Assembly (NCBI RefSeq): GCF_008364765.1
Contig: NZ_VTUY01000005.1
Location: forward strand, 233,297-297,296
DNA length: 64,000 nt
Origin: Bacillus sp. CH30_1T
GTDB taxonomy: Bacteria; Bacillota; Bacilli; Bacillales; Bacillaceae_B
Direction of reading: 5' to 3'
The translations under genes were made by a program, and so were the position numbers. The notes beneath the pieces are model-generated. The model was not told where the DNA came from. It did no database searches and worked only from the letters and a program-made list of their open reading frames with translations. This document shows positions 1 to 64,000 of this stretch, one piece after another. The first letter of the stretch is position 1; each line of letters begins with the position of its first letter.

Positions 1-699
1 AGCGTTCTGTGCGTACCCATTGTAAGAAGTCAAAAGGTACGAGGGATCCTTCTATTGGCTTCTTCCAAAAAGAAAGCCTATGAAAAATATCAATTGATGA
101 TCGTCGATATTTTATGCTCCTATTTCGGAGTGGCGATCGAAAATGCAAGGCATCATGAACGAACGAAGAAAAACAGTGAGCGATGTGCCCTGACAGGACT
201 ATATAATTACCGCTACTTTGAAGATCTCCTGTCACTGGAATTCAGTCATCTCGATGTTGGGAAAAGGGAGAGTCTATCCCTTATCATGCTCGACCTTGAT
301 CATTTTAAGGTCATTAACGATAACTATGGTCATCAGAGCGGTAACGAAATCCTGATTGAACTTGCAGACCGCCTTCGTACCCTTATTGATACCAGGGGAA
401 CCGTTGCAAGGTATGGAGGGGAGGAATTTGTCATCCTTCTTCCGGATTCGAAACGGGATGAAGCGCTCAGCCTGGCAGAGCATGTCAGGGGTGCGATAGC
501 CAACAAACCCTTCACCATCCATGATAGTCTGGATGAATCCAACAAACAGATGATGGTCCGGATCACTGCAAGCATCGGGGTCTCAACCGCACCTGAAGAT
601 GCTGAAGATACCCTGGCACTCATCCGCCATGCGGACCGGGCGCTTTATACGGGGGCGAAGCAGGCCGGGCGGAATCGGGTGGCGCAGTATGTGAAATGA
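1..699 (+). CDS. GAF-GGDEF diguanylate cyclase, 3' part only
   Basis: The frame is open from base 1, so the 5' end lies outside the window. The first ~50 residues look like the end of a GAF domain (a strand ending GILLLAS followed by a long helix). A complete GGDEF domain follows, with the signature YGGEEF near codon 140. GGDEF domains with an intact GGEEF motif condense two GTP into cyclic di-GMP. The RxxD inhibitory site expected five residues before the signature is absent (D, G at those positions), so product inhibition through the I-site is unlikely. A terminator follows directly. The next genes encode a pilus whose PilB has a c-di-GMP-binding type N-terminus, so a functional link is plausible but inferred. 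It resembles B. subtilis YtrP; orthology is not established. Confidence 0.85.
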   Translation, partial: SVLCVPIVRSQKVRGILLLASSKKKAYEKYQLMIVDILCSYFGVAIENARHHERTKKNSERCALTGLYNYRYFEDLLSLEFSHLDVGKRESLSLIMLDLDHFKVINDNYGHQSGNEILIELADRLRTLIDTRGTVARYGGEEFVILLPDSKRDEALSLAEHVRGAIANKPFTIHDSLDESNKQMMVRITASIGVSTAPEDAEDTLALIRHADRALYTGAKQAGRNRVAQYVK

Positions 700-706
700 G
701 TTCGGG

Positions 707-738
707 AAACACCTTCCTGCGTGTGGAGGTGTTTTTTT
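707..738 (+). terminator. Rho-independent terminator after GGDEF gene
   Basis: AACACCT at 708-714 pairs with AGGTGTT at 727-733, followed by a run of seven T. It lies just after the GGDEF stop codon. Confidence 0.8.
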
Positions 739-886
739 GTTGATGGAATGAATCTATGACTATTATTCTATTTTTTGCTAATTAATAACAGATAGTAGCT
801 TCTCATTTGCCACTGTATATACTAAAATAGTAGTAGTCGAATTTTGTTAAATTTCATCGGAATTAATCATAAAAGGAGGAAGGAGA

Positions 887-1519
887 TTGCATGATGTAGT
901 ATTTGCTATCATAGCCTATCTGTTATTGTTACCCGTACTTACTCTTGTTCCTATGAAACTGGCATTTAAGCATAAAGTCCTTGTTTCTTCTTCAGCCCTA
1001 CTCCTTACCATTTTGTGTATGCTGGCAAGCCTAGTTATTTCTCTTTATCAGGTAATGATTATTTTCATATTATTACTACTTCTAAGTACCTACTTCCTTG
1101 AGACGAGGTTAAAACCATTAATTCTACATACCTCGAAAATACCCGAGAATCGTTCCGCAACAGAGAACAGCGTGAGAAGTCAACAAGAAATGAATGATAG
1201 GCATGAACCCGAAACGGATGTTCCTTCAGAAGTGAGAGAAGACGTTCATAGAAACGATTACATAGAAGAATCATTCTTTCAACCGGATTCATCAGAAAAC
1301 GTTCTTGAAGAATTTAAAGATGAGAAGGATTGTAAAGAAATGGAAAAAGTAGAATCCTTTCCTCCAGAAGAATGGGATGACCTTGAGAAACAAATAGAAG
1401 AGTGGGATCCTCTTTCAAAAGAGGAGGATTTGATGAAAGGAAGAGGGGGTCTTTCTTCGACTTTAACATCAGAAGAAGAGGAAGAATACAATCGCTTATT
1501 CTTCGAAACAAAGAACTAA
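887..1519 (+). CDS. Three-TM membrane protein with acidic tail, first gene of pilus operon
   Basis: I do not recognise the family. The start is TTG at 887, chosen because an AAAGGAGGA Shine-Dalgarno lies at 872-880 and the nearby ATG at 891 runs into a stop at once. The first ~70 residues hold about three hydrophobic segments (roughly 4-22, 31-52, 55-68). The remaining ~140 residues are hydrophilic and rich in Glu, Asp and Lys, and so probably form a cytosolic or exported acidic tail. It is followed after a short gap by the VanW-like gene and the pil genes on the same strand, so it is probably co-transcribed. A role in pilus assembly or its regulation is inferred from position only. Confidence 0.6.
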   Translation: MHDVVFAIIAYLLLLPVLTLVPMKLAFKHKVLVSSSALLLTILCMLASLVISLYQVMIIFILLLLLSTYFLETRLKPLILHTSKIPENRSATENSVRSQQEMNDRHEPETDVPSEVREDVHRNDYIEESFFQPDSSENVLEEFKDEKDCKEMEKVESFPPEEWDDLEKQIEEWDPLSKEEDLMKGRGGLSSTLTSEEEEEYNRLFFETKN

Positions 1520-1545
1520 GGAATCAAGCCAAAAAAGGGGCATCT

Positions 1546-2913
1546 ATGATGAGCAAAACGTTACCATTTACGAAGTTATCTGTCTTCTTTGTGTTATGCA
1601 GTATTTATATGTTTGGTTTTGCACATATTGGAGCTTTTGCATATGACCATTTTATATCATCCACTCAGTCATTTTCAGAAGGGACCAAAATCGGAAATAT
1701 AGATGTTTCCCATCTTTCTTATCAAGAAGCAGAAGACAAGCTGAAGGTGAAAGTAGAGGGATGGAAAGAAAATCAGTCTTTAGTCCTTTCCTACATGGAA
1801 AATCAGATACCTATGGACCCGAGCTTGGTTGATATCGACATTCACTCTTCCATCAATAGTACAATTCAAGGAAATCCCTCTCCGTTGTTGGTGAGCATAC
1901 AGGGACTTGACTCTTTTCTGGCTTCGAAAGAAGTGGATGTAAGCTTGATTGATTTAGATTCATTGAGACAGGAAATTGCCCACCATGCAGAAAAGTTGGT
2001 TATGACTGAAGAAATAGTGATAGTTAATGATTTTTTCATTCAATCAAACTCTGTTGAAACCATTTCAGAAATCAACATGGAAGGTGTAACCATGACTCCT
2101 GGAATTCAAAGCTTTGTTGATACTTTTCCAGAAATCGAAATAGGGGGGACTTCCCCGTTTTCTTTATTAGAATTCATTGAAAATAAAGGTTTCTCTGGAG
2201 CTTCCCAACAGGATTTAAGTACAATTGCATCAAGCATATATGAGTTGGTGCTGCGAACCAATTTTGAAGTAATCGAAAGACATCGGGGGAGGGAACTCCC
2301 AGACAATATCGAGTTAGGATTTGAAGCTATCGTAAATCATGAGCAAGGTCAGGATTTTAGTTTCATGAATCCCAATGATGCTTCCTATATTGTCAGCTTT
2401 CATAGGCAGGGGGATTCTCTGTTCCTTACCCTCTCTGGTGTGGAAATTCCATATGAGATTATTGTTGAGAGACGAAATGAAGAAACCTTTAAACCGAAAG
2501 TTATTAAACAGTATAGCCCTTACTTAAATAGCGGTGAAGTAAAGGTGACGGAAGCAGGCAGGAATGGCATGAAGATTGAAGTGTGGAGAAGCTTTGAGAC
2601 AAAGAACGGAGAACTTCTCAAGGAAGAAAAAGTATCAGAAGACTTTTATCTTCCAATTTTCAAAGAAGAAATACATAGTATGCAAGATTATGTGACTCAA
2701 CAACCGGTTTCTTCTCCAGGGACAAATAGGACTGACTCTCTTAATGAAGAAGTGAACAGTCGGGAGAGTCCTGAACCTCAAGGGAATGATAGTCATTCAG
2801 ATAACAATGGTACATCTGATCCAATAGGAGATGACGATCCTTCAGCAAATAAGAATTCGAATGATGAATCCTCTCCTTCTGAAGAGGATTCTCCATTAGG
2901 TAATATGAAATAA
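1546..2913 (+). CDS. VanW/G5-like exported protein of the pilus operon
   Basis: The start is placed at ATG 1546 (ATG 1549 is equally possible). The frame stays open further upstream but would overlap the preceding gene. The N-terminus has one hydrophobic signal/anchor segment (residues ~8-30). A PG_binding_4-like stretch follows (KIGNIDVSHLSYQEAEDKL), then a degenerate VanW-like domain (helix with IYELVLRTNFEVIERH). A G5-like strand region (GEVKVTEAGRNGMKIEV) and a low-complexity Ser/Asp/Glu/Asn tail of ~60 residues complete it. VanW proteins are cell-wall associated in Gram-positives. The canonical VanW GGG.CQ motif is not preserved, so the function may differ. It directly precedes pilB and may help the pilus cross or anchor in the wall; this is inference. 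Confidence 0.7.
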   Translation: MMSKTLPFTKLSVFFVLCSIYMFGFAHIGAFAYDHFISSTQSFSEGTKIGNIDVSHLSYQEAEDKLKVKVEGWKENQSLVLSYMENQIPMDPSLVDIDIHSSINSTIQGNPSPLLVSIQGLDSFLASKEVDVSLIDLDSLRQEIAHHAEKLVMTEEIVIVNDFFIQSNSVETISEINMEGVTMTPGIQSFVDTFPEIEIGGTSPFSLLEFIENKGFSGASQQDLSTIASSIYELVLRTNFEVIERHRGRELPDNIELGFEAIVNHEQGQDFSFMNPNDASYIVSFHRQGDSLFLTLSGVEIPYEIIVERRNEETFKPKVIKQYSPYLNSGEVKVTEAGRNGMKIEVWRSFETKNGELLKEEKVSEDFYLPIFKEEIHSMQDYVTQQPVSSPGTNRTDSLNEEVNSRESPEPQGNDSHSDNNGTSDPIGDDDPSANKNSNDESSPSEEDSPLGNMK

Positions 2914-2938
2914 GAAACTGACAGTTAGGTGGAATAGC

Positions 2939-4597
2939 ATGTCCCGAGAGAGGAAACGTTTAGGCGACTTATTGGTTGAATCAGGATTATTGACAGAAGG
3001 AAAGCTTCAAACCGCTCTTAAAGAAAAGGGAAAAGATCAAAAACTAGGAGACGCTATCTTACAAAAAGGGTACATAACAGAGCAACAGTTAATTGAGGTG
3101 CTGGAGTTTCAGCTGGGTATTCCACATGTCAGTTTATTTCGTTATCCGTTCGACCCTAAGTTGTTCCATCTGATTCCAAAAGAATCAGCAAAACGGAATT
3201 TGATGATCCCTTTAAAAAAAGAAGGAGATAAGCTTTTCGTCGCCATGGCAGATCCCATGGATTTTTATGCCATTGAGGATTTACGATTGTCCACGGGGTT
3301 TTTCATTGATACGGCTATCGCCACAAAAGATGATATCCTTCGCTCCATCAATAAATACTACGAGATGGATGAAAGCTTTGAAGAGTTGAAGGGGATGGGG
3401 AATGACCGCCCCCCGTTAGAAGATGAAACATTAACAGATCAGGATTCTCCAATCGCGAAACTCGTGAATCAATTGTTATCTAATGCAATGACTCAAAAAG
3501 CAAGCGATATTCATATCGATCCACATGAAACGAAAGTGCATATTCGCTACCGGGTGGACGGTATTCTAAGAACGGATAGAACCCTTCCTAAGCACATGCA
3601 AAGTATGTTGACGGCACGGATCAAAATTATGTCTCAATTGGATATTACTGAGCACAGAGTTCCTCAGGATGGAAGGATCAAAACGAATATCGATTTTCGT
3701 CCCATTGACTTACGGGTATCGACTCTTCCGACGGTATATGGAGAAAAGATCGTTCTGCGTATACTGGATCTAAGTTCGTCATTAAATGACTTGGGACACC
3801 TTGGATTTAACAGCTTAAATCTCAAACGATTTCAGGATTTGATTGATCGGCCAACAGGAATTGTCCTTATTACTGGCCCTACCGGTTCAGGAAAATCTTC
3901 CACTCTTTATGCAGCCTTGAACAAGCTGAATACTGAAGAGGTCAATATTATAACCGTCGAAGACCCTGTAGAGTATCAATTGGAAGGGGTCAACCAAATT
4001 CAGGTCAACTCCAATGTAGGGCTTACTTTCGCCACAGGTCTCCGGTCCATCTTAAGACAAGATCCGAATATCATCATGGTGGGGGAGATCAGGGATAGAG
4101 AAACGGCGGAGGTAGCGATCCGTGCTTCCTTGACTGGACACCTTGTCCTCAGTACCATCCACACAAATGATTCGTTAAGTACGGTAACCCGTCTGATCGA
4201 TATGGGAGTGGAGCCATTTTTAGTTGCGACGTCTGTAAGCGGGATTGTGGCCCAAAGACTCGTTCGGAAAGTCTGTAGGGATTGTGCAAGGGAAGATTTT
4301 CCTACCTTACGGGAAAAGGATATCTTTAACCGAAGAGGAATGTCGATTGACAAAATCATCAGGGGCAGTGGGTGTGCTTCATGTAATATGACAGGCTATA
4401 AAGGAAGAATGGCCATTCATGAAGTTCTGATGGTAAACGATGAAATGAAGAAAATCATTATGAACAATGAAACGCTCTCCTCACTAAGAGAAGTTGCAAT
4501 CAAAAACAAAACCATTTTCCTGCTTGATGATGGATTGTTCAAGGTTAAGCAAGGTATGACGACGACAGAAGAAATTCTGAGAGTAGCAATAGAGTAA
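2939..4597 (+). CDS. pilB: Type IV pilus assembly ATPase PilB/GspE
   Basis: This is a 552-residue GspE/PulE-family hexameric ATPase that powers pilus extension at the inner face of the membrane. The N-terminus is an MshEN domain with two repeats (RLGDLLVESGLL and KLGDAILQKGYI). Walker A is GPTGSGKSS (about 312-320), Walker B is IIMVGEIRD (about 376), and the Asp/His boxes follow with TGHLVLSTIHTND. A tetracysteine zinc site is present (CRDC near 446, CASC near 479). MshEN domains of this kind bind c-di-GMP in other bacteria, though the first repeat here lacks the final Gln. It begins 25 nt after the VanW-like gene and ends 14 nt before pilT. This is distinct from B. subtilis ComGA, which lacks the long N-terminal region. 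Confidence 0.95.
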   Translation: MSRERKRLGDLLVESGLLTEGKLQTALKEKGKDQKLGDAILQKGYITEQQLIEVLEFQLGIPHVSLFRYPFDPKLFHLIPKESAKRNLMIPLKKEGDKLFVAMADPMDFYAIEDLRLSTGFFIDTAIATKDDILRSINKYYEMDESFEELKGMGNDRPPLEDETLTDQDSPIAKLVNQLLSNAMTQKASDIHIDPHETKVHIRYRVDGILRTDRTLPKHMQSMLTARIKIMSQLDITEHRVPQDGRIKTNIDFRPIDLRVSTLPTVYGEKIVLRILDLSSSLNDLGHLGFNSLNLKRFQDLIDRPTGIVLITGPTGSGKSSTLYAALNKLNTEEVNIITVEDPVEYQLEGVNQIQVNSNVGLTFATGLRSILRQDPNIIMVGEIRDRETAEVAIRASLTGHLVLSTIHTNDSLSTVTRLIDMGVEPFLVATSVSGIVAQRLVRKVCRDCAREDFPTLREKDIFNRRGMSIDKIIRGSGCASCNMTGYKGRMAIHEVLMVNDEMKKIIMNNETLSSLREVAIKNKTIFLLDDGLFKVKQGMTTTEEILRVAIE

Positions 4598-4611
4598 AGA
4601 AGGTGTATGAA

Positions 4612-5649
4612 TTGAAAGAACGGATCAATCAGCTATTAAGGGCAGCCATTGAATTAAAAGCTTCGGATATTCACTTAACGATAGGATCAGCACCGGTATT
4701 TCGCATTCATGGAGATTTAAAGAGGTACGGGCAGGAAGTACTTAAACCTGAAGATACAGAGCAAATGGCAAGAGCCATTGTTCCCGTGCACCTATGGACG
4801 GAATTCAAGGAACGGGGCGAAATGGACTTTTCGTATGCTCTACCTGGCGTTTCACGCTTCAGGGTGAACGTCTATTTTCAACGATCCTGTATTTCAATAG
4901 CTTTGCGTGTCGTCCCAAGAAACATCCCGACCCTTGAAGAACTGAAGCTTCCTCCCGTTTTAATGAAAATAGCAGAAAAACATCAAGGATTGGTGCTGGT
5001 GACCGGTCCGACCGGAAGCGGGAAGTCGACGACGCTTGCTTCAATGATTCACTATATGAACCAGACCATGAGGAAACATATCATTACATTAGAGGATCCG
5101 ATCGAGTACCTACATAAGCACGGTTCTTCGATTATCGATCAGCGAGAGGTCGGGTTTGATACAAAGTCCTTTGCATACGGATTACGGAGCGCACTTAGAC
5201 AAGACCCCGATGTCATCCTGGTTGGAGAGATGCGGGATCTGGAAACCATTCAAACGGCTATTACAGCAGCTGAAACGGGTCATTTAGTGCTGGGAACGCT
5301 GCATACGTCCAGTGCCGTGTCTACAATTGAACGGATTATAGATGTTTTCCCAGCGGAACAGCAATCACAAGTCCGGGTTCAGCTGGCATCTGTTCTGCAG
5401 GGAGTCATTGCTCAGCGCCTCCTGCCCACGGTTGACAAAAAAGGGAGAATCGCTGTTTCAGAAATTCTTCTGAATAACTCAGCTGTAGCCAATCTGATTC
5501 GTTCTGAAAAGATTCATCAAATCCCAACCGTCATGCAAACCTCTAAAGCTATTGGAATGGAGCTTTTTGAATCGAATGTAAACAGATTCCTTAACGCTGG
5601 TATGATTTCGAAAGAAGTGGCGTCTCCATTTCTTCAGGAGAATAGTTAG
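4612..5649 (+). CDS. pilT: Pilus retraction ATPase PilT
   Basis: PilT drives pilus disassembly and twitching motility. The N-terminal LKASDIHLTIGSAP and Walker A GPTGSGKST (about 132-140) are typical, as are the Walker B/Asp box (VILVGEMRDLETIQ), the His box (TGHLVLGTLHT) and an AIRNLIRE-like C-terminal motif (AVANLIRSEK). I chose TTG 4612 because AAGAAGGTG at 4597-4605 then has correct spacing. GTG 4603 is in frame but lies inside that ribosome-binding site. The next gene, pilC, begins 2 nt after the stop. B. subtilis has no PilT, so its presence marks a genuinely retractile type IV pilus. Confidence 0.95.
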   Translation: MKERINQLLRAAIELKASDIHLTIGSAPVFRIHGDLKRYGQEVLKPEDTEQMARAIVPVHLWTEFKERGEMDFSYALPGVSRFRVNVYFQRSCISIALRVVPRNIPTLEELKLPPVLMKIAEKHQGLVLVTGPTGSGKSTTLASMIHYMNQTMRKHIITLEDPIEYLHKHGSSIIDQREVGFDTKSFAYGLRSALRQDPDVILVGEMRDLETIQTAITAAETGHLVLGTLHTSSAVSTIERIIDVFPAEQQSQVRVQLASVLQGVIAQRLLPTVDKKGRIAVSEILLNNSAVANLIRSEKIHQIPTVMQTSKAIGMELFESNVNRFLNAGMISKEVASPFLQENS

Positions 5650-5651
5650 AG

Positions 5652-6863
5652 ATGAGCAGATTTAAGTACGAAGGGCGAGACAAAAAAGGTAAGAAAAAAG
5701 GAAAGATCACGGCTACTACAAAAAAAGAGGCAATGCTCCGTCTGAAGAATCAAGGCATACGCATTATTTCAGTGGAGGAAATTCCAGAGACTCTTTTAAC
5801 GAAAGAAATTACTTTAGGGAACCCTGTTAAGCTTCAACATATGGTGATATTTCTTAGGCAATTCTCCACTCTATTGAAAGCGGGAGTCACAGTCGTGGAT
5901 GCGACCCGCATTCTAAGCAGTCAAACAGATAGTAAAGCCTTAACGAAAATACTCATAGACGTAGAAATAGAATTGAAAGAGGGACATCCTCTTTCAGATG
6001 CATTCGGCAAACATAAAAAAGTGTTCGAGCCTCTATTCATCAATATGCTGAAAGCCGGCGAAGCCACGGGAAGTCTTGATGAAACTCTCGAAAGGCTTGG
6101 AGATCACTATGAAAAGCAGCACGGAACACGTCAAAAAGTGATCGCCGCTCTTTCCTATCCAGCCGTCGTCGGTGTCATCGCCATCGGTGTCGTCATTTTC
6201 CTGCTTGCTGCAGTTGTTCCAACATTCGTGGATATGTTCGATGATTTCGGGGGAGAATTACCGTTAATAACGCGATTCGTCCTAGGGGCAAGCGAAGTAG
6301 TCCAACGATTCTGGTATGTCATTTTATTGGTTGTAATTCTTTTCATCACAGGGATCGCCATGGTGAGGCAAAGAAAAGAATCAAAATACTATTTGGATTC
6401 CTTCATTTTAAGGATTCCTATCTTTGGAAAACTGATCCAAAAAGCGGTTTTGGCTAGAATGACCAGAACACTGAGCTCCCTTTTCTCAAGCTCTGTACCC
6501 ATTCTACAGTCCTTGGCTATAGTGGAACGGGTAGTAGAAAATGAAGTCATGGCAGGTGTTCTCAGAGAGTCCAGAGAGTCATTGGAAAAAGGCGGAACAC
6601 TAACAGAACCCATGAAAAAACACTGGGCCTTTCCACCCTTAGTTTCGCAAATGATTTCGATAGGAGAAGAAACAGGGTCCTTAGATGCCATGCTTTCAAA
6701 GGTCGCAGATTTCTATGAAAAAGAAGTGGAAAACTCCACAGATCAATTAAAGGCCCTCATCGAACCTTTGATGATCGTCCTTTTAGCAGGACTTGTCGGG
6801 ACTATCATCACAGCAATCATGATTCCGATGTTTGAAATATTTAACAATGTTCAAAATTTCTAG
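5652..6863 (+). CDS. pilC: Pilus platform membrane protein PilC
   Basis: This 403-residue GspF/PilC family protein is the inner-membrane platform on which PilB and PilT act. Two T2SSF repeats are visible: a first with GVTVVDATRILS and MLKAGEATGSLDETLERL, and a second with SVPILQSLAIVERV and MISIGEETGSLDAMLSKV. Each is followed by long hydrophobic helices (around residues 168-190, 215-235 and 375-398). It is tightly coupled to pilT. The C-terminal DQLKALIEPLMIVLLAGLVGTIITAIMIP is typical but exceeds what needs quoting. An intergenic region with a possible promoter separates it from the pilin gene. Confidence 0.95.
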   Translation: MSRFKYEGRDKKGKKKGKITATTKKEAMLRLKNQGIRIISVEEIPETLLTKEITLGNPVKLQHMVIFLRQFSTLLKAGVTVVDATRILSSQTDSKALTKILIDVEIELKEGHPLSDAFGKHKKVFEPLFINMLKAGEATGSLDETLERLGDHYEKQHGTRQKVIAALSYPAVVGVIAIGVVIFLLAAVVPTFVDMFDDFGGELPLITRFVLGASEVVQRFWYVILLVVILFITGIAMVRQRKESKYYLDSFILRIPIFGKLIQKAVLARMTRTLSSLFSSSVPILQSLAIVERVVENEVMAGVLRESRESLEKGGTLTEPMKKHWAFPPLVSQMISIGEETGSLDAMLSKVADFYEKEVENSTDQLKALIEPLMIVLLAGLVGTIITAIMIPMFEIFNNVQNF

Positions 6864-6892
6864 CAATTTTGATAATATTTTACACATTTAGA

Positions 6893-6951
6893 CTTATATT
6901 TTATTTTCTGTGTTGTATAATATAGGTAGATTAAAAGAGTACTAAAGTACT
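6893..6951 (+). promoter_or_regulatory. Possible pilin promoter and hairpin/operator
   Basis: A perfect -10 TATAAT lies at 6916-6921, but the -35 at 17-bp spacing (CTTATA, 6893-6898) is weak. Just downstream, AGTACT-AA-AGTACT (6938-6951) is an inverted repeat of two self-complementary hexamers. This could be an operator or a 5' RNA hairpin controlling the pilin gene. An extra promoter before the major pilin is common in pilus operons. Confidence 0.4.
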
Positions 6952-6980
6952 ATATGTGGTTATGAGGAGGAAATAGGAAA

Positions 6981-7376
6981 ATGTTAAAGAAAATGAAAAA
7001 GATGTTGAAGAATGATAGAGGTTTGACGTTGGTTGAACTTCTTGCTGTCATTGTGATTTTGGGGATTATTGCGGCGATTGCGGTTCCGAGTATTGGGAAT
7101 ATAATCGATAATAGTAAAGAAGATGCACAAGTCGCTGAAGCTCTTCAAATAATTGGTGCAGCAAAACTTGCAAATGCGTCAGATTCTTCCGTTACTACCT
7201 GGGACAATAGTGGTTTAGCTGAATTCTTAGATAATGTTGAAGATGAAAGCTACTCAGTTAGTTATAGTGATGGAAGTTATACATTGACAGGTCATGATTC
7301 TGCAGTTATCGTGAAATCTACTTATACAGATGAAACTGCTGTAACCGAAGCAGAATTGATAGAAGCAGCAAAATAA
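6981..7376 (+). CDS. Major type IV pilin
   Basis: This is a 131-residue type IV prepilin. The short basic leader (MLKKMKKMLKNDRG) is cleaved after Gly by the prepilin peptidase. The mature protein starts LTLVELLAVIVILGII, with the invariant Glu at position 5 and N-methylation expected at the new N-terminus. The ~20-residue hydrophobic spine leads to a small soluble head of ~85 residues rich in Ser, Asp and Glu, with no cysteine pair. The Shine-Dalgarno GAGGAGG lies 11 nt before ATG 6981. It is the only prepilin in the operon, so minor pilins must be elsewhere or absent. The peptidase gene starts 2 nt after its stop. Confidence 0.95.
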   Translation: MLKKMKKMLKNDRGLTLVELLAVIVILGIIAAIAVPSIGNIIDNSKEDAQVAEALQIIGAAKLANASDSSVTTWDNSGLAEFLDNVEDESYSVSYSDGSYTLTGHDSAVIVKSTYTDETAVTEAELIEAAK

Positions 7377-7377
7377 A

Positions 7378-8124
7378 ATGATTTGTTTGATCATTACTAT
7401 GTACGCACTCCTTCTAGGCTCTTTCTACAACGTAGTAGGCCTAAGGGTGCCGTTAAAGAAATCCATTATAAAGCCAAGGTCAAGCTGTCCTTATTGTAGT
7501 CATCAATTGACTGCGATCGAGCTGCTTCCTGTCTTTTCTTATCTCATTCAAAAGGGGAAATGCCGTCAGTGTCATGGGCGCATTTCTCCTTTATATCCGT
7601 TTATGGAGGCTTTGAATGCTAGTCTATTTGTACTGGCATATCTTGAGTTTGGATTCAATTGGGAGCTGCTTATCGCATGGACACTCATTTCTTTGTTCAT
7701 CATTATTACCGTTTCTGACTTGAAGTATATGGTCATTCCGGATAAAGTCCTACTATTTTTTGCAGGGATCTTTTTGTTGGAACGTCTGTTTATTCCATTA
7801 ACTCCGTGGTGGGATAGTCTTGTCGGAGCTGCAGTAGGGTTTGGACTCCTTCTTCTTATCGCCATTGTCAGTCAAGGTGGCATGGGAGGAGGGGACATCA
7901 AGCTATATGGGGTCATTGGCTTCGTTGTAGGTTTGAAGGTAATGATTCTTTCCTTTATGCTCGCCACATTCTTTGGAGCAATCTTTGGTTTGATTGCACT
8001 TGCATTAAAAGTCATTGAGAAAGGGAAACCGATTCCGTTTGGGCCGTTTATCGCTTTAGGGACCATCCTCGCTTATTTGTATTACGATTCCATTCTATCT
8101 GCTTATTTATCGTTTTTCTATTAA
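7378..8124 (+). CDS. comC: Prepilin leader peptidase PilD/ComC
   Basis: This polytopic membrane aspartyl protease (A24) cleaves prepilin leaders and N-methylates the new N-terminus. Residues ~35-70 hold the cytoplasmic zinc loop with two CxxC pairs (CPYC, CRQC). The catalytic aspartates are in SDLKYMVIPD and in GGGDIKLYG. About seven hydrophobic segments are visible over 248 residues. B. subtilis has its comC at the same place, upstream of spoIIB-maf-radC. Here the gene sits inside a full pil operon and probably serves both this pilus and the competence pseudopilus. Confidence 0.95.
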   Translation: MICLIITMYALLLGSFYNVVGLRVPLKKSIIKPRSSCPYCSHQLTAIELLPVFSYLIQKGKCRQCHGRISPLYPFMEALNASLFVLAYLEFGFNWELLIAWTLISLFIIITVSDLKYMVIPDKVLLFFAGIFLLERLFIPLTPWWDSLVGAAVGFGLLLLIAIVSQGGMGGGDIKLYGVIGFVVGLKVMILSFMLATFFGAIFGLIALALKVIEKGKPIPFGPFIALGTILAYLYYDSILSAYLSFFY

Positions 8125-8145
8125 TGTAATGAAGGGGTTCATTTT

Positions 8146-9117
8146 ATGGGTTTTTTATCGTTTCTCTCTAGCAGCAAAAAAACATCCAATATCGTTTTCA
8201 CAGACAATTCCATCCGCTTTCTAGAGTTGAAGCAAACTTCCCCTCCACTCGTTCAGGCCTTAGGGGAACGCAGCCTTCCAGACGGCATAATCAAAGGGGG
8301 CAGGATCCTTGATGAACAAACTCTATCTATTATATTGGAAGAATGTGTAGAGGAGTGGGAGATTAGAGGAAGATCGGTACGATTTGTCGTTCCAGATCCG
8401 TTTGTTGTTTTAAGAACAGTGAAGATTCCCCTTGATCTTAAACAGGATGAAATAGAAGGTTACTTATTTTTAGAAATTGGCACCAGCATCCATTTACCTT
8501 TTGAAGATCCTGTATTTGACTATGCCCTATTGGATGAAGTGGCGCAAGAGAGGGATGTTCTATTAATCGCATCTCACCAGGAAGTGGTCGATAGCTACAA
8601 AGATGTGCTGGAAGTAGCAAAATTAAAGCCTGTTGTTGCAGACATTTCTCCTCTAGCCCTTTACAGATTGTCAGTAGAGCAGGGAATCGTTTCACCACAA
8701 CAACATACAATGTTTCTACATTTTGATGAGAGATTATTAACCATTTCTATATTTCGTGAACATAAGCCAATCTTTACAAGACCGATTGTTGTAGAACAGG
8801 AAAATAAGAACGTATTAGTAGAAGATCATCTTGCTTGGAGAAATGTAGAAGATGCGTTCAGTGAAATAGAAAAAGTGATGAATTTTTATCAGTATTCACT
8901 GCATAAAGGAGAGTTCTCAGTCGAAAAGGCACTTATTAGCGGAGATCATCCGAATATACGTGAGATAGAAGTGTATCTAAAGGAACGGCTTATCATCCCC
9001 GTAGGATTTCAGAATTTAAGTGGTATCCATACGACGGACGACGAGAGAGTTTCCAATCAGTATGCCATTGCCCTGGGTCTGGCGTTAAAAGAGGTGCAAT
9101 ATATTGAATCTCATTGA
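8146..9117 (+). CDS. pilM: Pilus alignment protein PilM
   Basis: PilM is an actin-like cytoplasmic protein that binds the N-terminal tail of PilN and links the ATPase ring to the membrane alignment complex. The N-terminus (NIVFTDNSIRFLELK) matches the ASKHA first strand of PilM. VRFVVPDPFVVLRTVKIP and the final GLALKEV segment fit the family, as does the length of 323 residues. It overlaps pilN by 14 nt. The identity rests on sequence pattern and order PilM-PilN-PilO. Confidence 0.85.
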   Translation: MGFLSFLSSSKKTSNIVFTDNSIRFLELKQTSPPLVQALGERSLPDGIIKGGRILDEQTLSIILEECVEEWEIRGRSVRFVVPDPFVVLRTVKIPLDLKQDEIEGYLFLEIGTSIHLPFEDPVFDYALLDEVAQERDVLLIASHQEVVDSYKDVLEVAKLKPVVADISPLALYRLSVEQGIVSPQQHTMFLHFDERLLTISIFREHKPIFTRPIVVEQENKNVLVEDHLAWRNVEDAFSEIEKVMNFYQYSLHKGEFSVEKALISGDHPNIREIEVYLKERLIIPVGFQNLSGIHTTDDERVSNQYAIALGLALKEVQYIESH

Positions 9118-9721
9118 TATAAACTTATTGCCGGAAAAAGAAAAGAAGAGTTCCGTCTTTTTATATGGTGTGACTATCATCCTTATATTATTTATTGTCG
9201 GTTGTCTAATCTTCTTTTTCTCTCTTCGAAGCATTCAAACGGAAACTGAAAGAACTCTGGGAAATATCGCTCAAACCAAACAGCTGATTGAGGTTCAGCA
9301 AATGAAACTACTTGATTCTGAATCCACTGGAGGAGCGAAAAAACTTGAAGAAACGGTTGAGTGGATGAATAACTATCCGATCGAGACAGTTCCGGTCCTT
9401 AACAAGCTGATCTCGTTACTTCCTCCCCGTGGATTCATTCAAACCTTTGAATATACTGATAGGCAAAGGGTCAGTACCTCTGTACAATTCGATTCATCCC
9501 GGGAAGCAGCTTATTATTTGTATCATTTAAAAGAAGTAGACTGGATTAAAGAAGCGGAAATTCTTGAAATTACGACAGGTGCTGGTGAAGAAGCAGAAGC
9601 AGATGAAAGTGAAGTGGTTCCGAGATATCTTGTTGATTACTCCCTTACACTTAATGCAGATAAACTTCAAGATTCAAATGAGACAGAAGATGCCTCTCCA
9701 GAAGAGGAGGTTGAAGATTGA
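9104..9721 (+). CDS. pilN: Pilus alignment protein PilN
   Basis: This is a bitopic membrane protein. The first residues MNLIDINLLPEKEK carry the conserved INLLP motif that docks into PilM. One transmembrane helix (about 18-40) and a coiled/ferredoxin-like periplasm-side domain follow, then a very acidic C-terminal tail. The start is TTG 9104, inside the end of pilM, with AGAGGTG about 8 nt upstream. The next gene starts in a TTGA overlap with its stop. Confidence 0.85.
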   Translation: MNLIDINLLPEKEKKSSVFLYGVTIILILFIVGCLIFFFSLRSIQTETERTLGNIAQTKQLIEVQQMKLLDSESTGGAKKLEETVEWMNNYPIETVPVLNKLISLLPPRGFIQTFEYTDRQRVSTSVQFDSSREAAYYLYHLKEVDWIKEAEILEITTGAGEEAEADESEVVPRYLVDYSLTLNADKLQDSNETEDASPEEEVED

Positions 9722-10482
9722 TTTTATCCAAGAACAAAAATGAAAAAGTGCTATTAATAGGAATGGCAATCGGGTGCCTGTTCACTCTGCTAATCTTCTA
9801 TTTCTTTATATTTTCTCCTCAACAAGAGAGGCTGAACCTGAAGCAAGAAGAACTCCAAACGGAACAAAAGCTCTTGGCAGCGATTGAAACAAAGACATCG
9901 GAGATCGCAAACCATTCATACAGAGATACCACAAGCATGCAAGAGCAAATCCCTGTGGATCCGCTTACGGAGCAGCTTCTCCTTCAATTTGAAAAAGCAG
10001 AGGTGCTATCTCAGAGTAGTATACAATCAATGAGTTTTACGAAGGAAGACTTCATATTTTCAAATGAAGACACCACTTTGGAAAATCAAGATGAAACCTC
10101 CAAAGAGCAAGTGATAGAGAACGACACTTCTTCTGTTAAGAGATTGCAGATTACCATGACGGTAGAATCAGATAACTATTTTTCCATGGAGAAATTCATT
10201 AGTACCTTGGAAAACCTGGAACGAATTGTGGAAGTGAATCAACTTGTGTTTGAAGGAAGGAAAGAAATGAGTCCGGCCGTTACTGGGGAGGTGCCTCTAG
10301 CCATAACCTATCAGCTGGTGGCATCAGCCTTTTATTTACCGGAACTGACGGATTTGCAGGATAGTATACCATCCATTGATAGCCCACCTCCTTCACTGAA
10401 GAAGAATCCTTTTATTCAATATACGGATCCCGCTGCAACAGAGACTGATCAAACGAAAGACGATGCTCTGCATGAAAACTAA
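9718..10482 (+). CDS. pilO: PilO-like pilus alignment protein
   Basis: This 254-residue protein has one N-terminal transmembrane helix (about 13-33), a coiled-coil (QQERLNLKQEELQTEQKLL) and a C-terminal soluble domain with ferredoxin-like strand-helix pattern. Position after PilN and this topology fit PilO, but the sequence is weakly conserved. The start is TTG 9718, overlapping the pilN stop, with AGGAGG at about 9704. A terminator follows, so this is the last gene of the operon. Confidence 0.7.
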   Translation: MILSKNKNEKVLLIGMAIGCLFTLLIFYFFIFSPQQERLNLKQEELQTEQKLLAAIETKTSEIANHSYRDTTSMQEQIPVDPLTEQLLLQFEKAEVLSQSSIQSMSFTKEDFIFSNEDTTLENQDETSKEQVIENDTSSVKRLQITMTVESDNYFSMEKFISTLENLERIVEVNQLVFEGRKEMSPAVTGEVPLAITYQLVASAFYLPELTDLQDSIPSIDSPPPSLKKNPFIQYTDPAATETDQTKDDALHEN

Positions 10483-10503
10483 AAAATTTGACGAAAACCT
10501 ATT

Positions 10504-10537
10504 AGGACAAGACGACAAAAGTCTTGTTCTTTTTTTT
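10504..10537 (+). terminator. Terminator of the pil operon
   Basis: ACAAGAC (10507-10513) pairs with GTCTTGT (10521-10527), followed by a run of T. It separates the pilus genes from spoIIB. Confidence 0.85.
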
Positions 10538-10582
10538 GTTGGATGTGATAGCATGGAAAAAAATAGATGAAGGAGGGTGGCG

Positions 10583-11572
10583 ATGATGAATAATAAAAGA
10601 GACAAAGATAAAAAGATATCTATTAAAATTAATGGTGAAAAAACAAATTTTAATGAAGACCTTCTTGTTTATGATTGGAAGCTGGGGGAGTCTGAAGCAG
10701 CTGCCGGGGAAGAGGCGGAAGACAATGGGTTCGATTGGATCCTTCCCGACGATGAGGAAGCCGAGCCTCCAAAGGAATACAAAAAAATCAATTATGTGTC
10801 AGGGAACAAAAAGAAGCGTAAGTCTTTCAAAAATCCATTTCAGGACTCCGTTAATCTTCTAATGTCGATAATTGGTGCGGTTGTGGTTGGGGCGGTGCTG
10901 GGATTTGGCACGCTTAAAGTCATTACGACAACAGATGGCCCTTCTGCTCCGGCGGCAACTTTGCAAGATACGACAGCAGAAGGAAAAGAAGGAAATACGG
11001 AAGGAAAGCAGTCCGTATCGGCTGTTGAATTACAGGATTTCACAACCTCGATTGTACAAGGCGGGGTATATTCTACTGAGGAATTGCTAAATGACATGAA
11101 GGAAAGCTTAGCAGGAAAAGGGGTAAGCAGCGCAAGTGTGGAAAAGGATGGACAATTCTATCTTATATTAGGTGTTTCGGGAGATCTTGAATCAGCCAAA
11201 TCACTCGGGGCAGAATTGAAAGAACAAGGGGTAGATGTCTTTGCGAAAGATTTTGTATTTGGAGCTAAAGGAATAAATGCTTCAAAGGAAGAGAAATCCT
11301 TTTTGGAAAAGGGAAATGGGCTCTACAACACTTTAGCGGAGGAGAGCAGCGGTGGAATGGTCGGTGGAACGCCTGACGAATCGACAATTCAAACCATTCA
11401 ATCCGGAGTGAAGGAACTGGAAGGAATCAAGGTAGGGCAAGAGTCCATTGCCTCCATGAAAGAGTCCTTAGTCAATGCAGGGAATCTTGCGGCAGGGATG
11501 AAATCCCCGGAGGATGCCCAAAAAGTTCAGGAAGAGCTATTATCCTACCTGCAAATTTACAGTGGATTATAA
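10583..11572 (+). CDS. spoIIB: Stage II sporulation protein B (SPOR domain)
   Basis: SpoIIB localises to the sporulation septum and speeds septal thinning before engulfment. The N-terminal cytoplasmic region (KKISIKINGEKTNFNED) is typical. A basic stretch, one transmembrane helix (about residues 93-115) and a C-terminal SPOR-like domain (GVYSTEELLNDMKESLAGKG.., repeated strand-helix units) follow. The 329-residue length and position before maf match B. subtilis. ATG 10583 and ATG 10586 are both possible, with AGGAGGG at 10571-10577; GTG 10577 overlaps that site and is rejected. A sporulation promoter is likely but not identified. Confidence 0.9.
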   Translation: MMNNKRDKDKKISIKINGEKTNFNEDLLVYDWKLGESEAAAGEEAEDNGFDWILPDDEEAEPPKEYKKINYVSGNKKKRKSFKNPFQDSVNLLMSIIGAVVVGAVLGFGTLKVITTTDGPSAPAATLQDTTAEGKEGNTEGKQSVSAVELQDFTTSIVQGGVYSTEELLNDMKESLAGKGVSSASVEKDGQFYLILGVSGDLESAKSLGAELKEQGVDVFAKDFVFGAKGINASKEEKSFLEKGNGLYNTLAEESSGGMVGGTPDESTIQTIQSGVKELEGIKVGQESIASMKESLVNAGNLAAGMKSPEDAQKVQEELLSYLQIYSGL

Positions 11573-11616
11573 TTTCGACTGAATTAGACTATTTTCTAGG
11601 AAATAATCTTTCATCG

Positions 11617-11683
11617 AAAATAGAGCCTCTCTCATTTTGTCAGTTTTAAGCTTTCTGACTTCGAGGATGCAGGCTCTATTTTT
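11617..11683 (+). terminator. Long-stem branched terminator between spoIIB and maf
   Basis: AAAATAGAGCCT (11617-11628) pairs perfectly with AGGCTCTATTTT (11671-11682), ending in T residues. The loop holds a second small stem, GTCAG (11639-11643) with CTGAC (11655-11659). Confidence 0.75.
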
Positions 11684-11758
11684 GCTTGTTTAAAGAGGCG
11701 GATTTTGGTAGTATAGTCATGTATCTCCCAATTTCTACTCTGAAAGGATTGGTATGGT

Positions 11759-12331
11759 TTGTCCAATCTCATACTCGCTTCACAATCTCCTCGTCGAAAA
11801 GAACTTCTGAAACAAATTCAACTTTCTTTTTCCGTTATCAGCTCTACTGTAGAAGAAACTTTTTCATCTGATTTAATGCCCCATGAAGTCGTGATGTATC
11901 TTGCCGGCAAAAAAGCGAAAGAAATCTCGAATCAATACCCCAGCCACTATGTAATCGGTTCAGACACCGTCGTAGCAAAGGATGACCAGATTCTTGGTAA
12001 ACCTGAATCCAAAGCGGTAGCGAAGGAAATGCTGACAATGCTTTCCGGTTCTACTCATTCTGTTTACACGGGGGTTGCCATTTTGCATGGTGACGTAGAG
12101 AATCTCTTTTATGAAAAAACGGATGTAACGTTTTGGGAGTTGACTTCTAAAGAGATCGACGATTACATTGCATCTGAAGAGCCTTTTGATAAAGCCGGTT
12201 CATATGGTATTCAAGGAATCGGAGCGAAATTTGTCAAAGAAATTAAAGGCGATTATTTCTCCGTCGTTGGTTTACCCATCTCACGAGTGAATCGTGTTTT
12301 ACTTGAAATGGGCTATCTTCAACCAGAATGA
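11759..12331 (+). CDS. maf: Maf nucleoside triphosphate pyrophosphatase
   Basis: Maf proteins hydrolyse dTTP, UTP and modified pyrimidine nucleotides to monophosphates, a house-cleaning activity; in B. subtilis overproduction blocks septation. The signature ASQSPRRKELL is near the N-terminus, with VIGSDTVV and SYGIQGIGAKFVKEIKGDY later, all family-typical. The protein has 190 residues. The start is TTG 11759, with AAAGGA about 10 nt upstream. The stop overlaps an upstream in-frame ATG of radC, so the two genes are coupled. In the lysogen maf and the radC 5' fragment are the last host genes before the prophage. Confidence 0.93.
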   Translation: MSNLILASQSPRRKELLKQIQLSFSVISSTVEETFSSDLMPHEVVMYLAGKKAKEISNQYPSHYVIGSDTVVAKDDQILGKPESKAVAKEMLTMLSGSTHSVYTGVAILHGDVENLFYEKTDVTFWELTSKEIDDYIASEEPFDKAGSYGIQGIGAKFVKEIKGDYFSVVGLPISRVNRVLLEMGYLQPE

Positions 12332-12360
12332 CTCCTTTAACGTACCAAAAGGAGGAACCA

Positions 12361-12792
12361 ATGGTTAAAACAATACCTCAACAGGAAGAAAACAGGCTTA
12401 TGATCCGGGATTTCCCTCAGGATGAAAGACCACGGGAAAGACTGATTCAAAGCGGAGCAGCAAGCCTATCCAATCAGGAGCTTCTGGCTATCTTACTCCG
12501 GACCGGAACAAAATCCGAGTCTGTTCTGCAATTGTCCAATCGGCTGCTCAATCACTTTGATGGATTGAATCTATTAAAAGATGCTTCCCTGGAAGAAATT
12601 ACGAAAACGAAGGGAATCGGCCTTGCAAAAGCGGTTCAAATCATGGCTGCCGTCGAATTCGGTCGAAGAATCAGCAACTTGGCTTTTGATGACAGATATA
12701 GCATCCGTTCCCCCGAAGACGGAGCCAATTATGTCATGAACGACATGAGATTTTTGGCCCAGGAGCATTTTGTATGTATGTACTTTACATAA
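12361..12792 (+). pseudogene. radC: radC 5' part, truncated by prophage
   Basis: This fragment encodes the helix-hairpin-helix half of RadC (DUF2466 family, once implicated in DNA repair). It includes RPRERLIQSG, LLAILLRTGTKSESV, TKGIGLAKAVQIMAA and DMRFLAQEHFVC. The reading frame enters phage DNA at 12777 and stops at 12792 after MYFT. The start ATG 12361 has AAAGGAGG 5 nt upstream. The remaining MPN/JAB part is at 48896-49194. Joining the halves at the TATG core restores [13 protein letters not shown], as in intact RadC proteins. The gene is therefore interrupted, not decayed, and should be restored on excision. Confidence 0.93.
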
Positions 12793-12798
12793 ATACAG
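12773..12798. other. attL (core TATG plus left phage arm)
   Basis: The TATG core is at 12773-12776, bordered on the left by radC and on the right by the phage arm at 12777-12798. The arm ends TTACATAAATACAG. The reverse complement of this arm is found at the other prophage end (48876-48899) with one mismatch in 21, as expected for the two halves of a palindromic attP used by a serine integrase. Confidence 0.85.
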
Positions 12799-12804
12799 TC
12801 AATT

Positions 12805-14229
12805 TTAATAATAAGAAACCCCTGTTACTTCAACGTTTTTTTCATGTTTTACAAAATGGATACTTTTAATGAAGGTGTTTAAGAATTGGTGTTTTTCACG
12901 CGGGGTAAGTTTTGACCAGTTACGATTGAAGTTAGTTACAATTTGGTTTATGTGTTCTTGATCTACTTTTATCGGTTCAGGCTCGAGTTGTTCAAGTACT
13001 TCCTCAATTGTGCTTAAAGTTTCTTTTGTTTCTCTCATTCTTTCCTCAAATTCCTCATCGGTCATCAAATCTTTTCCCCAGGCTTTCTGGTACTTTTCAC
13101 GTTGCTTTTTAATTGTAGATAGTTGTTTGAGGTACAATTCTTTTTCAGTATTGCTTTTTTCCTCATGTTCAGGAGTGCTATCAAAGGATATTTTCTTCAT
13201 GTAATCTACAAATGCTTTATCTATTTTCAACTCACTAACGCCAATTGACTTTCTTTTGTTAAGAGCACATGCTTGGCATCTATAATGATTATTTTCAGTT
13301 AGTCCTCCATCCTTCTTTCTTTTGTACACTGACCTTTCACTCGTTAGATGATTTCCGCATTTAGGGCATATTAATTTCATTTGGTAAATGAAGAATGAGT
13401 TTACCTTTCGTTTCTTTTTCAGTTGTCGCTCTTTCAATAACTCTTTTACCTGTTCATACTTTTTCTCTGAAATTATTGGCTCATGTGTATTTTTAATTAT
13501 TTCCTCTTTCCATTTTGTCGCCCCATACAAAGCAGGATTAGTCAAAATTCCTTTAACAGAAGTTATATGCCATTGATAACCTCTTACTGGTTTAGCTCCA
13601 GTATTGTCCATATATAATGCTAATTGTCTAAGAGAATATCCTTGTTCGAGCTTCTTTATCATATCAATGATTATTTCTTTTTCGCTCTTGTTAACTACTA
13701 AGACATCATTCTGATCTTTATCAAATCCAAATGGAGCCTTGGCACTATACTTACCTTGGCGGGCTTTTTCAATCTGTCCCATTCGAACACGTTCACCAAG
13801 ATTCTCTCTTTCCCATTGAGCCATAGCAGCGACAAGGGTGATAAACATTCTCCCCATTGCAGTAGTTGTATCGTAAACTTCTGTTACAGACTTGAAATTA
13901 CAATTGTTTTTTTCAAAAATGTCTAATAGCTTATATAAATCGAGTACAGATCTTGTTAATCGATCAAGTCTATAAACCAATACAGTATTTATATGACCTT
14001 GTTTAATATGATCAAGCATAAGTTGGAGCTGAGGTCTTTGAGTGTCTTTACCTGATATACCCTCATCCACATAAAACTTAAATGAGTCCCAGTCCTGTAT
14101 ATGGCAGAAAGCTTTTAATTTTTCACGCTGTGCTGAAATTGAAAACCCTTCTCTTGCTTGTTCTTCGGTTGAAACTCTTATGTAAATACCAACATAATTA
14201 AGTATTTCCTCATTAGAACTTTTCATCAT
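12805..14229 (-). CDS. int: Large serine recombinase (phage integrase)
   Basis: This 474-residue serine integrase catalyses attP x attB integration and, with a directionality factor, excision. The N-terminal resolvase domain has the nucleophile Ser20 in YIRVST and the arginine-rich YRLDRLTRS helix. A recombinase domain follows (GYSLRQLALYM, LTNPALYGATKW), then a zinc ribbon (CPKCGNHL ... CQAC) and a long coiled-coil typical of this class. ATG 14229 or 14226 follows an AAAGGAGA site. The gene ends about 30 nt from attL. No directionality factor was recognised; small early ORFs are candidates. Confidence 0.95.
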   Translation of the reverse strand: MMKSSNEEILNYVGIYIRVSTEEQAREGFSISAQREKLKAFCHIQDWDSFKFYVDEGISGKDTQRPQLQLMLDHIKQGHINTVLVYRLDRLTRSVLDLYKLLDIFEKNNCNFKSVTEVYDTTTAMGRMFITLVAAMAQWERENLGERVRMGQIEKARQGKYSAKAPFGFDKDQNDVLVVNKSEKEIIIDMIKKLEQGYSLRQLALYMDNTGAKPVRGYQWHITSVKGILTNPALYGATKWKEEIIKNTHEPIISEKKYEQVKELLKERQLKKKRKVNSFFIYQMKLICPKCGNHLTSERSVYKRKKDGGLTENNHYRCQACALNKRKSIGVSELKIDKAFVDYMKKISFDSTPEHEEKSNTEKELYLKQLSTIKKQREKYQKAWGKDLMTDEEFEERMRETKETLSTIEEVLEQLEPEPIKVDQEHINQIVTNFNRNWSKLTPREKHQFLNTFIKSIHFVKHEKNVEVTGVSYY

Positions 14230-14245
14230 ATTTCTCCTTTAGTTA

Positions 14246-14902
14246 TTAAAACGTAATTACTGTTCGTTTAAGTTTACCTAAGATTTTAACGTTACTATTC
14301 TTACCAACGATAATTGGTGGGTATTTTGAATTTTCACTTTGGAGTACAAGAGATCCATCAGAAATATGAACCCTTTTTAAAACAGCTTCACCATCTATAT
14401 AGACAGCTGCAATTTCTCCATTTTCTACTTCGTTTTGAACTCTGATTAAAAGAAGATCCCCGTCTTGTATACGTGCATTAACCATGCTATCTCCTTTTGC
14501 TTTTAAATAAAAATATTCTCCACCATTCAACCAAGACTTAGGTGTGTCTTCGTAACCCTCAATTTCTTCATAAGCAATTACTCCATTCCCACAGCTGATA
14601 GCACCAACAATAGGAAGTTGTTTGAATTGCTGACTCTTCACTTTATATTCCCCCGGATCTTCCATAGTCATTGAACTTCCAAAGCTTGGATCTATATCAG
14701 ATTTCTTTACGTTTAATGCATTAGATAACTTTTCAACATTTCCAGGATTAATAAGCGTGCGGCAATTAATATAATCGGACAACGTGCTTTTCGAAATTCC
14801 TGACCTTTCACTAAGTCTAATTTGAGTTAACCCCTGCTCTTTCATAAATTTTTTTATATTCTCAGATATTTTCTTTTTCAAAGGCATGTCACGATCAATC
14901 AT
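14246..14902 (-). CDS. LexA/CI-type phage repressor (XRE HTH + S24 peptidase)
   Basis: This is the lysogeny master repressor. Residues ~10-66 form an XRE helix-turn-helix (LTQIRLSERSGISKSTLSDYI). The C-terminal S24 domain has the self-cleavage site Cys104-Gly105, the catalytic Ser139 (KGDSM) and Lys176 (VLKRV), so RecA-stimulated autocleavage after DNA damage is expected. The 218-residue length is typical. The AAGGAGG before ATG 14902 supports the start. The gene is divergent from the Cro-like gene, and five copies of a 16-bp palindrome surround the shared control region, which are very likely its operators. Confidence 0.93.
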   Translation of the reverse strand: MIDRDMPLKKKISENIKKFMKEQGLTQIRLSERSGISKSTLSDYINCRTLINPGNVEKLSNALNVKKSDIDPSFGSSMTMEDPGEYKVKSQQFKQLPIVGAISCGNGVIAYEEIEGYEDTPKSWLNGGEYFYLKAKGDSMVNARIQDGDLLLIRVQNEVENGEIAAVYIDGEAVLKRVHISDGSLVLQSENSKYPPIIVGKNSNVKILGKLKRTVITF

Positions 14903-14931
14903 CTTAGTTACCTCCTTAATATAGTATCCTC

Positions 14932-14960
14932 ATTTTATCCGAAAAAACACGGAAAGTAAA
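14932..14960 (-). promoter_or_regulatory. Leftward repressor-maintenance promoter with operator in its spacer
   Basis: On the minus strand, -35 TTTACT (14955-14960) and -10 TAAAAT (14932-14937) are separated by exactly 17 bp. That spacer contains the operator copy at 14938-14953. The promoter would drive repressor and integrase. Confidence 0.65.
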
Positions 14961-15295
14961 GAAAATATCCGAAAAAAATCGAAATAAATAAGATAAATGT
15001 TTTTTATTTCCGGAAAAACTCGGTTGACAGTCCGAGAATAATCGGATATCCTGTTAATACATTACAAATAAGGAGGTGAATTACTTGTTAAAGATTACCT
15101 TGAAAGCAGCAAGGGTCAACTCCAATTTAAATCTAGTGGAAGCTGCAGAGAAGTTCGGGATCAACAAAGATACTCTTTGGAAGTATGAGAGGGACTCCAC
15201 TAACGTACCAAGAACGTTCTTTATTCAAATTGAAGGTGTATATGGTATTCCGGTAGACAATATTTTTTTTGGTAATGTGTCCGAGTTTTTTCGGA
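14938..15295. repeat. Five 16-bp phage operators
   Basis: The consensus is TCCGA-N6-TCGGA. Copies lie at 14938-14953, 14968-14983, 15009-15024, 15031-15046 and 15280-15295. The fourth and fifth are perfect palindromic ends; the others deviate at one to three positions. The fifth lies inside the 3' end of the Cro-like gene. Their location around divergent promoters identifies them as repressor/Cro binding sites. Confidence 0.85.
15024..15052 (+). promoter_or_regulatory. Rightward early lytic promoter with operator in its spacer
   Basis: A perfect -35 TTGACA (15024-15029) and -10 TATCCT (15047-15052) are 17 bp apart. The operator at 15031-15046 fills the spacer. It would drive the Cro-like gene and the early operon and be shut off by the repressor. 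Confidence 0.8.
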
Positions 15296-15312
15296 ATATG
15301 AGTACCGCATAA
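15085..15312 (+). CDS. Cro-like XRE regulator
   Basis: This ~75-residue protein is almost entirely an XRE helix-turn-helix (LVEAAEKFGINKDTLWKYERDST). It is the first gene right of the early promoter, in the position of Cro. TTG 15085 is preferred because AAGGAGGTGA lies at 15070-15079; the in-frame GTG 15076 falls inside that site. The C-terminal codons overlap the fifth operator (15280-15295), so binding there could also block elongation. Confidence 0.8.
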   Translation: MLKITLKAARVNSNLNLVEAAEKFGINKDTLWKYERDSTNVPRTFFIQIEGVYGIPVDNIFFGNVSEFFRNMSTA

Positions 15313-15326
15313 GGGAGGGGTCGCTA

Positions 15327-15455
15327 ATGAAGACTCCAGTAGAACAACCAAGTGAAGAGATCAAAATGAAAATGCTTGAGTTTTTTATGAAGACCTCTGT
15401 TCCTCGAATCATTGAGGAGGAGCAGAGGAAAAGGGAAGAAGAATTAAGTGCGTGA
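15327..15455 (+). CDS. Small early phage protein, 42 aa
   Basis: ATG 15327 follows a strong GGGAGGGG site. The product is a highly charged helical peptide (PRIIEEEQRKREEELSA at its end) with no recognised domain. It is in the position where phages encode excisionase, anti-repressor or recombination directionality factors, so it is one candidate for such a role; this is inference. Confidence 0.6.
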   Translation: MKTPVEQPSEEIKMKMLEFFMKTSVPRIIEEEQRKREEELSA

Positions 15456-15459
15456 TATC

Positions 15460-15487
15460 GAGCTTCTAAAAGAGCTCACTTCTTTTT
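15460..15487 (+). terminator. Weak terminator-like hairpin
   Basis: GAGCT (15460-15464) pairs with AGCTC (15473-15477), followed by the T-rich tract CTTCTTTTT. The stem is short, so it may only attenuate. Confidence 0.35.
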
Positions 15488-15577
15488 ACCACCCATGCGA
15501 AATTTGATGATTTGTTTTAGGAATACTTAGTTTCAAAGTTTCATATAGTTACAACTTTTTAAAAGGAGATGGATGAC

Positions 15578-15736
15578 ATGAAAAACTTCACATTATCTGC
15601 AAGTCGCTTAATGAAAGCTGGGGAAGTTAGAAATTTGTGTAAGGAAATGAGGGACAACCCAACTTTCTTGTTGGCTGTTGAAATTAAAGCCAAGAATTCG
15701 ATAGCCGTGAAGATGGGGGTTAGTCACTCAGCATAG
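15578..15736 (+). CDS. Small early phage protein, 52 aa
   Basis: ATG 15578 has AAAAGGAG nine nt upstream (ATG 15569 is in frame but too close). The product begins MKNFTLSASRLMKAGEV and contains LLAVEIKAKNSIAVKMG. I do not recognise a family. Neighbours are early lysis-lysogeny and recombination genes. Confidence 0.6.
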   Translation: MKNFTLSASRLMKAGEVRNLCKEMRDNPTFLLAVEIKAKNSIAVKMGVSHSA

Positions 15737-15758
15737 TTTAAGTGTTCGCTTGAAAGGG

Positions 15759-15899
15759 GTGAAAAAACTGAAAGGGTACCTGGACGATCGAGGAGAGCTA
15801 GTAGAAATTTCTTGGGAACAATATCAGTTCTTTTTATGGAATGGATTTCCCAAAGGAGTGGTGATTGTTAAAGCACCTGAAGGACCATATGAAAACTAA
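15759..15899 (+). CDS. Small phage protein, about 46 aa
   Basis: This open frame is rich in aromatic residues (ISWEQYQFFLWNGFPKGVV). The start is uncertain: GTG 15759 is nearly inside an AAAGGGG site, TTG 15750 lacks one, and CTG 15768 has the best spacing. Codon use looks coding. Function is unknown. Confidence 0.45.
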   Translation: MKKLKGYLDDRGELVEISWEQYQFFLWNGFPKGVVIVKAPEGPYEN

Positions 15900-15900
15900 A

Positions 15901-15975
15901 AAAGACCCGTGCGCCAACACGGATCTTTCAAAAAGGTGATTCAATACAGGTTGAAATTATTGTACTCGAATCACC
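15901..15975 (+). promoter_or_regulatory. Two hairpins upstream of recombination genes
   Basis: AAAGACCCGTG (15901-15911) pairs with CACGGATCTTT (15918-15928) with one mismatch. A second dyad, GGTGATTC (15935-15942) with GAATCACC (15968-15975), lies just before the next gene's ribosome-binding site. The first may be a terminator without a long U tail; the pair could form an attenuator. Confidence 0.4.
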
Positions 15976-16001
15976 AACCAAAATCAAATGGAGGGTGAAA
16001 A

Positions 16002-17504
16002 ATGCAAATAGCTTTTAAAACATTAGCACTTAAAAACTTCAAGAATCATAAACAGTTAGACATTAATTTCGGTGATGTAACTAATATCAAAGGCCGCAAC
16101 GGAGTAGGTAAGTCTTCAATCGGTGATGCAATATCCTGGGTACTTTTTGGAACAGATATTTTGGGAAGTAAGTTAGATCCCCGGTCAATCGATTCGGAGG
16201 AAGAAACAGAAACCCAGGTAGAGCTTCTGGTAAATATCGCAGGCAAGGATGTCTTATTCGGACGTAAACAAAAGAAAACCGCCAAGTATTTTCTTAATGA
16301 AGTACCAAAGAAGGCAACAGAGTTCAATGAATACTTAGAAAGTCAGCTTGATAAAAATTTATTTCTTTCACAGTTAAATCCAAATTATTTTTTCACTCAA
16401 CATAAGTTTGATCAAAGAGGCCAGTTGCTTCAATACGTAAGAGAGCCATTGAATAAAGAAGTTCTTGCCGAGTTATCAAAAGTGGACCGTGACCGTCTTG
16501 AGTCACCTTTGAAGGAATTTAAACTTGATGACCTTGAAGATATGCACCGTGAAAAAGCAAAGAGCGCAAAGACTGCGTATGAAAGAGCATCAGAACGTGT
16601 CATTACCCTCGAGGAACAAGCAAGCAAGGATAAAGATAATTCATTCGATGTTAACGCTGCTCAGAAGGAAATCGAATCTTTGCATAAGCAAAGGGTTGCC
16701 ATTGATGAAGAAAACGAAATTCGACAAAGAGCCAAAACAACCAGGAATGGAATGGAAGGCCAGATTGATAACTTGACGGATCAGATCACTCGCCAGAAAC
16801 AAATTGTCCAAGCCATCAAGGATGAAGAAGTCCAAGAGTTATGCAGCACATGTCATCAGCCACTGACCGAAGAAGCTGTTTTGAAAGTTAAAGAAAATCG
16901 GCAGGCGAGGTTCAATAAAGAGGTGACCACCGGGAAGATTCTGGTCCAGAAGGTAAATGAACTGAAGAAATCACTTTCTGAAATGCCAGAGGCGGAAGAT
17001 ATCAATCGTGAAGAGCTCTATGAGATTGAAGGCAAGCTTATGGAACTTCAAATGGCAGTGAAGCAGGCAGAGCAAGTAGGTAGCTTGGCAGCTGACATCG
17101 GTGCAGCCAAAGAGAAAAAAGAAGAGATCCGTAAAGAATTGGTCACTTCAAAGGCAATTATTGATGCCATTAAAGAGTTTAAGTCTAAGCGATCTGAACT
17201 GATGGTCAGTAAGGTGGATGATTTGTTCACGACAATTTCAGTCAGACTCTTTGAAACTCTTAAGAATGGTGAGGAAAAAGCCACCTTTGAGATTGAGATG
17301 GACGGTAAGCCTTACAGCAAGCTTTCCACAGCAGAGAGGATTAAAGCAGGCTTGGAGTTGATTGAAGTCTTGAGTAAGCAGTCTGAGGTTATTACTCCAA
17401 CTTTCGTGGACAATGCGGAATCAATTTTGAACTTTACTGCACCTGCAGGCCAATTAATTGTCGCTAGAGTAAAAGATGAAGATTTTAATATAAAGACAGT
17501 TTAG
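16002..17504 (+). CDS. SbcC/RecF-like AAA ATPase of the recombination module
   Basis: This is a 500-residue SMC-type ATPase. The N-terminus has ALKNFKNHKQLDINFG and Walker A GRNGVGKSS (about 31-39). The middle is coiled-coil with a zinc-hook-like CSTCHQPL (about 281-288). The C-terminus has a signature-like LSTAERIKAGLELI and a Walker B ITPTFVDNAESI. Such short Rad50/SbcC relatives often precede RecT-type annealing proteins in Gram-positive phages and probably help process DNA ends during recombination-dependent replication. No partner nuclease (SbcD type) is next to it. ATG 16002 has a GGAGGGTG site. Confidence 0.85.
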   Translation: MQIAFKTLALKNFKNHKQLDINFGDVTNIKGRNGVGKSSIGDAISWVLFGTDILGSKLDPRSIDSEEETETQVELLVNIAGKDVLFGRKQKKTAKYFLNEVPKKATEFNEYLESQLDKNLFLSQLNPNYFFTQHKFDQRGQLLQYVREPLNKEVLAELSKVDRDRLESPLKEFKLDDLEDMHREKAKSAKTAYERASERVITLEEQASKDKDNSFDVNAAQKEIESLHKQRVAIDEENEIRQRAKTTRNGMEGQIDNLTDQITRQKQIVQAIKDEEVQELCSTCHQPLTEEAVLKVKENRQARFNKEVTTGKILVQKVNELKKSLSEMPEAEDINREELYEIEGKLMELQMAVKQAEQVGSLAADIGAAKEKKEEIRKELVTSKAIIDAIKEFKSKRSELMVSKVDDLFTTISVRLFETLKNGEEKATFEIEMDGKPYSKLSTAERIKAGLELIEVLSKQSEVITPTFVDNAESILNFTAPAGQLIVARVKDEDFNIKTV

Positions 17505-17516
17505 GAGGAACCAGGC

Positions 17517-17654
17517 GTGAAGCCAATTAATATCTGCACCAATTCAAACTGTGAGCAGCCAATTTACAAAGGGGACCAGGTATGGCACCGGGGAAAAGAT
17601 TTGTTTTTTAAACTCAGTTGCTTGGTCAAACAAATGAAGGAGGAAGCGAAATGA
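17517..17654 (+). CDS. Small Cys-containing phage protein, 45 aa
   Basis: GTG 17517 follows AGGAGG by 8 nt. The product holds three Cys (CTNSNC and a later SC) and a WHRGKDLFF segment, suggesting a minimal zinc-binding fold. It overlaps the RecT-like start by an ATGA junction, so it is translationally coupled to it. Family unknown. Confidence 0.6.
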   Translation: MKPINICTNSNCEQPIYKGDQVWHRGKDLFFKLSCLVKQMKEEAK

Positions 17655-18547
17655 GTAAAAACCAATTATCCGCTATTAACACACAAGAATTTGAGAATGT
17701 GTTCACTCAAAAAGAATTAGAGGTCGTTGTTAACTCGATCGCCAAGGGAGCCACTAACGAGGAGCTGGCCCTGTTCATTCAAATCTGTAAGCAGAACAAC
17801 TTGAATCCATTTAAGAATCACATTTACTTTATCAAGTACGGAAATCAGATGAGCATCCAGGTATCTGTAGAAGGCATTCAGTATCTGGCACAGCAGCGTG
17901 AAGATTATAAAGGTGTCACGGTTCAACTGGTTCACGAAAATGATGATTTTGAAATAGGTGTGGATCCTGAATCACAAGAATTGAAGATTGAAAAGCACAC
18001 GATAAAAATCCCTCGGGGCAAGGTGGCCGCAGCATATGCAATTGCCAAGCGTGAAGGATATCCAGACAAGGTTGTGGTCATTGAGGCTGACGAGGTTGAG
18101 CACCTACGAACAAAGTCAGGATCCCAATGGAAGACATACTACAACGACATGTTTAAGAAGCACGCTCTGAAACGTGCATTGAAGCTTCAGTTCGGTATTG
18201 ATGTGGATGATGCCACAGGTGCCCAGGAAGATAACGTTGACTCTTACCAGCCTAGGGAACGAAAGGATATCACTCCGGAAGACCTCGACCAAGAAGGTGA
18301 AGTGGTGGATGAAACTGCAGATATCCAAAAATCATGGGATGAGATCGATGCAAAGGTGAAATCGTCTTCCCTTACTAAAAAAGTTGTGACTGACCTGGTT
18401 AAATCAAACTTCAACAAGAAACCTGGGGATCTGAATCTTGGCCAAGTAACCGGATTGTCAAAATTGGTGGACATGAAAATTAGGGAAGCAAAGAAGGAAG
18501 AAGCCCTTGAAATGGAATTCGACTTCCAAGAAGGTCAACTGGACTGA
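17651..18547 (+). CDS. RecT/Bet-family single-strand annealing protein
   Basis: This phage recombinase anneals complementary single strands. It has the conserved Bet/RecT pattern NLNPFKNHIYFIKYG and MSIQVSVEGIQYLAQ, followed by AAAYAIAKREGYPDKVVV and WKTYYNDMFKKHALKRALK. ATG 17651 is preferred over upstream frame because of GAAGGAGGAAG just before it. The C-terminal ~90 residues are acidic and variable. With the preceding ATPase and the RuvC-like resolvase downstream it makes up a phage recombination set. Confidence 0.88.
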   Translation: MSKNQLSAINTQEFENVFTQKELEVVVNSIAKGATNEELALFIQICKQNNLNPFKNHIYFIKYGNQMSIQVSVEGIQYLAQQREDYKGVTVQLVHENDDFEIGVDPESQELKIEKHTIKIPRGKVAAAYAIAKREGYPDKVVVIEADEVEHLRTKSGSQWKTYYNDMFKKHALKRALKLQFGIDVDDATGAQEDNVDSYQPRERKDITPEDLDQEGEVVDETADIQKSWDEIDAKVKSSSLTKKVVTDLVKSNFNKKPGDLNLGQVTGLSKLVDMKIREAKKEEALEMEFDFQEGQLD

Positions 18548-18553
18548 TAACCA

Positions 18554-18718
18554 ATGAACGATCAATACAGAGTCCTTCTCCCTAAATGGATATGGGAGAA
18601 GGCAACCAGTAAGGAAGAGGCCAAGCAATTCATTAAGGACTACATGAAGCACTATCCTCATTACAGAGTGGTTTCGGTTAAAGATGGTTTTGCAATTTGT
18701 CAGCGTACGGAAATATAG
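18554..18718 (+). CDS. Small phage protein, 54 aa
   Basis: ATG 18554 to TAG 18716-18718. The product has the helical KATSKEEAKQFIKDYMKHYP and a strand-rich end (RVVSVKDGFAICQR). It sits between recT and the DnaD-like gene. I do not recognise a family. Confidence 0.55.
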   Translation: MNDQYRVLLPKWIWEKATSKEEAKQFIKDYMKHYPHYRVVSVKDGFAICQRTEI

Positions 18719-18737
18719 AGAGAAGGGGTGAGATGCC

Positions 18738-19484
18738 ATTTCATTAGGTGGATGGATAAAGGTACATCGTAAATTATTGCAGAGCGATATCTTCCAGAAC
18801 GAGAAGTTGTTAAAGGTATTCATGTATTGCCTTATGAAGGCATCTCACACCGAATATAAACAATTGGTAGGGATGACATTCATCGATTTAAAACCAGGTC
18901 AATTCGTCTTTGGGAGAAGTAAATCAGCATCAGAATTGAATATGAAAGAATCTACAGTTTGGAAGTACATGAAGCTACTCGAAAAGTTAGACTCGATCTC
19001 ACTTAATAGTAACAACAAATTTTCTGTTGTAACCGTTGGTAAATGGGGGAATTATCAATCTCATGATAATGATGAGGAACAACAAAATAACAACAAAATA
19101 ACATCAAAAGAACAACAAAATAACACAAACAAGAACTTAAAGAATTTAAAGAATTCTAGTAGTAGTGGTAGTAGTCAAGAAGATGTGATTGATTTCTATC
19201 ATCAGAACCTACAAATCGGAGTAACCTCATCTCCTTATGTGTATGAACAGATACACCACTGGATTGAAGATCTTGACTCTGATTTGGTTATAGCAGCCAT
19301 GAAATTATCAGCTAAGAAAGAAAAGAAAGGCTTTGATTATACAGAAGGCATCTTGAAAAAGTGGGTTGAGGCAGGAGTTCAAACCATAGATGATGCCAGG
19401 AAGTTTGAAAAATCATTTAAGAACAATGGTCATAAAGGTACGAAAAAAAGACCAAGTAAGGAGGATTTCGATTTAAGTGAATAA
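18738..19484 (+). CDS. DnaD-like replication initiator (replisome organiser), possible ATT start
   Basis: The N-terminal winged-helix module is typical of phage DnaD-type proteins (LGGWIKVHRKLLQSDIF, then LKVFMYCLMKASH and STVWKYMKLLEKL). A Gln/Asn-rich linker and a C-terminal DnaD/DnaB_2 domain (DVIDFYHQNL, ILKKWVEAGVQTIDDA) follow. Such proteins bind the phage origin and recruit the helicase loader. The conserved GGWIKVHRKLL lies upstream of the first ATG/GTG/TTG in frame (TTG 18777, which has no ribosome-binding site). An in-frame stop at 18729 leaves ATT 18738 as the best start, with AAGGGGTGA 7-10 nt upstream. The family's origin may lie within the linker-coding DNA, which is repetitive (ACAACAAAATAAC copies). 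Confidence 0.8.
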   Translation: MSLGGWIKVHRKLLQSDIFQNEKLLKVFMYCLMKASHTEYKQLVGMTFIDLKPGQFVFGRSKSASELNMKESTVWKYMKLLEKLDSISLNSNNKFSVVTVGKWGNYQSHDNDEEQQNNNKITSKEQQNNTNKNLKNLKNSSSSGSSQEDVIDFYHQNLQIGVTSSPYVYEQIHHWIEDLDSDLVIAAMKLSAKKEKKGFDYTEGILKKWVEAGVQTIDDARKFEKSFKNNGHKGTKKRPSKEDFDLSE

Positions 19485-19863
19485 AGAACAAGTATTCGAA
19501 GTGATGAGCCTGTTTAAAGAAGTTTATAACAATTTTCACTTTGACCAAACCAAGTTAAATACCTGGCATCGGCTATTAAAGGACAAGGATCCAGAAGTTA
19601 TTCTTCAAAATGCAGAAAAGCTTTCACTCGAATCAAAGTTTGTGCCTTCATTGTCTGAGTTAGTTCATTATTCCGAGGCAGAAATTCCGTCAGGACCTGC
19701 AGTACCCACGGCCGAAGAAACTCAGGAAATGCTCAGGGAAAGAGCCCGGAACCGACAGAATGCAGCCAGTCCTGAAGTAAGGGAAAAGCATCTTGCTGAG
19801 ATCAGAAGAATCTTAAACATCCCAGATGAGAAGGAGAACCCAGATGACAGAGCTACTAGTTGA
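19477..19863 (+). CDS. G39P-type helicase loader
   Basis: This 128-residue protein begins with an acidic/helical domain (EQVFEVMSLFKEVYNNFHF, TWHRLLKDKDPEVIL) that resembles the SPP1 G39P family, which binds, inhibits and loads the phage hexameric helicase. A flexible C-terminal region follows. The order DnaD-like, G39P-like, DnaB-like matches SPP1 genes 38-39-40. GTG 19477 overlaps the previous stop, with AAGGAGG about 12 nt upstream. Confidence 0.7.
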   Translation: MNKEQVFEVMSLFKEVYNNFHFDQTKLNTWHRLLKDKDPEVILQNAEKLSLESKFVPSLSELVHYSEAEIPSGPAVPTAEETQEMLRERARNRQNAASPEVREKHLAEIRRILNIPDEKENPDDRATS

Positions 19864-21178
19864 TGAACCTCAAATCGTAAATGTGGAGGCTGAACAGTCT
19901 GTGATCGGTGCCATCCTCCTGGAAGGGGATCTCATCAAAGATTGCATCCTTCAGCCGGAACACTTTCACATCATAGAAAACAAGAGAATCTTCTGGGCTA
20001 TGAAAAAGTTAGATGAAAAGAGTGTCCCGATCGATCTAACCACTATCGCTGATTTAGTGGAAAGTGACATCGATAAAGTAGGCGGAGTTTCCTACATGTT
20101 GAGAGTGGCCGAGTCTGTACCAACCACTCGAAACTTCAAATTCTATGAAGCTCTTGTTCTTGAAAACTGGCGAAAAAGAAAATCACTTCAATTGGCCAAT
20201 GATTTTAAAAAACAATTACTCGAAGAAGATTCTCACGAGGCAATTCAAAATGTAATCGATGAGCTTATGAAAATGGAAGAGGAAGAGACTGCGGATGATG
20301 ATGGAAGCATCAGTGAGGAGCTTTTTAATCTATACGATCAACTTAGCACTCAAGTCGACGAAATGACCGGTGTTACCACTGGCTTCCATGAATTAAACAA
20401 GATGACTGGGGGTCTGCAGGAGAGCGATCTCATCATCATCGGTGCCCGGCCTTCCATGGGTAAAACAGCTTTTGCACTAAACATTGCATACAATGCAGCT
20501 GAAAATGGTGATATACCTTGCATCTTCTCCTTGGAAATGCCAAAGAAACAATTGCTTAAGCGATTGGTATCAATCTCAGGGAACATCGACTCTCAGAAGA
20601 TGAGGAATGCAAGTGAAGACTTTACTGATCATGATTGGAAAAAGCTTTCCCACTCACTTGGAATCTTAAACAACCTAGATTTACATATCTTCGATAAGCC
20701 AAGCGTCACCGTGAATTATATTTGGTCGAAAGTTAGAAAAGTCAAACGGGAGAATCCAGGTAAAAAGCTTCTCGTAATGGTGGACTACCTTCAGCTGATT
20801 GTGGGGAATGCCAAATACAAAGGGAATCGTCTTCAAGAGATTAGTGACATAAGCAGGACCTTAAAGGCGATGGCCAGGGAATTAGACGTAAATGTGGTTG
20901 CTCTTTCCCAGCTCTCCCGGGGCGTAGAGCAAAGGCAGGATAAACGTCCGATGATGTCCGATTTACGTGAATCAGGGCAAATAGAGCAAGATGCAGACAT
21001 CATCGGATTTCTTTATCGGGATGAATATTACTATAAGGATTCAGAATTAAAGGGCATCACCGAACTAATTGTCAGCAAACATCGGAATGGACCTACCGGG
21101 ACGGTTAAACTCGGATTCATAAAAGAATATGGCAAGTTCATCAATCTCGTTAAGCAAGAAGAAATGAACTTTATGTAA
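19844..21178 (+). CDS. Replicative DNA helicase, DnaB family
   Basis: This phage hexameric helicase has an N-terminal DnaB domain (VNVEAEQSVIGAILLEGDLI) and a RecA-like C-terminal domain. Walker A is GARPSMGKTAF (about 200-210), then LVMVDYLQLI (Walker B region), the motif LKAMARELDVNVVALSQLSR and the arginine/His end DLRESGQIEQDADI. It has 444 residues from ATG 19844; an in-frame ATG at 19826 lies further upstream, but AGAAGGAGA directly before 19844 decides the start. It overlaps the loader gene by 20 nt. Confidence 0.95.
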   Translation: MTELLVDEPQIVNVEAEQSVIGAILLEGDLIKDCILQPEHFHIIENKRIFWAMKKLDEKSVPIDLTTIADLVESDIDKVGGVSYMLRVAESVPTTRNFKFYEALVLENWRKRKSLQLANDFKKQLLEEDSHEAIQNVIDELMKMEEEETADDDGSISEELFNLYDQLSTQVDEMTGVTTGFHELNKMTGGLQESDLIIIGARPSMGKTAFALNIAYNAAENGDIPCIFSLEMPKKQLLKRLVSISGNIDSQKMRNASEDFTDHDWKKLSHSLGILNNLDLHIFDKPSVTVNYIWSKVRKVKRENPGKKLLVMVDYLQLIVGNAKYKGNRLQEISDISRTLKAMARELDVNVVALSQLSRGVEQRQDKRPMMSDLRESGQIEQDADIIGFLYRDEYYYKDSELKGITELIVSKHRNGPTGTVKLGFIKEYGKFINLVKQEEMNFM

Positions 21179-21191
21179 AGGAGGAACATTC

Positions 21192-21377
21192 ATGATTACA
21201 AAGATTCCATTCGGACAGCTAAGAAAAGGCGTTGAAGCAAAAATGGATTTTTATAAAAGTGAGCTGCTTAAGATGGGCTATTTCAAAACACCGGATGGCA
21301 GCCAGTTGTATGAGTTGACTCTCACAGAGTTGGAGCAAGTCTATGAAAATGAAAAAGCAAGGAGGAGAGCGATATGA
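21192..21377 (+). CDS. FbpA-domain-like small protein, 61 aa
   Basis: The segment SELLKMGYFKTPDGSQLYELTLTELEQVYENEK resembles the Fur-regulated basic protein A (FbpA) domain, which is also widespread in phages. The exact role in phages is unknown. AAAGGAGG precedes ATG 21192. It overlaps the next start by 4 nt. Confidence 0.6.
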   Translation: MITKIPFGQLRKGVEAKMDFYKSELLKMGYFKTPDGSQLYELTLTELEQVYENEKARRRAI

Positions 21378-21943
21378 GGTTTGTAGGTATAGATCCATCG
21401 ACTAAAACGGGATTTGTTGCCCTGGATGATCGTGGAATGGTCGTCAGGGAAAAGGAATTGAGTGGAGTGGGGAGTCAGGATCCTAAAAGGATGATTACAC
21501 TGATCAACGAGATCATTGCCCATGTACAGCCGGGGGACTTCATCTGTATCGAAGGTTTCCCGTTTAGTACCCAAAAGGCAATGTTTGCGGGTGGCCTGCA
21601 TCACGGAATCCGGAATGAGCTATTCAAAAGAAAACTGCACTATCACGAAGTAGCACCAAATGCAGTGAAAAAATTTGTTTCCGTTACTGGATGGACCGGA
21701 GAGAAAGGTAGTAAGAAGAGACTTACCGGTCCCCAGAAAAAGAAAGCCGTTATGCAGGCCGTATTGAATGATTACGGGTATCAACACAAAAGCGATAACG
21801 TGGTTGACGCGTTCATCCTGGCTCAAATAGCTTTCGACTTATTCGTGATAGAGGAAACGGGAGAGTCAAGGCTTTCCATCAATAAAGCTCAGGTTATTGA
21901 GGCAATCATACAAGCCAAAGCAGATGTGAAAAGGAAAGCATGA
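21374..21943 (+). CDS. RuvC-like Holliday junction resolvase
   Basis: The RNase H fold acidic residues are visible: VGIDPSTKTGF at the N-terminus, ICIEGFPFS in the middle and SDNVVDAFILA near the C-terminus. The 189-residue length suits a phage RuvC-type resolvase acting on recombination or packaging intermediates. ATG 21374 overlaps the preceding stop (ATGA-type junction), with AAGGAGGAG upstream. Confidence 0.85.
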   Translation: MRFVGIDPSTKTGFVALDDRGMVVREKELSGVGSQDPKRMITLINEIIAHVQPGDFICIEGFPFSTQKAMFAGGLHHGIRNELFKRKLHYHEVAPNAVKKFVSVTGWTGEKGSKKRLTGPQKKKAVMQAVLNDYGYQHKSDNVVDAFILAQIAFDLFVIEETGESRLSINKAQVIEAIIQAKADVKRKA

Positions 21944-22110
21944 GTAAGCAGTACAAACCACTTAAGAAAATAGTTTTTGGAATGACGGAAGCTACTATAA
22001 CTAAAGTTATTGAGAGTCATAAGAATCGCGGTTGGGTTCAATCGAGTGGAATTAAAGAGCATGGTTATGGATTAGGATGCTTAATGACCTTCACATTAAA
22101 TAAACAATAA
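21940..22110 (+). CDS. Small phage protein, 56 aa
   Basis: ATG 21940 overlaps the resolvase stop (ATGA). The product contains ITKVIESHKNRGWVQSSGIK and ends LMTFTLNKQ. It is in a pattern common for short phage proteins of unknown function between replication and late-control genes. Confidence 0.55.
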   Translation: MSKQYKPLKKIVFGMTEATITKVIESHKNRGWVQSSGIKEHGYGLGCLMTFTLNKQ

Positions 22111-22123
22111 GGGAGCTAATAAA

Positions 22124-22597
22124 ATGAGCAAAACTCAATTAAACGTATTCTTCAAAATGCAGCAGAAGGACGATAAGAAAGAGATTCTCAAATTTGAAAT
22201 CAAGGGGCAGGAAGACGGTGACACTGCTACTACCGGATTATATGCACTAGCAGGAAGCATCATCTTGTTTGAAATTGAGGGATGTGCAGCTGGGGAAACA
22301 TCGGCCGAGTTCATGAACATTCAACGAGACTCCAAAAAGACAACTATGAAGTTTGCGATAAAAGGAGATTCAGAGAAGAAAGCCCAGGAGCTATATAAAT
22401 ATGCTGGTCGTAATGTAAACTTATCTATTCAGCCGTCTCAGATGACCATAGAGGAGTTTTATGAGGGCCCTGAAGGTACTGAATACCAAGTGGACGGGAA
22501 TGGCAATGTAGATGTCCCAAAGGATCAGTTGAGTATCGATGATGTTGATAAAGAAGAGAAGGAAGAAGATCCATCCGAGGAAAAAGAACTCCATTAA
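22124..22597 (+). CDS. Phage protein of unknown function, 157 aa
   Basis: No known domain was recognised. The first ~105 residues alternate strands (FEIKGQEDGD, SIILFEIEG, TTMKFAIKGDSEKKAQELYKYAG), suggesting a compact beta-rich fold. The last ~40 residues are acidic and disordered (KEEKEEDPSEEKE). Expression in the early-middle operon and the shape are reminiscent of phage DNA-binding accessory proteins, but this is a guess. Confidence 0.7.
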   Translation: MSKTQLNVFFKMQQKDDKKEILKFEIKGQEDGDTATTGLYALAGSIILFEIEGCAAGETSAEFMNIQRDSKKTTMKFAIKGDSEKKAQELYKYAGRNVNLSIQPSQMTIEEFYEGPEGTEYQVDGNGNVDVPKDQLSIDDVDKEEKEEDPSEEKELH

Positions 22598-22700
22598 TCA
22601 ATATATAGAAACAAAGCTTCTGGAACTTCTCAGGGATTGCATCCTTGGGGTTCCAGGAGCCCTTGAAGAATATGAACGAAGGTATGGTAAAAAGTTTTGA
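22593..22700 (+). CDS. Possible 35-aa peptide with ATT start
   Basis: In this frame the DNA encodes a protein-like helical peptide (KLLELLRDCILGVPGALEEY) and ends in TGA at 22698-22700. There is no ATG, GTG or TTG. The best start is ATT 22593 with a GAGGA at 22577-22581. The DNA also contains a self-complementary stretch (CTGGAAC with GTTCCAG). It might be a real short gene or a chance open frame. Confidence 0.3.
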   Translation: MNQYIETKLLELLRDCILGVPGALEEYERRYGKKF

Positions 22701-22743
22701 AGTACAGACTCGTGTTGTTCAATTAAGAAAGGTGGAGAAGAAA

Positions 22744-23022
22744 ATGAGTGAATTTTCAGGATGGGGAAGAACTAATGGGATTGATTTTGGTGACTATGTA
22801 AAAATTGAAATGCACCGTTATCATTCACCGAATGAATTTTTTATACACAAAGTGGTTGGAGCTTTGAAGTCAAATACCTGGATTGATACCCCATTAAAAT
22901 GGGATAGTGAGCCAATAAATCATGCAAGCATGGAGAAAGTTCTAAATGTAATTCAATGCGGAATTGACGAAACGAAAGTTATCAGAGTTAAAGAAAGTGA
23001 TTGTATCAAAATAGAGCAGTAA
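22744..23022 (+). CDS. Phage protein of unknown function, 92 aa
   Basis: ATG 22744 is preferred because AAAGGTGGAG lies 6-15 nt upstream; the frame is open further upstream. The product has FSGWGRTNGIDFGDYVKIEMHRYH near the start and ends with a strand-rich VIRVKESDCIKIEQ. I do not recognise a family. Confidence 0.6.
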   Translation: MSEFSGWGRTNGIDFGDYVKIEMHRYHSPNEFFIHKVVGALKSNTWIDTPLKWDSEPINHASMEKVLNVIQCGIDETKVIRVKESDCIKIEQ

Positions 23023-23102
23023 TACATTATACGTGAGTGGAGGAAATTAATTTCTAGATATGTTTTAATAGTTTTCGGACAAGTTATTAAAGGAGTGAGG
23101 AC

Positions 23103-23219
23103 ATGGAAGAGTATCAAATAACATTAGAATCAATAAAGGATCGCGTTAAAAACGGCCGTATTACTGTAGAAGAAATAGAGTGGTTGATTGCTAAAGTTGA
23201 AGAAAACAATAAAAAATAG
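23103..23219 (+). CDS. Small phage protein, 38 aa
   Basis: ATG 23103 follows AAAGGAGTGAGG. The peptide is helical and acidic (RITVEEIEWLIAKVEENNKK). It resembles short helical proteins encoded just before arpU in Gram-positive phages. Function unknown. Confidence 0.55.
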   Translation: MEEYQITLESIKDRVKNGRITVEEIEWLIAKVEENNKK

Positions 23220-23229
23220 ACCGAGACTT

Positions 23230-23279
23230 CTCCCGATCTATAAAATATTTCGGCTAAGAATATTTTACCATAACGGGAG
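23230..23279 (+). promoter_or_regulatory. Nested hairpin covering the arpU ribosome-binding site
   Basis: An inner perfect 9-bp stem TAAAATATT (23241-23249) with AATATTTTA (23259-23267) sits inside an outer CTCCCG (23230-23235) with CGGGAG (23274-23279). The outer arm includes the GGGAGGGG Shine-Dalgarno of the next gene. This could delay or condition translation of the late regulator. Confidence 0.45.
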
Positions 23280-23285
23280 GGGTCA

Positions 23286-23750
23286 ATGTTGGCTAAACAA
23301 TTAACCTTTATGCTTCCTGAGATAGACAAAGAAAAAACAAAGGCTGCTGTAGAGTCCGCTTTAGAAAAATATCGCTTTTACTTGCTTATGGTTCCAGAAG
23401 ACAAGCTACCGAAAGTCACGGCCACTTATTCACTCATTCCTCCTTCATTTTCGAATGAATTTCATTCATCTACAGAACAGGTTGCAATAGATCGTATTGA
23501 ATTGGACTATGCAAGGAATGGACATATTGATTGGGTCCTTAGAGGTGTCAACCGACTGAGTAAGTTGGAGAGGGAAATAATCTATAAACGATACTTGGAA
23601 GATGAAGAGGTATTTGATTATGAAATCTATAATGAAATTGGGATGAGTGAAAGAAGGTATTATAGATTGAAGGCAAGGATTTTTTACAAATTGGCATTTA
23701 TTTTAAAAATAGAAATCTATAAAAAAGGAAATGCAGAGCATTCAATTTGA
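23286..23750 (+). CDS. ArpU-family late transcriptional regulator
   Basis: This is a 154-residue ArpU-type protein. The acidic/helical N-terminus precedes a sigma-region-4-like C-terminal helix-turn-helix (LSKLEREIIYKRYLE ... IYNEIGMSERRYYRLKARIF). ArpU proteins lie between the replication and packaging genes of many Gram-positive phages and switch on late transcription. ATG 23286 follows GGGAGGGG. A terminator overlaps its 3' end. Phased repeats at 24690-24716 are its likely target (see that entry). Confidence 0.85.
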   Translation: MLAKQLTFMLPEIDKEKTKAAVESALEKYRFYLLMVPEDKLPKVTATYSLIPPSFSNEFHSSTEQVAIDRIELDYARNGHIDWVLRGVNRLSKLEREIIYKRYLEDEEVFDYEIYNEIGMSERRYYRLKARIFYKLAFILKIEIYKKGNAEHSI

Positions 23751-23767
23751 GTGTTCTGCATTTTTTT
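23729..23767 (+). terminator. Terminator after arpU
   Basis: AAATGCAGA (23729-23737) pairs with TCTGCATTT, extended by a partly paired upper stem and followed by a run of T. It overlaps the last arpU codons and would end the early/middle transcript. Confidence 0.85.
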
Positions 23768-23828
23768 CTGTGGAAAAACTCCCTGGTTAATCTTAAAATG
23801 TAATTAGTAACTTTTGGGAGTGTTTTAT

Positions 23829-24686
23829 ATGACTATAGAAAAAGAAGAAAAGAAAAGTTGTTTTGTGGTGACTCCAATTGGTGGTAATAATACAGACACT
23901 AGAAGGGCGGCCGATGGAGTTATAGACTCGGTAATTATTCCTGTTCTTGAAGAAATAGGATTTAAGGTTGATGTGGCACATAGGATGTACAATACTGGAT
24001 CTATTAATAAACAAGTTATATCCAGGATCTTAAATGATGATTTAGTTATCGCAAACCTTTCTGGTCTTAATCCAAATGTAATGTATGAGTTAGCTATAAG
24101 ACATGCAGTTAGAAAGCCTATAGTCCAGATTTGTGAAGAGGGAACTAAACTTCCTTTTGATATAACAGAGGAACGAACAATTTTTTATGTTAATGATATG
24201 AGTGGTGTTATTGAGCTTAGAAACAATATTCTAACAACAGTAGCACAGGCGATGGAAGAAAAAGAAGTTGACAATCCAATATATAGAGTTATAGAGAGTA
24301 ATTCAGTATTAAAAGATGTTCATGTTAAAGAGCCTGATAAATATATTTTACATAGATTTGAAATGCTTGAAGAGAAGGTAATATCAGCTATTCAATCGAA
24401 TGCCTTTAGAAAGGTTGGAGAAAGAGATAATAAGAAACTTAGAACAACACAAACATTGCACTTTAGTATTTTAGAAGACGATTTTGACGTGTCGGAATTA
24501 ATTAAGCTACTGAAAAAATCGTTTGTTGAAATTAAGGTAATTAATAAGCCATCATTTGACACCAGTGGTGAGAATCTATTCCTGGATTTAAGAACAGAGC
24601 GTGAAATTGGTGATAAAGAATTGAAATCATTCTTTGAGAATTATTATTATAACGAAATTAAATTCATGGGTTCATTACCTTTTTAA
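23829..24686 (+). CDS. TIR/nucleoside deoxyribosyltransferase-like protein (candidate defence effector)
   Basis: This ~285-residue protein starts with a TIR-like/nucleoside 2-deoxyribosyltransferase-like Rossmann fold: CFVVTPIGG (11-19), DSVIIPVLEEIGF, then DDLVIANLSGLNPNVMYELAIRHA with a likely catalytic Glu87, and KPIVQI. In these folds the Glu after such a YEL pattern attacks an N-glycosidic bond, as in TIR NADases. A linker helix (HRFEMLEEKVISAIQ) and a C-terminal ~75-residue alpha/beta domain (LHFSILEDDFDVSELIKLL) of unknown type follow, perhaps a sensor. It is AT-richer than neighbours and sits alone between terminators, between arpU and the packaging genes, so it is a moron-type insertion. 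NAD-related or nucleotide-cleaving anti-phage activity is inferred. ATG 23829 follows GGGAG. Confidence 0.7.
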   Translation: MTIEKEEKKSCFVVTPIGGNNTDTRRAADGVIDSVIIPVLEEIGFKVDVAHRMYNTGSINKQVISRILNDDLVIANLSGLNPNVMYELAIRHAVRKPIVQICEEGTKLPFDITEERTIFYVNDMSGVIELRNNILTTVAQAMEEKEVDNPIYRVIESNSVLKDVHVKEPDKYILHRFEMLEEKVISAIQSNAFRKVGERDNKKLRTTQTLHFSILEDDFDVSELIKLLKKSFVEIKVINKPSFDTSGENLFLDLRTEREIGDKELKSFFENYYYNEIKFMGSLPF

Positions 24687-24689
24687 AAT

Positions 24690-24750
24690 GCAGAATTTTG
24701 GCAGAATACCGGCAGAGCATTACTTTTTTGAAGTGCTAATATGGTATTAA
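24690..24750 (+). promoter_or_regulatory. Putative ArpU-dependent late promoter
   Basis: Three GCAGA copies are exactly 11 bp apart (CAGA at 24691, 24702, 24713). About 28 bp downstream is an extended -10 (TGG-TATTAA, 24742-24750) without a recognisable -35. Phased activator sites next to a promoter lacking a -35 are the classical arrangement of an activated late promoter. Confidence 0.5.
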
Positions 24751-24764
24751 CGAAATATATCAAG

Positions 24765-24799
24765 AGGGCTCCTTTCAATTGAAGGGAGTCTTTTTGGTG
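24765..24799 (+). terminator. Terminator or attenuator downstream of the late promoter
   Basis: GGGCTCCTTTC (24765-24775) pairs with GAAGGGAGTCT (24781-24791) through an AATT-type loop, with three G-U pairs, followed by TTTT. It may end the TIR-like gene transcript or act as an early attenuator for late transcription. Confidence 0.65.
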
Positions 24800-24867
24800 C
24801 TAAGACATTTGAATGGTCTGCAAAATCGAAACTGAGCCAATCTGAGAAGAATTTGAGGGTGATTGTC

Positions 24868-25038
24868 ATGAGGGTAATCGATCATCTTAGTGAAAAGCAG
24901 CTGAAAGAATTAAAAGTTAAAAGGAGTAAGGATCCTGTGACTAAAAAAGAACATTATGAGCTTGTGGATTGGAAAGACATAATGGGGATGAATAGGGATA
25001 CGTACCGGAGGAAGGGAGGGGCGATCAGGAGGAGGTAA
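24868..25038 (+). CDS. Small basic phage protein, 56 aa
   Basis: ATG 24868 follows GAGGGTGA. The product (DHLSEKQLKELKVKRSKDP ... MGMNRDTYRRKGGAIRRR) is very basic with a short helix-turn-helix-like middle. Short proteins of this style are common near terminase genes, but I do not know a function. Confidence 0.55.
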   Translation: MRVIDHLSEKQLKELKVKRSKDPVTKKEHYELVDWKDIMGMNRDTYRRKGGAIRRR

Positions 25039-25055
25039 AGGGATTATGTCGTAAA

Positions 25056-25084
25056 TTGACGAATGATTGGATGTGGTGTATATA
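25056..25084 (+). promoter_or_regulatory. Candidate promoter of membrane protein gene
   Basis: TTGACG (25056-25061) is followed after 17 bp by TATATA (25079-25084); TATACT at 25081-25086 is an alternative. It could give lysogenic expression of the following gene. Confidence 0.45.
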
Positions 25085-25125
25085 CTCCTATTGACTCATA
25101 ATTGTATGAGGAAGGGGATGTATAC

Positions 25126-25731
25126 ATGAATTTTGATACAAAGTACTTAGTAAGATGGGGTATTCCTGGATGGATCTTAATTATGATACTTGGTCCATTT
25201 ACATTCTTTCAATTTCGTGAAGATGTTTTAGAAATCTTGAAGGCCGTTAACGCTCTAGCATTGGGTGCTTTCTTAACAGTATTGGGAGTTCCTCTCGGAT
25301 ATATGTTAAATCAAATACATCACTCACTATTTTGGGTTGTTAGATTATTTAAGTTTTCATCTGAAATTAAAAGACAAGATGGTTGGTATGATTATTTTAA
25401 AAAAGAGATACAACTCGATAAACATTTTTATAATGCCACTACATCAGAAAAGATAGAAATCTCTAAAATGAAACAGGAAAGATATAGATACTTACTTTCC
25501 CGAAAACACGAGCTTGGCGGTTTAATGGTTAGCCTATTTATTGCTACACTTGTAATTCTAGGAATAATATTATTAAAGGGCTTGGTTAGAGATTGGTGGT
25601 CAATATGGTCTTGGATTTATCTTGGTGTGACATCCATTTTACTTGTGTTGATAACAATGAGTAGATGGTATTCCAGTAAAAATATTGATATGTATTTTAA
25701 GGAACTTCTTAAAGAAGCTAATCGACCATAA
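25126..25731 (+). CDS. Membrane protein of unknown function, accessory
   Basis: This is a 201-residue protein with about four transmembrane helices: about 12-32, 41-62, 144-163 and 171-189. A cytosolic or outside loop (residues ~70-140) with a Glu/Lys helix lies between the pairs. I do not recognise a family. It has its own candidate promoter and a bidirectional terminator, and lies in an AT-rich pocket next to the TIR-like gene, so it is likely a lysogeny-expressed accessory gene. Membrane proteins of this place in prophages sometimes block superinfecting phage entry; this is inference. Confidence 0.6.
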   Translation: MNFDTKYLVRWGIPGWILIMILGPFTFFQFREDVLEILKAVNALALGAFLTVLGVPLGYMLNQIHHSLFWVVRLFKFSSEIKRQDGWYDYFKKEIQLDKHFYNATTSEKIEISKMKQERYRYLLSRKHELGGLMVSLFIATLVILGIILLKGLVRDWWSIWSWIYLGVTSILLVLITMSRWYSSKNIDMYFKELLKEANRP

Positions 25732-25780
25732 TACTAAGTGATGGTACGGATACTTAAACAATTGAAAAGTTAAAAATTGA

Positions 25781-25814
25781 TATAAAAAGCATCCTTTCGA
25801 TGGTGCTTTTTATA
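25781..25814. terminator. Bidirectional terminator
   Basis: TATAAAAAGCA at 25781-25791 pairs with TGCTTTTTATA, around a GC-containing loop region. T runs are present on both strands. Confidence 0.8.
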
Positions 25815-25870
25815 ATCAATAAAGGAATTAACTTCCTTGTGTAGAAAGTACTATGCAAGGAGGTGGTTTA

Positions 25871-26125
25871 TTGAACTGTTTAAACTGTAATATTGAATTT
25901 GGAGAATCCGATATAGGAGTCATGGAAGACTGGGACTTACAACTTTGTGATGACTGTGAAGGGGAAGTATTAAAGAACGAAGCTGGACTATCCGACTGGG
26001 AATTTCTAAAGAAACACTTGATCATATTATCAAAAGGGGATAACTTTCTTACAGCTTTCTCTGCAAATGAAATCATTAAGAAGATGGATTCCATCGAAAG
26101 AAAAAAAGAATTAGGTAGGCTTTAA
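25871..26125 (+). CDS. Zinc-ribbon phage protein, 84 aa
   Basis: Two CxxC pairs (CLNC near 3-6 and CDDC near 31-34) form a small zinc ribbon, followed by a helical C-terminus (DWEFLKKHLIIL, IIKKMDSIERKKELG). TTG 25871 is chosen because AAGGAGGTGG lies at 25857-25866. It is located just before the packaging genes. A DNA-binding or structural role is possible but not shown. Confidence 0.6.
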   Translation: MNCLNCNIEFGESDIGVMEDWDLQLCDDCEGEVLKNEAGLSDWEFLKKHLIILSKGDNFLTAFSANEIIKKMDSIERKKELGRL

Positions 26126-26156
26126 AGCATCTCGTAAATTATGAGGTGCTTTTTAT
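26124..26156 (+). terminator. Terminator-like hairpin
   Basis: AAAGCATCTC (26124-26133) pairs with GAGGTGCTTT (26143-26152), followed by T-rich sequence. It overlaps the stop codon of the preceding gene. Confidence 0.7.
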
Positions 26157-26178
26157 TATTTTAAAGGAGTTGAACGAA

Positions 26179-26484
26179 ATGAATGTTGAAATTAGAAAGA
26201 CGGCACAGGGCACTGAGTATTGGGACACTAAAGAAAAGAAGATTCGTTTTGTACCTGCAGGCAAGGAGCGGGGCTTTGAGGTGACAAAGGAGCCTAAGAG
26301 TATGCTTCCTGATAAAGAAGCAAAGCAGGAAGATAATGAAACTGAGATTGACCTGGATTCAATGAATGCTGATCAGCTCAAAGGTTTTGCCAAGCAGAAT
26401 GACATCGAAGTACCAGGCAACATGAAGAAAGAGGAGACCATTCGTGCTCACATCCTCGAATTATTAACTGCAGATGATGAGTAA
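26179..26484 (+). CDS. Phage protein with HeH/SAP-like C-terminus
   Basis: ATG 26179 follows AAAGGAG. The N-terminal ~35 residues are strand-like (EIRKTAQGTEYWD, KKIRFVPAGKE). An acidic linker follows, then the C-terminal helix-extended-loop-helix pattern MNADQLKGFAKQNDIEVPGN with KKEETIRAHI resembling the HeH/SAP/Rho-N DNA-binding fold. Such proteins occur next to HNH and terminase genes and in capsid modules of Gram-positive phages. The stop overlaps the HNH start. Confidence 0.6.
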   Translation: MNVEIRKTAQGTEYWDTKEKKIRFVPAGKERGFEVTKEPKSMLPDKEAKQEDNETEIDLDSMNADQLKGFAKQNDIEVPGNMKKEETIRAHILELLTADDE

Positions 26485-26864
26485 TGAAGTACTGTGACTT
26501 CAATGGCTGCGGAAATAAAATAGACCGCGGTTATTACTGTGAGGACCACAAAAGGTCAAGGAAATCGGTCCTGAGGAAGCGTAAGAAGAAGGACATCTAC
26601 CACCATGACAACAAGCAGTTCTATAATTCGAAGCCTTGGAAAAACATGAGGTCACTCGTTTATCAAAGAGAGCGAGGCTGTTGTCAGAAGTGTGGACGGT
26701 TCATCTTCGGCAGGCAGGCACATGTGCATCATGAGATACCAATCAAAGATGATCCAACATTAAAGCTTGATGAAAACAATCTAAAATTATTATGTCCGAA
26801 GTGTCACACGGATGAAGAGAACAAGGATGACAAAGGAAAAATATTTCCGAGTTATTTTGGATAA
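26484..26864 (+). CDS. HNH endonuclease of packaging module
   Basis: This 126-residue protein has an N-terminal CxxxxC-type zinc finger (CDFNGCGNKI ... YCEDH) and an HNH nuclease core (WKNMRSLVYQRERGCCQKCG, VHHEIPIKDDP, LDENNLKLLCPKCH). HNH proteins directly upstream of P27-type small terminase are required for cos-type genome cleavage by the terminase in siphoviruses such as HK97-like phages. ATG 26484 overlaps the preceding TAA. The cos site is expected nearby but not identified. Confidence 0.9.
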   Translation: MKYCDFNGCGNKIDRGYYCEDHKRSRKSVLRKRKKKDIYHHDNKQFYNSKPWKNMRSLVYQRERGCCQKCGRFIFGRQAHVHHEIPIKDDPTLKLDENNLKLLCPKCHTDEENKDDKGKIFPSYFG

Positions 26865-26969
26865 CCCCCCCTACCCAATCTCGATTTTTCGCCTTTAGGG
26901 AAGATAGGTAGCAAGGGAGTCTTTTCTATCGCTAGACAATATTTTGAAAATATAAAGGGGGGGTGTAAA

Positions 26970-27407
26970 ATGTCTACAAGAAAACAGCGTGAAAAAATGG
27001 TTGCTGAAAAAACGGAGTCGGAGAAACAAAGGATTCTGAAGATCATGAGAGACGCTGAAATTTACACCCTTACACTCGATCCATTGATTGAATCTTACTT
27101 GGATATCTTTGAGGTGTATATGACCATGTACATCCAGTGGAAGGAGAAGGGATTCCCGGCCACTCAACGTCACACCAACAAAGCCGGGGCCACCAATAAC
27201 TCCAAACATCCTCTCGCGCAGCAGGTCGAAACATGGGCCGACAAGAAGACGAAAGCACTGGATTTACTTGGGCTAACCAACAAGTCGAAGCCAGGTAAGA
27301 TTGTAACCGGTGGATCATCAGTCAGAAAAGATGAAGAAATGAAAAAGCCGGAGCCAGTGGAGGATGAACTGTCGGCTCATAGGAAAAAGTGGCGGAATTC
27401 AAAATGA
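26970..27407 (+). CDS. terS: Terminase small subunit, P27 family
   Basis: The small terminase recognises phage DNA for packaging. The 145-residue product has ESYLDIFEVYMTMYIQWKEKG, HPLAQQVETWADKKTKALDLLGLTNKSK and an Arg/Lys C-terminus typical of the P27 family. ATG 26970 follows a GGGGGGG-rich ribosome-binding site. It overlaps the large subunit by 4 nt (ATGA). Confidence 0.9.
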   Translation: MSTRKQREKMVAEKTESEKQRILKIMRDAEIYTLTLDPLIESYLDIFEVYMTMYIQWKEKGFPATQRHTNKAGATNNSKHPLAQQVETWADKKTKALDLLGLTNKSKPGKIVTGGSSVRKDEEMKKPEPVEDELSAHRKKWRNSK

Positions 27408-29125
27408 TTGAACGCGGGATAAATTATGCAGAAATATTTGCAAGGAAAGTAAGAAAGAGCCCTAAGAAATATCCAGACACAATCAAGCAGATGGTGGACC
27501 GTTATTTCCGGTGGAAGAAGCGGAAAGACCTTTGGTTTGATGTGGATCGTGCTAATGAAATGATGGACTGGGTTGAAACGTTCGTCCGTCATACAAAGGG
27601 TGATCTAGCCGGCCAGCCATTCATCTTGGAGGAATGGGAAAAATTCGCTTACTCATGGATATATGGGTGGGTCCATAAAAACGAAAAAGGGAAAGTAGTC
27701 CGGGTGACCCGGGAATGTTATATCCAGGTGCCAAAGAAAAACGGTAAAACGTTGATTGCGGTGGGTGCCCTGGGCTATTCGATGTTCGGTGAAGGTGTTC
27801 TTAGTGCTGATTGCTACTGTTGTGCAAGTGATTTTAACCAGGCTCAATATGCTGCAAAGCCATTTGCTGCTACAATCTTGAATCACGATGCATTGATGAA
27901 TGCTTCCCACATATACAAGGGCCCAAAAGGTACCGTTTCCTCTGTTACCTACGACTACATTCATAATGACTTGGCGTACTCTAACCAGTTCATCGTGATG
28001 AGTAAAAATATTGACTCCATTGAGGGTTCAAACCCACACTTTGTACTGAATGATGAGCTGCATAAGCAGGAGAACATGGAACAATACGATAACTTCAAGT
28101 CTGCTCAGGTTGCCCGAGATGAGCCAATCATGTTCAATATCAGTACAGCAGGTAAGGGTTCCTCTAGTGTGGGTATGCGTGTCTATCGTGAAGCTAAGGA
28201 AGTCCTGAAGAATGATGATAACGATTCAAACTTTGTCATGATCTATGAGCCAAATAAGGGATATGACTGGACAAACCGGAAAGTATGGGCAATGGTCAAC
28301 CCTAATATCGGTGTCTCAGTAACAATGAGCGCACTGGAAACGGAATTTATCACGGCTAACCGATCAGCTCACAAAAAAGCGGAGTTCCTTTCAAAACACT
28401 TAAATGTTTTCGTCAATGGTGCAGACAATTTCTTCGAGCAGGACCAGGTAGAACATATCCTTGTGGATGACCTCGGGGACCTGCAGGGGGAAACGTGTTA
28501 TCTCGGACTGGACTTATCAAAGACCACTGACTTAACCTGCGTGAATCTAAATTTCCCTACACATGATGAGGAAGGACGATCCATCCTTAAGGTCAAACAA
28601 ATGTACTTCATCCCTAATGCAGACATCGAATCTAGGGAGAAGGAAGACAATGTACCATATACCGACTTGGTGGAGCGAGGGTTTGTTCAATTCTGTGATG
28701 GGAAGATGATAGATCAGGACCAAGTGATGGATTATATCTCGGAATGCATGGATCTGTACGATATACAGCAGTTGAATTATGACCCGGCCATGTCTCAGAA
28801 ACTTATTGAGAAGTGCGAGAACTTGGGACTTGAATGTATTGTGGTCAATCAATATCCAAATGTCATGAATGCCATGATAGATGATGCTGAAAGATTGATT
28901 TATGAAAAGAGAATAATGACCGACAATCCATTGTTTATCTACTGTGCTCTTAATCTGGTAGTAGTGACAAACATAAATGGAATGAAGGGTCCCTCAAAGC
29001 GACAGTCCAAAAAGAAAATTGATGGATTCGTGGCTTTTTTAGTTGCTCATAAAGAGACGATGATGCTCATGGATGACATTGATCAAGATGGAATGGATGA
29101 CTTGATTAGTGAGATTTATAGATAA
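27404..29125 (+). CDS. terL: Terminase large subunit
   Basis: This packaging motor has an N-terminal ATPase with Walker A PKKNGKT (about 110-116) and Walker B VLNDELH, and a C-terminal RNase H-like nuclease with LGLDLSKTTDLT, MIDQDQVMDYI and LNYDPAMSQ. The total is 573 residues. ATG 27404 overlaps the small subunit stop; an in-frame GTG at 27389 is upstream and less likely. The stop is followed by a perfect hairpin. Confidence 0.95.
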   Translation: MIERGINYAEIFARKVRKSPKKYPDTIKQMVDRYFRWKKRKDLWFDVDRANEMMDWVETFVRHTKGDLAGQPFILEEWEKFAYSWIYGWVHKNEKGKVVRVTRECYIQVPKKNGKTLIAVGALGYSMFGEGVLSADCYCCASDFNQAQYAAKPFAATILNHDALMNASHIYKGPKGTVSSVTYDYIHNDLAYSNQFIVMSKNIDSIEGSNPHFVLNDELHKQENMEQYDNFKSAQVARDEPIMFNISTAGKGSSSVGMRVYREAKEVLKNDDNDSNFVMIYEPNKGYDWTNRKVWAMVNPNIGVSVTMSALETEFITANRSAHKKAEFLSKHLNVFVNGADNFFEQDQVEHILVDDLGDLQGETCYLGLDLSKTTDLTCVNLNFPTHDEEGRSILKVKQMYFIPNADIESREKEDNVPYTDLVERGFVQFCDGKMIDQDQVMDYISECMDLYDIQQLNYDPAMSQKLIEKCENLGLECIVVNQYPNVMNAMIDDAERLIYEKRIMTDNPLFIYCALNLVVVTNINGMKGPSKRQSKKKIDGFVAFLVAHKETMMLMDDIDQDGMDDLISEIYR

Positions 29126-29127
29126 GA

Positions 29128-29157
29128 AGAACCTATCTAAATAAATAGATAGGTTCT
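29128..29157. terminator. Perfect 12-bp hairpin between convergent genes
   Basis: AGAACCTATCTA (29128-29139) pairs fully with TAGATAGGTTCT (29146-29157). There is no strong T run on the plus strand, so it mostly serves the minus-strand gene or is a leaky bidirectional terminator, allowing late transcripts to continue. Confidence 0.65.
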
Positions 29158-29163
29158 AAGACT

Positions 29164-29343
29164 TTATCTTCTCTGTTTTCTGGCTTCTATGGTGGCTTGT
29201 TTAATTTCAGCATAAGCATCAAAGTATAACTCAGTTAATTCTGATGGTGATATACCTTGTAGGTTTTTATTCTGAAGATATAACATTGTTAAAGCCTCAG
29301 TTCTACTGCTAGGAAAAGTATCTAATGTAACATCATTTGACAT
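29164..29343 (-). CDS. Small antisense-oriented phage protein, 59 aa
   Basis: This is the only gene facing backwards inside the late operon. ATG 29343 has AAGGAGGTGA well placed. The helical product (SRTEALTMLYLQNKNLQG ... LYFDAYAEIKQATIEARKQ) resembles small Bacillus phage proteins of unknown function. The hairpin at 29128-29157 would terminate it. Expression during lysogeny or control of terminase/portal expression is possible but speculative. Confidence 0.65.
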   Translation of the reverse strand: MSNDVTLDTFPSSRTEALTMLYLQNKNLQGISPSELTELYFDAYAEIKQATIEARKQRR

Positions 29344-29423
29344 GATTTTCACCTCCTTCTTTTATTTTAACAGAAAGAAATGAGATTTCAGTAAAATTAT
29401 GTATATTAAAAGGCGGTGAGAAA

Positions 29424-30629
29424 TTGGGATTAAGAGATCGATTCTCGAATTATCTTTATAATCAATTAGAAAAGCGCGGCATATTAGATGACATTTACTC
29501 TAATGGCATCCGGTATGGAGGAAGGTACGCAAATGATGACAATATCCTCGAATCAAGTGATGTGTATGAGCTTCTTCAAGATATCAGCAATCAATTAATG
29601 TTGGCGGATATCATAGTTGAAGATGAGGATGGAAATGAAATCAAGAATCATTCAGTATTTAAAATATTGAAGAACCCGAACAACTATTTAACCGGTTCCG
29701 AATTTATTAAGCTAATGGTTAACACTTACTTAATCCAGGGAGAAGTGTTCCCTGTCCTTGATGGAGATAGGATGCACCTTGCAACGAACGTTTATACTGA
29801 GCTCGATGATAGGTTGATAGAGCATTTTAAAATTGGAGGAGAGACCATCCCGCCATTTATGATCAGACACATCAAGAATATTGGAACAAACCATTTGAAA
29901 GGTATTGGGTTGCTGGAACTTGGCCGCAATACTTTGGAAGGTGTCATGAATGCTGAGAAGGTGCTCACTGATAAGTACAAGAAGGGTGGCTTACTTGCAT
30001 TTCTTCTTAAACTAGATGCACATATCAACCCCCAGAATGGAGCACAGTCGAAGCTGATCAAAGCTATCCTGGACCAGTTAGAGTCAATTGATGATTCACG
30101 ATCAGTAAAACTCATTCCTATGGGTAAAGGGTACACCATCGATTCACTCAAAAGCCCCATCGAGGATGAGAAGATCCTTGCCTTTCTGAATGTTTACAAA
30201 AAGGATTTAGGCAAGTTCTTAAATATCAATGTGGAGACATACCAGGAATTGATTAAATCTGATTTAGAAAAGGCTATGATGTACCTGCATAATAAAGCGG
30301 CTAAGCCGATAATGAAGAACTTCGAGGACCATATGAGTCTTCTTTTTTTTGGCCGAGATTCAGGAATGAGAATCAAGTTCAAGGTGAATATCCTCGACTT
30401 TGTGACTTATAGCACCAAGACAAATATCGGTTATAACATCGTGAGGACAGGAATCACATCACCGGATAACGTTGCTGACATGCTTGGATTTCCTAAACAA
30501 AATACTCCAGTGACTCAGGCTATCTATATATCAAATGACTTAACTAAGATCGGTGAGAAGAAAGCCACTGATGATTCTTTGAAGGGAGGTGATGAAAGTG
30601 ACAAAGAAGAAGGAAACGCGGATAGTTGA
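29424..30629 (+). CDS. Portal protein, HK97 family
   Basis: The portal is the dodecameric ring at one capsid vertex. The 401-residue product shows LLQDISNQLMLADIIVEDEDG, LKNPNNYLTGSEFIKLMVNTYL, GIGLLELGRNTLEG and a variable C-terminus, typical of HK97-type portals. The start is TTG 29424 with GGCGGTGAG upstream. It overlaps the protease by 32 nt. Confidence 0.9.
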   Translation: MGLRDRFSNYLYNQLEKRGILDDIYSNGIRYGGRYANDDNILESSDVYELLQDISNQLMLADIIVEDEDGNEIKNHSVFKILKNPNNYLTGSEFIKLMVNTYLIQGEVFPVLDGDRMHLATNVYTELDDRLIEHFKIGGETIPPFMIRHIKNIGTNHLKGIGLLELGRNTLEGVMNAEKVLTDKYKKGGLLAFLLKLDAHINPQNGAQSKLIKAILDQLESIDDSRSVKLIPMGKGYTIDSLKSPIEDEKILAFLNVYKKDLGKFLNINVETYQELIKSDLEKAMMYLHNKAAKPIMKNFEDHMSLLFFGRDSGMRIKFKVNILDFVTYSTKTNIGYNIVRTGITSPDNVADMLGFPKQNTPVTQAIYISNDLTKIGEKKATDDSLKGGDESDKEEGNADS

Positions 30630-31173
30630 CATCACCAACCTTCAGACCCGGGACGGCACCGGTAATGAACCTGTGGTCATTAGTGGGTATGCTGCCGTAT
30701 TTAATTCGAAGACATCGATTGGAGACTTTTTTGAAGAAGTGATTGCTCCTGGCGCCTTTGCTCGGACCATTTCTGAGAATGGAGATATACGGGCCTTATT
30801 CAATCATAACTGGGATCATGTGCTTGGCCGGACTAGAAACGGGACCTTGAAGGTAGAGGAAGACAACCGGGGTCTTAAGTTTGAAGTTGAGTTGCCGAAC
30901 ACCTCGCTTGCCCGGGACCTGGCCGAATCATTAAGGCGCGGTGACATTAACCAGTGCTCATTTGGTTTCTTTGCAACCAACGACACTTGGGACTATGCTG
31001 TGGAGCCGGCCGTTCGGACCTTGAATGAGATTGAACTTTATGAGATATCGGTGGTGTCAATACCCGCATACGAGGACACTGAGGTGTCTTTAAGAAGTAA
31101 AGAAATAGATGAACAGGTAGAGAAAAGAATTAAAATCTTAAATCAAATAAAGGGAGTTTTGGAGAATGAATAA
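30598..31173 (+). CDS. Prohead protease, HK97 family (S78)
   Basis: This head maturation protease has VISGYAAVFNSKTSIGDFFEEVIAPGAF, IRALFNHNWDHVLGRT (His region) and RGDINQCSFGFFA (Ser region), ending in LYEISVVSIPAYEDT. The family cleaves the capsid protein's scaffold-like delta domain. GTG 30598 has the best spacing to GGAGGT; ATG 30592 is in frame but too close. It overlaps the capsid gene by 8 nt. Confidence 0.9.
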   Translation: MTKKKETRIVDITNLQTRDGTGNEPVVISGYAAVFNSKTSIGDFFEEVIAPGAFARTISENGDIRALFNHNWDHVLGRTRNGTLKVEEDNRGLKFEVELPNTSLARDLAESLRRGDINQCSFGFFATNDTWDYAVEPAVRTLNEIELYEISVVSIPAYEDTEVSLRSKEIDEQVEKRIKILNQIKGVLENE

Positions 31174-32545
31174 AAAACAATTGCTTGCAATGCAAAAACG
31201 TAATAAGGCACGTTTAACTGAACTGCGTGGCCGTCTTGAAAAGAATGAAGTACGTGCTGAAGATCTTGAAACTGTTCAGACAGAGGTACAAGAGCTTGCT
31301 GATGAAGCTCAAGCAATTGCTGATGCTTTAGCAAACATGGATGGTGGAGATGGAGAAGATTCTGGAACAGGTGACGGTGAAGATCGTGATGGTACTGACG
31401 GAGAGGGAGAAGGCTCAGGAGACGAAGGTGCCACTGACTCTGGTGAAGATGATGAAGAACGCGGTCAAGGTGAAGGTGAAGAAGAGCAACGTTCCGGGAT
31501 TCCTACGGAACAACGTGACGGGATCATGAAGAAGATCGGTGCAAGCCTTTCAACTCGTGGCCATAAGTCCACAAAAACCAAAGAAAAAGAGCTCCGTTCT
31601 GCATTCGCTAACTTTGTTGTTGGTAAGATCACTGAGTCTGAAGCTCGTTCACTTGGTGTGGAAGTCGGTAACGGTTCAGTTACAATCCCTGAAGTCATTG
31701 CTTCTGAAATCATTACTTATGCTCAAGAAGAGAACTTGCTGCGTAAATATGGATCTCGTCACAAAACAAAAGGTGATGTAAAGTACCCTGTCCTAGTTAA
31801 GAAAGCGGATGCCAATGTTAATAAGACTGAGCGTACCACTGATATTCCAGAAACAGATATCGAATTCGATGAAATTCTACTCGATCCAGCTGAGTTCGAT
31901 GCATTGGCAACTGTTACGAAAAAGTTGCTTAAGATGTCTGGTGCTCCGATTGAGCAGATTGTTATTGAAGAATTGAAGAAAGCTTATGTTCGCAAAGAAA
32001 CAAGCTACATGTTCAAAGGTGACGATGTGGGCAACGAAAACCCAGGTGCCTTGGCTAAGAAAGCAGTTGCGTACTATGAATCTACTCCAGTTGATATCGC
32101 TGCAGCTGGGTACTCTCAGAAGCTATACTCCCAACTGGTTAAGCTTAAAGGTCAGCCGGTCACTGAAGTGCTTAAGAAATCTATGTGGATTGTCAATCGT
32201 GCAGCCCTAACTATCCTTGAAGACATGACAGACACAACTGGCCGTCCATTACTTCACCAAGCGGCTGACGGTGTAGGGTACAAATTACTTGGCCACAAGA
32301 TTGATTTCACGGATGCAGCCGATGGAGCGGATCCTACTAAACCAGTTTTCTATTTCGGTGACTTCAAAGCTTTCCACATTCAAGATGTCATCGGTGCAAT
32401 GGAGCTGCAGAAGCTTGTTGAGAAATTCTCTGGTACTAATAAGGTGGGATTCCAAATTTATAACATCCTAGATGGTCAACTGGTATACTCTCCATTCGAG
32501 CCGGCTGTATATCGTTATGAAGTAGGAACTGTAGAGCCTGTTTAA
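31166..32545 (+). CDS. Major capsid protein, HK97 fold, with acidic linker
   Basis: This 459-residue HK97-type capsid protein has an N-terminal coiled-coil delta (scaffolding) domain (residues 1-57). An unusually long Gly/Asp/Glu-rich linker (58-108) joins it to the capsid shell domain (from ~120; VTIPEVIASEIITYAQEENLLRKY, TVTKKLLKMSG, GFQIYNILDGQLVYSPFEPAVYRYEVG). The protease next to it would remove the N-terminal part. ATG 31166 has a GGGAG site. Confidence 0.93.
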   Translation: MNKKQLLAMQKRNKARLTELRGRLEKNEVRAEDLETVQTEVQELADEAQAIADALANMDGGDGEDSGTGDGEDRDGTDGEGEGSGDEGATDSGEDDEERGQGEGEEEQRSGIPTEQRDGIMKKIGASLSTRGHKSTKTKEKELRSAFANFVVGKITESEARSLGVEVGNGSVTIPEVIASEIITYAQEENLLRKYGSRHKTKGDVKYPVLVKKADANVNKTERTTDIPETDIEFDEILLDPAEFDALATVTKKLLKMSGAPIEQIVIEELKKAYVRKETSYMFKGDDVGNENPGALAKKAVAYYESTPVDIAAAGYSQKLYSQLVKLKGQPVTEVLKKSMWIVNRAALTILEDMTDTTGRPLLHQAADGVGYKLLGHKIDFTDAADGADPTKPVFYFGDFKAFHIQDVIGAMELQKLVEKFSGTNKVGFQIYNILDGQLVYSPFEPAVYRYEVGTVEPV

Positions 32546-32560
32546 TAGGAGGAATGATTT

Positions 32561-32827
32561 ATGACTGAAGAAGAATACCTTCTAAAGTTAAAAAGTCATA
32601 TTCACTGGGAAGAGGGCATGGATGACACCATGCTCCCTTTTTATATTACCCAGGGAAAAAAATATGTTCAAAATGCCACTGGTAAAGAAGTTGATTATTT
32701 AGTGATCATGTGCGCTGGCATCTTTTATGAATATCGTGTGGCTGAAAAAGAACTGGGTGAAGCATTAAATGCCATGACTCCTTTCTTTGTTCAGGAGGGT
32801 TACTCAGATGTCGAAACGACAACTTAA
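32561..32827 (+). CDS. Head-tail connector (gp6-like)
   Basis: This 88-residue helical protein (YLLKLKSHIHWEEGMDDTMLPFYITQGKKYVQNATG) is in the adaptor position right after the capsid gene. It resembles the HK97 gp6 / SPP1 gp15 family of connector rings. AGGAGG precedes ATG 32561. It overlaps the next gene. Confidence 0.75.
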   Translation: MTEEEYLLKLKSHIHWEEGMDDTMLPFYITQGKKYVQNATGKEVDYLVIMCAGIFYEYRVAEKELGEALNAMTPFFVQEGYSDVETTT

Positions 32828-33140
32828 TAAATTAAAGTGGAATGCAGAGTTACTGAAACTTGGTGAAACTTTGGACCCTGAAACCGATCGTGTCGTGATG
32901 GGATATCCGAAAGAGCGGGACTTAAAATACAACAATATAGGAGTAACGGCATCGGATAAATTCACATTCAAAGATGCTCAGGAGATCATGAAGAAAATCG
33001 AGACTCGTCTTGACCGGGAAGTTGAGAACAATCAAAAAGAGTACCGGGTAAAAATCAATGACCGGATCTACGATATCGAAAGAATTTATGTGCGTGAAGA
33101 TGAACGCATAATGGAGTTGAGTTTATCTTATGCAGATTAA
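32808..33140 (+). CDS. Head closure/head-tail adaptor protein
   Basis: ATG 32808 with CAGGAGGG is preferred over an upstream frame start. The 110-residue product is strand-rich (KFTFKDAQEIMKKIETRLDREVENNQKEYRVKINDRIYDIERIYVRED), fitting the head closure protein family (SPP1 gp16-like). Gene order supports this. Confidence 0.7.
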   Translation: MSKRQLNKLKWNAELLKLGETLDPETDRVVMGYPKERDLKYNNIGVTASDKFTFKDAQEIMKKIETRLDREVENNQKEYRVKINDRIYDIERIYVREDERIMELSLSYAD

Positions 33141-33459
33141 CTTCCAGCAGTTAAGGACAATCATGAAAGAGTCCGGGATCCCTGTATACCGTGACAGTGC
33201 TCCGACATCGGCAAGCTATCCCTATATCGAATATGAGTATGTAAATGAAACACATAAACGCGCTTCGTCAAAAGTTCTTAAGTCCATGCCCCTTTATCAA
33301 ATAGCAGTGGTCACAACTGGGACAGAAACAGACTATGAACCTTTAAAAGATGTGTTTAATTCCTATGGAGTTTCTTACAGCCAATTTGAAGGGTTTCCTT
33401 ATGACGAGAACGATGCCACCGTAACGCAGTTTATCACGATGGTGAGGTGCGTTAATTAA
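33130..33459 (+). CDS. Tail completion/terminator-type protein
   Basis: This 109-residue protein (SGIPVYRDSAPTSASYPYIEYEYV) matches small tail terminator or completion proteins that sit at the top of the tail tube. It overlaps neighbours by 11 and 1 nt. The precise family is not certain. Confidence 0.6.
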   Translation: MQINFQQLRTIMKESGIPVYRDSAPTSASYPYIEYEYVNETHKRASSKVLKSMPLYQIAVVTTGTETDYEPLKDVFNSYGVSYSQFEGFPYDENDATVTQFITMVRCVN

Positions 33460-33839
33460 TGGCTGCTGATAACAATGGATTTGCTGATGCACTTAAAGAA
33501 ATTAATACATTAATCAAGGTGAATAAAAGAGTGGAGCTTGATGTCTTGGAAGAAGCAGCTGAATACTTTGTGAAGAAATTAAAACCGAAGATTCCTAAGT
33601 CCAGTCAAAGTGGAAAGCATTTACGTGATGCTCTAAAAGTGGTAGTTCATGACGATCATGTAAGTGTGGAATTTGAAGATTGGGCTTACTATTGGCACTT
33701 AGTAGAACATGGCCATAAAAAAGCAAATGGTCGTGGGAAAATTAAAGGACGCCACTTTGTTCAGAACACATTTGATGCTGACGGTGAAAAGATCGCGGAC
33801 ATTATGGTAGGCAAGATACTAGATAAAATGGAAGGATGA
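33459..33839 (+). CDS. HK97 gp10-like tail component
   Basis: This 126-residue protein contains FVKKLKPKIPKSSQSGKHLRDAL and YYWHLVEHGHKKANGRGKIKGRHFVQNTFD, the latter being the typical gp10 family pattern (head-tail joining/tail completion). The start overlaps the preceding stop (TAATG). Confidence 0.85.
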   Translation: MAADNNGFADALKEINTLIKVNKRVELDVLEEAAEYFVKKLKPKIPKSSQSGKHLRDALKVVVHDDHVSVEFEDWAYYWHLVEHGHKKANGRGKIKGRHFVQNTFDADGEKIADIMVGKILDKMEG

Positions 33840-33844
33840 ATGTA

Positions 33845-34471
33845 ATGACAAAAGCACAAGAATTATTGTACCCGGTTGGTATTGAGTCCTTATTTATTAC
33901 CTTTATGACCGGGGGTAAAGATACACGTGATGCCATTCCTACTTACGATACTCAAATCTATAGAATGGATAATATTGTTGAGATAGGAATAGCTGGAAAC
34001 CTCTCTAATGTGGTGAAATGGGCTTCAAATAAAATGTTCGTAAATGCTTCTAAGAATTCAAATTTCACTCTATCTTTAACTCACGTTGCATTGCCCCAAG
34101 AGGTTAAAGATAAAATTAACGGAGTCACTGCAAATAAAGGGATTGTATTTAATAAAGCGGATGTTAAAGAATACCCTATGTTTGCTTTAGGCTTTATTGC
34201 TCCGTTGAGTGACGGCTCTAAAATTGCTCGTTGGTACCCGAGAGTACAGAAAACACCGTCTGATGAAACATATACAACTGTTACTGAAGAATCGGAAGTG
34301 AAGGATCAATCACTAACTATGAGTGCCACACCGTTACTTTTTAATAATGCAACGGAAGTAGATTTCTCAGAAGTACGTGACAGCGCAACAGGGATAACGG
34401 CTGAAGAATTCATGGCCCAAGTAGTAGCGGACGAATCTCAAATAGAAACATTATTCCCGACAACACCTTAA
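33845..34471 (+). CDS. Major tail tube protein
   Basis: This ~208-residue phi13-type major tail protein contains NIVEIGIAGNLSNVVKWASNK, ALGFIAPLSDGSKIARWYPRVQK and a beta-rich core. It polymerises into the tail tube. ATG 33845 has GAAGG nine nt upstream; ATG 33836 is too close to it. Confidence 0.85.
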   Translation: MTKAQELLYPVGIESLFITFMTGGKDTRDAIPTYDTQIYRMDNIVEIGIAGNLSNVVKWASNKMFVNASKNSNFTLSLTHVALPQEVKDKINGVTANKGIVFNKADVKEYPMFALGFIAPLSDGSKIARWYPRVQKTPSDETYTTVTEESEVKDQSLTMSATPLLFNNATEVDFSEVRDSATGITAEEFMAQVVADESQIETLFPTTP

Positions 34472-34490
34472 TAGTTTAGGAGGAACATAG

Positions 34491-34883
34491 ATGGCAAGAT
34501 TAAGTGATTTAGTCAACATAAATATAAATCGGAATACAATCCAGATACAAGGGGTTGATATTCCGGTAATCTTTACGTTTAAATCTTTTCCATACGTTGA
34601 AGAAGCCTATGGTAAGTCATATGGAGCTTTCGAAAAGGATATGAACCAAATGCTTAGTAAAGGACAAATCACGCTAGGCAAGAACGAAATAAGACTTATG
34701 AATGCGTTAATTTATGCAATGGTTCGTAGTGGAGGAACAGATTGCACGATAAGTGAAATTGAAAATGCCATCCCCTTAAATGATCTATCAGGTATCTTTC
34801 AGGTGGCCCTGGATCTCTTTAACAATCAAAATTTCCAGAAGTCAGATATGGATAGAATAAAGACAGAAAAAAAAAGAACATAA
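34491..34883 (+). CDS. Tail assembly chaperone gpG-like
   Basis: This 130-residue protein is between the tail tube and tape measure genes, the chaperone place. Its pattern (SDLVNININRNTIQIQGVDIPVIFTFKSF, SKGQITLGKNEIRLMNALIYAM) fits Gram-positive phage tail assembly chaperones. Near its end is a run of nine A that allows a -1 shift into a second frame ending at 35104 (see next entry). ATG 34491 follows AGGAGG. Confidence 0.85.
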   Translation: MARLSDLVNININRNTIQIQGVDIPVIFTFKSFPYVEEAYGKSYGAFEKDMNQMLSKGQITLGKNEIRLMNALIYAMVRSGGTDCTISEIENAIPLNDLSGIFQVALDLFNNQNFQKSDMDRIKTEKKRT

Positions 34884-35104
34884 TTAGTCAAAACCAAGGT
34901 AAGTCCCAGTCTGAATTAGATTGGGACTTTTATTTTTATGTCGGGAATACATTACTTGGTTTGAGCATGAATGATTTTTTTGATATAACCCCTAATCATT
35001 TGCTTAAGCAATACATCAAGCATGTGGAATATCACAATCCAGATACATTGGTACCAGAGGGCTCAAGACAGGTTTATTCATTAGACCAGACACCCTTTAT
35101 ATAG
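34491..35104 (+). CDS. Tail assembly chaperone gpGT-like, -1 frameshift fusion
   Basis: The zero frame reaches A-AAA-AAA at 34868-34874 and stops soon after at 34881-34883. Slipping back one base gives a 76-residue extension (QSELDWDFYFYVGNTLLGLS, PNHLLKQYIKHVEYH) ending with TAG 35102-35104, for a 204-residue fusion. The extension has no start of its own and looks like gpT-type domains. A perfect hairpin AAGTCCCA (34901-34908) with TGGGACTT (34922-34929) lies downstream and may stimulate the shift. This arrangement is conserved in long-tailed phages. Confidence 0.85.
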
Positions 35105-35117
35105 GTGAGGTGAGATA

Positions 35118-37880
35118 ATGGCAGATAAAGCAAAAAACGTCGTCTTGAATTTTAAGATGGACGGTCAGGTCCAATACGCTGAGACACTCAAGGATATTAA
35201 TACAGTCATGAATACTGCTGCAAAAGAATACAAAAACCATATTGCAGCTATGGGTAATGATGCAAAAGTAACTGACAAACTTAGAGCTGAAAAGAAGAAG
35301 CTTGAGATCCAGATGGAAGCAGGTCAAAAGCGAACAAAAATGCTTCGTGCTCAATATGAAGCGATGAGTAAGGATACCAAAACCACCACCGGGCAGCTCA
35401 CACGAATGTACAGTAAGTTACTTGACGCAGAGCGTGCGGAATCATCACTTCAAAAAGCAATGGATCGAGTAAATGGCGGATTAACTGAACAAGCCCAGGA
35501 AGCCCGGGATGCCCAAGACACTCTTGGAGACCTTAAGAAAGAGAGCGGGATCCTTGAAGCGGAACAGAAGAAATTAACAAGCGCATTTAAATTACAGTCT
35601 GCAGAGTTAGGTGATAATGCAACTGAATCAGAAAAGCTTGAATTAGCTCAAAGACAATTAAATGAACAAACGGATCTTACTGAAAGAACCATAGAGAACT
35701 TAGAGAAGCAGCTCGATGCTACAAAAAAGATTTACGGTGAAAATTCAATCGAAGTAATCAAAATGGAAACAAAATTGAATAATGCCCGAATAACCATGAA
35801 TAAGTTTAGCGGTTCATTAGATAATGTCGAGAATAGCAGTGATGATGCAGGTGATGGTTTAGAATCGTTGGGTAAGAAGATGGACCTGAATAACATCATT
35901 GAGGCGACAGAGCTATTACAAGGTGTATCTGACAAGCTAATTGAAATTGGGCAGGCTGGCATGGAATCAGCATTGCAAGTTGGAGAGTCACAGACGAATT
36001 TACAAGCAAATCTAGGTGTAACTACATCAGAGGCAGAAGAATTAAACAATGTAGTTACTGACGTCTTCAAAAATGGTGTGGTTGGCAGTGTCGAGGAAGC
36101 AACGAAAGCGGTCATAATAATCAAGCAGAACTTCAAAGATTTAAATGAATCCGATTTAGAAAACTTAACAAATCAAATTACAACCCTCGCAAAACGAACT
36201 GGGACTGATGTACAGGAAAATGTTATCGCTGCACAAAAATTAATGTCTGAATTTGGGTTATCTGGCCAAGAAGCTATGGATCTGATTTCTGCAGGGTATC
36301 AAGATGGAATAAATAAGTCTGGTGACTTTACAGATACCATTAATGAATATGCCCCATTATTCGCTGATGCTCAATTTAGTGCAGGTGAGATGCTTACAGT
36401 CATGAAAAATGGGTTAGACGGTGGCGCACTAAACGCAGACAAAGCAGCTGATGCGATTAAGGAAATGCAAATTAGATTTGGTGACGGATCATTTGAAAAC
36501 CAACTTGAAAACTTTTCATCAGGAACAGGTGATTTATTCGAAAAATGGCAGAACGGCGAAGCAACTATGGCTCAAGTAATGGAGAGTATAAAGGCCGATA
36601 TTCAGAAGATGGACACTACCGATCAGCAAGCCGCCTTAACAAATTTAGGTACTCAATTCGAGGATCTTGGTGTCCGAGGAACGGTGTCAGTTCTCTCAGT
36701 AGGTGATGCTTTTGAAGATGTAACAGGAAAAGCAGATGAAATGGCACAAAAGAGCCCAGGTGAAGAATGGGAATCTTCATTAAGAGAACTAGAATCTTCT
36801 CTTGTTCCGATTGGACAGAATTTAATAGATGCGTTATCCCCAGTTATTGACGGATTGGCAAAGATGGGTGAATGGTTCACGAAATTACCGGGATCAATTC
36901 AAACCTTCATTGTCATTTTTGGAGCTGTTATTGCCATAGCTGCTATCGCGATCCCAATAGTACTAGGTTTAGCTGCAGCGGGGGCAGCCTTAAACATCGC
37001 ATGGTTACCTATCATTGCGATTATATTAGCCGTTGCTGCTGCCATTGCAGGAATTATATTAGTCATTAAAAACTGGGGAGCTATTACAGAATGGCTTGGA
37101 GATAAGTGGGATCAATTTATTTCCTGGTTATATAAAAAAGTCCCCGAGCTCGCAGTGAAATTTGTCAGTTGGATAAATGACATGAAGCAAGGTGCAATAA
37201 ATAAATTCAGCGAATTAGTTGTTGGTGGAATTAAAAAATTTGTGGGGCTAAAAACACAAGCAGGTAACGTAATTACCGGATTTAAAAATGATGTATTTAA
37301 TAAAGCCAATGAGATAAAAACGGGATTTGTAAATAAAGCGAATGAATTAAAAGATGGGGCTGTAAATAAGTTTAACGATTTGAAAAATAAAGCCGGTTCC
37401 ATTATGCAAAGTGCAAAAGATAAAATAGTTTCACCCATTGAATCCGCGAAAGTTAAGATTAGTGGAATAGTGGATATAATAACTGGTTTCTTTTCAGGAA
37501 TGAAACTGAGTATACCTGAAATCAAATTACCTAGATTGCCAAAACCAAAGATTACAGGAAGCTTCAGCCTAACTCCACCAAGAGTGCCAACTATTAAGTG
37601 GAATGCAAAGGGAGCGATTTTCACACAACCGACCATTTTCGGCCAGAATGGAGGAAAGCTACAAGGAGGCGGAGAAGCGGGACCTGAAGCTGCTCTTCCT
37701 CTCAACGAGAAGACACTTGGAGATATTGGTCGAGGTATTGCCACTACCATGTCGCAGGTTAGAGATAACAGACCGATCATTCTACAAATAGATGGGAAGA
37801 CTTTCGCACGTATAACAGGTGATTATATCGATACAGAAGGTGGGCATAGGATAAGGCGTATCCAAAGGGGGTTGGCATAA
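35118..37880 (+). CDS. Tape measure protein
   Basis: This 920-residue protein sets the tail length. The N-terminal ~230 residues are coiled-coil (EKKKLEIQMEAGQKRTKML etc.). A TP901-type middle domain (QTNLQANLGVTTSEAEEL, VIAAQKLMSEFGLSG) follows. Hydrophobic helices are at about 595-650, and KAGSIMQSAKDKIV-type helices come next. The C-terminus has GGKLQGGGEAGPEAALPLNEKT. By the usual ~0.15 nm per residue, the tail would be about 135-140 nm. ATG 35118 follows GGTGAG. Confidence 0.93.
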   Translation: MADKAKNVVLNFKMDGQVQYAETLKDINTVMNTAAKEYKNHIAAMGNDAKVTDKLRAEKKKLEIQMEAGQKRTKMLRAQYEAMSKDTKTTTGQLTRMYSKLLDAERAESSLQKAMDRVNGGLTEQAQEARDAQDTLGDLKKESGILEAEQKKLTSAFKLQSAELGDNATESEKLELAQRQLNEQTDLTERTIENLEKQLDATKKIYGENSIEVIKMETKLNNARITMNKFSGSLDNVENSSDDAGDGLESLGKKMDLNNIIEATELLQGVSDKLIEIGQAGMESALQVGESQTNLQANLGVTTSEAEELNNVVTDVFKNGVVGSVEEATKAVIIIKQNFKDLNESDLENLTNQITTLAKRTGTDVQENVIAAQKLMSEFGLSGQEAMDLISAGYQDGINKSGDFTDTINEYAPLFADAQFSAGEMLTVMKNGLDGGALNADKAADAIKEMQIRFGDGSFENQLENFSSGTGDLFEKWQNGEATMAQVMESIKADIQKMDTTDQQAALTNLGTQFEDLGVRGTVSVLSVGDAFEDVTGKADEMAQKSPGEEWESSLRELESSLVPIGQNLIDALSPVIDGLAKMGEWFTKLPGSIQTFIVIFGAVIAIAAIAIPIVLGLAAAGAALNIAWLPIIAIILAVAAAIAGIILVIKNWGAITEWLGDKWDQFISWLYKKVPELAVKFVSWINDMKQGAINKFSELVVGGIKKFVGLKTQAGNVITGFKNDVFNKANEIKTGFVNKANELKDGAVNKFNDLKNKAGSIMQSAKDKIVSPIESAKVKISGIVDIITGFFSGMKLSIPEIKLPRLPKPKITGSFSLTPPRVPTIKWNAKGAIFTQPTIFGQNGGKLQGGGEAGPEAALPLNEKTLGDIGRGIATTMSQVRDNRPIILQIDGKTFARITGDYIDTEGGHRIRRIQRGLA

Positions 37881-38593
37881 TGTACGGGGTTACATTCAAC
37901 GGAAAACATTCTTACAAACATTTTGGTATCACTATGCCACCAGAAAGAGAAATTGGTTTTCCATCTAAGGAAAAAATATTAGTAAAAGTACCATTTTCAA
38001 ATGCTGAATATGATTTTAGTGAATTGTACGGTTCCCAGGCTTTTGGACCCAGGACCCTGAAATATTCTTTTAATGTATTTAATAGGAATTACTACACAAA
38101 AGAGACAATGAACATACAAAAGACAGTGATTATTAATTGGTTGATGAATAGCAAAGGAAAACAAAAGTTGTATGATGATGCAATCCCAGGTTATTATTTT
38201 TTGGTTGAAGTCGAAAGTGAAGCTTCTTTTGAAGAAGATTGGGAAACAGGAACATTAACAGTAACTTTTAAAGCCTATCCATTTATGATTGCTGAGTTGG
38301 AAGAAGGGCATGATCTATGGGAGGAAATTAACTTTGAATTAGATGTACTGCAGCCAATTGAATTTATTGTTAATGGATCAGTAACGGTTGATTTATTAAA
38401 TAATGGCACACCAAATGTGTCTCCAAAGATTAAATCTACAGCTCCAATGAGCATCGTTATGAATGATGTAATTTATAACATTCCAACTGGGGAATTAGAC
38501 AGCAATGATTTCGTACTCTATTCAGGTAAGAATTCTCTTATTATCAATGGGAACGGTACAATATCATTCCATTTTTATAAGGAGTTGATTTAA
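37880..38593 (+). CDS. Distal tail protein (Dit)
   Basis: This 237-residue Dit hub has YGVTFNGKHSYKHFGITM at the N-terminus and GPRTLKYSFNVFNRNYY, with beta-rich structure throughout. It follows the tape measure gene with a TAATG overlap. Dit joins the tail tube to Tal and fibres. Confidence 0.85.
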   Translation: MYGVTFNGKHSYKHFGITMPPEREIGFPSKEKILVKVPFSNAEYDFSELYGSQAFGPRTLKYSFNVFNRNYYTKETMNIQKTVIINWLMNSKGKQKLYDDAIPGYYFLVEVESEASFEEDWETGTLTVTFKAYPFMIAELEEGHDLWEEINFELDVLQPIEFIVNGSVTVDLLNNGTPNVSPKIKSTAPMSIVMNDVIYNIPTGELDSNDFVLYSGKNSLIINGNGTISFHFYKELI

Positions 38594-39801
38594 TGTACAA
38601 AGTCAGCATAAAGAATGATGGAACCGAAACAGTTATACACAATCCAAATGTAAATAATTTAAAATTAGCATCTGGATCTATAAGAACAGAGATTAATAAA
38701 GTTGATTCATTTAATTTCTCTTTTTATATGAACAATCCTGGTTACGGTAAAATTAAACCCTTAAAAACCTTGATAAATGTATTAAACATGAAAACTGGGA
38801 AATATGAGTTTGAGGGGCGTGTATTAGGACCGAGTGATAATATGGACAGCAGTGGTTTGATCAATTCTTATTTTGAATGTGAAGGTGAATTAGGATATTT
38901 GCATGATTCTCAACAAAGACATTTGGAGTTCAGGGGAACACCAAAAGAGCTGTTGCAAACAGTATTAGAATACCATAACTCACAAGTTGAAGATTATAAG
39001 CATTTTCATTTAGGTGAAATGAATGTAACAAATTCAACAAATTATATATACCTGTATTTATCTGCTGAACAGGGGACTCTAGACATAATTGAAGAAAAGT
39101 TACTAGATAAACTAGGCGGAGAACTTCAAATACGTAAAGTAAATGGAGTTCGCTTTTTGGATTACCTAATTTCTATCGGAGAAGATAAAAACACAGAAAT
39201 AAGAATGGAGAAGAATTTAGTAAGTATGTCCAAGGACGTTGATACAACTGAAATAGTAACCAGACTGACCCCACTTGGAGCTCGTATAAAAAGTGAAAAT
39301 GAAAACTCGACTGATGCTTCACAAGCAAGAGTAACAATCGAAGAAGTAAATAACGGTTTACCATATCTTGATGACGAAGCGTTAATAAAAGAGTTTGGTA
39401 TACAAGGTGGTTCGGTAATCTGGGATGATGTAACAATAAGTGAAAACTTGAAAACTAAAGGACTTGAGTGGATCAACAAACAAAAAACAGCTCATGTACA
39501 GTACCAAATAAACGCAATTGATTTATCGTTAATTGGATTGGCTTTTGAGTCATTTGAGAGGGGGGATACTTTCCCCCTTATCAATCCTGTCATGTGTATA
39601 AATGAGAGATTAAGGGTAATTGGGAAAACACTTGAAATTAATAGTCCTCAAGACACTAATTTAACTATTGGGGATAAGTTTAAAACGTTGAATGAATATC
39701 AATCTGATGTAAATAAATCCACAAAAAAAGTTTTAGATTTGGAAAATACAGTTGGCGTTCTAACTGAACGAATTAATTCTTGGAAATTTGAACTTTTATA
39801 A
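38593..39801 (+). CDS. Tail-associated lysin/endopeptidase (Tal-type)
   Basis: This 402-residue protein is the Tal/prophage endopeptidase tail family hub (PF06605-like: MYKVSIKNDGTETVIHNPN, LLDKLGGELQIRKVNGVRFLDYL, TRLTPLGARI). A distinct C-terminal enzymatic domain is not seen, so it is the short tail-tip form. The start overlaps the Dit stop. Confidence 0.82.
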   Translation: MYKVSIKNDGTETVIHNPNVNNLKLASGSIRTEINKVDSFNFSFYMNNPGYGKIKPLKTLINVLNMKTGKYEFEGRVLGPSDNMDSSGLINSYFECEGELGYLHDSQQRHLEFRGTPKELLQTVLEYHNSQVEDYKHFHLGEMNVTNSTNYIYLYLSAEQGTLDIIEEKLLDKLGGELQIRKVNGVRFLDYLISIGEDKNTEIRMEKNLVSMSKDVDTTEIVTRLTPLGARIKSENENSTDASQARVTIEEVNNGLPYLDDEALIKEFGIQGGSVIWDDVTISENLKTKGLEWINKQKTAHVQYQINAIDLSLIGLAFESFERGDTFPLINPVMCINERLRVIGKTLEINSPQDTNLTIGDKFKTLNEYQSDVNKSTKKVLDLENTVGVLTERINSWKFELL

Positions 39802-39816
39802 AGGGAGTGATATTTC

Positions 39817-40152
39817 GTGGCAATTCCACAAGTTATACAAGAACTCGCAAGTAAAATTCGGAGTGCAGTGTACGGTAGAGAAGTAAGAGAATCCATTGCT
39901 CAATCAATAGAAGTCACTGGAAACACTGCTGACAATGCAAAAAAACTATCAGATAATATCCAAGCACAAGTAAACGTATTAACTGTTGAAGGTGATTCAT
40001 CTGTTGAAGCAGCTCAGGCTCGGGTGGATGCTGTAGGCATTTCATATGCCACTTTAAAGGATAGGCTTGACTCAGAACAGATAGTAGTATCTGAGTATGA
40101 ACCATTAAGTGCCGATATGTGGTACGAGGAAAAAAATGATCAGTCAATTTAG
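39817..40152 (+). CDS. Small baseplate protein, BppU-like N-terminal segment
   Basis: The 111-residue product begins IPQVIQELASKIRSAVYGREVRES, like N-termini of Gram-positive phage baseplate/neck-passage proteins. A coiled-coil (NTADNAKKLSDNIQAQVNVL) and the short end LSADMWYEEK follow. GTG 39817 has AAAGGGAGTGA upstream. It may act as a connector for the receptor-binding proteins that follow. Confidence 0.6.
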   Translation: MAIPQVIQELASKIRSAVYGREVRESIAQSIEVTGNTADNAKKLSDNIQAQVNVLTVEGDSSVEAAQARVDAVGISYATLKDRLDSEQIVVSEYEPLSADMWYEEKNDQSI

Positions 40153-40178
40153 ATTTATAGAATGGAGTGTGCTAAAGA

Positions 40179-40655
40179 ATGGCAGAAAAAAGCATACAAA
40201 TAAAACAACATAATGGCACAGATTGGGATAGTTTATTTCCAAAAACAAAAGCAAAAATAACAATGATGGATGATGGTACTACAGTAGAATCTACAATGGC
40301 TGAAATAATAATATCACTTGCAAGTAAATTAAACCTTGATGAAGTAAATGCTGAAATTAAAAAAGTAGTTGGTGCAGCACCTGCTGCACTTGACACATTG
40401 CAAGAATTATCAATTGCATTGAATAACGATCCGGATTTTGCTACAAATATAACAAATAGCTTATCTAATAAAGTGGACAAGGTCTTGGGGAAACAGCTAT
40501 CAACAGAAGATTTTTCAACCTCATTAAAAAACAAATTAGCATCAGGTGTTTACACAAAACAAGAAGTAGACAATAAAATATCCGAGAGTACTACAGGAAT
40601 CCCAGTTTCAACAAATGAACCAACTAATGCCGAACTTTGGTTTCAAGTTTTATAA
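40179..40655 (+). CDS. Tail fibre protein with shared N-terminal adapter
   Basis: The N-terminus IQIKQHNGTDWDSLFPKTKA is nearly the same as that of the next gene, suggesting a common adapter. The middle has a T4-type fibre repeat (AAPAALDTLQELSIALNNDP) and the C-terminus has VSTNEPTNAELWFQVL. The 158-residue protein is probably one of two alternative fibre parts. ATG 40179 follows GGAGTG. Confidence 0.7.
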   Translation: MAEKSIQIKQHNGTDWDSLFPKTKAKITMMDDGTTVESTMAEIIISLASKLNLDEVNAEIKKVVGAAPAALDTLQELSIALNNDPDFATNITNSLSNKVDKVLGKQLSTEDFSTSLKNKLASGVYTKQEVDNKISESTTGIPVSTNEPTNAELWFQVL

Positions 40656-40667
40656 GGAGGTAATCAC

Positions 40668-41495
40668 ATGACTAATAGAAATATACAAATGAAAAAGAGA
40701 AATGGAACTGAGTGGGACAATTTATATCCTATTACAAAAGCCAATAATGTATATGATGAACACGGTAATCCGGTTGGTGAGCAATTAGAAAATGCAACTT
40801 CTAGAATTAATGTTATTAATGGACTGAGAACGGAAACTAAAAATATTTATGTCGATGTGAATTTAGGTAATGATGCAATTGGTGATGGGTCTGAATCAAA
40901 CCCCTTTAAAACTATCCAAAAAGCTGTAGATATGATTCCGAAAATCATTAACAAGGATCATTATATAAAGTGTAAGCCTGGCGATTATAATGAAGAAGTG
41001 GTTATACAATCAATTAACGGAGCGGGTATCTTTATAACTTGTCCTGAAGCTAATCCAGATCCATCTCAAGCCACAGGCTTCTCTGTTGTTTCTATTTCTT
41101 TCTATGACTGTGCTGGTTACTGTGTTGTTCAAAATTTTGATTCTTTTGCGGGAGATACATTCAATGCAAGGGCGCACATTTTATTTAGCCGATGCGCGTA
41201 TGGATCGGTAGGCAGTTCTCGGTTTGATTCCTGGGCGAAAAACAATGGTACTGGTAAACCAGATATTTTATTTGATGGTTCGGTAGGTAGCATACAATCA
41301 AATTATTTCAACAATCAACACAGGTGTCTTCAAGCTATGAATGGTAGTCAAGTTAGAGTGGATGATACAAATACAGCCGTTGGTGATTCTACTTACGGAT
41401 TAACTGCTCAAGCAGCCACAATATACAAAAATGGTAATGTTACATTTTCTGCAACCTTCCCGGAGCAAAAACTTCAAGGAGGACAAATTTGGTAA
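40668..41495 (+). CDS. Tail spike-like protein, right-handed beta-helix
   Basis: After an adapter-like N-terminus (IQMKKRNGTEWDNLYPITKA) the protein has the pectate-lyase-type pattern IYVDVNLGNDAIGDGSESNPFKTIQKAVD. Many short strands with aromatic and small residues follow (SQATGFSVVSISFYDC, SNYFNNQHRCLQAMNGSQVRVDD), consistent with a beta-helix receptor-binding or polysaccharide-acting spike (275 residues). AAGGAGG precedes ATG 40668. Confidence 0.8.
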   Translation: MTNRNIQMKKRNGTEWDNLYPITKANNVYDEHGNPVGEQLENATSRINVINGLRTETKNIYVDVNLGNDAIGDGSESNPFKTIQKAVDMIPKIINKDHYIKCKPGDYNEEVVIQSINGAGIFITCPEANPDPSQATGFSVVSISFYDCAGYCVVQNFDSFAGDTFNARAHILFSRCAYGSVGSSRFDSWAKNNGTGKPDILFDGSVGSIQSNYFNNQHRCLQAMNGSQVRVDDTNTAVGDSTYGLTAQAATIYKNGNVTFSATFPEQKLQGGQIW

Positions 41496-41551
41496 AGGAA
41501 CGGAATTCCACCTCTTAATGTCGTATAATTACTATTTGGAGGGGGATTTAC

Positions 41552-42526
41552 ATGATTAATAAAAGATTAGAAAGTTTAGATATTGCAAAAGGGTTACTAA
41601 TTATCTTGGTAGTACTTGGTCACTCTACATTTGAATTTACGGATATTATTTATTGGTTCCACATGCCTGCATTCTTTATAATAAGCGGTTTATTGTATAA
41701 AGAAAAAACTTTGAAATTAATCAAGTTGTTTACATCCTTATTTATCCCCTTTTTGGTTTACATCATATTAAATGTCTTCATACGATGTATTACGAATCCA
41801 AATTTTGAGGGGATAAACGATGTAACAATGTTATTAGAGCGGCATCTTTATAATGGCAAAGTAATAGGTGGAGTGTTTTGGTATATCCCTGTTTTTTTCA
41901 TGACTAAAGTGATGTTTGATAGCTTATACAAGGTTTTTGAAAAACAAATTTGGGTCATAATGTTTATTTGTTATGGGGCAGCTCACTTAATTTCAATTTA
42001 TTTAATTCCAGATTTAAATAATTATTTTAATACTTCTAAGACTTTGGTTTTACCTTGGGATTTAGATGTTGTATTAATGGCGGTATGGTATTACTATATT
42101 GGTTTTTTAATTAAGAACTTTGTAAGTAAAATAGATTATAAAATAGCAATGTTTACATTCATTCTCTGTATCGGTTTTATTCTTGCTAATGGAATATTCG
42201 ATATAAATTATCACCTCGATATGAAATATTCATATTATAAAGCTTTGATTTTGGATACTTTTATCCCACTTCTGTTTACCATTTTTACATTAGCATTGAG
42301 TTCACTTATATTAAAATCGAAACTGAACAATTTGTTCTCTTATATAGGGAAAAAATCAATGTACATTATGTTTTTACACATTCCAATATGTGCTTCGATA
42401 TTAGAAATTAATAATTATATAATTTTCACAATAGTTGGAGTAGTGATCCCCTTAGGAATAGCTTTTGTGATTGAGCAAAATAGATACACAACTTACATTT
42501 TCACTGGTAAGCAACCAAGTATGTAG
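41552..42526 (+). CDS. Membrane acyltransferase (acyltransferase-3 family)
   Basis: This 324-residue integral membrane protein has about ten TM helices. The N-terminus (RLESLDIAKGLLIILVVLGHS) has the conserved catalytic-type His found in acyltransferase-3 enzymes, followed by IIYWFHMPAFFIISGLLY. Such enzymes O-acetylate cell-surface polysaccharides or wall polymers. It lies between the tail fibre and lysis genes, a common place for conversion genes. It may alter the host surface and block related phages; this is inference. A terminator follows, and a GGAGGGGG site precedes ATG 41552. Confidence 0.82.
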   Translation: MINKRLESLDIAKGLLIILVVLGHSTFEFTDIIYWFHMPAFFIISGLLYKEKTLKLIKLFTSLFIPFLVYIILNVFIRCITNPNFEGINDVTMLLERHLYNGKVIGGVFWYIPVFFMTKVMFDSLYKVFEKQIWVIMFICYGAAHLISIYLIPDLNNYFNTSKTLVLPWDLDVVLMAVWYYYIGFLIKNFVSKIDYKIAMFTFILCIGFILANGIFDINYHLDMKYSYYKALILDTFIPLLFTIFTLALSSLILKSKLNNLFSYIGKKSMYIMFLHIPICASILEINNYIIFTIVGVVIPLGIAFVIEQNRYTTYIFTGKQPSM

Positions 42527-42531
42527 TTACT

Positions 42532-42556
42532 AAAGAGCCAAAACCGGCTCTTTTTT
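42532..42556 (+). terminator. Terminator after acyltransferase gene
   Basis: AAGAGCC (42533-42539) pairs with GGCTCTT (42546-42552) followed by T residues. Confidence 0.85.
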
Positions 42557-42587
42557 ATTTTCCCTTTTAAAGGAGGTGATCCCACTC

Positions 42588-42644
42588 ATGAAAAATAGAG
42601 AAGGGGGTAATGGCCATGTCAAATACGGTGGAGGTACAACATGA
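42588..42644 (+). CDS. Possible 18-aa leader peptide before xhlA
   Basis: An excellent AGGAGGTGATC site lies at 42571-42581, and ATG 42588 has ideal spacing. The peptide (GGNGHVKYGGGTT at its end) overlaps the true xhlA start at 42616. It may be a coupling leader that delays holin-lysin expression. Confidence 0.35.
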   Translation: MKNREGGNGHVKYGGGTT

Positions 42645-42897
42645 TATGAATCATTATGAGAAAGATATTGTGGAAATGAAGAGTGACATTAAAATCCTCG
42701 AAAAAGAAGTCAGTGACCTGAAAAGCACGACCACACGACATGAGGAACAGATCACCACACTCAACAAGACACTTAACAAAATTGATGAAAATACAACTTG
42801 GATTAAAAGGAAAATAACTGGCGCAATCATAACGGCAATTAGCTCTGGTGTCATTGGAGGAGCAATTGCTATTTTTTATGGTTTTATTCAGAAATAG
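42616..42897 (+). CDS. xhlA: XhlA-type lysis accessory protein
   Basis: This 93-residue protein has an N-terminal coiled-coil (MNHYEKDIVEMKSDIKILEKEVSDL) and one C-terminal transmembrane helix (IITAISSGVIGGAIAIFYGF), the topology of haemolysin XhlA. It works with the holin and endolysin in PBSX-type lysis. AAGGGGG supports ATG 42616; ATG 42610 is in frame. Confidence 0.85.
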   Translation: MSNTVEVQHDMNHYEKDIVEMKSDIKILEKEVSDLKSTTTRHEEQITTLNKTLNKIDENTTWIKRKITGAIITAISSGVIGGAIAIFYGFIQK

Positions 42898-42909
42898 GAG
42901 GAATGTAAT

Positions 42910-43161
42910 TTGGAACAACTATTATCTTTAGACTTTGGAGCCTATGTCGCACTTGCGTTTATTCTTTATGTGATTCGTGAATCTGGAAAGGTCCCTAACA
43001 GCTTAATCCCTGTTGTGGGGCTTTTTTTAGGACTGGGATTCGCCTTTTTCGAGTATAGAGACTTTGACTTTGATGTGATGTTAGAAGGAATCAAGTATGC
43101 CATGTTGGGTGTCGGGACCGTCGCAGGTATTAAATATGCTCAAGAAAAGAGGGATTTATAA
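42910..43161 (+). CDS. Holin
   Basis: This 83-residue protein has two to three hydrophobic segments (YVALAFILYVIRES, SLIPVVGLFLGLGFAFFEY, YAMLGVGTVAGIKYA) and a charged C-terminus, as in small phage holins. TTG 42910 has AGGAGG 7 nt upstream. The stop overlaps the endolysin ATG. Confidence 0.85.
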   Translation: MEQLLSLDFGAYVALAFILYVIRESGKVPNSLIPVVGLFLGLGFAFFEYRDFDFDVMLEGIKYAMLGVGTVAGIKYAQEKRDL

Positions 43162-43964
43162 TGGATTTCATCTATCCAGCAAAAGGTAGAATCACTTCTC
43201 GTTTCGGTAAAGACTTTCTGAATGGTGTGGCCAGAATGCATAATGGCATTGATATTGCTCAGATTGGTGTAAATGAGGTAGTTGCTTCTGCTAGTGGCAA
43301 AGTATCAAAGTCTTATTTATCGTCATCCTACGGAGAGTGTGTACGTGTTTTGCACGAGATAAACGGGCAGACTTGGGAAACTCTTTATGCCCACATGAAA
43401 ACCGGGTCCAGGAAGGTAAAAGAAGGTGAATATGTTACACAAGGTCAACCTCTCGGAATCATGGGGAACACAGGGTATTCCTTTGGCCAACATCTTCACT
43501 TTGAGATGCACAAAGGAAGATGGAATATTGATAAGAGTCAGGCTGTGGATCCATTGGATTATCTGTTGAAGGATCTTTCTTCTTCTTCTTCCTCAAGCGT
43601 TCATACAGTAAAGTCTGGAGATACACTTTGGGAGATTGCTAAGGACAATCATCTTTCAGTGAGTGAGTTAAAATCATTGAACGGATTAAAGTCTGATGTG
43701 ATTCATCCTGGGGATAAACTAACATTATGCGGATCATTATCCCATGTAGGGAAAAGGGCAGAATGTAAAGTGGCCAAACTGAGATTTTACTCTAAGCCAT
43801 CTTGGAATGATGAATATGTGGTTGACTATCTCACTCAAGGTTATGGATTTCCAACAATCGTAAGAAAATTGAAAGTAGACGATGCTTATCAGTTTGAAGT
43901 GAAGAACTCAAAGGGCAAAACGTTTTATGTAACAGCCAATGAAAAATATATCCGAGTAGAATAA
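43161..43964 (+). CDS. Endolysin: M23 peptidase, LysM and C-terminal wall-binding domain
   Basis: The N-terminal M23 peptidase has the metal residues in HNGIDIA and GQHLHFEMHKGRW. A Ser linker (DLSSSSSSS) leads to a LysM domain (HTVKSGDTLWEIAKDNHLSVSEL), then a C-terminal domain (AKLRFYSKPSWNDEYVVDYLTQGYGF) resembling DUF5776/SH3-like wall-binding modules. It cleaves peptidoglycan peptides (endopeptidase inferred). 267 residues, no signal peptide, so holin dependent. A terminator follows. Confidence 0.9.
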   Translation: MDFIYPAKGRITSRFGKDFLNGVARMHNGIDIAQIGVNEVVASASGKVSKSYLSSSYGECVRVLHEINGQTWETLYAHMKTGSRKVKEGEYVTQGQPLGIMGNTGYSFGQHLHFEMHKGRWNIDKSQAVDPLDYLLKDLSSSSSSSVHTVKSGDTLWEIAKDNHLSVSELKSLNGLKSDVIHPGDKLTLCGSLSHVGKRAECKVAKLRFYSKPSWNDEYVVDYLTQGYGFPTIVRKLKVDDAYQFEVKNSKGKTFYVTANEKYIRVE

Positions 43965-44025
43965 TGGAATACGGATTGGATAATACTAATACTCAGCTAG
44001 AATAATTTCCTTCCCATGTCAAAAG

Positions 44026-44053
44026 CCCTTCTCAATCGAGAGGGGATTTTTCT
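44026..44053 (+). terminator. Terminator after lysis genes (left flank of SIR2 gene)
   Basis: CCCTTCTC (44026-44033) pairs with GAGAGGGG (44038-44045), followed by a T tract. Nearly identical to the terminator at 45898. Confidence 0.88.
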
Positions 44054-44071
44054 TTTTTATGGTAATTTGTA

Positions 44072-44077
44072 TATAAT
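44072..44077 (+). promoter_or_regulatory. Candidate promoter of the SIR2 gene
   Basis: A perfect -10 TATAAT lies here, preceded by TG four bases earlier. The -35 region is only T-rich. Because terminators stand on both sides, an own promoter is needed. Confidence 0.5.
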
Positions 44078-44107
44078 GAAGTATACCAAGGTAGTATCAC
44101 AAAAAAA

Positions 44108-45730
44108 ATGGATGGTGAGAATTTGGGGACAATTTTGGATAGATTGATAGAAAATAATGAATTCCCAGTTGTTTTTATTGGTGCAGGTATTTCAAAAAGA
44201 TATCTAGAAAACTTCCCTGACTGGACCAGTTTATTGGAGGAATATTGGACGGGGATGGGGTTAAGTAATTTTTACGGTGAGTTTAATAATTTGATAGATC
44301 AATTGAGGAAAACAAAACCTTCACTTTCTGAAAAAGAACTAGAGCACTTTTCGAATATATCTATGGGATCTCTAATTGAAAGAAAATACAATGCTACATT
44401 TAACGCAGGACAAGTTCACATCCCTAACTTCACTCCAAAAGATGCATTTAAAATGAAGGTATCTCCCTTTAAAAAAGCTCTGTCGGAACGATTTAAAGCT
44501 TATAAATTCAAGGATGAAATGGATCATGAGTACCAAGCTTTTAAAAGAATGCTTTTAAAAACTCAAATAATGCTAACCACTAACTATGACAAATTTATTG
44601 AAGACTCCTACAATAATGATAGCACTTATAAAATCACAAAATATATTGGCCAAAATGGTTTCTTTAAAGAGACCTTCGGGTTTGCAGAACTTTACAAGCT
44701 TCATGGCTGTATTGATACTCCTAATGAAATAATTATCTCAGAATCAGATTATGATAGGTTTGAGAAGAACTCAGTCTTAATTAGTGCAAAAATAATTTCA
44801 ATGATGATGCATTCTCCAATTATCTTTTTAGGTTACTCATTGACAGATATAAATGTGAGAGCAATCATAAAGGACTTCACTCAGTCATTATCTGAGGAGG
44901 AGATTCAAATCTTAGAAGATAGACTGGTTTTGGTTGAATGGAAACAAGGTGAACAAGAATTTATTGAGGAAGTAATAAATGACAAAGATTTGGGTTGCAA
45001 ATTAAAGGTAATCAAAACTGACAATTATGAAAAAATTTATAAAACAATTAGTTCAATTAATCAAGGAATAGCACCATCGGAGGTTAGGAAGTACCAACAT
45101 GTTATTAAAGAACTTATTATCGACAGAGGAAAAAAAGGAGCATTAAATTCTGTTTTGCTATCACCTGATGAACTTGATAATTTGGAAGAAAATCTTAAAA
45201 CTAAAAATATTACTGTTGCATTAGGCGATGCAAAATACATTTTCCAGATTCCTGACATTATTAATTATACGCTCGATTATATAACTGACAAAGATGAAAT
45301 TAGCAACGAGATTAGAATGAGGTTTGCGGTAAACCAAAACGGAACAGCACGTTTCCCAATTCATAAGATTTTAGATCGGGAATTAATACAAAAAAGTGGA
45401 TTGCATCCTACAGAAAAAGATAAGCTAATTCAAAAAATAAAAAGGGTATCAAACTTCAATGAGCATTTTGATACTATAGTTAGTTCATCGGTGATAAAGC
45501 AAAACACTAATTCTGTTGAAGAGATTGTAGGGTTGAAAAATACAAAAAAGTCAAAAATATATGAGACGTTGTCCTTTAATTTAAAGAGGTTAAACTTAGA
45601 AGAAGTAAGGGTATTTTTAATTAAAGAGTTAGAAGAATTGAAGGAAGTTGGGGAAATTAAAATGATAACAGAATTAAGAAGGCTACTATTGCTATACGAT
45701 ATACTAAAATACAAAGGAGGCAATGCCTAA
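44108..45730 (+). CDS. SIR2-family NADase-like protein (candidate defence gene)
   Basis: This 540-residue protein has an N-terminal SIR2_2-type domain (about 1-250). It has FIGAGIS (23-29), TTNYDKF (about 157-163, with the catalytic Asn/Asp), LHG (about 198-200) and IFLGYSLTD (about 239-247). SIR2 domains of bacterial defence proteins cleave NAD+ to stop phage growth; none of the known partners is adjacent. The C-terminal ~290 residues (VRKYQHVIKELIIDRG onward, ending LRRLLLLYDILKYKGG) are helical with no recognised domain and may be the sensor or oligomerisation part. It is AT-rich, own-promoter, and bounded by near-identical terminators, i.e. a moron. ATG 44108 is used; TTG 44123 is possible. 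A 9-bp hairpin (GGAGGCAAT/ATTGCCTCC, 45716-45757) overlaps the stop. Confidence 0.8.
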   Translation: MDGENLGTILDRLIENNEFPVVFIGAGISKRYLENFPDWTSLLEEYWTGMGLSNFYGEFNNLIDQLRKTKPSLSEKELEHFSNISMGSLIERKYNATFNAGQVHIPNFTPKDAFKMKVSPFKKALSERFKAYKFKDEMDHEYQAFKRMLLKTQIMLTTNYDKFIEDSYNNDSTYKITKYIGQNGFFKETFGFAELYKLHGCIDTPNEIIISESDYDRFEKNSVLISAKIISMMMHSPIIFLGYSLTDINVRAIIKDFTQSLSEEEIQILEDRLVLVEWKQGEQEFIEEVINDKDLGCKLKVIKTDNYEKIYKTISSINQGIAPSEVRKYQHVIKELIIDRGKKGALNSVLLSPDELDNLEENLKTKNITVALGDAKYIFQIPDIINYTLDYITDKDEISNEIRMRFAVNQNGTARFPIHKILDRELIQKSGLHPTEKDKLIQKIKRVSNFNEHFDTIVSSSVIKQNTNSVEEIVGLKNTKKSKIYETLSFNLKRLNLEEVRVFLIKELEELKEVGEIKMITELRRLLLLYDILKYKGGNA

Positions 45731-45897
45731 CCACCAGAGTGATTGCCAATTGCCTCCCTGCTCTTACATAATATTATATGTTAATTATAGGAATTGGATA
45801 CTTTTAAGTCAATGAAAATTTATTCCATTTTAAGAATACAAAGTAGTAAATGTTAAGCTGAAGTGACACCACAAACTACAAAGGCCCACAAGATAAT

Positions 45898-45924
45898 CCC
45901 TTCTCACTTGAGAGGGGATTTTTT
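45898..45924 (+). terminator. Terminator after SIR2 gene (near copy of the left one)
   Basis: CCCTTCTC (45898-45905) pairs with GAGAGGGG (45910-45917) and T residues follow. Stem sequence is identical to that at 44026. Confidence 0.88.
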
Positions 45925-45935
45925 ATTTTCTTCTT

Positions 45936-46037
45936 TTATATTTTGTCCATATCATCAATCGTACATATGGCATCATAAACTTTATCCGGATCTAACTCCA
46001 TTTCTTTAAAACGGGAGATCACTTCTTCCTAGGTCAT
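45936..46037 (-). pseudogene. Small phage gene with amber third codon
   Basis: On the minus strand, ATG 46037 is followed by ACC and then TAG (46029-46031). After the stop the frame continues as a typical acidic helical peptide (EEVISRFKEMELDPDKVYD) to a normal TAA at 45936-45938. It overlaps the end of the preceding gene. One base change (AAG or CAG to TAG) explains the break. Confidence 0.5.
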
Positions 46038-46248
46038 TTTCAAAGGTTTCCACCTCTTCCTTTATATCCTCTTCATCATTAACTATTATCTTTTCTACTA
46101 ACATGTCACGGCAGCCATGTTCCCTCCACACCTGGTATTTCCACTTAGAAGCAAGTTCAGGTAATTTATTTCTGCTGCATCTGAATCGATTAAATCTAAG
46201 TATACCAGTGTCCTCGATTCTTATATGTAATTCCATTTCAAAGTTCAC
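46006..46248 (-). CDS. Hypothetical protein downstream of XRE regulator, 80 aa
   Basis: GTG 46248 overlaps the XRE stop (GTGA) and has AGGAGG upstream. The product (MELHIRIEDTGILRFNRFRCSRNKLPELASKWKYQVWREHGCRD) has no recognised domain and an acidic end. It is translationally coupled to the regulator, which suggests one functional pair. Confidence 0.6.
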   Translation of the reverse strand: MNFEMELHIRIEDTGILRFNRFRCSRNKLPELASKWKYQVWREHGCRDMLVEKIIVNDEEDIKEEVETFENDLGRSDLPF

Positions 46249-46442
46249 CCTTTATCCCTCCTGTAAAGATCATCTACTTTCACGCCTAATAAGTCGGCTA
46301 GGATAAAGGCTTTTTCTAATGGAGGCATACTTTCTCCTTTTTCATATTTTCGAAGCATTCTAACACTCACACCTAACTTATTCGCAATAAAATCCTTTCT
46401 TAATCCACTTTCCTTTATGTATTCCTCTAACTTACATATCAT
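46245..46442 (-). CDS. XRE-family regulator, 65 aa
   Basis: The protein is almost only a helix-turn-helix (LRKDFIANKLGVSVRMLRKYEKGESMPPLEKAFILADLLGV). ATG 46442 has GAGGTGA. It is divergent from the gene at 46568 and coupled with the 80-residue gene. It likely controls the accessory right-end genes. Toxin-antitoxin function cannot be judged from sequence. Confidence 0.8.
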   Translation of the reverse strand: MICKLEEYIKESGLRKDFIANKLGVSVRMLRKYEKGESMPPLEKAFILADLLGVKVDDLYRRDKG

Positions 46443-46512
46443 ACTATCACCTCACTTGTCTTATTCCACGTTGAAAAATAAATCCCTTTATTGTCATTAA
46501 ATTTCAATTGGA

Positions 46513-46551
46513 CATACATTCATAGTTCCTAACTGCATACATTGAAGTATA
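46513..46551. promoter_or_regulatory. Possible operator repeats of the XRE regulator
   Basis: CATACATT occurs at 46513-46520 and 46536-46543, 23 bp apart. The second copy is part of an imperfect dyad with GTATAC to 46551. The stretch lies between the divergent genes. Confidence 0.35.
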
Positions 46552-46567
46552 CAAAGTCAGAAAGGAG

Positions 46568-46759
46568 ATGGTCCCAATCGAACCTTTTACATTCGGGATA
46601 GTCGCAACAAGCATATTTGGAGGGGGTTTATTAGTTGTTACAGCCCTGGAAAAGAGTGGAGTATCCATTAATGAGGACTTACTGGTGATCGTAGTCAAAG
46701 TTATCGAAGCCGGTGCGTTTCTCAAACTCATGGCACTGGTCAGTAAATTGTTCTTGTAG
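46568..46759 (+). CDS. Small two-helix membrane protein, 63 aa
   Basis: The product has two hydrophobic segments (FTFGIVATSIFGGGLLVV and LLVIVVKVIEAGAFLKLMALVSKLF). ATG 46568 lies only 1-2 nt after AAAGGAG, so the true start may be ATC 46577, which has ideal spacing. It precedes the FtsK-like gene set. A similar small membrane protein accompanies the pair in other Bacillus phages only by my impression; not verified. Confidence 0.5.
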   Translation: MVPIEPFTFGIVATSIFGGGLLVVTALEKSGVSINEDLLVIVVKVIEAGAFLKLMALVSKLFL

Positions 46760-46819
46760 TGTTCTATTCATTGTAGTGTTCTCTACTTGCTATAGCCTAT
46801 ATTAGGGCTTGTACGGTCG

Positions 46820-46848
46820 TAGACAATGAAAACAACTTGATATATTAT
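46820..46848 (+). promoter_or_regulatory. Promoter of the FtsK-like gene operon
   Basis: TAGACA (46820-46825) and TATTAT (46843-46848) have 17-bp spacing, each one mismatch from consensus. The -10 lies in an AT-rich dyad (GATATATTATCATATATC), a possible operator. Confidence 0.65.
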
Positions 46849-46896
46849 CATATATCTTTTTCCGATGCTTCTCATCGTAAAAAAAGGAGGGATTTT

Positions 46897-47127
46897 ATGT
46901 TATCGAAATATCGTGATGATGGATTAGATAAAAAGATGGAATGGGGTACTGCGAGAAAGTCAGCACTTGAAAAAGGCCTAGAGGGGTTCATGAAGGAGAT
47001 TGATGAAGATGAAGAACTTGGGTTGTATTATATTAGTTCACATTGGATGGAAAACCCTAAATACATTTGTAAAACGAAGGGATTGAAAGGTGATGTAGTG
47101 ATAGGGTGGAAAGGTATTCATTACTAA
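46897..47127 (+). CDS. Hypothetical protein, 76 aa
   Basis: ATG 46897 has AAAGGAGG 6 nt upstream. The product is charged (DGLDKKMEWGTARKSALEKG) with a strand-rich end (GLKGDVVIGWKGIHY). Its stop overlaps the FtsK-like start, so it is part of that operon. No family recognised. Confidence 0.6.
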   Translation: MLSKYRDDGLDKKMEWGTARKSALEKGLEGFMKEIDEDEELGLYYISSHWMENPKYICKTKGLKGDVVIGWKGIHY

Positions 47128-48308
47128 TGATCGAATTACTAACCATCCCAGCCGTTATATTAGGTGCCGCCCTCATCCCCCGTAAACGTAACGATAAACG
47201 GACCATTCAACAGGTGCTTATCAACCGTAAGATATGCTTCAAAAAAGGTGATAACCTTATCTACCCTAAACTGGAATCTACTCACGACAGAGGGACACAC
47301 ACCACATACATCTACACGCTACCAAAGGGGATGCCTAGCGAAGTTTTCGACACTATACTGCCGGCATTAAAAGAAGCCCTTAACAGGGAAGTGGAGTACG
47401 AATATGAAGGGGTGATGAAATTGAGAGTGTTCAAAGGGAAGCTACCGAAAAAATGGAGCTATGATAAGTCGTTGATCCAAAAAGGAACATGGGAGGTCCC
47501 TATAGGGAAGAATCATCAAGGGATCCTTTACCACAATTTTGAACACTACCCACACATACTTGTAGGAGGTGTGACTAGATTCGGTAAAACAGTGTTCATG
47601 AAAGAAACTTTTCACACTCTCATGATGAACATGGGTGACGATGTAGAGTTTTATATACTCGATTTAAAGGCAGGGTTAGAGTTCTATAAGTATAAAGCAT
47701 TCCCACAGGTTAAAGAGGTTGCCTGTGATGTATATGAAGCAGCTGAAACTCTTATAAACGTGACAGATGAGTTAAAGCGCAGAGAATTAATGTTCAGAGA
47801 CAAAGGGTATACGAACATACTGGACACTCCTATCAAGAAGCGAACATTCATCATAGTTGATGAAGGGGCTGAATTGTCCCCTAATATCGTGAAGGATAAG
47901 AAGGGGAAAAAGTACGCAGAGTTTTGTCAGGCTTCCCTGAGTGAAATCGCTCGTATTGGTGGGGCGGTGGGTATGCGATTAATTTATGCGACACAGTATC
48001 CAACAAAAGAGGCGGTCCCTATGCAAGTGAAAATGAACATTGTAGCCCGTATGTCCTTTATATGTGCGTCACGTATTGCAAGCCAAGTGTTATTGGATGA
48101 AGTTGGGGCTGAAGATTTACCTTCTATACCGGGAAGGGCCATATACATGGTTGAGAAGAAACGCACGGTCCAGGTACCATACATTGACGATAAAATCATT
48201 TACGACATGATGGAGGGAGAACATGAGACAAGAAAGACTAGAAAGTCTGTTAATGACCATCGACCGATTGGGGATAGTGAAGATAAAGCATCTACAACAC
48301 ATTCATAA
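47127..48308 (+). CDS. FtsK/HerA-superfamily ATPase
   Basis: This 393-residue ATPase has Walker A VGGVTRFGKTVFM (about 148-160), Walker B FIIVDEGAEL (about 240) and an Arg-rich motif near MRLIYATQYP. One N-terminal hydrophobic segment (IELLTIPAVILGAALIP) suggests membrane attachment. FtsK/TcpA-like proteins pump DNA in chromosome segregation, conjugation or plasmid systems; SIR2-HerA defence uses a related ATPase. The gene is paired with the replication-relaxation gene, which it overlaps by 86 nt. ATG 47127 starts in the previous TAA. A DNA-translocase role is inferred from family. Confidence 0.85.
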   Translation: MIELLTIPAVILGAALIPRKRNDKRTIQQVLINRKICFKKGDNLIYPKLESTHDRGTHTTYIYTLPKGMPSEVFDTILPALKEALNREVEYEYEGVMKLRVFKGKLPKKWSYDKSLIQKGTWEVPIGKNHQGILYHNFEHYPHILVGGVTRFGKTVFMKETFHTLMMNMGDDVEFYILDLKAGLEFYKYKAFPQVKEVACDVYEAAETLINVTDELKRRELMFRDKGYTNILDTPIKKRTFIIVDEGAELSPNIVKDKKGKKYAEFCQASLSEIARIGGAVGMRLIYATQYPTKEAVPMQVKMNIVARMSFICASRIASQVLLDEVGAEDLPSIPGRAIYMVEKKRTVQVPYIDDKIIYDMMEGEHETRKTRKSVNDHRPIGDSEDKASTTHS

Positions 48309-48861
48309 GTTAGGCAGCTACCGTAATGCCTGTAAAATCGTGAATGGCTTGAGTGAATACACCCATCAAAAATACTGGAACAAAGAAAAGGTTATCTATC
48401 TAAACGAGAAGGCTCGGAAGCTTATCGATTCTGAACACAGCGTTACAATGTCACTTAACACAGAACATTACCTATTAAGGAACGACATCTATATCCACTT
48501 CGGTTGCCCTCATGATTGGGATATCGAACACACCTTTGAAACGGTTACAGAACCACTCTCACGGACAGATATTATTATCCAAGGGATAAAGCCTTCAAAC
48601 AAAAGAAAGCTTGTCACAGACGCTTATTTCACGCGTAACGGCTATGCTTATTTAATAGAGATTGATAACAAGCTGAACATGGCAGATAATCGAAAGAAGG
48701 TGAGCAATTATGCGGAGGTTCTTCCACTTATACGTAAAAATTTCAACGGTGCGCCTATTCTCTATTTTTTTACCCACACCAAGGATCGTAAAAAGAAGCT
48801 ATCTACGTGGTTAAAAGATCGTGGCATCCGGCATGAAGTAATTCTGTACGATGAAATTTAA
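48223..48861 (+). CDS. Replication-relaxation family protein
   Basis: This 212-residue protein resembles the replication-relaxation family (PF13814). It has an N-terminal winged helix (RLGIVKIKHLQHIHKLGSYRNACK), then a domain with VTDAYFTRNGYAYLIEID that has an Asp...Glu-x-Asp pattern like restriction-endonuclease-fold proteins. It follows the FtsK-like gene in many Bacillus phages and plasmids and may act at plasmid-type replication origins. ATG 48223 has GGAGGGAGA. The 86-nt out-of-frame overlap with the ATPase gene is unusually long. Confidence 0.72.
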   Translation: MRQERLESLLMTIDRLGIVKIKHLQHIHKLGSYRNACKIVNGLSEYTHQKYWNKEKVIYLNEKARKLIDSEHSVTMSLNTEHYLLRNDIYIHFGCPHDWDIEHTFETVTEPLSRTDIIIQGIKPSNKRKLVTDAYFTRNGYAYLIEIDNKLNMADNRKKVSNYAEVLPLIRKNFNGAPILYFFTHTKDRKKKLSTWLKDRGIRHEVILYDEI

Positions 48862-48875
48862 CCTAGAATAAAAAT

Positions 48876-48899
48876 CTGTATTTATGTAAGGTACATATG
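48876..48899. other. attR (right phage arm plus core TATG)
   Basis: The phage arm begins CTGTATTTATGTAA and ends in core TATG at 48896-48899, after which radC resumes. It is the inverted partner of the left arm. Joined with the left arm it gives a 46-bp attP with 20 of 21 arm bases matched and TG at its exact centre. Confidence 0.85.
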
Positions 48900-49194
48900 C
48901 TTATACCTCAATACAAAGAATCAAGTTCTCCACAAGCAAACCATCTTTATTGGAAGTCTGAATGCTTCCATCGTGCACCCCCGGGAGGTCTTCAAGGAAG
49001 CCTTCCGACGATCCGCCGCATCGATCATTTGTATCCATAACCATCCATCGGGAGATCCGACTCCAAGCAGAGAAGATATTGAAGTGACAAAAAGATTAGT
49101 GGAATGTGGTCGAATCATTGGTATTGATATACTCGATCATCTTATAATAGGGGAGAAGAAGTTTATCAGTTTAAAGGAAAAAGGGTATTTATGA
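48896..49194 (+). pseudogene. radC: radC 3' part, separated by prophage
   Basis: This fragment encodes the RadC MPN/JAB-type domain: [30 protein letters not shown] and the metal-binding [16 protein letters not shown]. It has no start of its own except a late GTG. In frame with 12361-12776 it gives a full RadC of about 243 residues. Restored on prophage excision. Confidence 0.9.
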
Positions 49195-49446
49195 CACTAT
49201 GATTTTTTTCCTGGTTGCGATATAATTAAGCTTATGATTTTTATGAACAATATGGTGATTCAATATAACGCAGTCTTTGAAAAGAGAGAGTCATTCTTTA
49301 GGGAATGAGTCTTTTCGTTATGCATGAACGAACAATTATTGTGACAAAAATTACGAGGATAGAGAGTGATTGGACAACTCTCCTGTGAAAACACATATAA
49401 AACGTTAAAAACCAGCCAATTTGTATCAGAAAGGGAGATACCATTC
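49195..49446 (+). promoter_or_regulatory. radC-mreB intergenic region with candidate promoter
   Basis: TATAAT at 49221-49226 is a possible -10 with a poor -35. A small hairpin (TCATTC with GAATGA near 49288-49306) follows. In the lysogen this region must supply transcription of mreBCD because the maf-radC transcript is broken by 36 kb of phage DNA. Confidence 0.4.
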
Positions 49447-50454
49447 ATGTTTGGAACGAAAGATTTAGGGATTGATTTAGGAACAGCTAACACATTGGTG
49501 TACTTGAAAGGCAAAGGGATTGTCGTTCGCGAACCTTCTGTTGTAGCACTTCAAACAGATAACAAGCATATCGTTGCAGTCGGAAATGATGCTAAGAACA
49601 TGATCGGTAGAACACCGGGAAATGTCGTGGCTCTTCGCCCGATGAAAGATGGGGTAATCGCTGACTACGAAACAACAGCCACGATGATGAAGTATTACAT
49701 AAGACAAGCGACACGGAATAAAGGAGCTTTTTCAAGAAAACCTTACGTCATGGTCTGTGTACCTTCAGGTATTACCGGTGTTGAAGAAAGAGCGGTCATC
49801 GATGCAACAAGACAGGCGGGAGCAAGAGATGCTTACACGATCGAAGAACCATTTGCCGCTGCGATTGGTGCAAACCTGCCAGTATGGGAACCGACAGGAA
49901 GTATGGTCGTAGATATCGGTGGAGGAACGACGGAAGTAGCAATCATCTCTTTAGGAGGAATCGTGACAAGTCAGTCGATCCGTGTAGCCGGGGATGAGAT
50001 GGATGATGCCATCATCAACTACATCCGCAAAACGTATAACCTGATGATCGGGGACCGTACAGCGGAGACGATCAAAATGGAAGTGGGTTCTGCCGGTGAT
50101 TCTGAAGGAATTGAAGCAATGGAGATTCGCGGACGTGACCTTTTGACTGGTTTACCGAAAACGATCGAAGTAACGGCAATTGAAATTGCATCTGCTCTTC
50201 ATGATACCGTATACACAATTGTCGATGCCGTTAAGAGTACTTTAGAGAAAACACCGCCAGAACTCGCGGCTGACATCATGGACAGAGGAATTGTCCTGAC
50301 AGGTGGCGGGGCGCTTCTTCGTAATCTTGACAAAGTCATCAGCGATGAGACGAAAATGCCGGTCCTCATTGCAGAGGAGCCTTTGGATTGTGTGGCAATC
50401 GGTACGGGGAAAGCACTTGACCACATCCACCTATTTAAAAATCGAGGGAAATAA
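49447..50454 (+). CDS. mreB: Cell-shape actin homologue MreB
   Basis: MreB polymerises under the membrane and positions lateral-wall synthesis. The product (335 residues) has the actin phosphate-1 motif [12 protein letters not shown], phosphate-2 [13 protein letters not shown] and adenosine motif [14 protein letters not shown] 49447 with AAAGGGAG is the standard start; an in-frame extension upstream is not coding-like. A hairpin terminator follows before mreC. Confidence 0.96.
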
Positions 50455-50468
50455 TAATAAATAATGAA

Positions 50469-50526
50469 ATGGGGGACGGTTCCTTAGGATGCTTGGATAG
50501 CCTTAAGGTCGGCCCCATCTTTTTTC
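50469..50526 (+). terminator. Terminator between mreB and mreC
   Basis: ATGGGG at 50469-50474 pairs with CCCCAT at 50513-50518, with more pairing inside (TTCCTTAGG with CCTTAAGG), followed by CTTTTTT. Confidence 0.75.
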
Positions 50527-50618
50527 GAACAACCATGAATATTTTGACGAATGATATCAAAAATAAGCGATTTTTGATATAGTATTTACTAGAATGAGAA
50601 AAGGTTGAGGTGTACATC

Positions 50619-51506
50619 ATGCCACAATTCTTCCTGAATAAACGTTTGATCATTCTGCTCGTCAGTGTCATAGTCCTTGTTGGATTAATCGGATTTTCTT
50701 TGCGGGAGCGAGATAGCATCAGCTGGCCTGAGCAGTTTGTAAAAGATATGGTAGGATTCGGACAGTCATTGGTTTCAAAACCTGTTAACTATGTAGCGGG
50801 AGTTGTTGAAAACGTTCAAGATCTTCAAAATACATACACAGAAAATGAAAAATTGAAAACACGCTTAGATGAATTAGTGAAACTTGAAACAAAGGTGAAA
50901 GACCTGAAACAAGATAATAATGAATTAAGGGCGGTCCTTGAAAAGAAGGAAGATCTTCGTGCCTATAACACGATTCAAGCTACCGTCATTGCAAGGAATC
51001 CTGATCGCTGGCAAGAGCTCCTGACGATTGATAAGGGAGAAGTGAACGGGATTAAATCAGACATGGCCGTCATTTCATCGGCTGGATTGATCGGAAAGAT
51101 AAAAAGCGTAAATGAATTTTCGTCTACTGTCGAATTAATTTCGACCAATAATACAAAAAACCGGATTTCCAGTGTGATACAAGGGAAAGAACAAGACATC
51201 AACGGGTGGATTGAAGGGTACGACAGTGATAAAAAAGAAATTTTGGTTAAGCGGATCTCCAACGATATGAAAGTTGACAAAGGCTCTAAAGTGATGACAT
51301 CGGGATTGGGAGGAGTATTCCCTAAGGGGCTGGTCATCGGGGAAGTGAAAGAAGTAAAACCGGATCAATACGGGTTGACTCAAACGGCATATGTAAAGCC
51401 TGCTGCTGATTTTTATCACTTGGAGCACGTCATGGTCATCGACCGTGACATCCAGGGTGTGACGGAACAGGAAGCGGATGCTGAGGAGGATGGCAATGAT
51501 CAGTAG
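50619..51506 (+). CDS. mreC: Cell-shape protein MreC
   Basis: MreC is a bitopic protein of the elongasome. An N-terminal transmembrane helix (LIILLVSVIVLVGLIGF), a coiled-coil (NEKLKTRLDELVKLETKVKD) and two extracellular beta-barrel domains are visible. The C-terminus has an acidic tail. ATG 50619 is supported by GAGGTG 7 nt upstream. It overlaps mreD by 11 nt. Confidence 0.95.
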   Translation: MPQFFLNKRLIILLVSVIVLVGLIGFSLRERDSISWPEQFVKDMVGFGQSLVSKPVNYVAGVVENVQDLQNTYTENEKLKTRLDELVKLETKVKDLKQDNNELRAVLEKKEDLRAYNTIQATVIARNPDRWQELLTIDKGEVNGIKSDMAVISSAGLIGKIKSVNEFSSTVELISTNNTKNRISSVIQGKEQDINGWIEGYDSDKKEILVKRISNDMKVDKGSKVMTSGLGGVFPKGLVIGEVKEVKPDQYGLTQTAYVKPAADFYHLEHVMVIDRDIQGVTEQEADAEEDGNDQ

Positions 51507-52017
51507 GCTCCTCCTTCCGTTTATGACCCTGCTTTTCTTTTACAGTGAAAGTTTATTTGTCCATCTTTTTCCAAATGAAGAGTGGTTTGATCAGAAAATC
51601 ATTGTTCCACATTTTCTGATTATTGTGCTGTTCTTTATTTGTGCATTTTATCAGTACCGAACTGCATTGCTTTATGGTTTCATCTTTGGCTTTCTATTTG
51701 ATATTTATTACACAGAAATCAATGGCATTTACTTAGTGCTCTTCCCATTTGTCATATTTTTATCTCACCAGATGATGAGAATTTTACATAATAACCTTTT
51801 GGTATTGGGAATTATTTCACTTGTGAACCTTTCCGTATTGGAGTTTTTGGTGTATCAAATCAATTTAATTATTCAACGGACTGATTTGACGTTTATGCAG
51901 TTCGTGGACTGGCGTTTGTGGCCGACATTGGTCCTTAATATATTGTTTTATTTAGTTGTGGCATTTCCACTCAGGAACTATCTTCTCCGAAAACGGAAAG
52001 AGTGGCTGGATGATTAA
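51496..52017 (+). CDS. mreD: Cell-shape membrane protein MreD
   Basis: This polytopic protein (five to six TM helices, ~173 residues) completes MreBCD. The pattern PHFLIIVLFFICAFYQYRTALLYGF and GLLFDIYY-type core (FGFLFDIYYTEI) fit MreD. ATG 51496 has AGGAGG 6 nt upstream; ATG 51478 and 51490 are in frame. Confidence 0.93.
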   Translation: MISRLLLPFMTLLFFYSESLFVHLFPNEEWFDQKIIVPHFLIIVLFFICAFYQYRTALLYGFIFGFLFDIYYTEINGIYLVLFPFVIFLSHQMMRILHNNLLVLGIISLVNLSVLEFLVYQINLIIQRTDLTFMQFVDWRLWPTLVLNILFYLVVAFPLRNYLLRKRKEWLDD

Positions 52018-52102
52018 ATTCTAATAGTAATTTTTTCATAAAAAGAGGAAATGGCACTGCTTATGTCGAATTTAATAGACGACTGAGGTGAAAAATTGCG
52101 CC

Positions 52103-52783
52103 ATGAATAAAAAGCCAAATGTGATGATAAAAGGAACAAAAGAAGGACTGACTCTTCATCTCAATGATCAATGCTCCTTTCATGAGTTAAAGAAGGAATT
52201 GGACGATAAGCTGTCTGCCCATTACCGGGAAACAGAAGGTACTCCCCTGCTCACGGTCAATATCCAGACAGGGAATCGCTACCTGACGGATGATCAAGTG
52301 GAAGAGTTGAAAGAAATCGTAAGACAAAAACGTAATTTAGTAGTGAATGAAGTATGGAGTAATGTGATTACAAAGAATGAAGCAGAGAAACTCATAGATG
52401 AACGAAATATAGAAACTCTAACCGGCGTGATCCGGTCGGGACAAGTCGTGGAAGTATCAGGAGACATCCTTATTGTCGGCGATGTCAATCCCGGCGGGAA
52501 GGTGCTGGCTGGAGGGAATATTTACATATTGGGTTCGTTGAAAGGAATTGCCCATGCCGGCCACAACGGAAATATGGAGGCAGTCATCGTTGCATCAAAA
52601 ATGGTTCCATCCCAGCTCCGGATAGGGGATTCCCTGAACCGGGCACCTGATCGGGTGGAAGAAGACGATGACCACGAAATGGAATGTGCTTATGTCGATG
52701 ATCAGGGGCAAATTGTTGTGGATCGATTACAAGTTTTAAAGCATCTTAGACCAAATATTACTAGTTTTAAAGGAGGAAGCTAA
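52103..52783 (+). CDS. minC: Septum site inhibitor MinC
   Basis: MinC blocks FtsZ ring formation near poles. The N-terminal domain (VMIKGTKEGLTLHLND) and the C-terminal beta-helix (SGQVVEVSGDILIVGDVNPG, GGNIYILGSLKGIAHAG) are typical; total 226 residues. ATG 52103 matches the B. subtilis start; GTG 52088 overlaps the GAGGTG site. The minD start follows at once. Confidence 0.95.
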   Translation: MNKKPNVMIKGTKEGLTLHLNDQCSFHELKKELDDKLSAHYRETEGTPLLTVNIQTGNRYLTDDQVEELKEIVRQKRNLVVNEVWSNVITKNEAEKLIDERNIETLTGVIRSGQVVEVSGDILIVGDVNPGGKVLAGGNIYILGSLKGIAHAGHNGNMEAVIVASKMVPSQLRIGDSLNRAPDRVEEDDDHEMECAYVDDQGQIVVDRLQVLKHLRPNITSFKGGS

Positions 52784-52784
52784 T

Positions 52785-53588
52785 GTGGGTGAAGCCATAG
52801 TTGTTACTTCAGGTAAAGGTGGAGTGGGAAAGACGACTACTTCTGCCAATGTTGGTACAGCATTAGCTCTACAAGGCAAAAAGGTTTGTTTAATTGATAC
52901 AGATATCGGCCTCAGAAACCTGGATGTGGTGATGGGACTCGAAAACAGGATCATTTATGACTTAGTAGACGTTGTAGAGGGCCGCTGTAAAGTACACCAA
53001 GCTCTGGTGAAAGATAAGCGTTTCGAGGATAAACTATTTTTACTGCCAGCTGCACAAACAAGTGATAAATCCGCTGTTAACCCTGAGCAAATGAAGAAGC
53101 TAGTAGTAGATTTAAAGCAAGACTATGATTATATCATTATTGATTGTCCTGCGGGGATCGAGCAGGGGTATAAGAATGCTGTGGCGGGTGCCGATCGTGC
53201 GATTGTCGTCACGACACCTGAAATTTCAGCTGTACGGGATGCCGATCGAATCATCGGTTTACTGGAGAAAGAGAATATTGAACCGCCGAAACTCGTCATT
53301 AACCGCATACGCAATCATATGATGAAAAACGGTGAAATGTTGGATGTAGATGAAATCACAGCCCATCTTTCCATTGATCTTCTTGGGATTGTAGCCGACG
53401 ACGATAATGTGATCAAATCTTCCAATAAAGGTGAGCCCATCGCTCTTGATTCAACAAGCAAAGCCTCCATTTCCTATCGGAATATTGCCAGACGAATCTT
53501 GGGTGAATCGGTTCCGTTACAGTCTCTGGAAGAAGAACGGGCAGGAGTCTTTTCAAGAATTAAAAAATTATTTGGTGTAAAAGCATAA
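52785..53588 (+). CDS. minD: Septum site ATPase MinD
   Basis: This ParA-type membrane ATPase activates MinC. The deviant Walker A is SGKGGVGKTT, followed by DTDIGLRNLD, then IIDCPAGIEQGY, and the C-terminal amphipathic membrane helix GVFSRIKKLFGVKA. 267 residues, almost identical in pattern to B. subtilis MinD. GTG 52785 with AAAGGAGGA upstream. Confidence 0.97.
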   Translation: MGEAIVVTSGKGGVGKTTTSANVGTALALQGKKVCLIDTDIGLRNLDVVMGLENRIIYDLVDVVEGRCKVHQALVKDKRFEDKLFLLPAAQTSDKSAVNPEQMKKLVVDLKQDYDYIIIDCPAGIEQGYKNAVAGADRAIVVTTPEISAVRDADRIIGLLEKENIEPPKLVINRIRNHMMKNGEMLDVDEITAHLSIDLLGIVADDDNVIKSSNKGEPIALDSTSKASISYRNIARRILGESVPLQSLEEERAGVFSRIKKLFGVKA

Positions 53589-53597
53589 GATTCATTC

Positions 53598-53640
53598 AGT
53601 CCCGGTAAAGCGCATCGAGCGTTTTGCCGGGACTTTTTTA
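53598..53640 (+). terminator. Terminator of mre-min operon
   Basis: AGTCCCGG (53598 on) pairs with CCGGGACT, with inner AAGCG/CG... pairing, followed by T residues. Confidence 0.88.
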
Positions 53641-53850
53641 TTTTCCCCATGAATATTCTTTCAGGACAAGTCATACATTGTAGCAAATCATATGTAATCG
53701 AATGGATCTCTTTTTAATATGGATCTAACACCCCTTGTCCCTCATCATGACCAGAATCATTTAGTATAGAATCACTCTTGAACGGGGTGATGCACCTAGA
53801 ATTGAATCAGACGTTTATGAAACAATACCTTATAAAAAGGAATGGTGTAC

Positions 53851-54618
53851 ATGGGGAATCGTGCGGATGAAATACGTAAGCGGATAGCGAAACGAAAGAA
53901 AACGAATTCAGGCGAGAACTCTTCATACTTTCTCCCATCGGACGAGGAGCGCTATGGATTGGAACGACAGACAAGCTTTGAAGGTGGACCGCCACCTGAG
54001 GGAGTGCATCCATTATTCAAAAAGGAAACCTTTATGCTTAAGATACTTGGAGCGGGAATCATGGTATTAGTGACGGCGATTATGTTTAAGAGTTCTTCAC
54101 CTGTTTTCAATGAGGCGAAATCCGTTGTCACGAAAACCATGGATACAGAATTCCAGTTTGCCGCCATTTCGACGTGGTATGAGGACCAGTTTGGAAAACC
54201 ATTAGCGTTATTACCGACAAGTAATACCAAGAAAGAACCCTCTACTGAGCAAAGTGCGGAATATGCCGTACCAGCGTCAGGGAAGGTCGTTGAAAATTTT
54301 AAAACCAATGGACAAGGCATCATGCTTGAAACGGGCTTGGGGGAAGATGTAGCAGCGATGAAGGGAGGCTTGATTATATTTGCAGGTAAGAAAGAAGAGC
54401 TGGGGAACACAGTCGTTATTCAACATGCAGACAAATCAGAATCCTGGTATGGTCACCTCGAATCGATTGATGTGAAACAGTATGAATCGATCGAGAAGGG
54501 AGCTCTTGTAGGCAAGGTTTCCACCAGCAGTCAGAACGATGTGACAGGAGAGTTCTATTTCGCGATTAAAATGGGTGATACGTTTATCGACCCGATACAG
54601 GTGATGTCATTTGACTAA
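53851..54618 (+). CDS. spoIVFA: Stage IV sporulation protein FA
   Basis: SpoIVFA holds SpoIVFB inactive with BofA in the outer forespore membrane until the SpoIVB signal. The 255-residue product has a basic cytoplasmic N-terminus, one transmembrane helix (MLKILGAGIMVLVTAIMF) and a C-terminal LytM/M23-like domain lacking clear metal ligands (GLIIFAGKKEELGNTVVIQHAD). ATG 53851 is used (ATG 53842 is too close to AAAAGG). A mother-cell sigma-E promoter is expected but not pinned down. Overlaps spoIVFB by 8 nt. Confidence 0.93.
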   Translation: MGNRADEIRKRIAKRKKTNSGENSSYFLPSDEERYGLERQTSFEGGPPPEGVHPLFKKETFMLKILGAGIMVLVTAIMFKSSSPVFNEAKSVVTKTMDTEFQFAAISTWYEDQFGKPLALLPTSNTKKEPSTEQSAEYAVPASGKVVENFKTNGQGIMLETGLGEDVAAMKGGLIIFAGKKEELGNTVVIQHADKSESWYGHLESIDVKQYESIEKGALVGKVSTSSQNDVTGEFYFAIKMGDTFIDPIQVMSFD

Positions 54619-55477
54619 TTTCATTTCACTTTTGAAAAAATTTCATGTGCACCCTTTGCTTTGGCTCGTCATAGCCATTGCCATTATGACGGCTCATTTT
54701 TTTGAACTGATTCTGCTTCTCTTCATCATTACGATCCATGAATTGGGACATGGACTGATGGCCCATTCATTTTCCTGGAGAGTAAAGAAAATTGCCCTAT
54801 TGCCTTTTGGTGGGGTTGCGGAGATGGATGAGCATGGAAACCGATCTTTGCGGGAGGAATTCTGGGTGGTGGCTGCGGGTCCCTTGCAGCACATATGGCT
54901 CATAGCCTTAGGTTGGGGGCTTATGGAGACCGGCGTGATCAGCCCCGACTCATTTTCGCTCTATTTTCAGTTGAATATGATGGTGCTGCTGTTTAATCTT
55001 CTTCCCATTTGGCCGTTGGATGGAGGGAAGATGGTTTCCTTACTTTTAGCCACGAAGCTTAATTATTTGAGAGCGTATGAATACACGCTTCTCTTTTCTT
55101 TTGGTTTATTATTGCTGTTCCACCTGGTTGTACTCATCATCGCTCCTCTTCATTTAAATCTGTGGATCGTTCTTTCATTCCTGTACTTTTCATTATGGGT
55201 GGACTGGAAACAGAGGCGGTATGCGTTTATGAAGTTTTTGTTAGAGCGGTATTACGGGAAGAGTCATCAATTTGTGGAACTGCGGCCACTTCCCATTGAA
55301 AGCGAAGATTCTATTATTACAGTAGTGGAGAAGTTTCAGCGGGGGGTAAAGCATCCCCTCGTTGTCTTTGAAAAAGGGATTGAAGTAGGGAAGCTGGATG
55401 AAAATGAACTGCTCCATGCCTTTTTCGCCGAAAAGATGACCTCGGCCAAAACGAAGGATCTCCTCTACCTTTATTGA
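54611..55477 (+). CDS. spoIVFB: Pro-sigma-K processing protease SpoIVFB
   Basis: This intramembrane site-2-type metalloprotease cleaves pro-sigma-K. The metal motif HELGH is at 43-47 and LPIWPLDGGK carries the third ligand (Asp). About six TM helices and a C-terminal CBS domain (about 225-288) are present. TTG 54611 lies in the spoIVFA end. A perfect terminator follows. Confidence 0.95.
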   Translation: MTNFISLLKKFHVHPLLWLVIAIAIMTAHFFELILLLFIITIHELGHGLMAHSFSWRVKKIALLPFGGVAEMDEHGNRSLREEFWVVAAGPLQHIWLIALGWGLMETGVISPDSFSLYFQLNMMVLLFNLLPIWPLDGGKMVSLLLATKLNYLRAYEYTLLFSFGLLLLFHLVVLIIAPLHLNLWIVLSFLYFSLWVDWKQRRYAFMKFLLERYYGKSHQFVELRPLPIESEDSIITVVEKFQRGVKHPLVVFEKGIEVGKLDENELLHAFFAEKMTSAKTKDLLYLY

Positions 55478-55516
55478 CGAATGAAGACGAACTGTATAAA
55501 GTAAGGGCATACTGGT

Positions 55517-55544
55517 AAAAGGGTTGGAATCAACCCTTTTTTCT
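55517..55544 (+). terminator. Terminator after spoIVFB
   Basis: AAAAGGGTTG (55517-55526) pairs perfectly with CAACCCTTTT (55531-55540), T run included. Confidence 0.9.
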
Positions 55545-55577
55545 TATGACTTTTTTCGTGGAAGAGGGGTTTTCGGT

Positions 55578-57023
55578 GTGGAAGAAATCATTGTACATAG
55601 TAAGAGCAGGGAAAAACGGTGGGTATACCGATCAGATAATGAAATCATTGGATTATATACATATCAGCCTGGAGAGGAAAGTTTAACAGGCAATATTTAT
55701 CTGGGAAGAGTCGTCAAGGTTCAAAAAGGTCTTGGTGCGGCATTTGTAGATTTTGGCGGGGGTAAAAATGGCTACCTTCACGAAAAAGATTTTCCTCAAA
55801 ACGTAGAGGCATACCATGCCGGAAACGATCCTCATCCGATTGGAAAGTGCGTGCATGAAGGGCAAAAAATCATCGTGCAGGTCATGAAGGATGAGATGGG
55901 AACGAAGGGTGCAAGATTGACGGCCGTTATCGAGCTCAAAGGAGAACATCTTGTGTACATGCCACAAGGTTTCTATGTGGCGGTTTCTAAAAAAGTGGAC
56001 GATGAAAACAGGAAGGTCTTAAGACGCTTAGGGAATGAGTGGAAAAATCCGCAAGAGGGCATTGTGATGCGCACCAATGCTGTTGAGGTGAATGAAGGAG
56101 TGTTACAAGGGGAGCTGCACTCATTACGTTCAAGATATGAAAGCCTGGAAAGGGTGTCTCTGAGAGCAAAATGCCCTTCACTTTTATCCCGGCAGGATAC
56201 TTTCTACGAGGATCTTCATGAACAACTGAAAAAGGGGAGTGGAGGGAGAATTGTAGTCGATGACTATGATAGTCTTCTTCATTTAGAAGAAATGAGCGGA
56301 GCCGGGATAAAAGATAAATGGACCTTCGACCTCTATCAAGGCCATGAAAATATTCTTCGTCATTACCACGTTGCCTCTGTGTGGGAAAACGTACTGAAAA
56401 AAGTAGTTTGGCTGGATAATGGAGCATTTATTGTCATAGAGTCAACAGAAGCCATGACCGTTGTGGATGTGAATTCAGGTAAGTTTACAGGTAAAGACGA
56501 TTTGGAACAGACCATTTTATATACCAATAAATTGGCAGCGAAAGAAATGGCGAAGCAACTCACCCTTCGGAATTTGAGCGGGATGATTCTCATCGATTTT
56601 ATCGATATGAAAAAGGAAAGCCACAAACAGGAAGTGGTGGATGCACTTTCAGATGCGTTATTATCGGATAAACAGCGCACGACGATCGTAGGCCTTACAC
56701 CCCTTGGCATTCTTGAATTGACACGAAAAAGAACCCGTCAGCCCTTGTCTGCCTACTTGACTCGCCCTTGCTCGGTATGTCAAGGTACAGGGAGAGTAAT
56801 AACGCCTCAGACGCTTGCGTTTCAGCTTGAACGGGAGCTGTGGGAAATGCAGGCGATGGATGGATCCCTCATTGAAGTAGAAGCGACTGGGGAAGTCGCA
56901 ACCGTATTTTCCGGAAAGCAGAACGTCCACCTTCACAGATTGGAAAAAGCGCTGGGTAAAGAGATCAAAATAAAAGAAATCACTCATGAACATCCTTATT
57001 ATCATGTAACAAAGTTAATATGA
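55578..57023 (+). CDS. rng: Ribonuclease G/E family protein
   Basis: This 481-residue RNase E/G-type endoribonuclease has an N-terminal S1 domain (NIYLGRVVKVQKGLGAAFVDFG). The catalytic Asp are in MTVVDVNSGKFTG and MILIDFIDM, and the zinc-link CSVC follows. GTG 55578 with AGAGGGG is the start; the frame upstream runs through the spoIVFB terminator and is not used. B. subtilis lacks RNase E but many Bacillaceae keep this gene before rplU. Confidence 0.93.
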   Translation: MEEIIVHSKSREKRWVYRSDNEIIGLYTYQPGEESLTGNIYLGRVVKVQKGLGAAFVDFGGGKNGYLHEKDFPQNVEAYHAGNDPHPIGKCVHEGQKIIVQVMKDEMGTKGARLTAVIELKGEHLVYMPQGFYVAVSKKVDDENRKVLRRLGNEWKNPQEGIVMRTNAVEVNEGVLQGELHSLRSRYESLERVSLRAKCPSLLSRQDTFYEDLHEQLKKGSGGRIVVDDYDSLLHLEEMSGAGIKDKWTFDLYQGHENILRHYHVASVWENVLKKVVWLDNGAFIVIESTEAMTVVDVNSGKFTGKDDLEQTILYTNKLAAKEMAKQLTLRNLSGMILIDFIDMKKESHKQEVVDALSDALLSDKQRTTIVGLTPLGILELTRKRTRQPLSAYLTRPCSVCQGTGRVITPQTLAFQLERELWEMQAMDGSLIEVEATGEVATVFSGKQNVHLHRLEKALGKEIKIKEITHEHPYYHVTKLI

Positions 57024-57038
57024 ATTTCTTGAATGTTA

Positions 57039-57068
57039 TTGACAGTACATCGATTTTTATGATAGGAT
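57039..57068 (+). promoter_or_regulatory. rplU operon promoter
   Basis: TTGACA (57039-57044) and TAGGAT (57063-57068) have 18-bp spacing, just after rng and before the L21 leader. Confidence 0.7.
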
Positions 57069-57079
57069 TCTAATGTTAT

Positions 57080-57175
57080 TGATTGTAGCACCCGTGCTAC
57101 AACCGCTCATTACAGGTAGAAAAGCTTGGAGCAATCCAACACCTGTCATTGGCGAGTCTGAGTTTATAAGGAGGT
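57080..57175 (+). ncRNA. Ribosomal protein L21 leader RNA
   Basis: This 5' leader has the strong stem TTGTAGCAC (57083-57091) with GTGCTACAA (57094-57102) and a second, ACAGGT (57112-57117) with ACCTGT (57141-57146), then the rplU ribosome-binding site. It matches the known L21 leader of Bacillales, which is thought to allow feedback control by L21. Confidence 0.8.
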
Positions 57176-57181
57176 GCGATT

Positions 57182-57490
57182 ATGTACGCAATTATCGAAA
57201 CAGGTGGTAAGCAAATCCGTGTAGAAGCTGGTCAAGCTATCTACATCGAAAAGCTAAACGCAGAACAAGGCGATACGGTAACATTTGACAAAGTTCTATT
57301 CGTTGGTGGCGACGATGTGAAAGTAGGAAGTCCGTTAGTGGATGGAGCTACTGTAACAGCGAAAGTTGAAAAGCAAGGCCGCGCGAAAAAGCTTGTAGTA
57401 TTCAAATACAAAGCGAAAAAGAACTACCGTCGTAAGCAAGGTCACCGTCAACCTTACACTAAAGTTGTCATTGACGAAATCAACGCGTAA
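57182..57490 (+). CDS. rplU: Ribosomal protein bL21
   Basis: bL21 binds 23S rRNA in the large subunit. 102 residues: [18 protein letters not shown] start and C-terminal [19 protein letters not shown] are characteristic. ATG 57182 follows AAGGAGGTG. Confidence 0.98.
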
Positions 57491-57501
57491 GGCGTGATGA
57501 C

Positions 57502-57837
57502 ATGATTAACGTTTACGTAGAGCGTTCCTCCAAGAAAAGAATCCGTTCTTTCTCTATGGATGGACATGCTGATTTTGCCGATAATGGGCAAGATATTGTT
57601 TGTGCAGGTGCTTCTGCTGTTTCATTTGGGAGCATTAATGCCATTATGGCGTTAACCGGTGTAGAACCTTCCATCGAGCAATCCTCTGATGGTGGATATC
57701 TTCGCTGCGTCATCCCTGATGATCTTCCGGAAGAAACAGAGAGCAAGATTCAGCTGCTACTTAATAGCATGCTTATCAGCCTCCAAACGATTGAAAGAGA
57801 CTATAGTGATTTTATTAAAATAACCTTCAAAAAGTAG
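57502..57837 (+). CDS. prp: Ribosomal processing cysteine protease Prp
   Basis: Prp (YsxB) removes the N-terminal extension of bL27, which is essential in Firmicutes. The catalytic His lies in MDGHADF and Cys in VCAGASAVSFG. 111 residues. It lies between its co-encoded L21 and its substrate L27. ATG 57502. Confidence 0.95.
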   Translation: MINVYVERSSKKRIRSFSMDGHADFADNGQDIVCAGASAVSFGSINAIMALTGVEPSIEQSSDGGYLRCVIPDDLPEETESKIQLLLNSMLISLQTIERDYSDFIKITFKK

Positions 57838-58140
<303 letters not shown>

Positions 58141-58156
58141 TCGCATATCTTTAACG

Positions 58157-58192
58157 AAAACTCTAACCGACTTTCGGTTAGAGTTTTATTTT
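58157..58192 (+). terminator. Terminator after rpmA
   Basis: AAAACTCTAACCGA (58157-58170) pairs perfectly with TCGGTTAGAGTTTT (58174-58187), then T-rich. Confidence 0.9.
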
Positions 58193-58329
58193 TATCATTA
58201 ACTTCCTGAGGTTGGGAACGAAATTGTATTGTGATAATGGGCTGTTATTTTGAATTCAGGCTAGAGTAAGGTTGAATTTAAGTGAGTCATAAGTAAGATT
58301 TAACGAGTATGAACGGGTGTGTTGAGGAT

Positions 58330-58447
58330 ATTATCGACTTTGGCTGATTTATTATCGAGTTCTGGGCATATATTATCGACTTTTCAGGTTTATTATCGAC
58401 TTCTCGAATATATTATCGTCTTTGCTCAATTTATTATCGACTTTCGA
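58330..58447. repeat. Six-unit phased tandem repeat upstream of spo0B
   Basis: ATTATCGACTTTT-like units begin at 58330, 58351, 58372, 58392, 58412 and 58433. The first ~10 bases are almost constant (GAG or GTC variants in two), while the rest of each 20-21 bp unit varies. The period is two helical turns. The rest of the rpmA-spo0B gap (58193-58329 and 58448-58579) shows no other clear feature except a possible promoter region before spo0B. Confidence 0.85.
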
Positions 58448-58579
58448 TTTTTAAATTTCCAAATTCGATCAGCAGACCCTATTCTTCATTCACCCCCACC
58501 AATTTTACAGAAACAATATACGCGAGAGTCCCATCTTTGATATACTTACAGGTAGCACTTAAAGTATAGGAGTTAGATT

Positions 58580-59113
58580 ATGAGCGAAAATTTGGGCGTA
58601 GTCGAGGCGTTAAGGCATGCTCGCCACGACTGGATGAATGATTTGCAATTAATTAAAGGCAACTTGGATCTTGATCGCGTGGAGCGGGCGAAACAAGTGA
58701 TCGAGGAAATGGTTCTCGTTGCACAAAATGAGTCGAAGCTATCGAATTTAAAGCTTCCATTATTGGCAGAATGGATATTAACATATAATTGGTCAAGACA
58801 TTTGATTAAGCTGGATTTTGAAGTCATTCAATCGGAGTCATCACACGGGCTTGAAGATCGAAGGCTTTACAACTGGTGCAAGGAGTTGCTTGAATTCCTT
58901 GAATCAAATGTAATGAACAATGTAGAAAATCAATTATCCATCTTACTGGACATTACAAAAGAACAATCCCGTTTTATATTTGATTTCACAGGTATACTAA
59001 AGAGTAGAAGCTTGGTGGAAGACTGGATAAAGAATCAACAATTAAACGGAGAAAATATAGAAATAGAACAACTTCAAGAAGAGGTTCTTGTCATTCATGT
59101 AGTCGTCCGATGA
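58580..59113 (+). CDS. spo0B: Sporulation phosphotransferase Spo0B
   Basis: Spo0B passes phosphate from Spo0F to Spo0A in the sporulation phosphorelay. The phosphoacceptor is His16 in HARHDWMNDLQLIKGNL (His30 of B. subtilis). 177 residues with a helical-hairpin N-terminus and weakly conserved C-terminal domain. ATG 58580 with AGGAG. Co-transcribed with obg. Confidence 0.95.
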   Translation: MSENLGVVEALRHARHDWMNDLQLIKGNLDLDRVERAKQVIEEMVLVAQNESKLSNLKLPLLAEWILTYNWSRHLIKLDFEVIQSESSHGLEDRRLYNWCKELLEFLESNVMNNVENQLSILLDITKEQSRFIFDFTGILKSRSLVEDWIKNQQLNGENIEIEQLQEEVLVIHVVVR

Positions 59114-59130
59114 GGCGATTTCACGGATAA

Positions 59131-60432
<1,302 letters not shown>

Positions 60433-60578
60433 GTTTCATCCTTCATCTATTTCAGACAGAAGAGCATTGACGGCTTTTGTAAGCGGGCGATGCTCTACAA
60501 TAGTAAGCTGAGAGGTTTTCTTAGGGGTTTGATCTTTGCCCCTGTCCCTCTCAAGCAAGACAATTGGAGGAATAGTCA

Positions 60579-61034
60579 TTGGGGAAAAAATTTCAAGAGG
60601 GCAAGTTTTATTTAGTACGTGAAGATGTGCTGCCCGAAGCGATGAAGAAAACCCTGGATGCGAAAGAGTTGATTGAAAGAGGAAAAGCCGATTCAGTATG
60701 GGAAGCGGTTCATCGGGTTGATTTAAGCCGGAGTGCCTTTTATAAATATCGTGATACTGTGTTTCCATTTCACACCGTGGTGAAGGAGAGAATCATCACG
60801 CTATTCTTCCATCTGGAAGATCGTTCAGGAACGCTGTCTCATTTACTCAGTGAAACAGCCAAGCATGGTTGCAATATTTTAACGATACATCAGACAATCC
60901 CATTGCAAGGAAGAGCGAATGTCACGCTATCACTAAATGTGACAGACCTTACGATAGGATTGGAAGACTTACTTTCAAAGCTGAGACGATTAGAATTTGT
61001 AGAAAAAGTAGAAGTGTTAGGTTCCGGAGCCTGA
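60579..61034 (+). CDS. pheB: ACT-domain protein PheB
   Basis: This 151-residue UPF0735-type protein has an N-terminal helical part ([35 protein letters not shown]) and a C-terminal ACT domain ([25 protein letters not shown]). It lies before pheA as in B. subtilis; its enzyme activity is not established. TTG 60579 with GGAGG upstream. Confidence 0.9.
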
Positions 61035-61126
61035 TGCTTCTTTTTTTTGCTTAAAAGCTCTTCCTCTTTGATGCTATACGTGTTAGAATGTTCAATAAAT
61101 TTGGTGAGAGTGAGAGGAAGATCAGA

Positions 61127-61978
61127 GTGAAAATAGCATATTTAGGACCCCAGGCTTCCTTTACAGATTTAGCTGTCAAGAAGGCGTTTCCGGAAGAAGA
61201 TACGGTACCGTATGTAACGATTCCCGATTGCATTGAAGCGGTGATAGAAAATGAGGTAGATTATGCAGTTGTTCCATTAGAAAATGCCTTGGAAGGCTCG
61301 GTGCATATTACAGTCGATTATTTGTTTCATGAAGCGAATTTAGCGATTACAGCAGAATTGACTTCCGCGATTCAACAGCACTTAATGATACACCCGGAAT
61401 GGACCGATAGCGAAGAATCGATTCGGAAAATTCTTTCCCATTCCCACGCATTGGCACAGTGCCATAAGTTTTTACATAAGCAGTATCGGGGCGTCTCTTT
61501 AGAACAAACGACCAGTACGGCAGCCGCAGCCAAATTCGTGAGTGAGAACCCTGACACGTTTCTCGGTGCGATCGGCAACGAGTTGGCGGCTGAAAAATAC
61601 GGGTTAACGATCCTCCATGAAAACATTCATGACTTTGCCTATAATCATACAAGGTTCATCGTATTACATAAGACGGCCGATCCCTTGTCACTTTCTCAAG
61701 AAAAAAGTATGGAGAAGACGACCTTGATGGTGACTCTCCCGAAAGATCGATCAGGAGCGCTCCATCAGGTATTATCAACCTTTGCCTGGAGACAATTGAA
61801 TTTAAGTAAAATTGAATCCAGGCCGTTGAAAACAGGGTTAGGGGATTATTTCTTCTTGATTGATGTGGCCCATGAAATGGATGATGTGCTACTGCCGGGA
61901 GCGATCAGTGAAATGGAAGCCCTCGGATGCAAAGTAAAAATGATCGGAACGTATTCTTCTTATTTATTGGATAATTGA
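61127..61978 (+). CDS. pheA: Prephenate dehydratase
   Basis: It converts prephenate to phenylpyruvate in phenylalanine synthesis. KIAYLGPQASFTDLAVKKAF, the catalytic NHTRFIVL and a C-terminal ACT domain with GALHQ and ESRP, the Phe-binding motifs for feedback inhibition. 283 residues. GTG 61127 with AGAGGAAG; the frame is open to an ATG at 61088 without a site. Confidence 0.95.
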   Translation: MKIAYLGPQASFTDLAVKKAFPEEDTVPYVTIPDCIEAVIENEVDYAVVPLENALEGSVHITVDYLFHEANLAITAELTSAIQQHLMIHPEWTDSEESIRKILSHSHALAQCHKFLHKQYRGVSLEQTTSTAAAAKFVSENPDTFLGAIGNELAAEKYGLTILHENIHDFAYNHTRFIVLHKTADPLSLSQEKSMEKTTLMVTLPKDRSGALHQVLSTFAWRQLNLSKIESRPLKTGLGDYFFLIDVAHEMDDVLLPGAISEMEALGCKVKMIGTYSSYLLDN

Positions 61979-61985
61979 AACAGTG

Positions 61986-62021
61986 AAAAGGCAGATTTCC
62001 AATTTGAAATCTGCCTTTTTA
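61986..62021. terminator. Bidirectional terminator of pheA and niaR
   Basis: AAAAGGCAGATTTC (61986-61999) pairs fully with GAAATCTGCCTTTT (62006-62019), serving both convergent genes. Confidence 0.92.
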
Positions 62022-62558
62022 TTAAGATTGAATAAGGAATCCTGCTTCTTGTAGGGCATTTTCAGCACTTTCCAGGGATTCTTCCGTTGATGCCATTAAC
62101 GTATGTAAATGGACACCATCTGTCAGTTCAGATAAAAAGGAAGCGCCAGTGTCTTCTATCTTCTTCATGAACTGTTCTACCTCTTTGCGATTTGAGACCA
62201 TGATGGATGCGGTTAGATCTCCGTAAACGCCGTGCTCGATCTTTACATCTTTCACCGTTACGCCGTGATCGACAAGTAAGAATAGTTCTTCTTCCGATCG
62301 CTCAGGAGTGTGCTGACAGGCAACAGTGCGTTCAATCAGCGTTTCTTGATTGGAAGTTGGCATGTACAGATAGCCTTGACTGGTCGCAATGATGGGTTCT
62401 CCTTTTGCTTTCAGCAGTGTGATGTCACTTACGATGACTTGTCGACTGACATTGGTCTGTTTAGCGAGATCTCCACCTGTTACAGGGGCCTGTTTTGTGA
62501 TTAGTTTATCGAGGATCCATTGTCTTCTCTCATCCCCAAGGATCTTTTTTCCTGCCAA
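62022..62558 (-). CDS. niaR: Niacin-responsive NAD repressor NiaR
   Basis: This repressor of NAD synthesis genes (YrxA in B. subtilis) has an N-terminal winged helix (VTGGDLAKQTNVSRQVIVSDI) and a C-terminal 3H domain with its three conserved His (VDHGVTVKDVKIEHGVYGD, DGVHLHTL). TTG 62558 with GGAGGAGAT matches the usual 178-180 residue length better than ATG 62597. Confidence 0.95.
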   Translation of the reverse strand: MAGKKILGDERRQWILDKLITKQAPVTGGDLAKQTNVSRQVIVSDITLLKAKGEPIIATSQGYLYMPTSNQETLIERTVACQHTPERSEEELFLLVDHGVTVKDVKIEHGVYGDLTASIMVSNRKEVEQFMKKIEDTGASFLSELTDGVHLHTLMASTEESLESAENALQEAGFLIQS

Positions 62559-62617
62559 AAATATCTCCTCCGTCCCCAATTTTATATAGGAAATCATACC
62601 ACAACTCGTTCTTCAAG

Positions 62618-63757
62618 TTAAGGAGATACGTGAGCCGCACGGATTTCAAATAAAGTTTGTACCAATGCTTTTACGTGTTCTTCCTTCGTATCTCTGCCAA
62701 ATGAAATCCGGATGAATTCTTTTCCTGCTCTTTGTCCGACTCCCATACTTGTCAATGTCTTAGACATATCCTGTGATCCCGCGCCGCACGCACTGCCTGT
62801 GGAAATACTAAATCCACGCCTGTTGCATTCGAGCATGAGCCATTGACCCTCTAGGCCGTGAATGCCAAGTCCGACCACATGTGGAAGTTGTGCGGGGGCT
62901 GGCCCTTCATAGAGGGTGTAAGTATCCGACAGTTGTTCTTCTAATTGTGATAAGAAACGTGCTCTCAACCGAATAAAGTGCGGTGTTGAAAAGGAGTCAT
63001 GGCACAAAGATGCGGCTGTCACGAATCCCGCTATCCCCGGTAGATTCACCGTTCCTCCCCTGAACCCATCTTCATGAGTCACCCCGGGAATCATGGGAGA
63101 TACGTCCAGAGAAGGATTGATATAAAGAGCGCCGACTCCTTTTGGTCCATATATTTTATGAGATGAGAGTGTAAAGCTGTCGACGATGGAAGTGTATTCC
63201 GTGATGTCCAATTTACCGAATGATTGAACCATATCGCAGTGCAGTAAAATATCTCGGTATTTCAATAGATTCTTAATTTCATGCAATGGCTGGATCGTGC
63301 CGATTTCTCCGTTGACATGTCCGATGCTGACAAGGGTCGTTTCTTCTGAAATAGATTCTTCTAAAATTTGAAGGTCAATCAGTCCTTGAGATGTGAATGG
63401 GATTTTTGTAACCGTAAAGCCAAATTGCTCAAGAAAAGCAGCTGAGGAATGCAGGGATGAATGTTCAGCGCCACCCAGGATGATGTGTTTTCCTTTCTCT
63501 TGTCTGCTAAGTGCCAATGTGACAAGGGCTAAATGATTACCCTCTGTCCCTCCGGAGGTAAAGTATATTCCTTTAGATGGGACCCCAAGCATTCCTGCCA
63601 ATTTTTCTCTGCATTTAGTCAATAAATGCTGTGCTTTTCCGCCAATGTCGTGAAGACTGCTCGGATTGCCCCAGAACTCATTACTGACGGTTTGAACAAC
63701 ATGTAAACTTTCAGGATCTATAGGAGTTGTAGCGGCGTAATCAAAATAGTTCATCAT
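62618..63757 (-). CDS. nifS: Cysteine desulfurase NifS for NAD synthesis
   Basis: This PLP enzyme supplies sulfur for the iron-sulfur cluster of NadA. DYAATTP at the N-terminus, PLP lysine in SSHKIYGPKGVGALY and catalytic Cys in SACGAGSQDMSK. 379 residues. ATG 63757 with AGGCAGG. Divergent from nadB and controlled by NiaR as in B. subtilis. Confidence 0.93.
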   Translation of the reverse strand: MMNYFDYAATTPIDPESLHVVQTVSNEFWGNPSSLHDIGGKAQHLLTKCREKLAGMLGVPSKGIYFTSGGTEGNHLALVTLALSRQEKGKHIILGGAEHSSLHSSAAFLEQFGFTVTKIPFTSQGLIDLQILEESISEETTLVSIGHVNGEIGTIQPLHEIKNLLKYRDILLHCDMVQSFGKLDITEYTSIVDSFTLSSHKIYGPKGVGALYINPSLDVSPMIPGVTHEDGFRGGTVNLPGIAGFVTAASLCHDSFSTPHFIRLRARFLSQLEEQLSDTYTLYEGPAPAQLPHVVGLGIHGLEGQWLMLECNRRGFSISTGSACGAGSQDMSKTLTSMGVGQRAGKEFIRISFGRDTKEEHVKALVQTLFEIRAAHVSP

Positions 63758-63835
63758 GTAACCTGCCTTTTATTAAAATAGTCTGAATATATGAGTCTTG
63801 TAAAAAACTCTTGTCATTAGTTTAAATATGTGTAA

Positions 63836-63858
63836 ATATATGTGTCAAGACACCTGTA
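63836..63858. promoter_or_regulatory. NiaR operator overlapping nifS promoter
   Basis: The palindrome GTGTC-AA-GACAC (63842-63853), extended by CTGTA, fits the known NiaR motif. On the minus strand TGTCAA gives a perfect -35 TTGACA (63843-63848), followed after 18 bp by TAAACT. Confidence 0.8.
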
Positions 63859-63878
63859 AATAATCAGGAGGGTTTTTG

Positions 63879-64000
63879 ATGAAAAAAACCAATATTATTA
63901 TCGTAGGAAGTGGCATTGCCGCCTTGCAATTGGCACGTCAACTTCAAAATCATTTTTATGTGATGATTATCACAAAGGATAAAATCAATAGTGGTAACTC
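63879..64000 (+). CDS. nadB: L-aspartate oxidase NadB, N-terminal part
   Basis: NadB oxidises aspartate to iminoaspartate in NAD synthesis. The visible 40 residues have the FAD-binding NIIIVGSGIAALQLARQL. ATG 63879 follows CAGGAGG. The gene runs off the window. Confidence 0.93.
   Translation, partial: MKKTNIIIVGSGIAALQLARQLQNHFYVMIITKDKINSGN

Follow-up and report, generated by a model that had tools for sequence, protein, structure and literature searches.

The SIR2-family gene lies on the forward strand at positions 44108..45730 of the window (the whole stretch of 64,000 nucleotides that was analysed), where it is listed as an open reading frame of 540 codons beginning with ATG. The preliminary description had claimed an ORF at these coordinates, and the 296 homologues (120 listed) that passed E ≤ 1e-5 out of 7997 scored confirm a real gene and not a chance frame. 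The consensus of the relatives (M-x-x-I-L-D) starts at residue 6 of the listed frame, and GGTGAG precedes the TTG at 44123, which makes this codon the likelier start and gives a gene of 535 codons. The deduced product contains a predicted SIR2 NADase domain (44132..45067, +, residues 9-320) with the GxG, Asn and His of the NAD site, in agreement with the core motifs first reported; the conserved residues Asn159 (44582-44584, +) and His199 (44702-44704, +) are predicted to be of catalytic type. Sirtuin deacylases carry a four-cysteine zinc ribbon, which cannot be present in this product, since it has only two cysteines (201 and 297); three or fewer were likewise found in 46 of the 58 proteins compared, 7 of them having none. 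Membership of the SIR2 superfamily would favour a sirtuin-type protein deacylase instead of an NADase, but the cysteine counts, together with the finding that the closest solved structures are anti-phage NADases, make this reading scarcely credible.

Structure comparison of the model extended the SIR2 fold to about residue 320 instead of 250, so that the unmatched C-terminal part comprises about 220 residues and not the roughly 290 first assigned to it. That this part resembles no known domain was borne out, with no Pfam, PDB-sequence or clear fold match in profile and structure searches and no match of the C-terminal profile to PDB chains below E 0.78. It is composed of a conserved linker (45068..45253, +, residues 321-382) and an all-helical domain (45254..45727, +, residues 383-540). 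The linker was modelled with low confidence (pLDDT <50 at residues 335-341, 343-358, and 360-379), while its mean top-residue frequency in the alignment of relatives was 0.58, and it may serve as a switch or contact region. The structure prediction suggested earlier as a check was thus poor for the linker and gave confident helices without strands at about residues 384-535, with block pLDDT values of 72-96 in one model and, except for the last ten residues, of 92-98 in a second prediction. This helical domain is a candidate sensor.

Over its full length, C-terminus included, the product matched the phage-defence candidate PDC-S25 of PADLOC-DB 2.0.0 (models PDLC04967/PDLC04968, E 9.5e-204 and 1.6e-84) at residues 9-535 and 9-536, the best match covering model positions 3-526 of 528, as well as PHROG 2695 (residues 9-536, E 6.4e-127), a group annotated as of unknown function. 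No sequence difference sets the gene apart from PDC-S25, a library entry without description or tested function, in whose name the "S" presumably denotes a single gene. A comparison of the C-terminus with described defence families had been proposed as the test of novelty, and the strong match to PDC-S25 (E 9.5e-204) contradicts the designation of the gene as an undescribed defence, lowering it to a catalogued candidate; by sequence, it is a further member of that defence-candidate family. A literature search of limited reach found no functional study of the PDC-S25 family and no NAD+ or infection data for it, and it is gene context and fold that point to a probable role in defence.

The gene is preceded by holins and an endolysin (43161..43964, +; metallo-endopeptidase- and LysM-like), the latter directly upstream of its cassette. 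The terminator scan revealed two intrinsic terminators on the + strand, one between the lysis genes and the SIR2 gene (44026..44045), and one downstream of the latter (45895..45920). They are near-identical, and their pattern occurs at only 2 places in the 64 kb (44026-44045 and 45898-45917), against a chance mean of 0.02. The SIR2 gene is an extra gene among phage genes, closed by its own terminator, and the matching terminators on both sides give it the anatomy of a moron. Of the promoter and terminator originally attributed to the gene, the terminator is well supported and the promoter is weak: a TATAAT read directly at 44072..44077 (+), a possible -10 box, has no good -35, and the promoter scan gave no + strand hit in the interval 44007-44108.

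The surrounding prophage splits radC, the N-terminal part of which (12328..12792, +) forms the left chromosome edge, its ORF ending at 12792, and the C-terminal part of which (48973..49194, +; ORF listed from 48973) forms the right one. The position of the latter places the SIR2 gene inside the prophage, as proposed, about 3 kb in from its right end and not at the end itself; the exact att site was not found. Next to the left edge are a repressor and an integrase of the resolvase/serine type (12805..14229, -; phrog_95, 2.2e-133; phrog_125, 1e-45), the latter additionally matching a DNA-invertase family. To the right of the SIR2 gene follow a small HTH gene on the - strand, an FtsK/SpoIIIE-like and a replication-initiation-like gene (47106-48861, +), and then radC; PADLOC SspH models match the FtsK-like part of the first of these two (4.2e-20).

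With respect to known systems, Kongming KomC, the SIR2 protein of SIR2-HerA, Avs5 and SPARSA have the SIR2 domain fold in common with the present protein; they either consist of SIR2 alone or carry other fused modules, and they work in other assemblies. The gene, which stands alone and joins a SIR2 NADase core to a divergent C-terminus, follows the plan of the defence-associated sirtuin DSR2. DSR1 and DSR2, however, join an N-terminal SIR2 domain to a large C-terminal part, reaching about 1000 residues in all against 540 here, and the full DSR2 chains compared (915-1002 residues) had no C-terminal sequence match to the SIR2 gene. The passages of a review bearing on these proteins (PMC10286901) describe DSR proteins as having an uncharacterised C-terminus and no NTPase module, DSR2 as activated by the phage tail tube protein, and all SIR2 systems then reported as depleting NAD+.

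A Thoeris ThsA-like effector, answering to a second messenger made by a distant TIR protein, was also considered. The SIR2 part gave matches to PADLOC ThsA models, and ThsA structures align up to residues 510-516, taking in a few C-terminal residues; the best stretches of these models, however, cover only residues 137-266, one model having a second, unplaced stretch. ThsA ends in a SLOG (STALD) domain, according to the relevant part of PMC11312562, whereas the C-terminus modelled here is predicted to consist of helices without strands. Thoeris also needs the TIR gene thsB, and the one genome examined here had no PF08937 match (1 of 14 control genomes did); none of the scanned neighbours was a ThsB-type TIR gene, as had been noted before. 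Membership of Thoeris is contradicted by the non-SLOG C-terminus of the models and the missing ThsB. The prophage does encode a TIR-like protein of 290 residues (23814-24686, +), located 20 kb from the SIR2 gene, and its residues 10-142 match the PADLOC "Effector" TIR model PDLC00733 (4.4e-11), which would suit a ThsA-like effector. None of 17 phage records carrying the SIR2 gene yielded the TIR-like protein, a weak result given that some records are fragments and the set has no positive control. Taken together, a ThsA-like mode of action appears very improbable. The TIR-like ORF also matches phrog_10872 (2.7e-67, function unknown), has no Pfam match, and is partially related to proteins in 57 phage records (Streptococcus, Staphylococcus, Klebsiella and others); it is a possible second defence gene.

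The full-length gene was detected in 1 of the 36 genomes of the genus, one other having a SIR2-core match only, and in 0 of 14 control genomes. Among 397 genomes of the order the C-terminal profile matched 10, and among 398 of the phylum it matched 3, one of these falsely. Such rare and scattered matches indicate a sporadic distribution, as for mobile genes; judging by record titles, the family is scattered through Bacillota and occurs also in Gammaproteobacteria. The survey for homologues in other prophages, likewise suggested at the outset, yielded relatives in Lactococcus phage BK5-T and in Streptococcus phages. Overall, eight phage records contain a relative, seven of which cover 80% of the query and four of which are BK5-T records. 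ORF30 of BK5-T shows 32% identity across 95% of the query and occupies the same slot, annotated as endolysin, terminator, promoter, gene, terminators and integrase; it differs in its annotation as hypothetical and in its host. In three Streptococcus phages the relative is found between repressor and integrase, an interval that in Javan227 additionally contains two hypothetical genes, while the relative in IPP23 is annotated as two ORFs.

Genomic contexts were compared for 63 hand-chosen loci out of 147: of 80 loci in genomes 39 were taken, and of 67 viral loci 24. Genome loci were retained when the best segment was at least 31% identical and the match extended to residue 451 or further; L030, L041, L045 and others with partial or more remote matches were excluded, as were near-duplicates and distant matches among the viral loci. 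The 39 genome loci, among which four broken copies (L017, L036, L038, and L040) are still counted, were surveyed with 34 representative marker proteins. In raw counts, four loci had BREX and five type I restriction-modification (R-M) genes, 12 had an integrase or cI (two of these also R-M), and 20 had none of the 34 markers, several of the latter being short contigs or fragments and three having PADLOC-listed neighbours, so that marker-free loci may still contain phage or defence genes. Spot checks identified PglX, PglZ and BrxL in L013, PglZ in L004, HsdM and HsdR in L032, and HsdM in L020. Furthermore, SIR2 and HerA genes occur less than 4 kb from the relative in Xenorhabdus L028, a HerA gene less than 2 kb from it in Xenorhabdus L029, and an HNH enzyme upstream of it in Photorhabdus L026. 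In two type I R-M loci, L032 (by Pfam) and L040 (judged similar by eye), a DUF3841 gene is found just downstream of the relative.

The position of relatives inside BREX, between pglX and pglZ-brxL in L013, L015 and L017 (the last copy broken into two ORFs) and just before pglZ-brxL in L004, raises the possibility of an accessory or backup effector of BREX or R-M, which would need a partner and whose prophage copy would depend on host factors. Against this, no neighbour recurs from one context to another, and both BK5-T and the 64-kb window hold the gene without adjoining BREX or R-M genes. The commonest single-linkage neighbour clusters within 5.5 kb are lysogeny genes, a helix-turn-helix repressor (28 of 63 loci) and an integrase (23 of 63), in a set of which 24 loci are viral contigs; no cluster exceeds 28 loci and no partner recurs, in keeping with the solo gene reported initially. 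Dependence on a BREX or R-M partner is thus considered unlikely. The repeated location of relatives in phage slots adjoining lysis or repressor genes could instead reflect a role outside defence, as a toxin or NAD-based switch for the prophage (lysis timing, lysogeny) or as passive cargo; the presence of the same family near BREX, R-M and SIR2-HerA genes, and the lack of any phage-marker match in the four BREX loci, speak against such a role, which we regard as quite unlikely.

DSR2 supplies one precedent, and a second, for a single protein of a mobile element, comes from SpbK of ICEBs1, which the consulted part of PMC11984713 presents as a single-protein TIR NADase fired by a phage portal protein, and on both grounds the gene is read as a single-protein abortive-infection NADase against rivals. 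The gene is probably a moron carried by the phage and conferring this defence on the lysogen. Under the proposed mechanism, the N-terminal SIR2 domain, a predicted NAD+ hydrolase, would be kept inactive in the lysogen until another phage infects and one of its products engages the C-terminal linker and helical domain. The protein would then change its assembly or shape and destroy NAD+, and the infected cell would stall or die before the rival phage is released. The trigger, by inference, is a phage product. Several observations count against defence by a moron: the linker is conserved beyond what would be expected of a fast-evolving phage sensor, about half of the genome loci (20/39) are marker-free, 4 of 51 relatives have a C-terminus conserved as much as the SIR2 part or more, and the modelled C-terminus has no clear fold match. 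A bolder proposal, which we put forward only as a doubtful one, is that the linker and helical C-terminus constitute a new phage-sensing module firing the SIR2 NADase, interchangeable between prophages, where it would exclude rivals, and hosts, where it would act as a fail-safe within BREX or restriction loci and fire when the first line is breached. If active, the protein would add to SIR2 defences a compact single-protein NADase that is both phage-carried and BREX-embedded, and its approximately 535 residues with an unmatched C-terminus would make it convenient for finding a phage signal read directly by a SIR2 protein.

The prophage may also contain a second lysogenic-conversion gene, encoding an Acyltransferase-3 family protein (41552-42526, +), between the tail-region and holin genes. 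As regards the insertion site, the N-terminal part of radC was detected in 35 of the 36 genomes of the genus; in the 34 other genomes of these the radC frame has 231-325 codons in 31 and is short in three, compared with 161 codons here. In Exiguobacterium L006 (9122-15175), the SIR2 relative is flanked by mreB and by a radC that appears complete (218 codons), with no phage marker nearby among the 34 representative proteins sought; its location at the same chromosomal place as the prophage suggests that the radC-mreB place is a shared insertion hotspot. The three short radC frames of the genus, with 185 (G409), 148 (G413) and 171 codons (G233), possibly mark further elements inserted in this gene.
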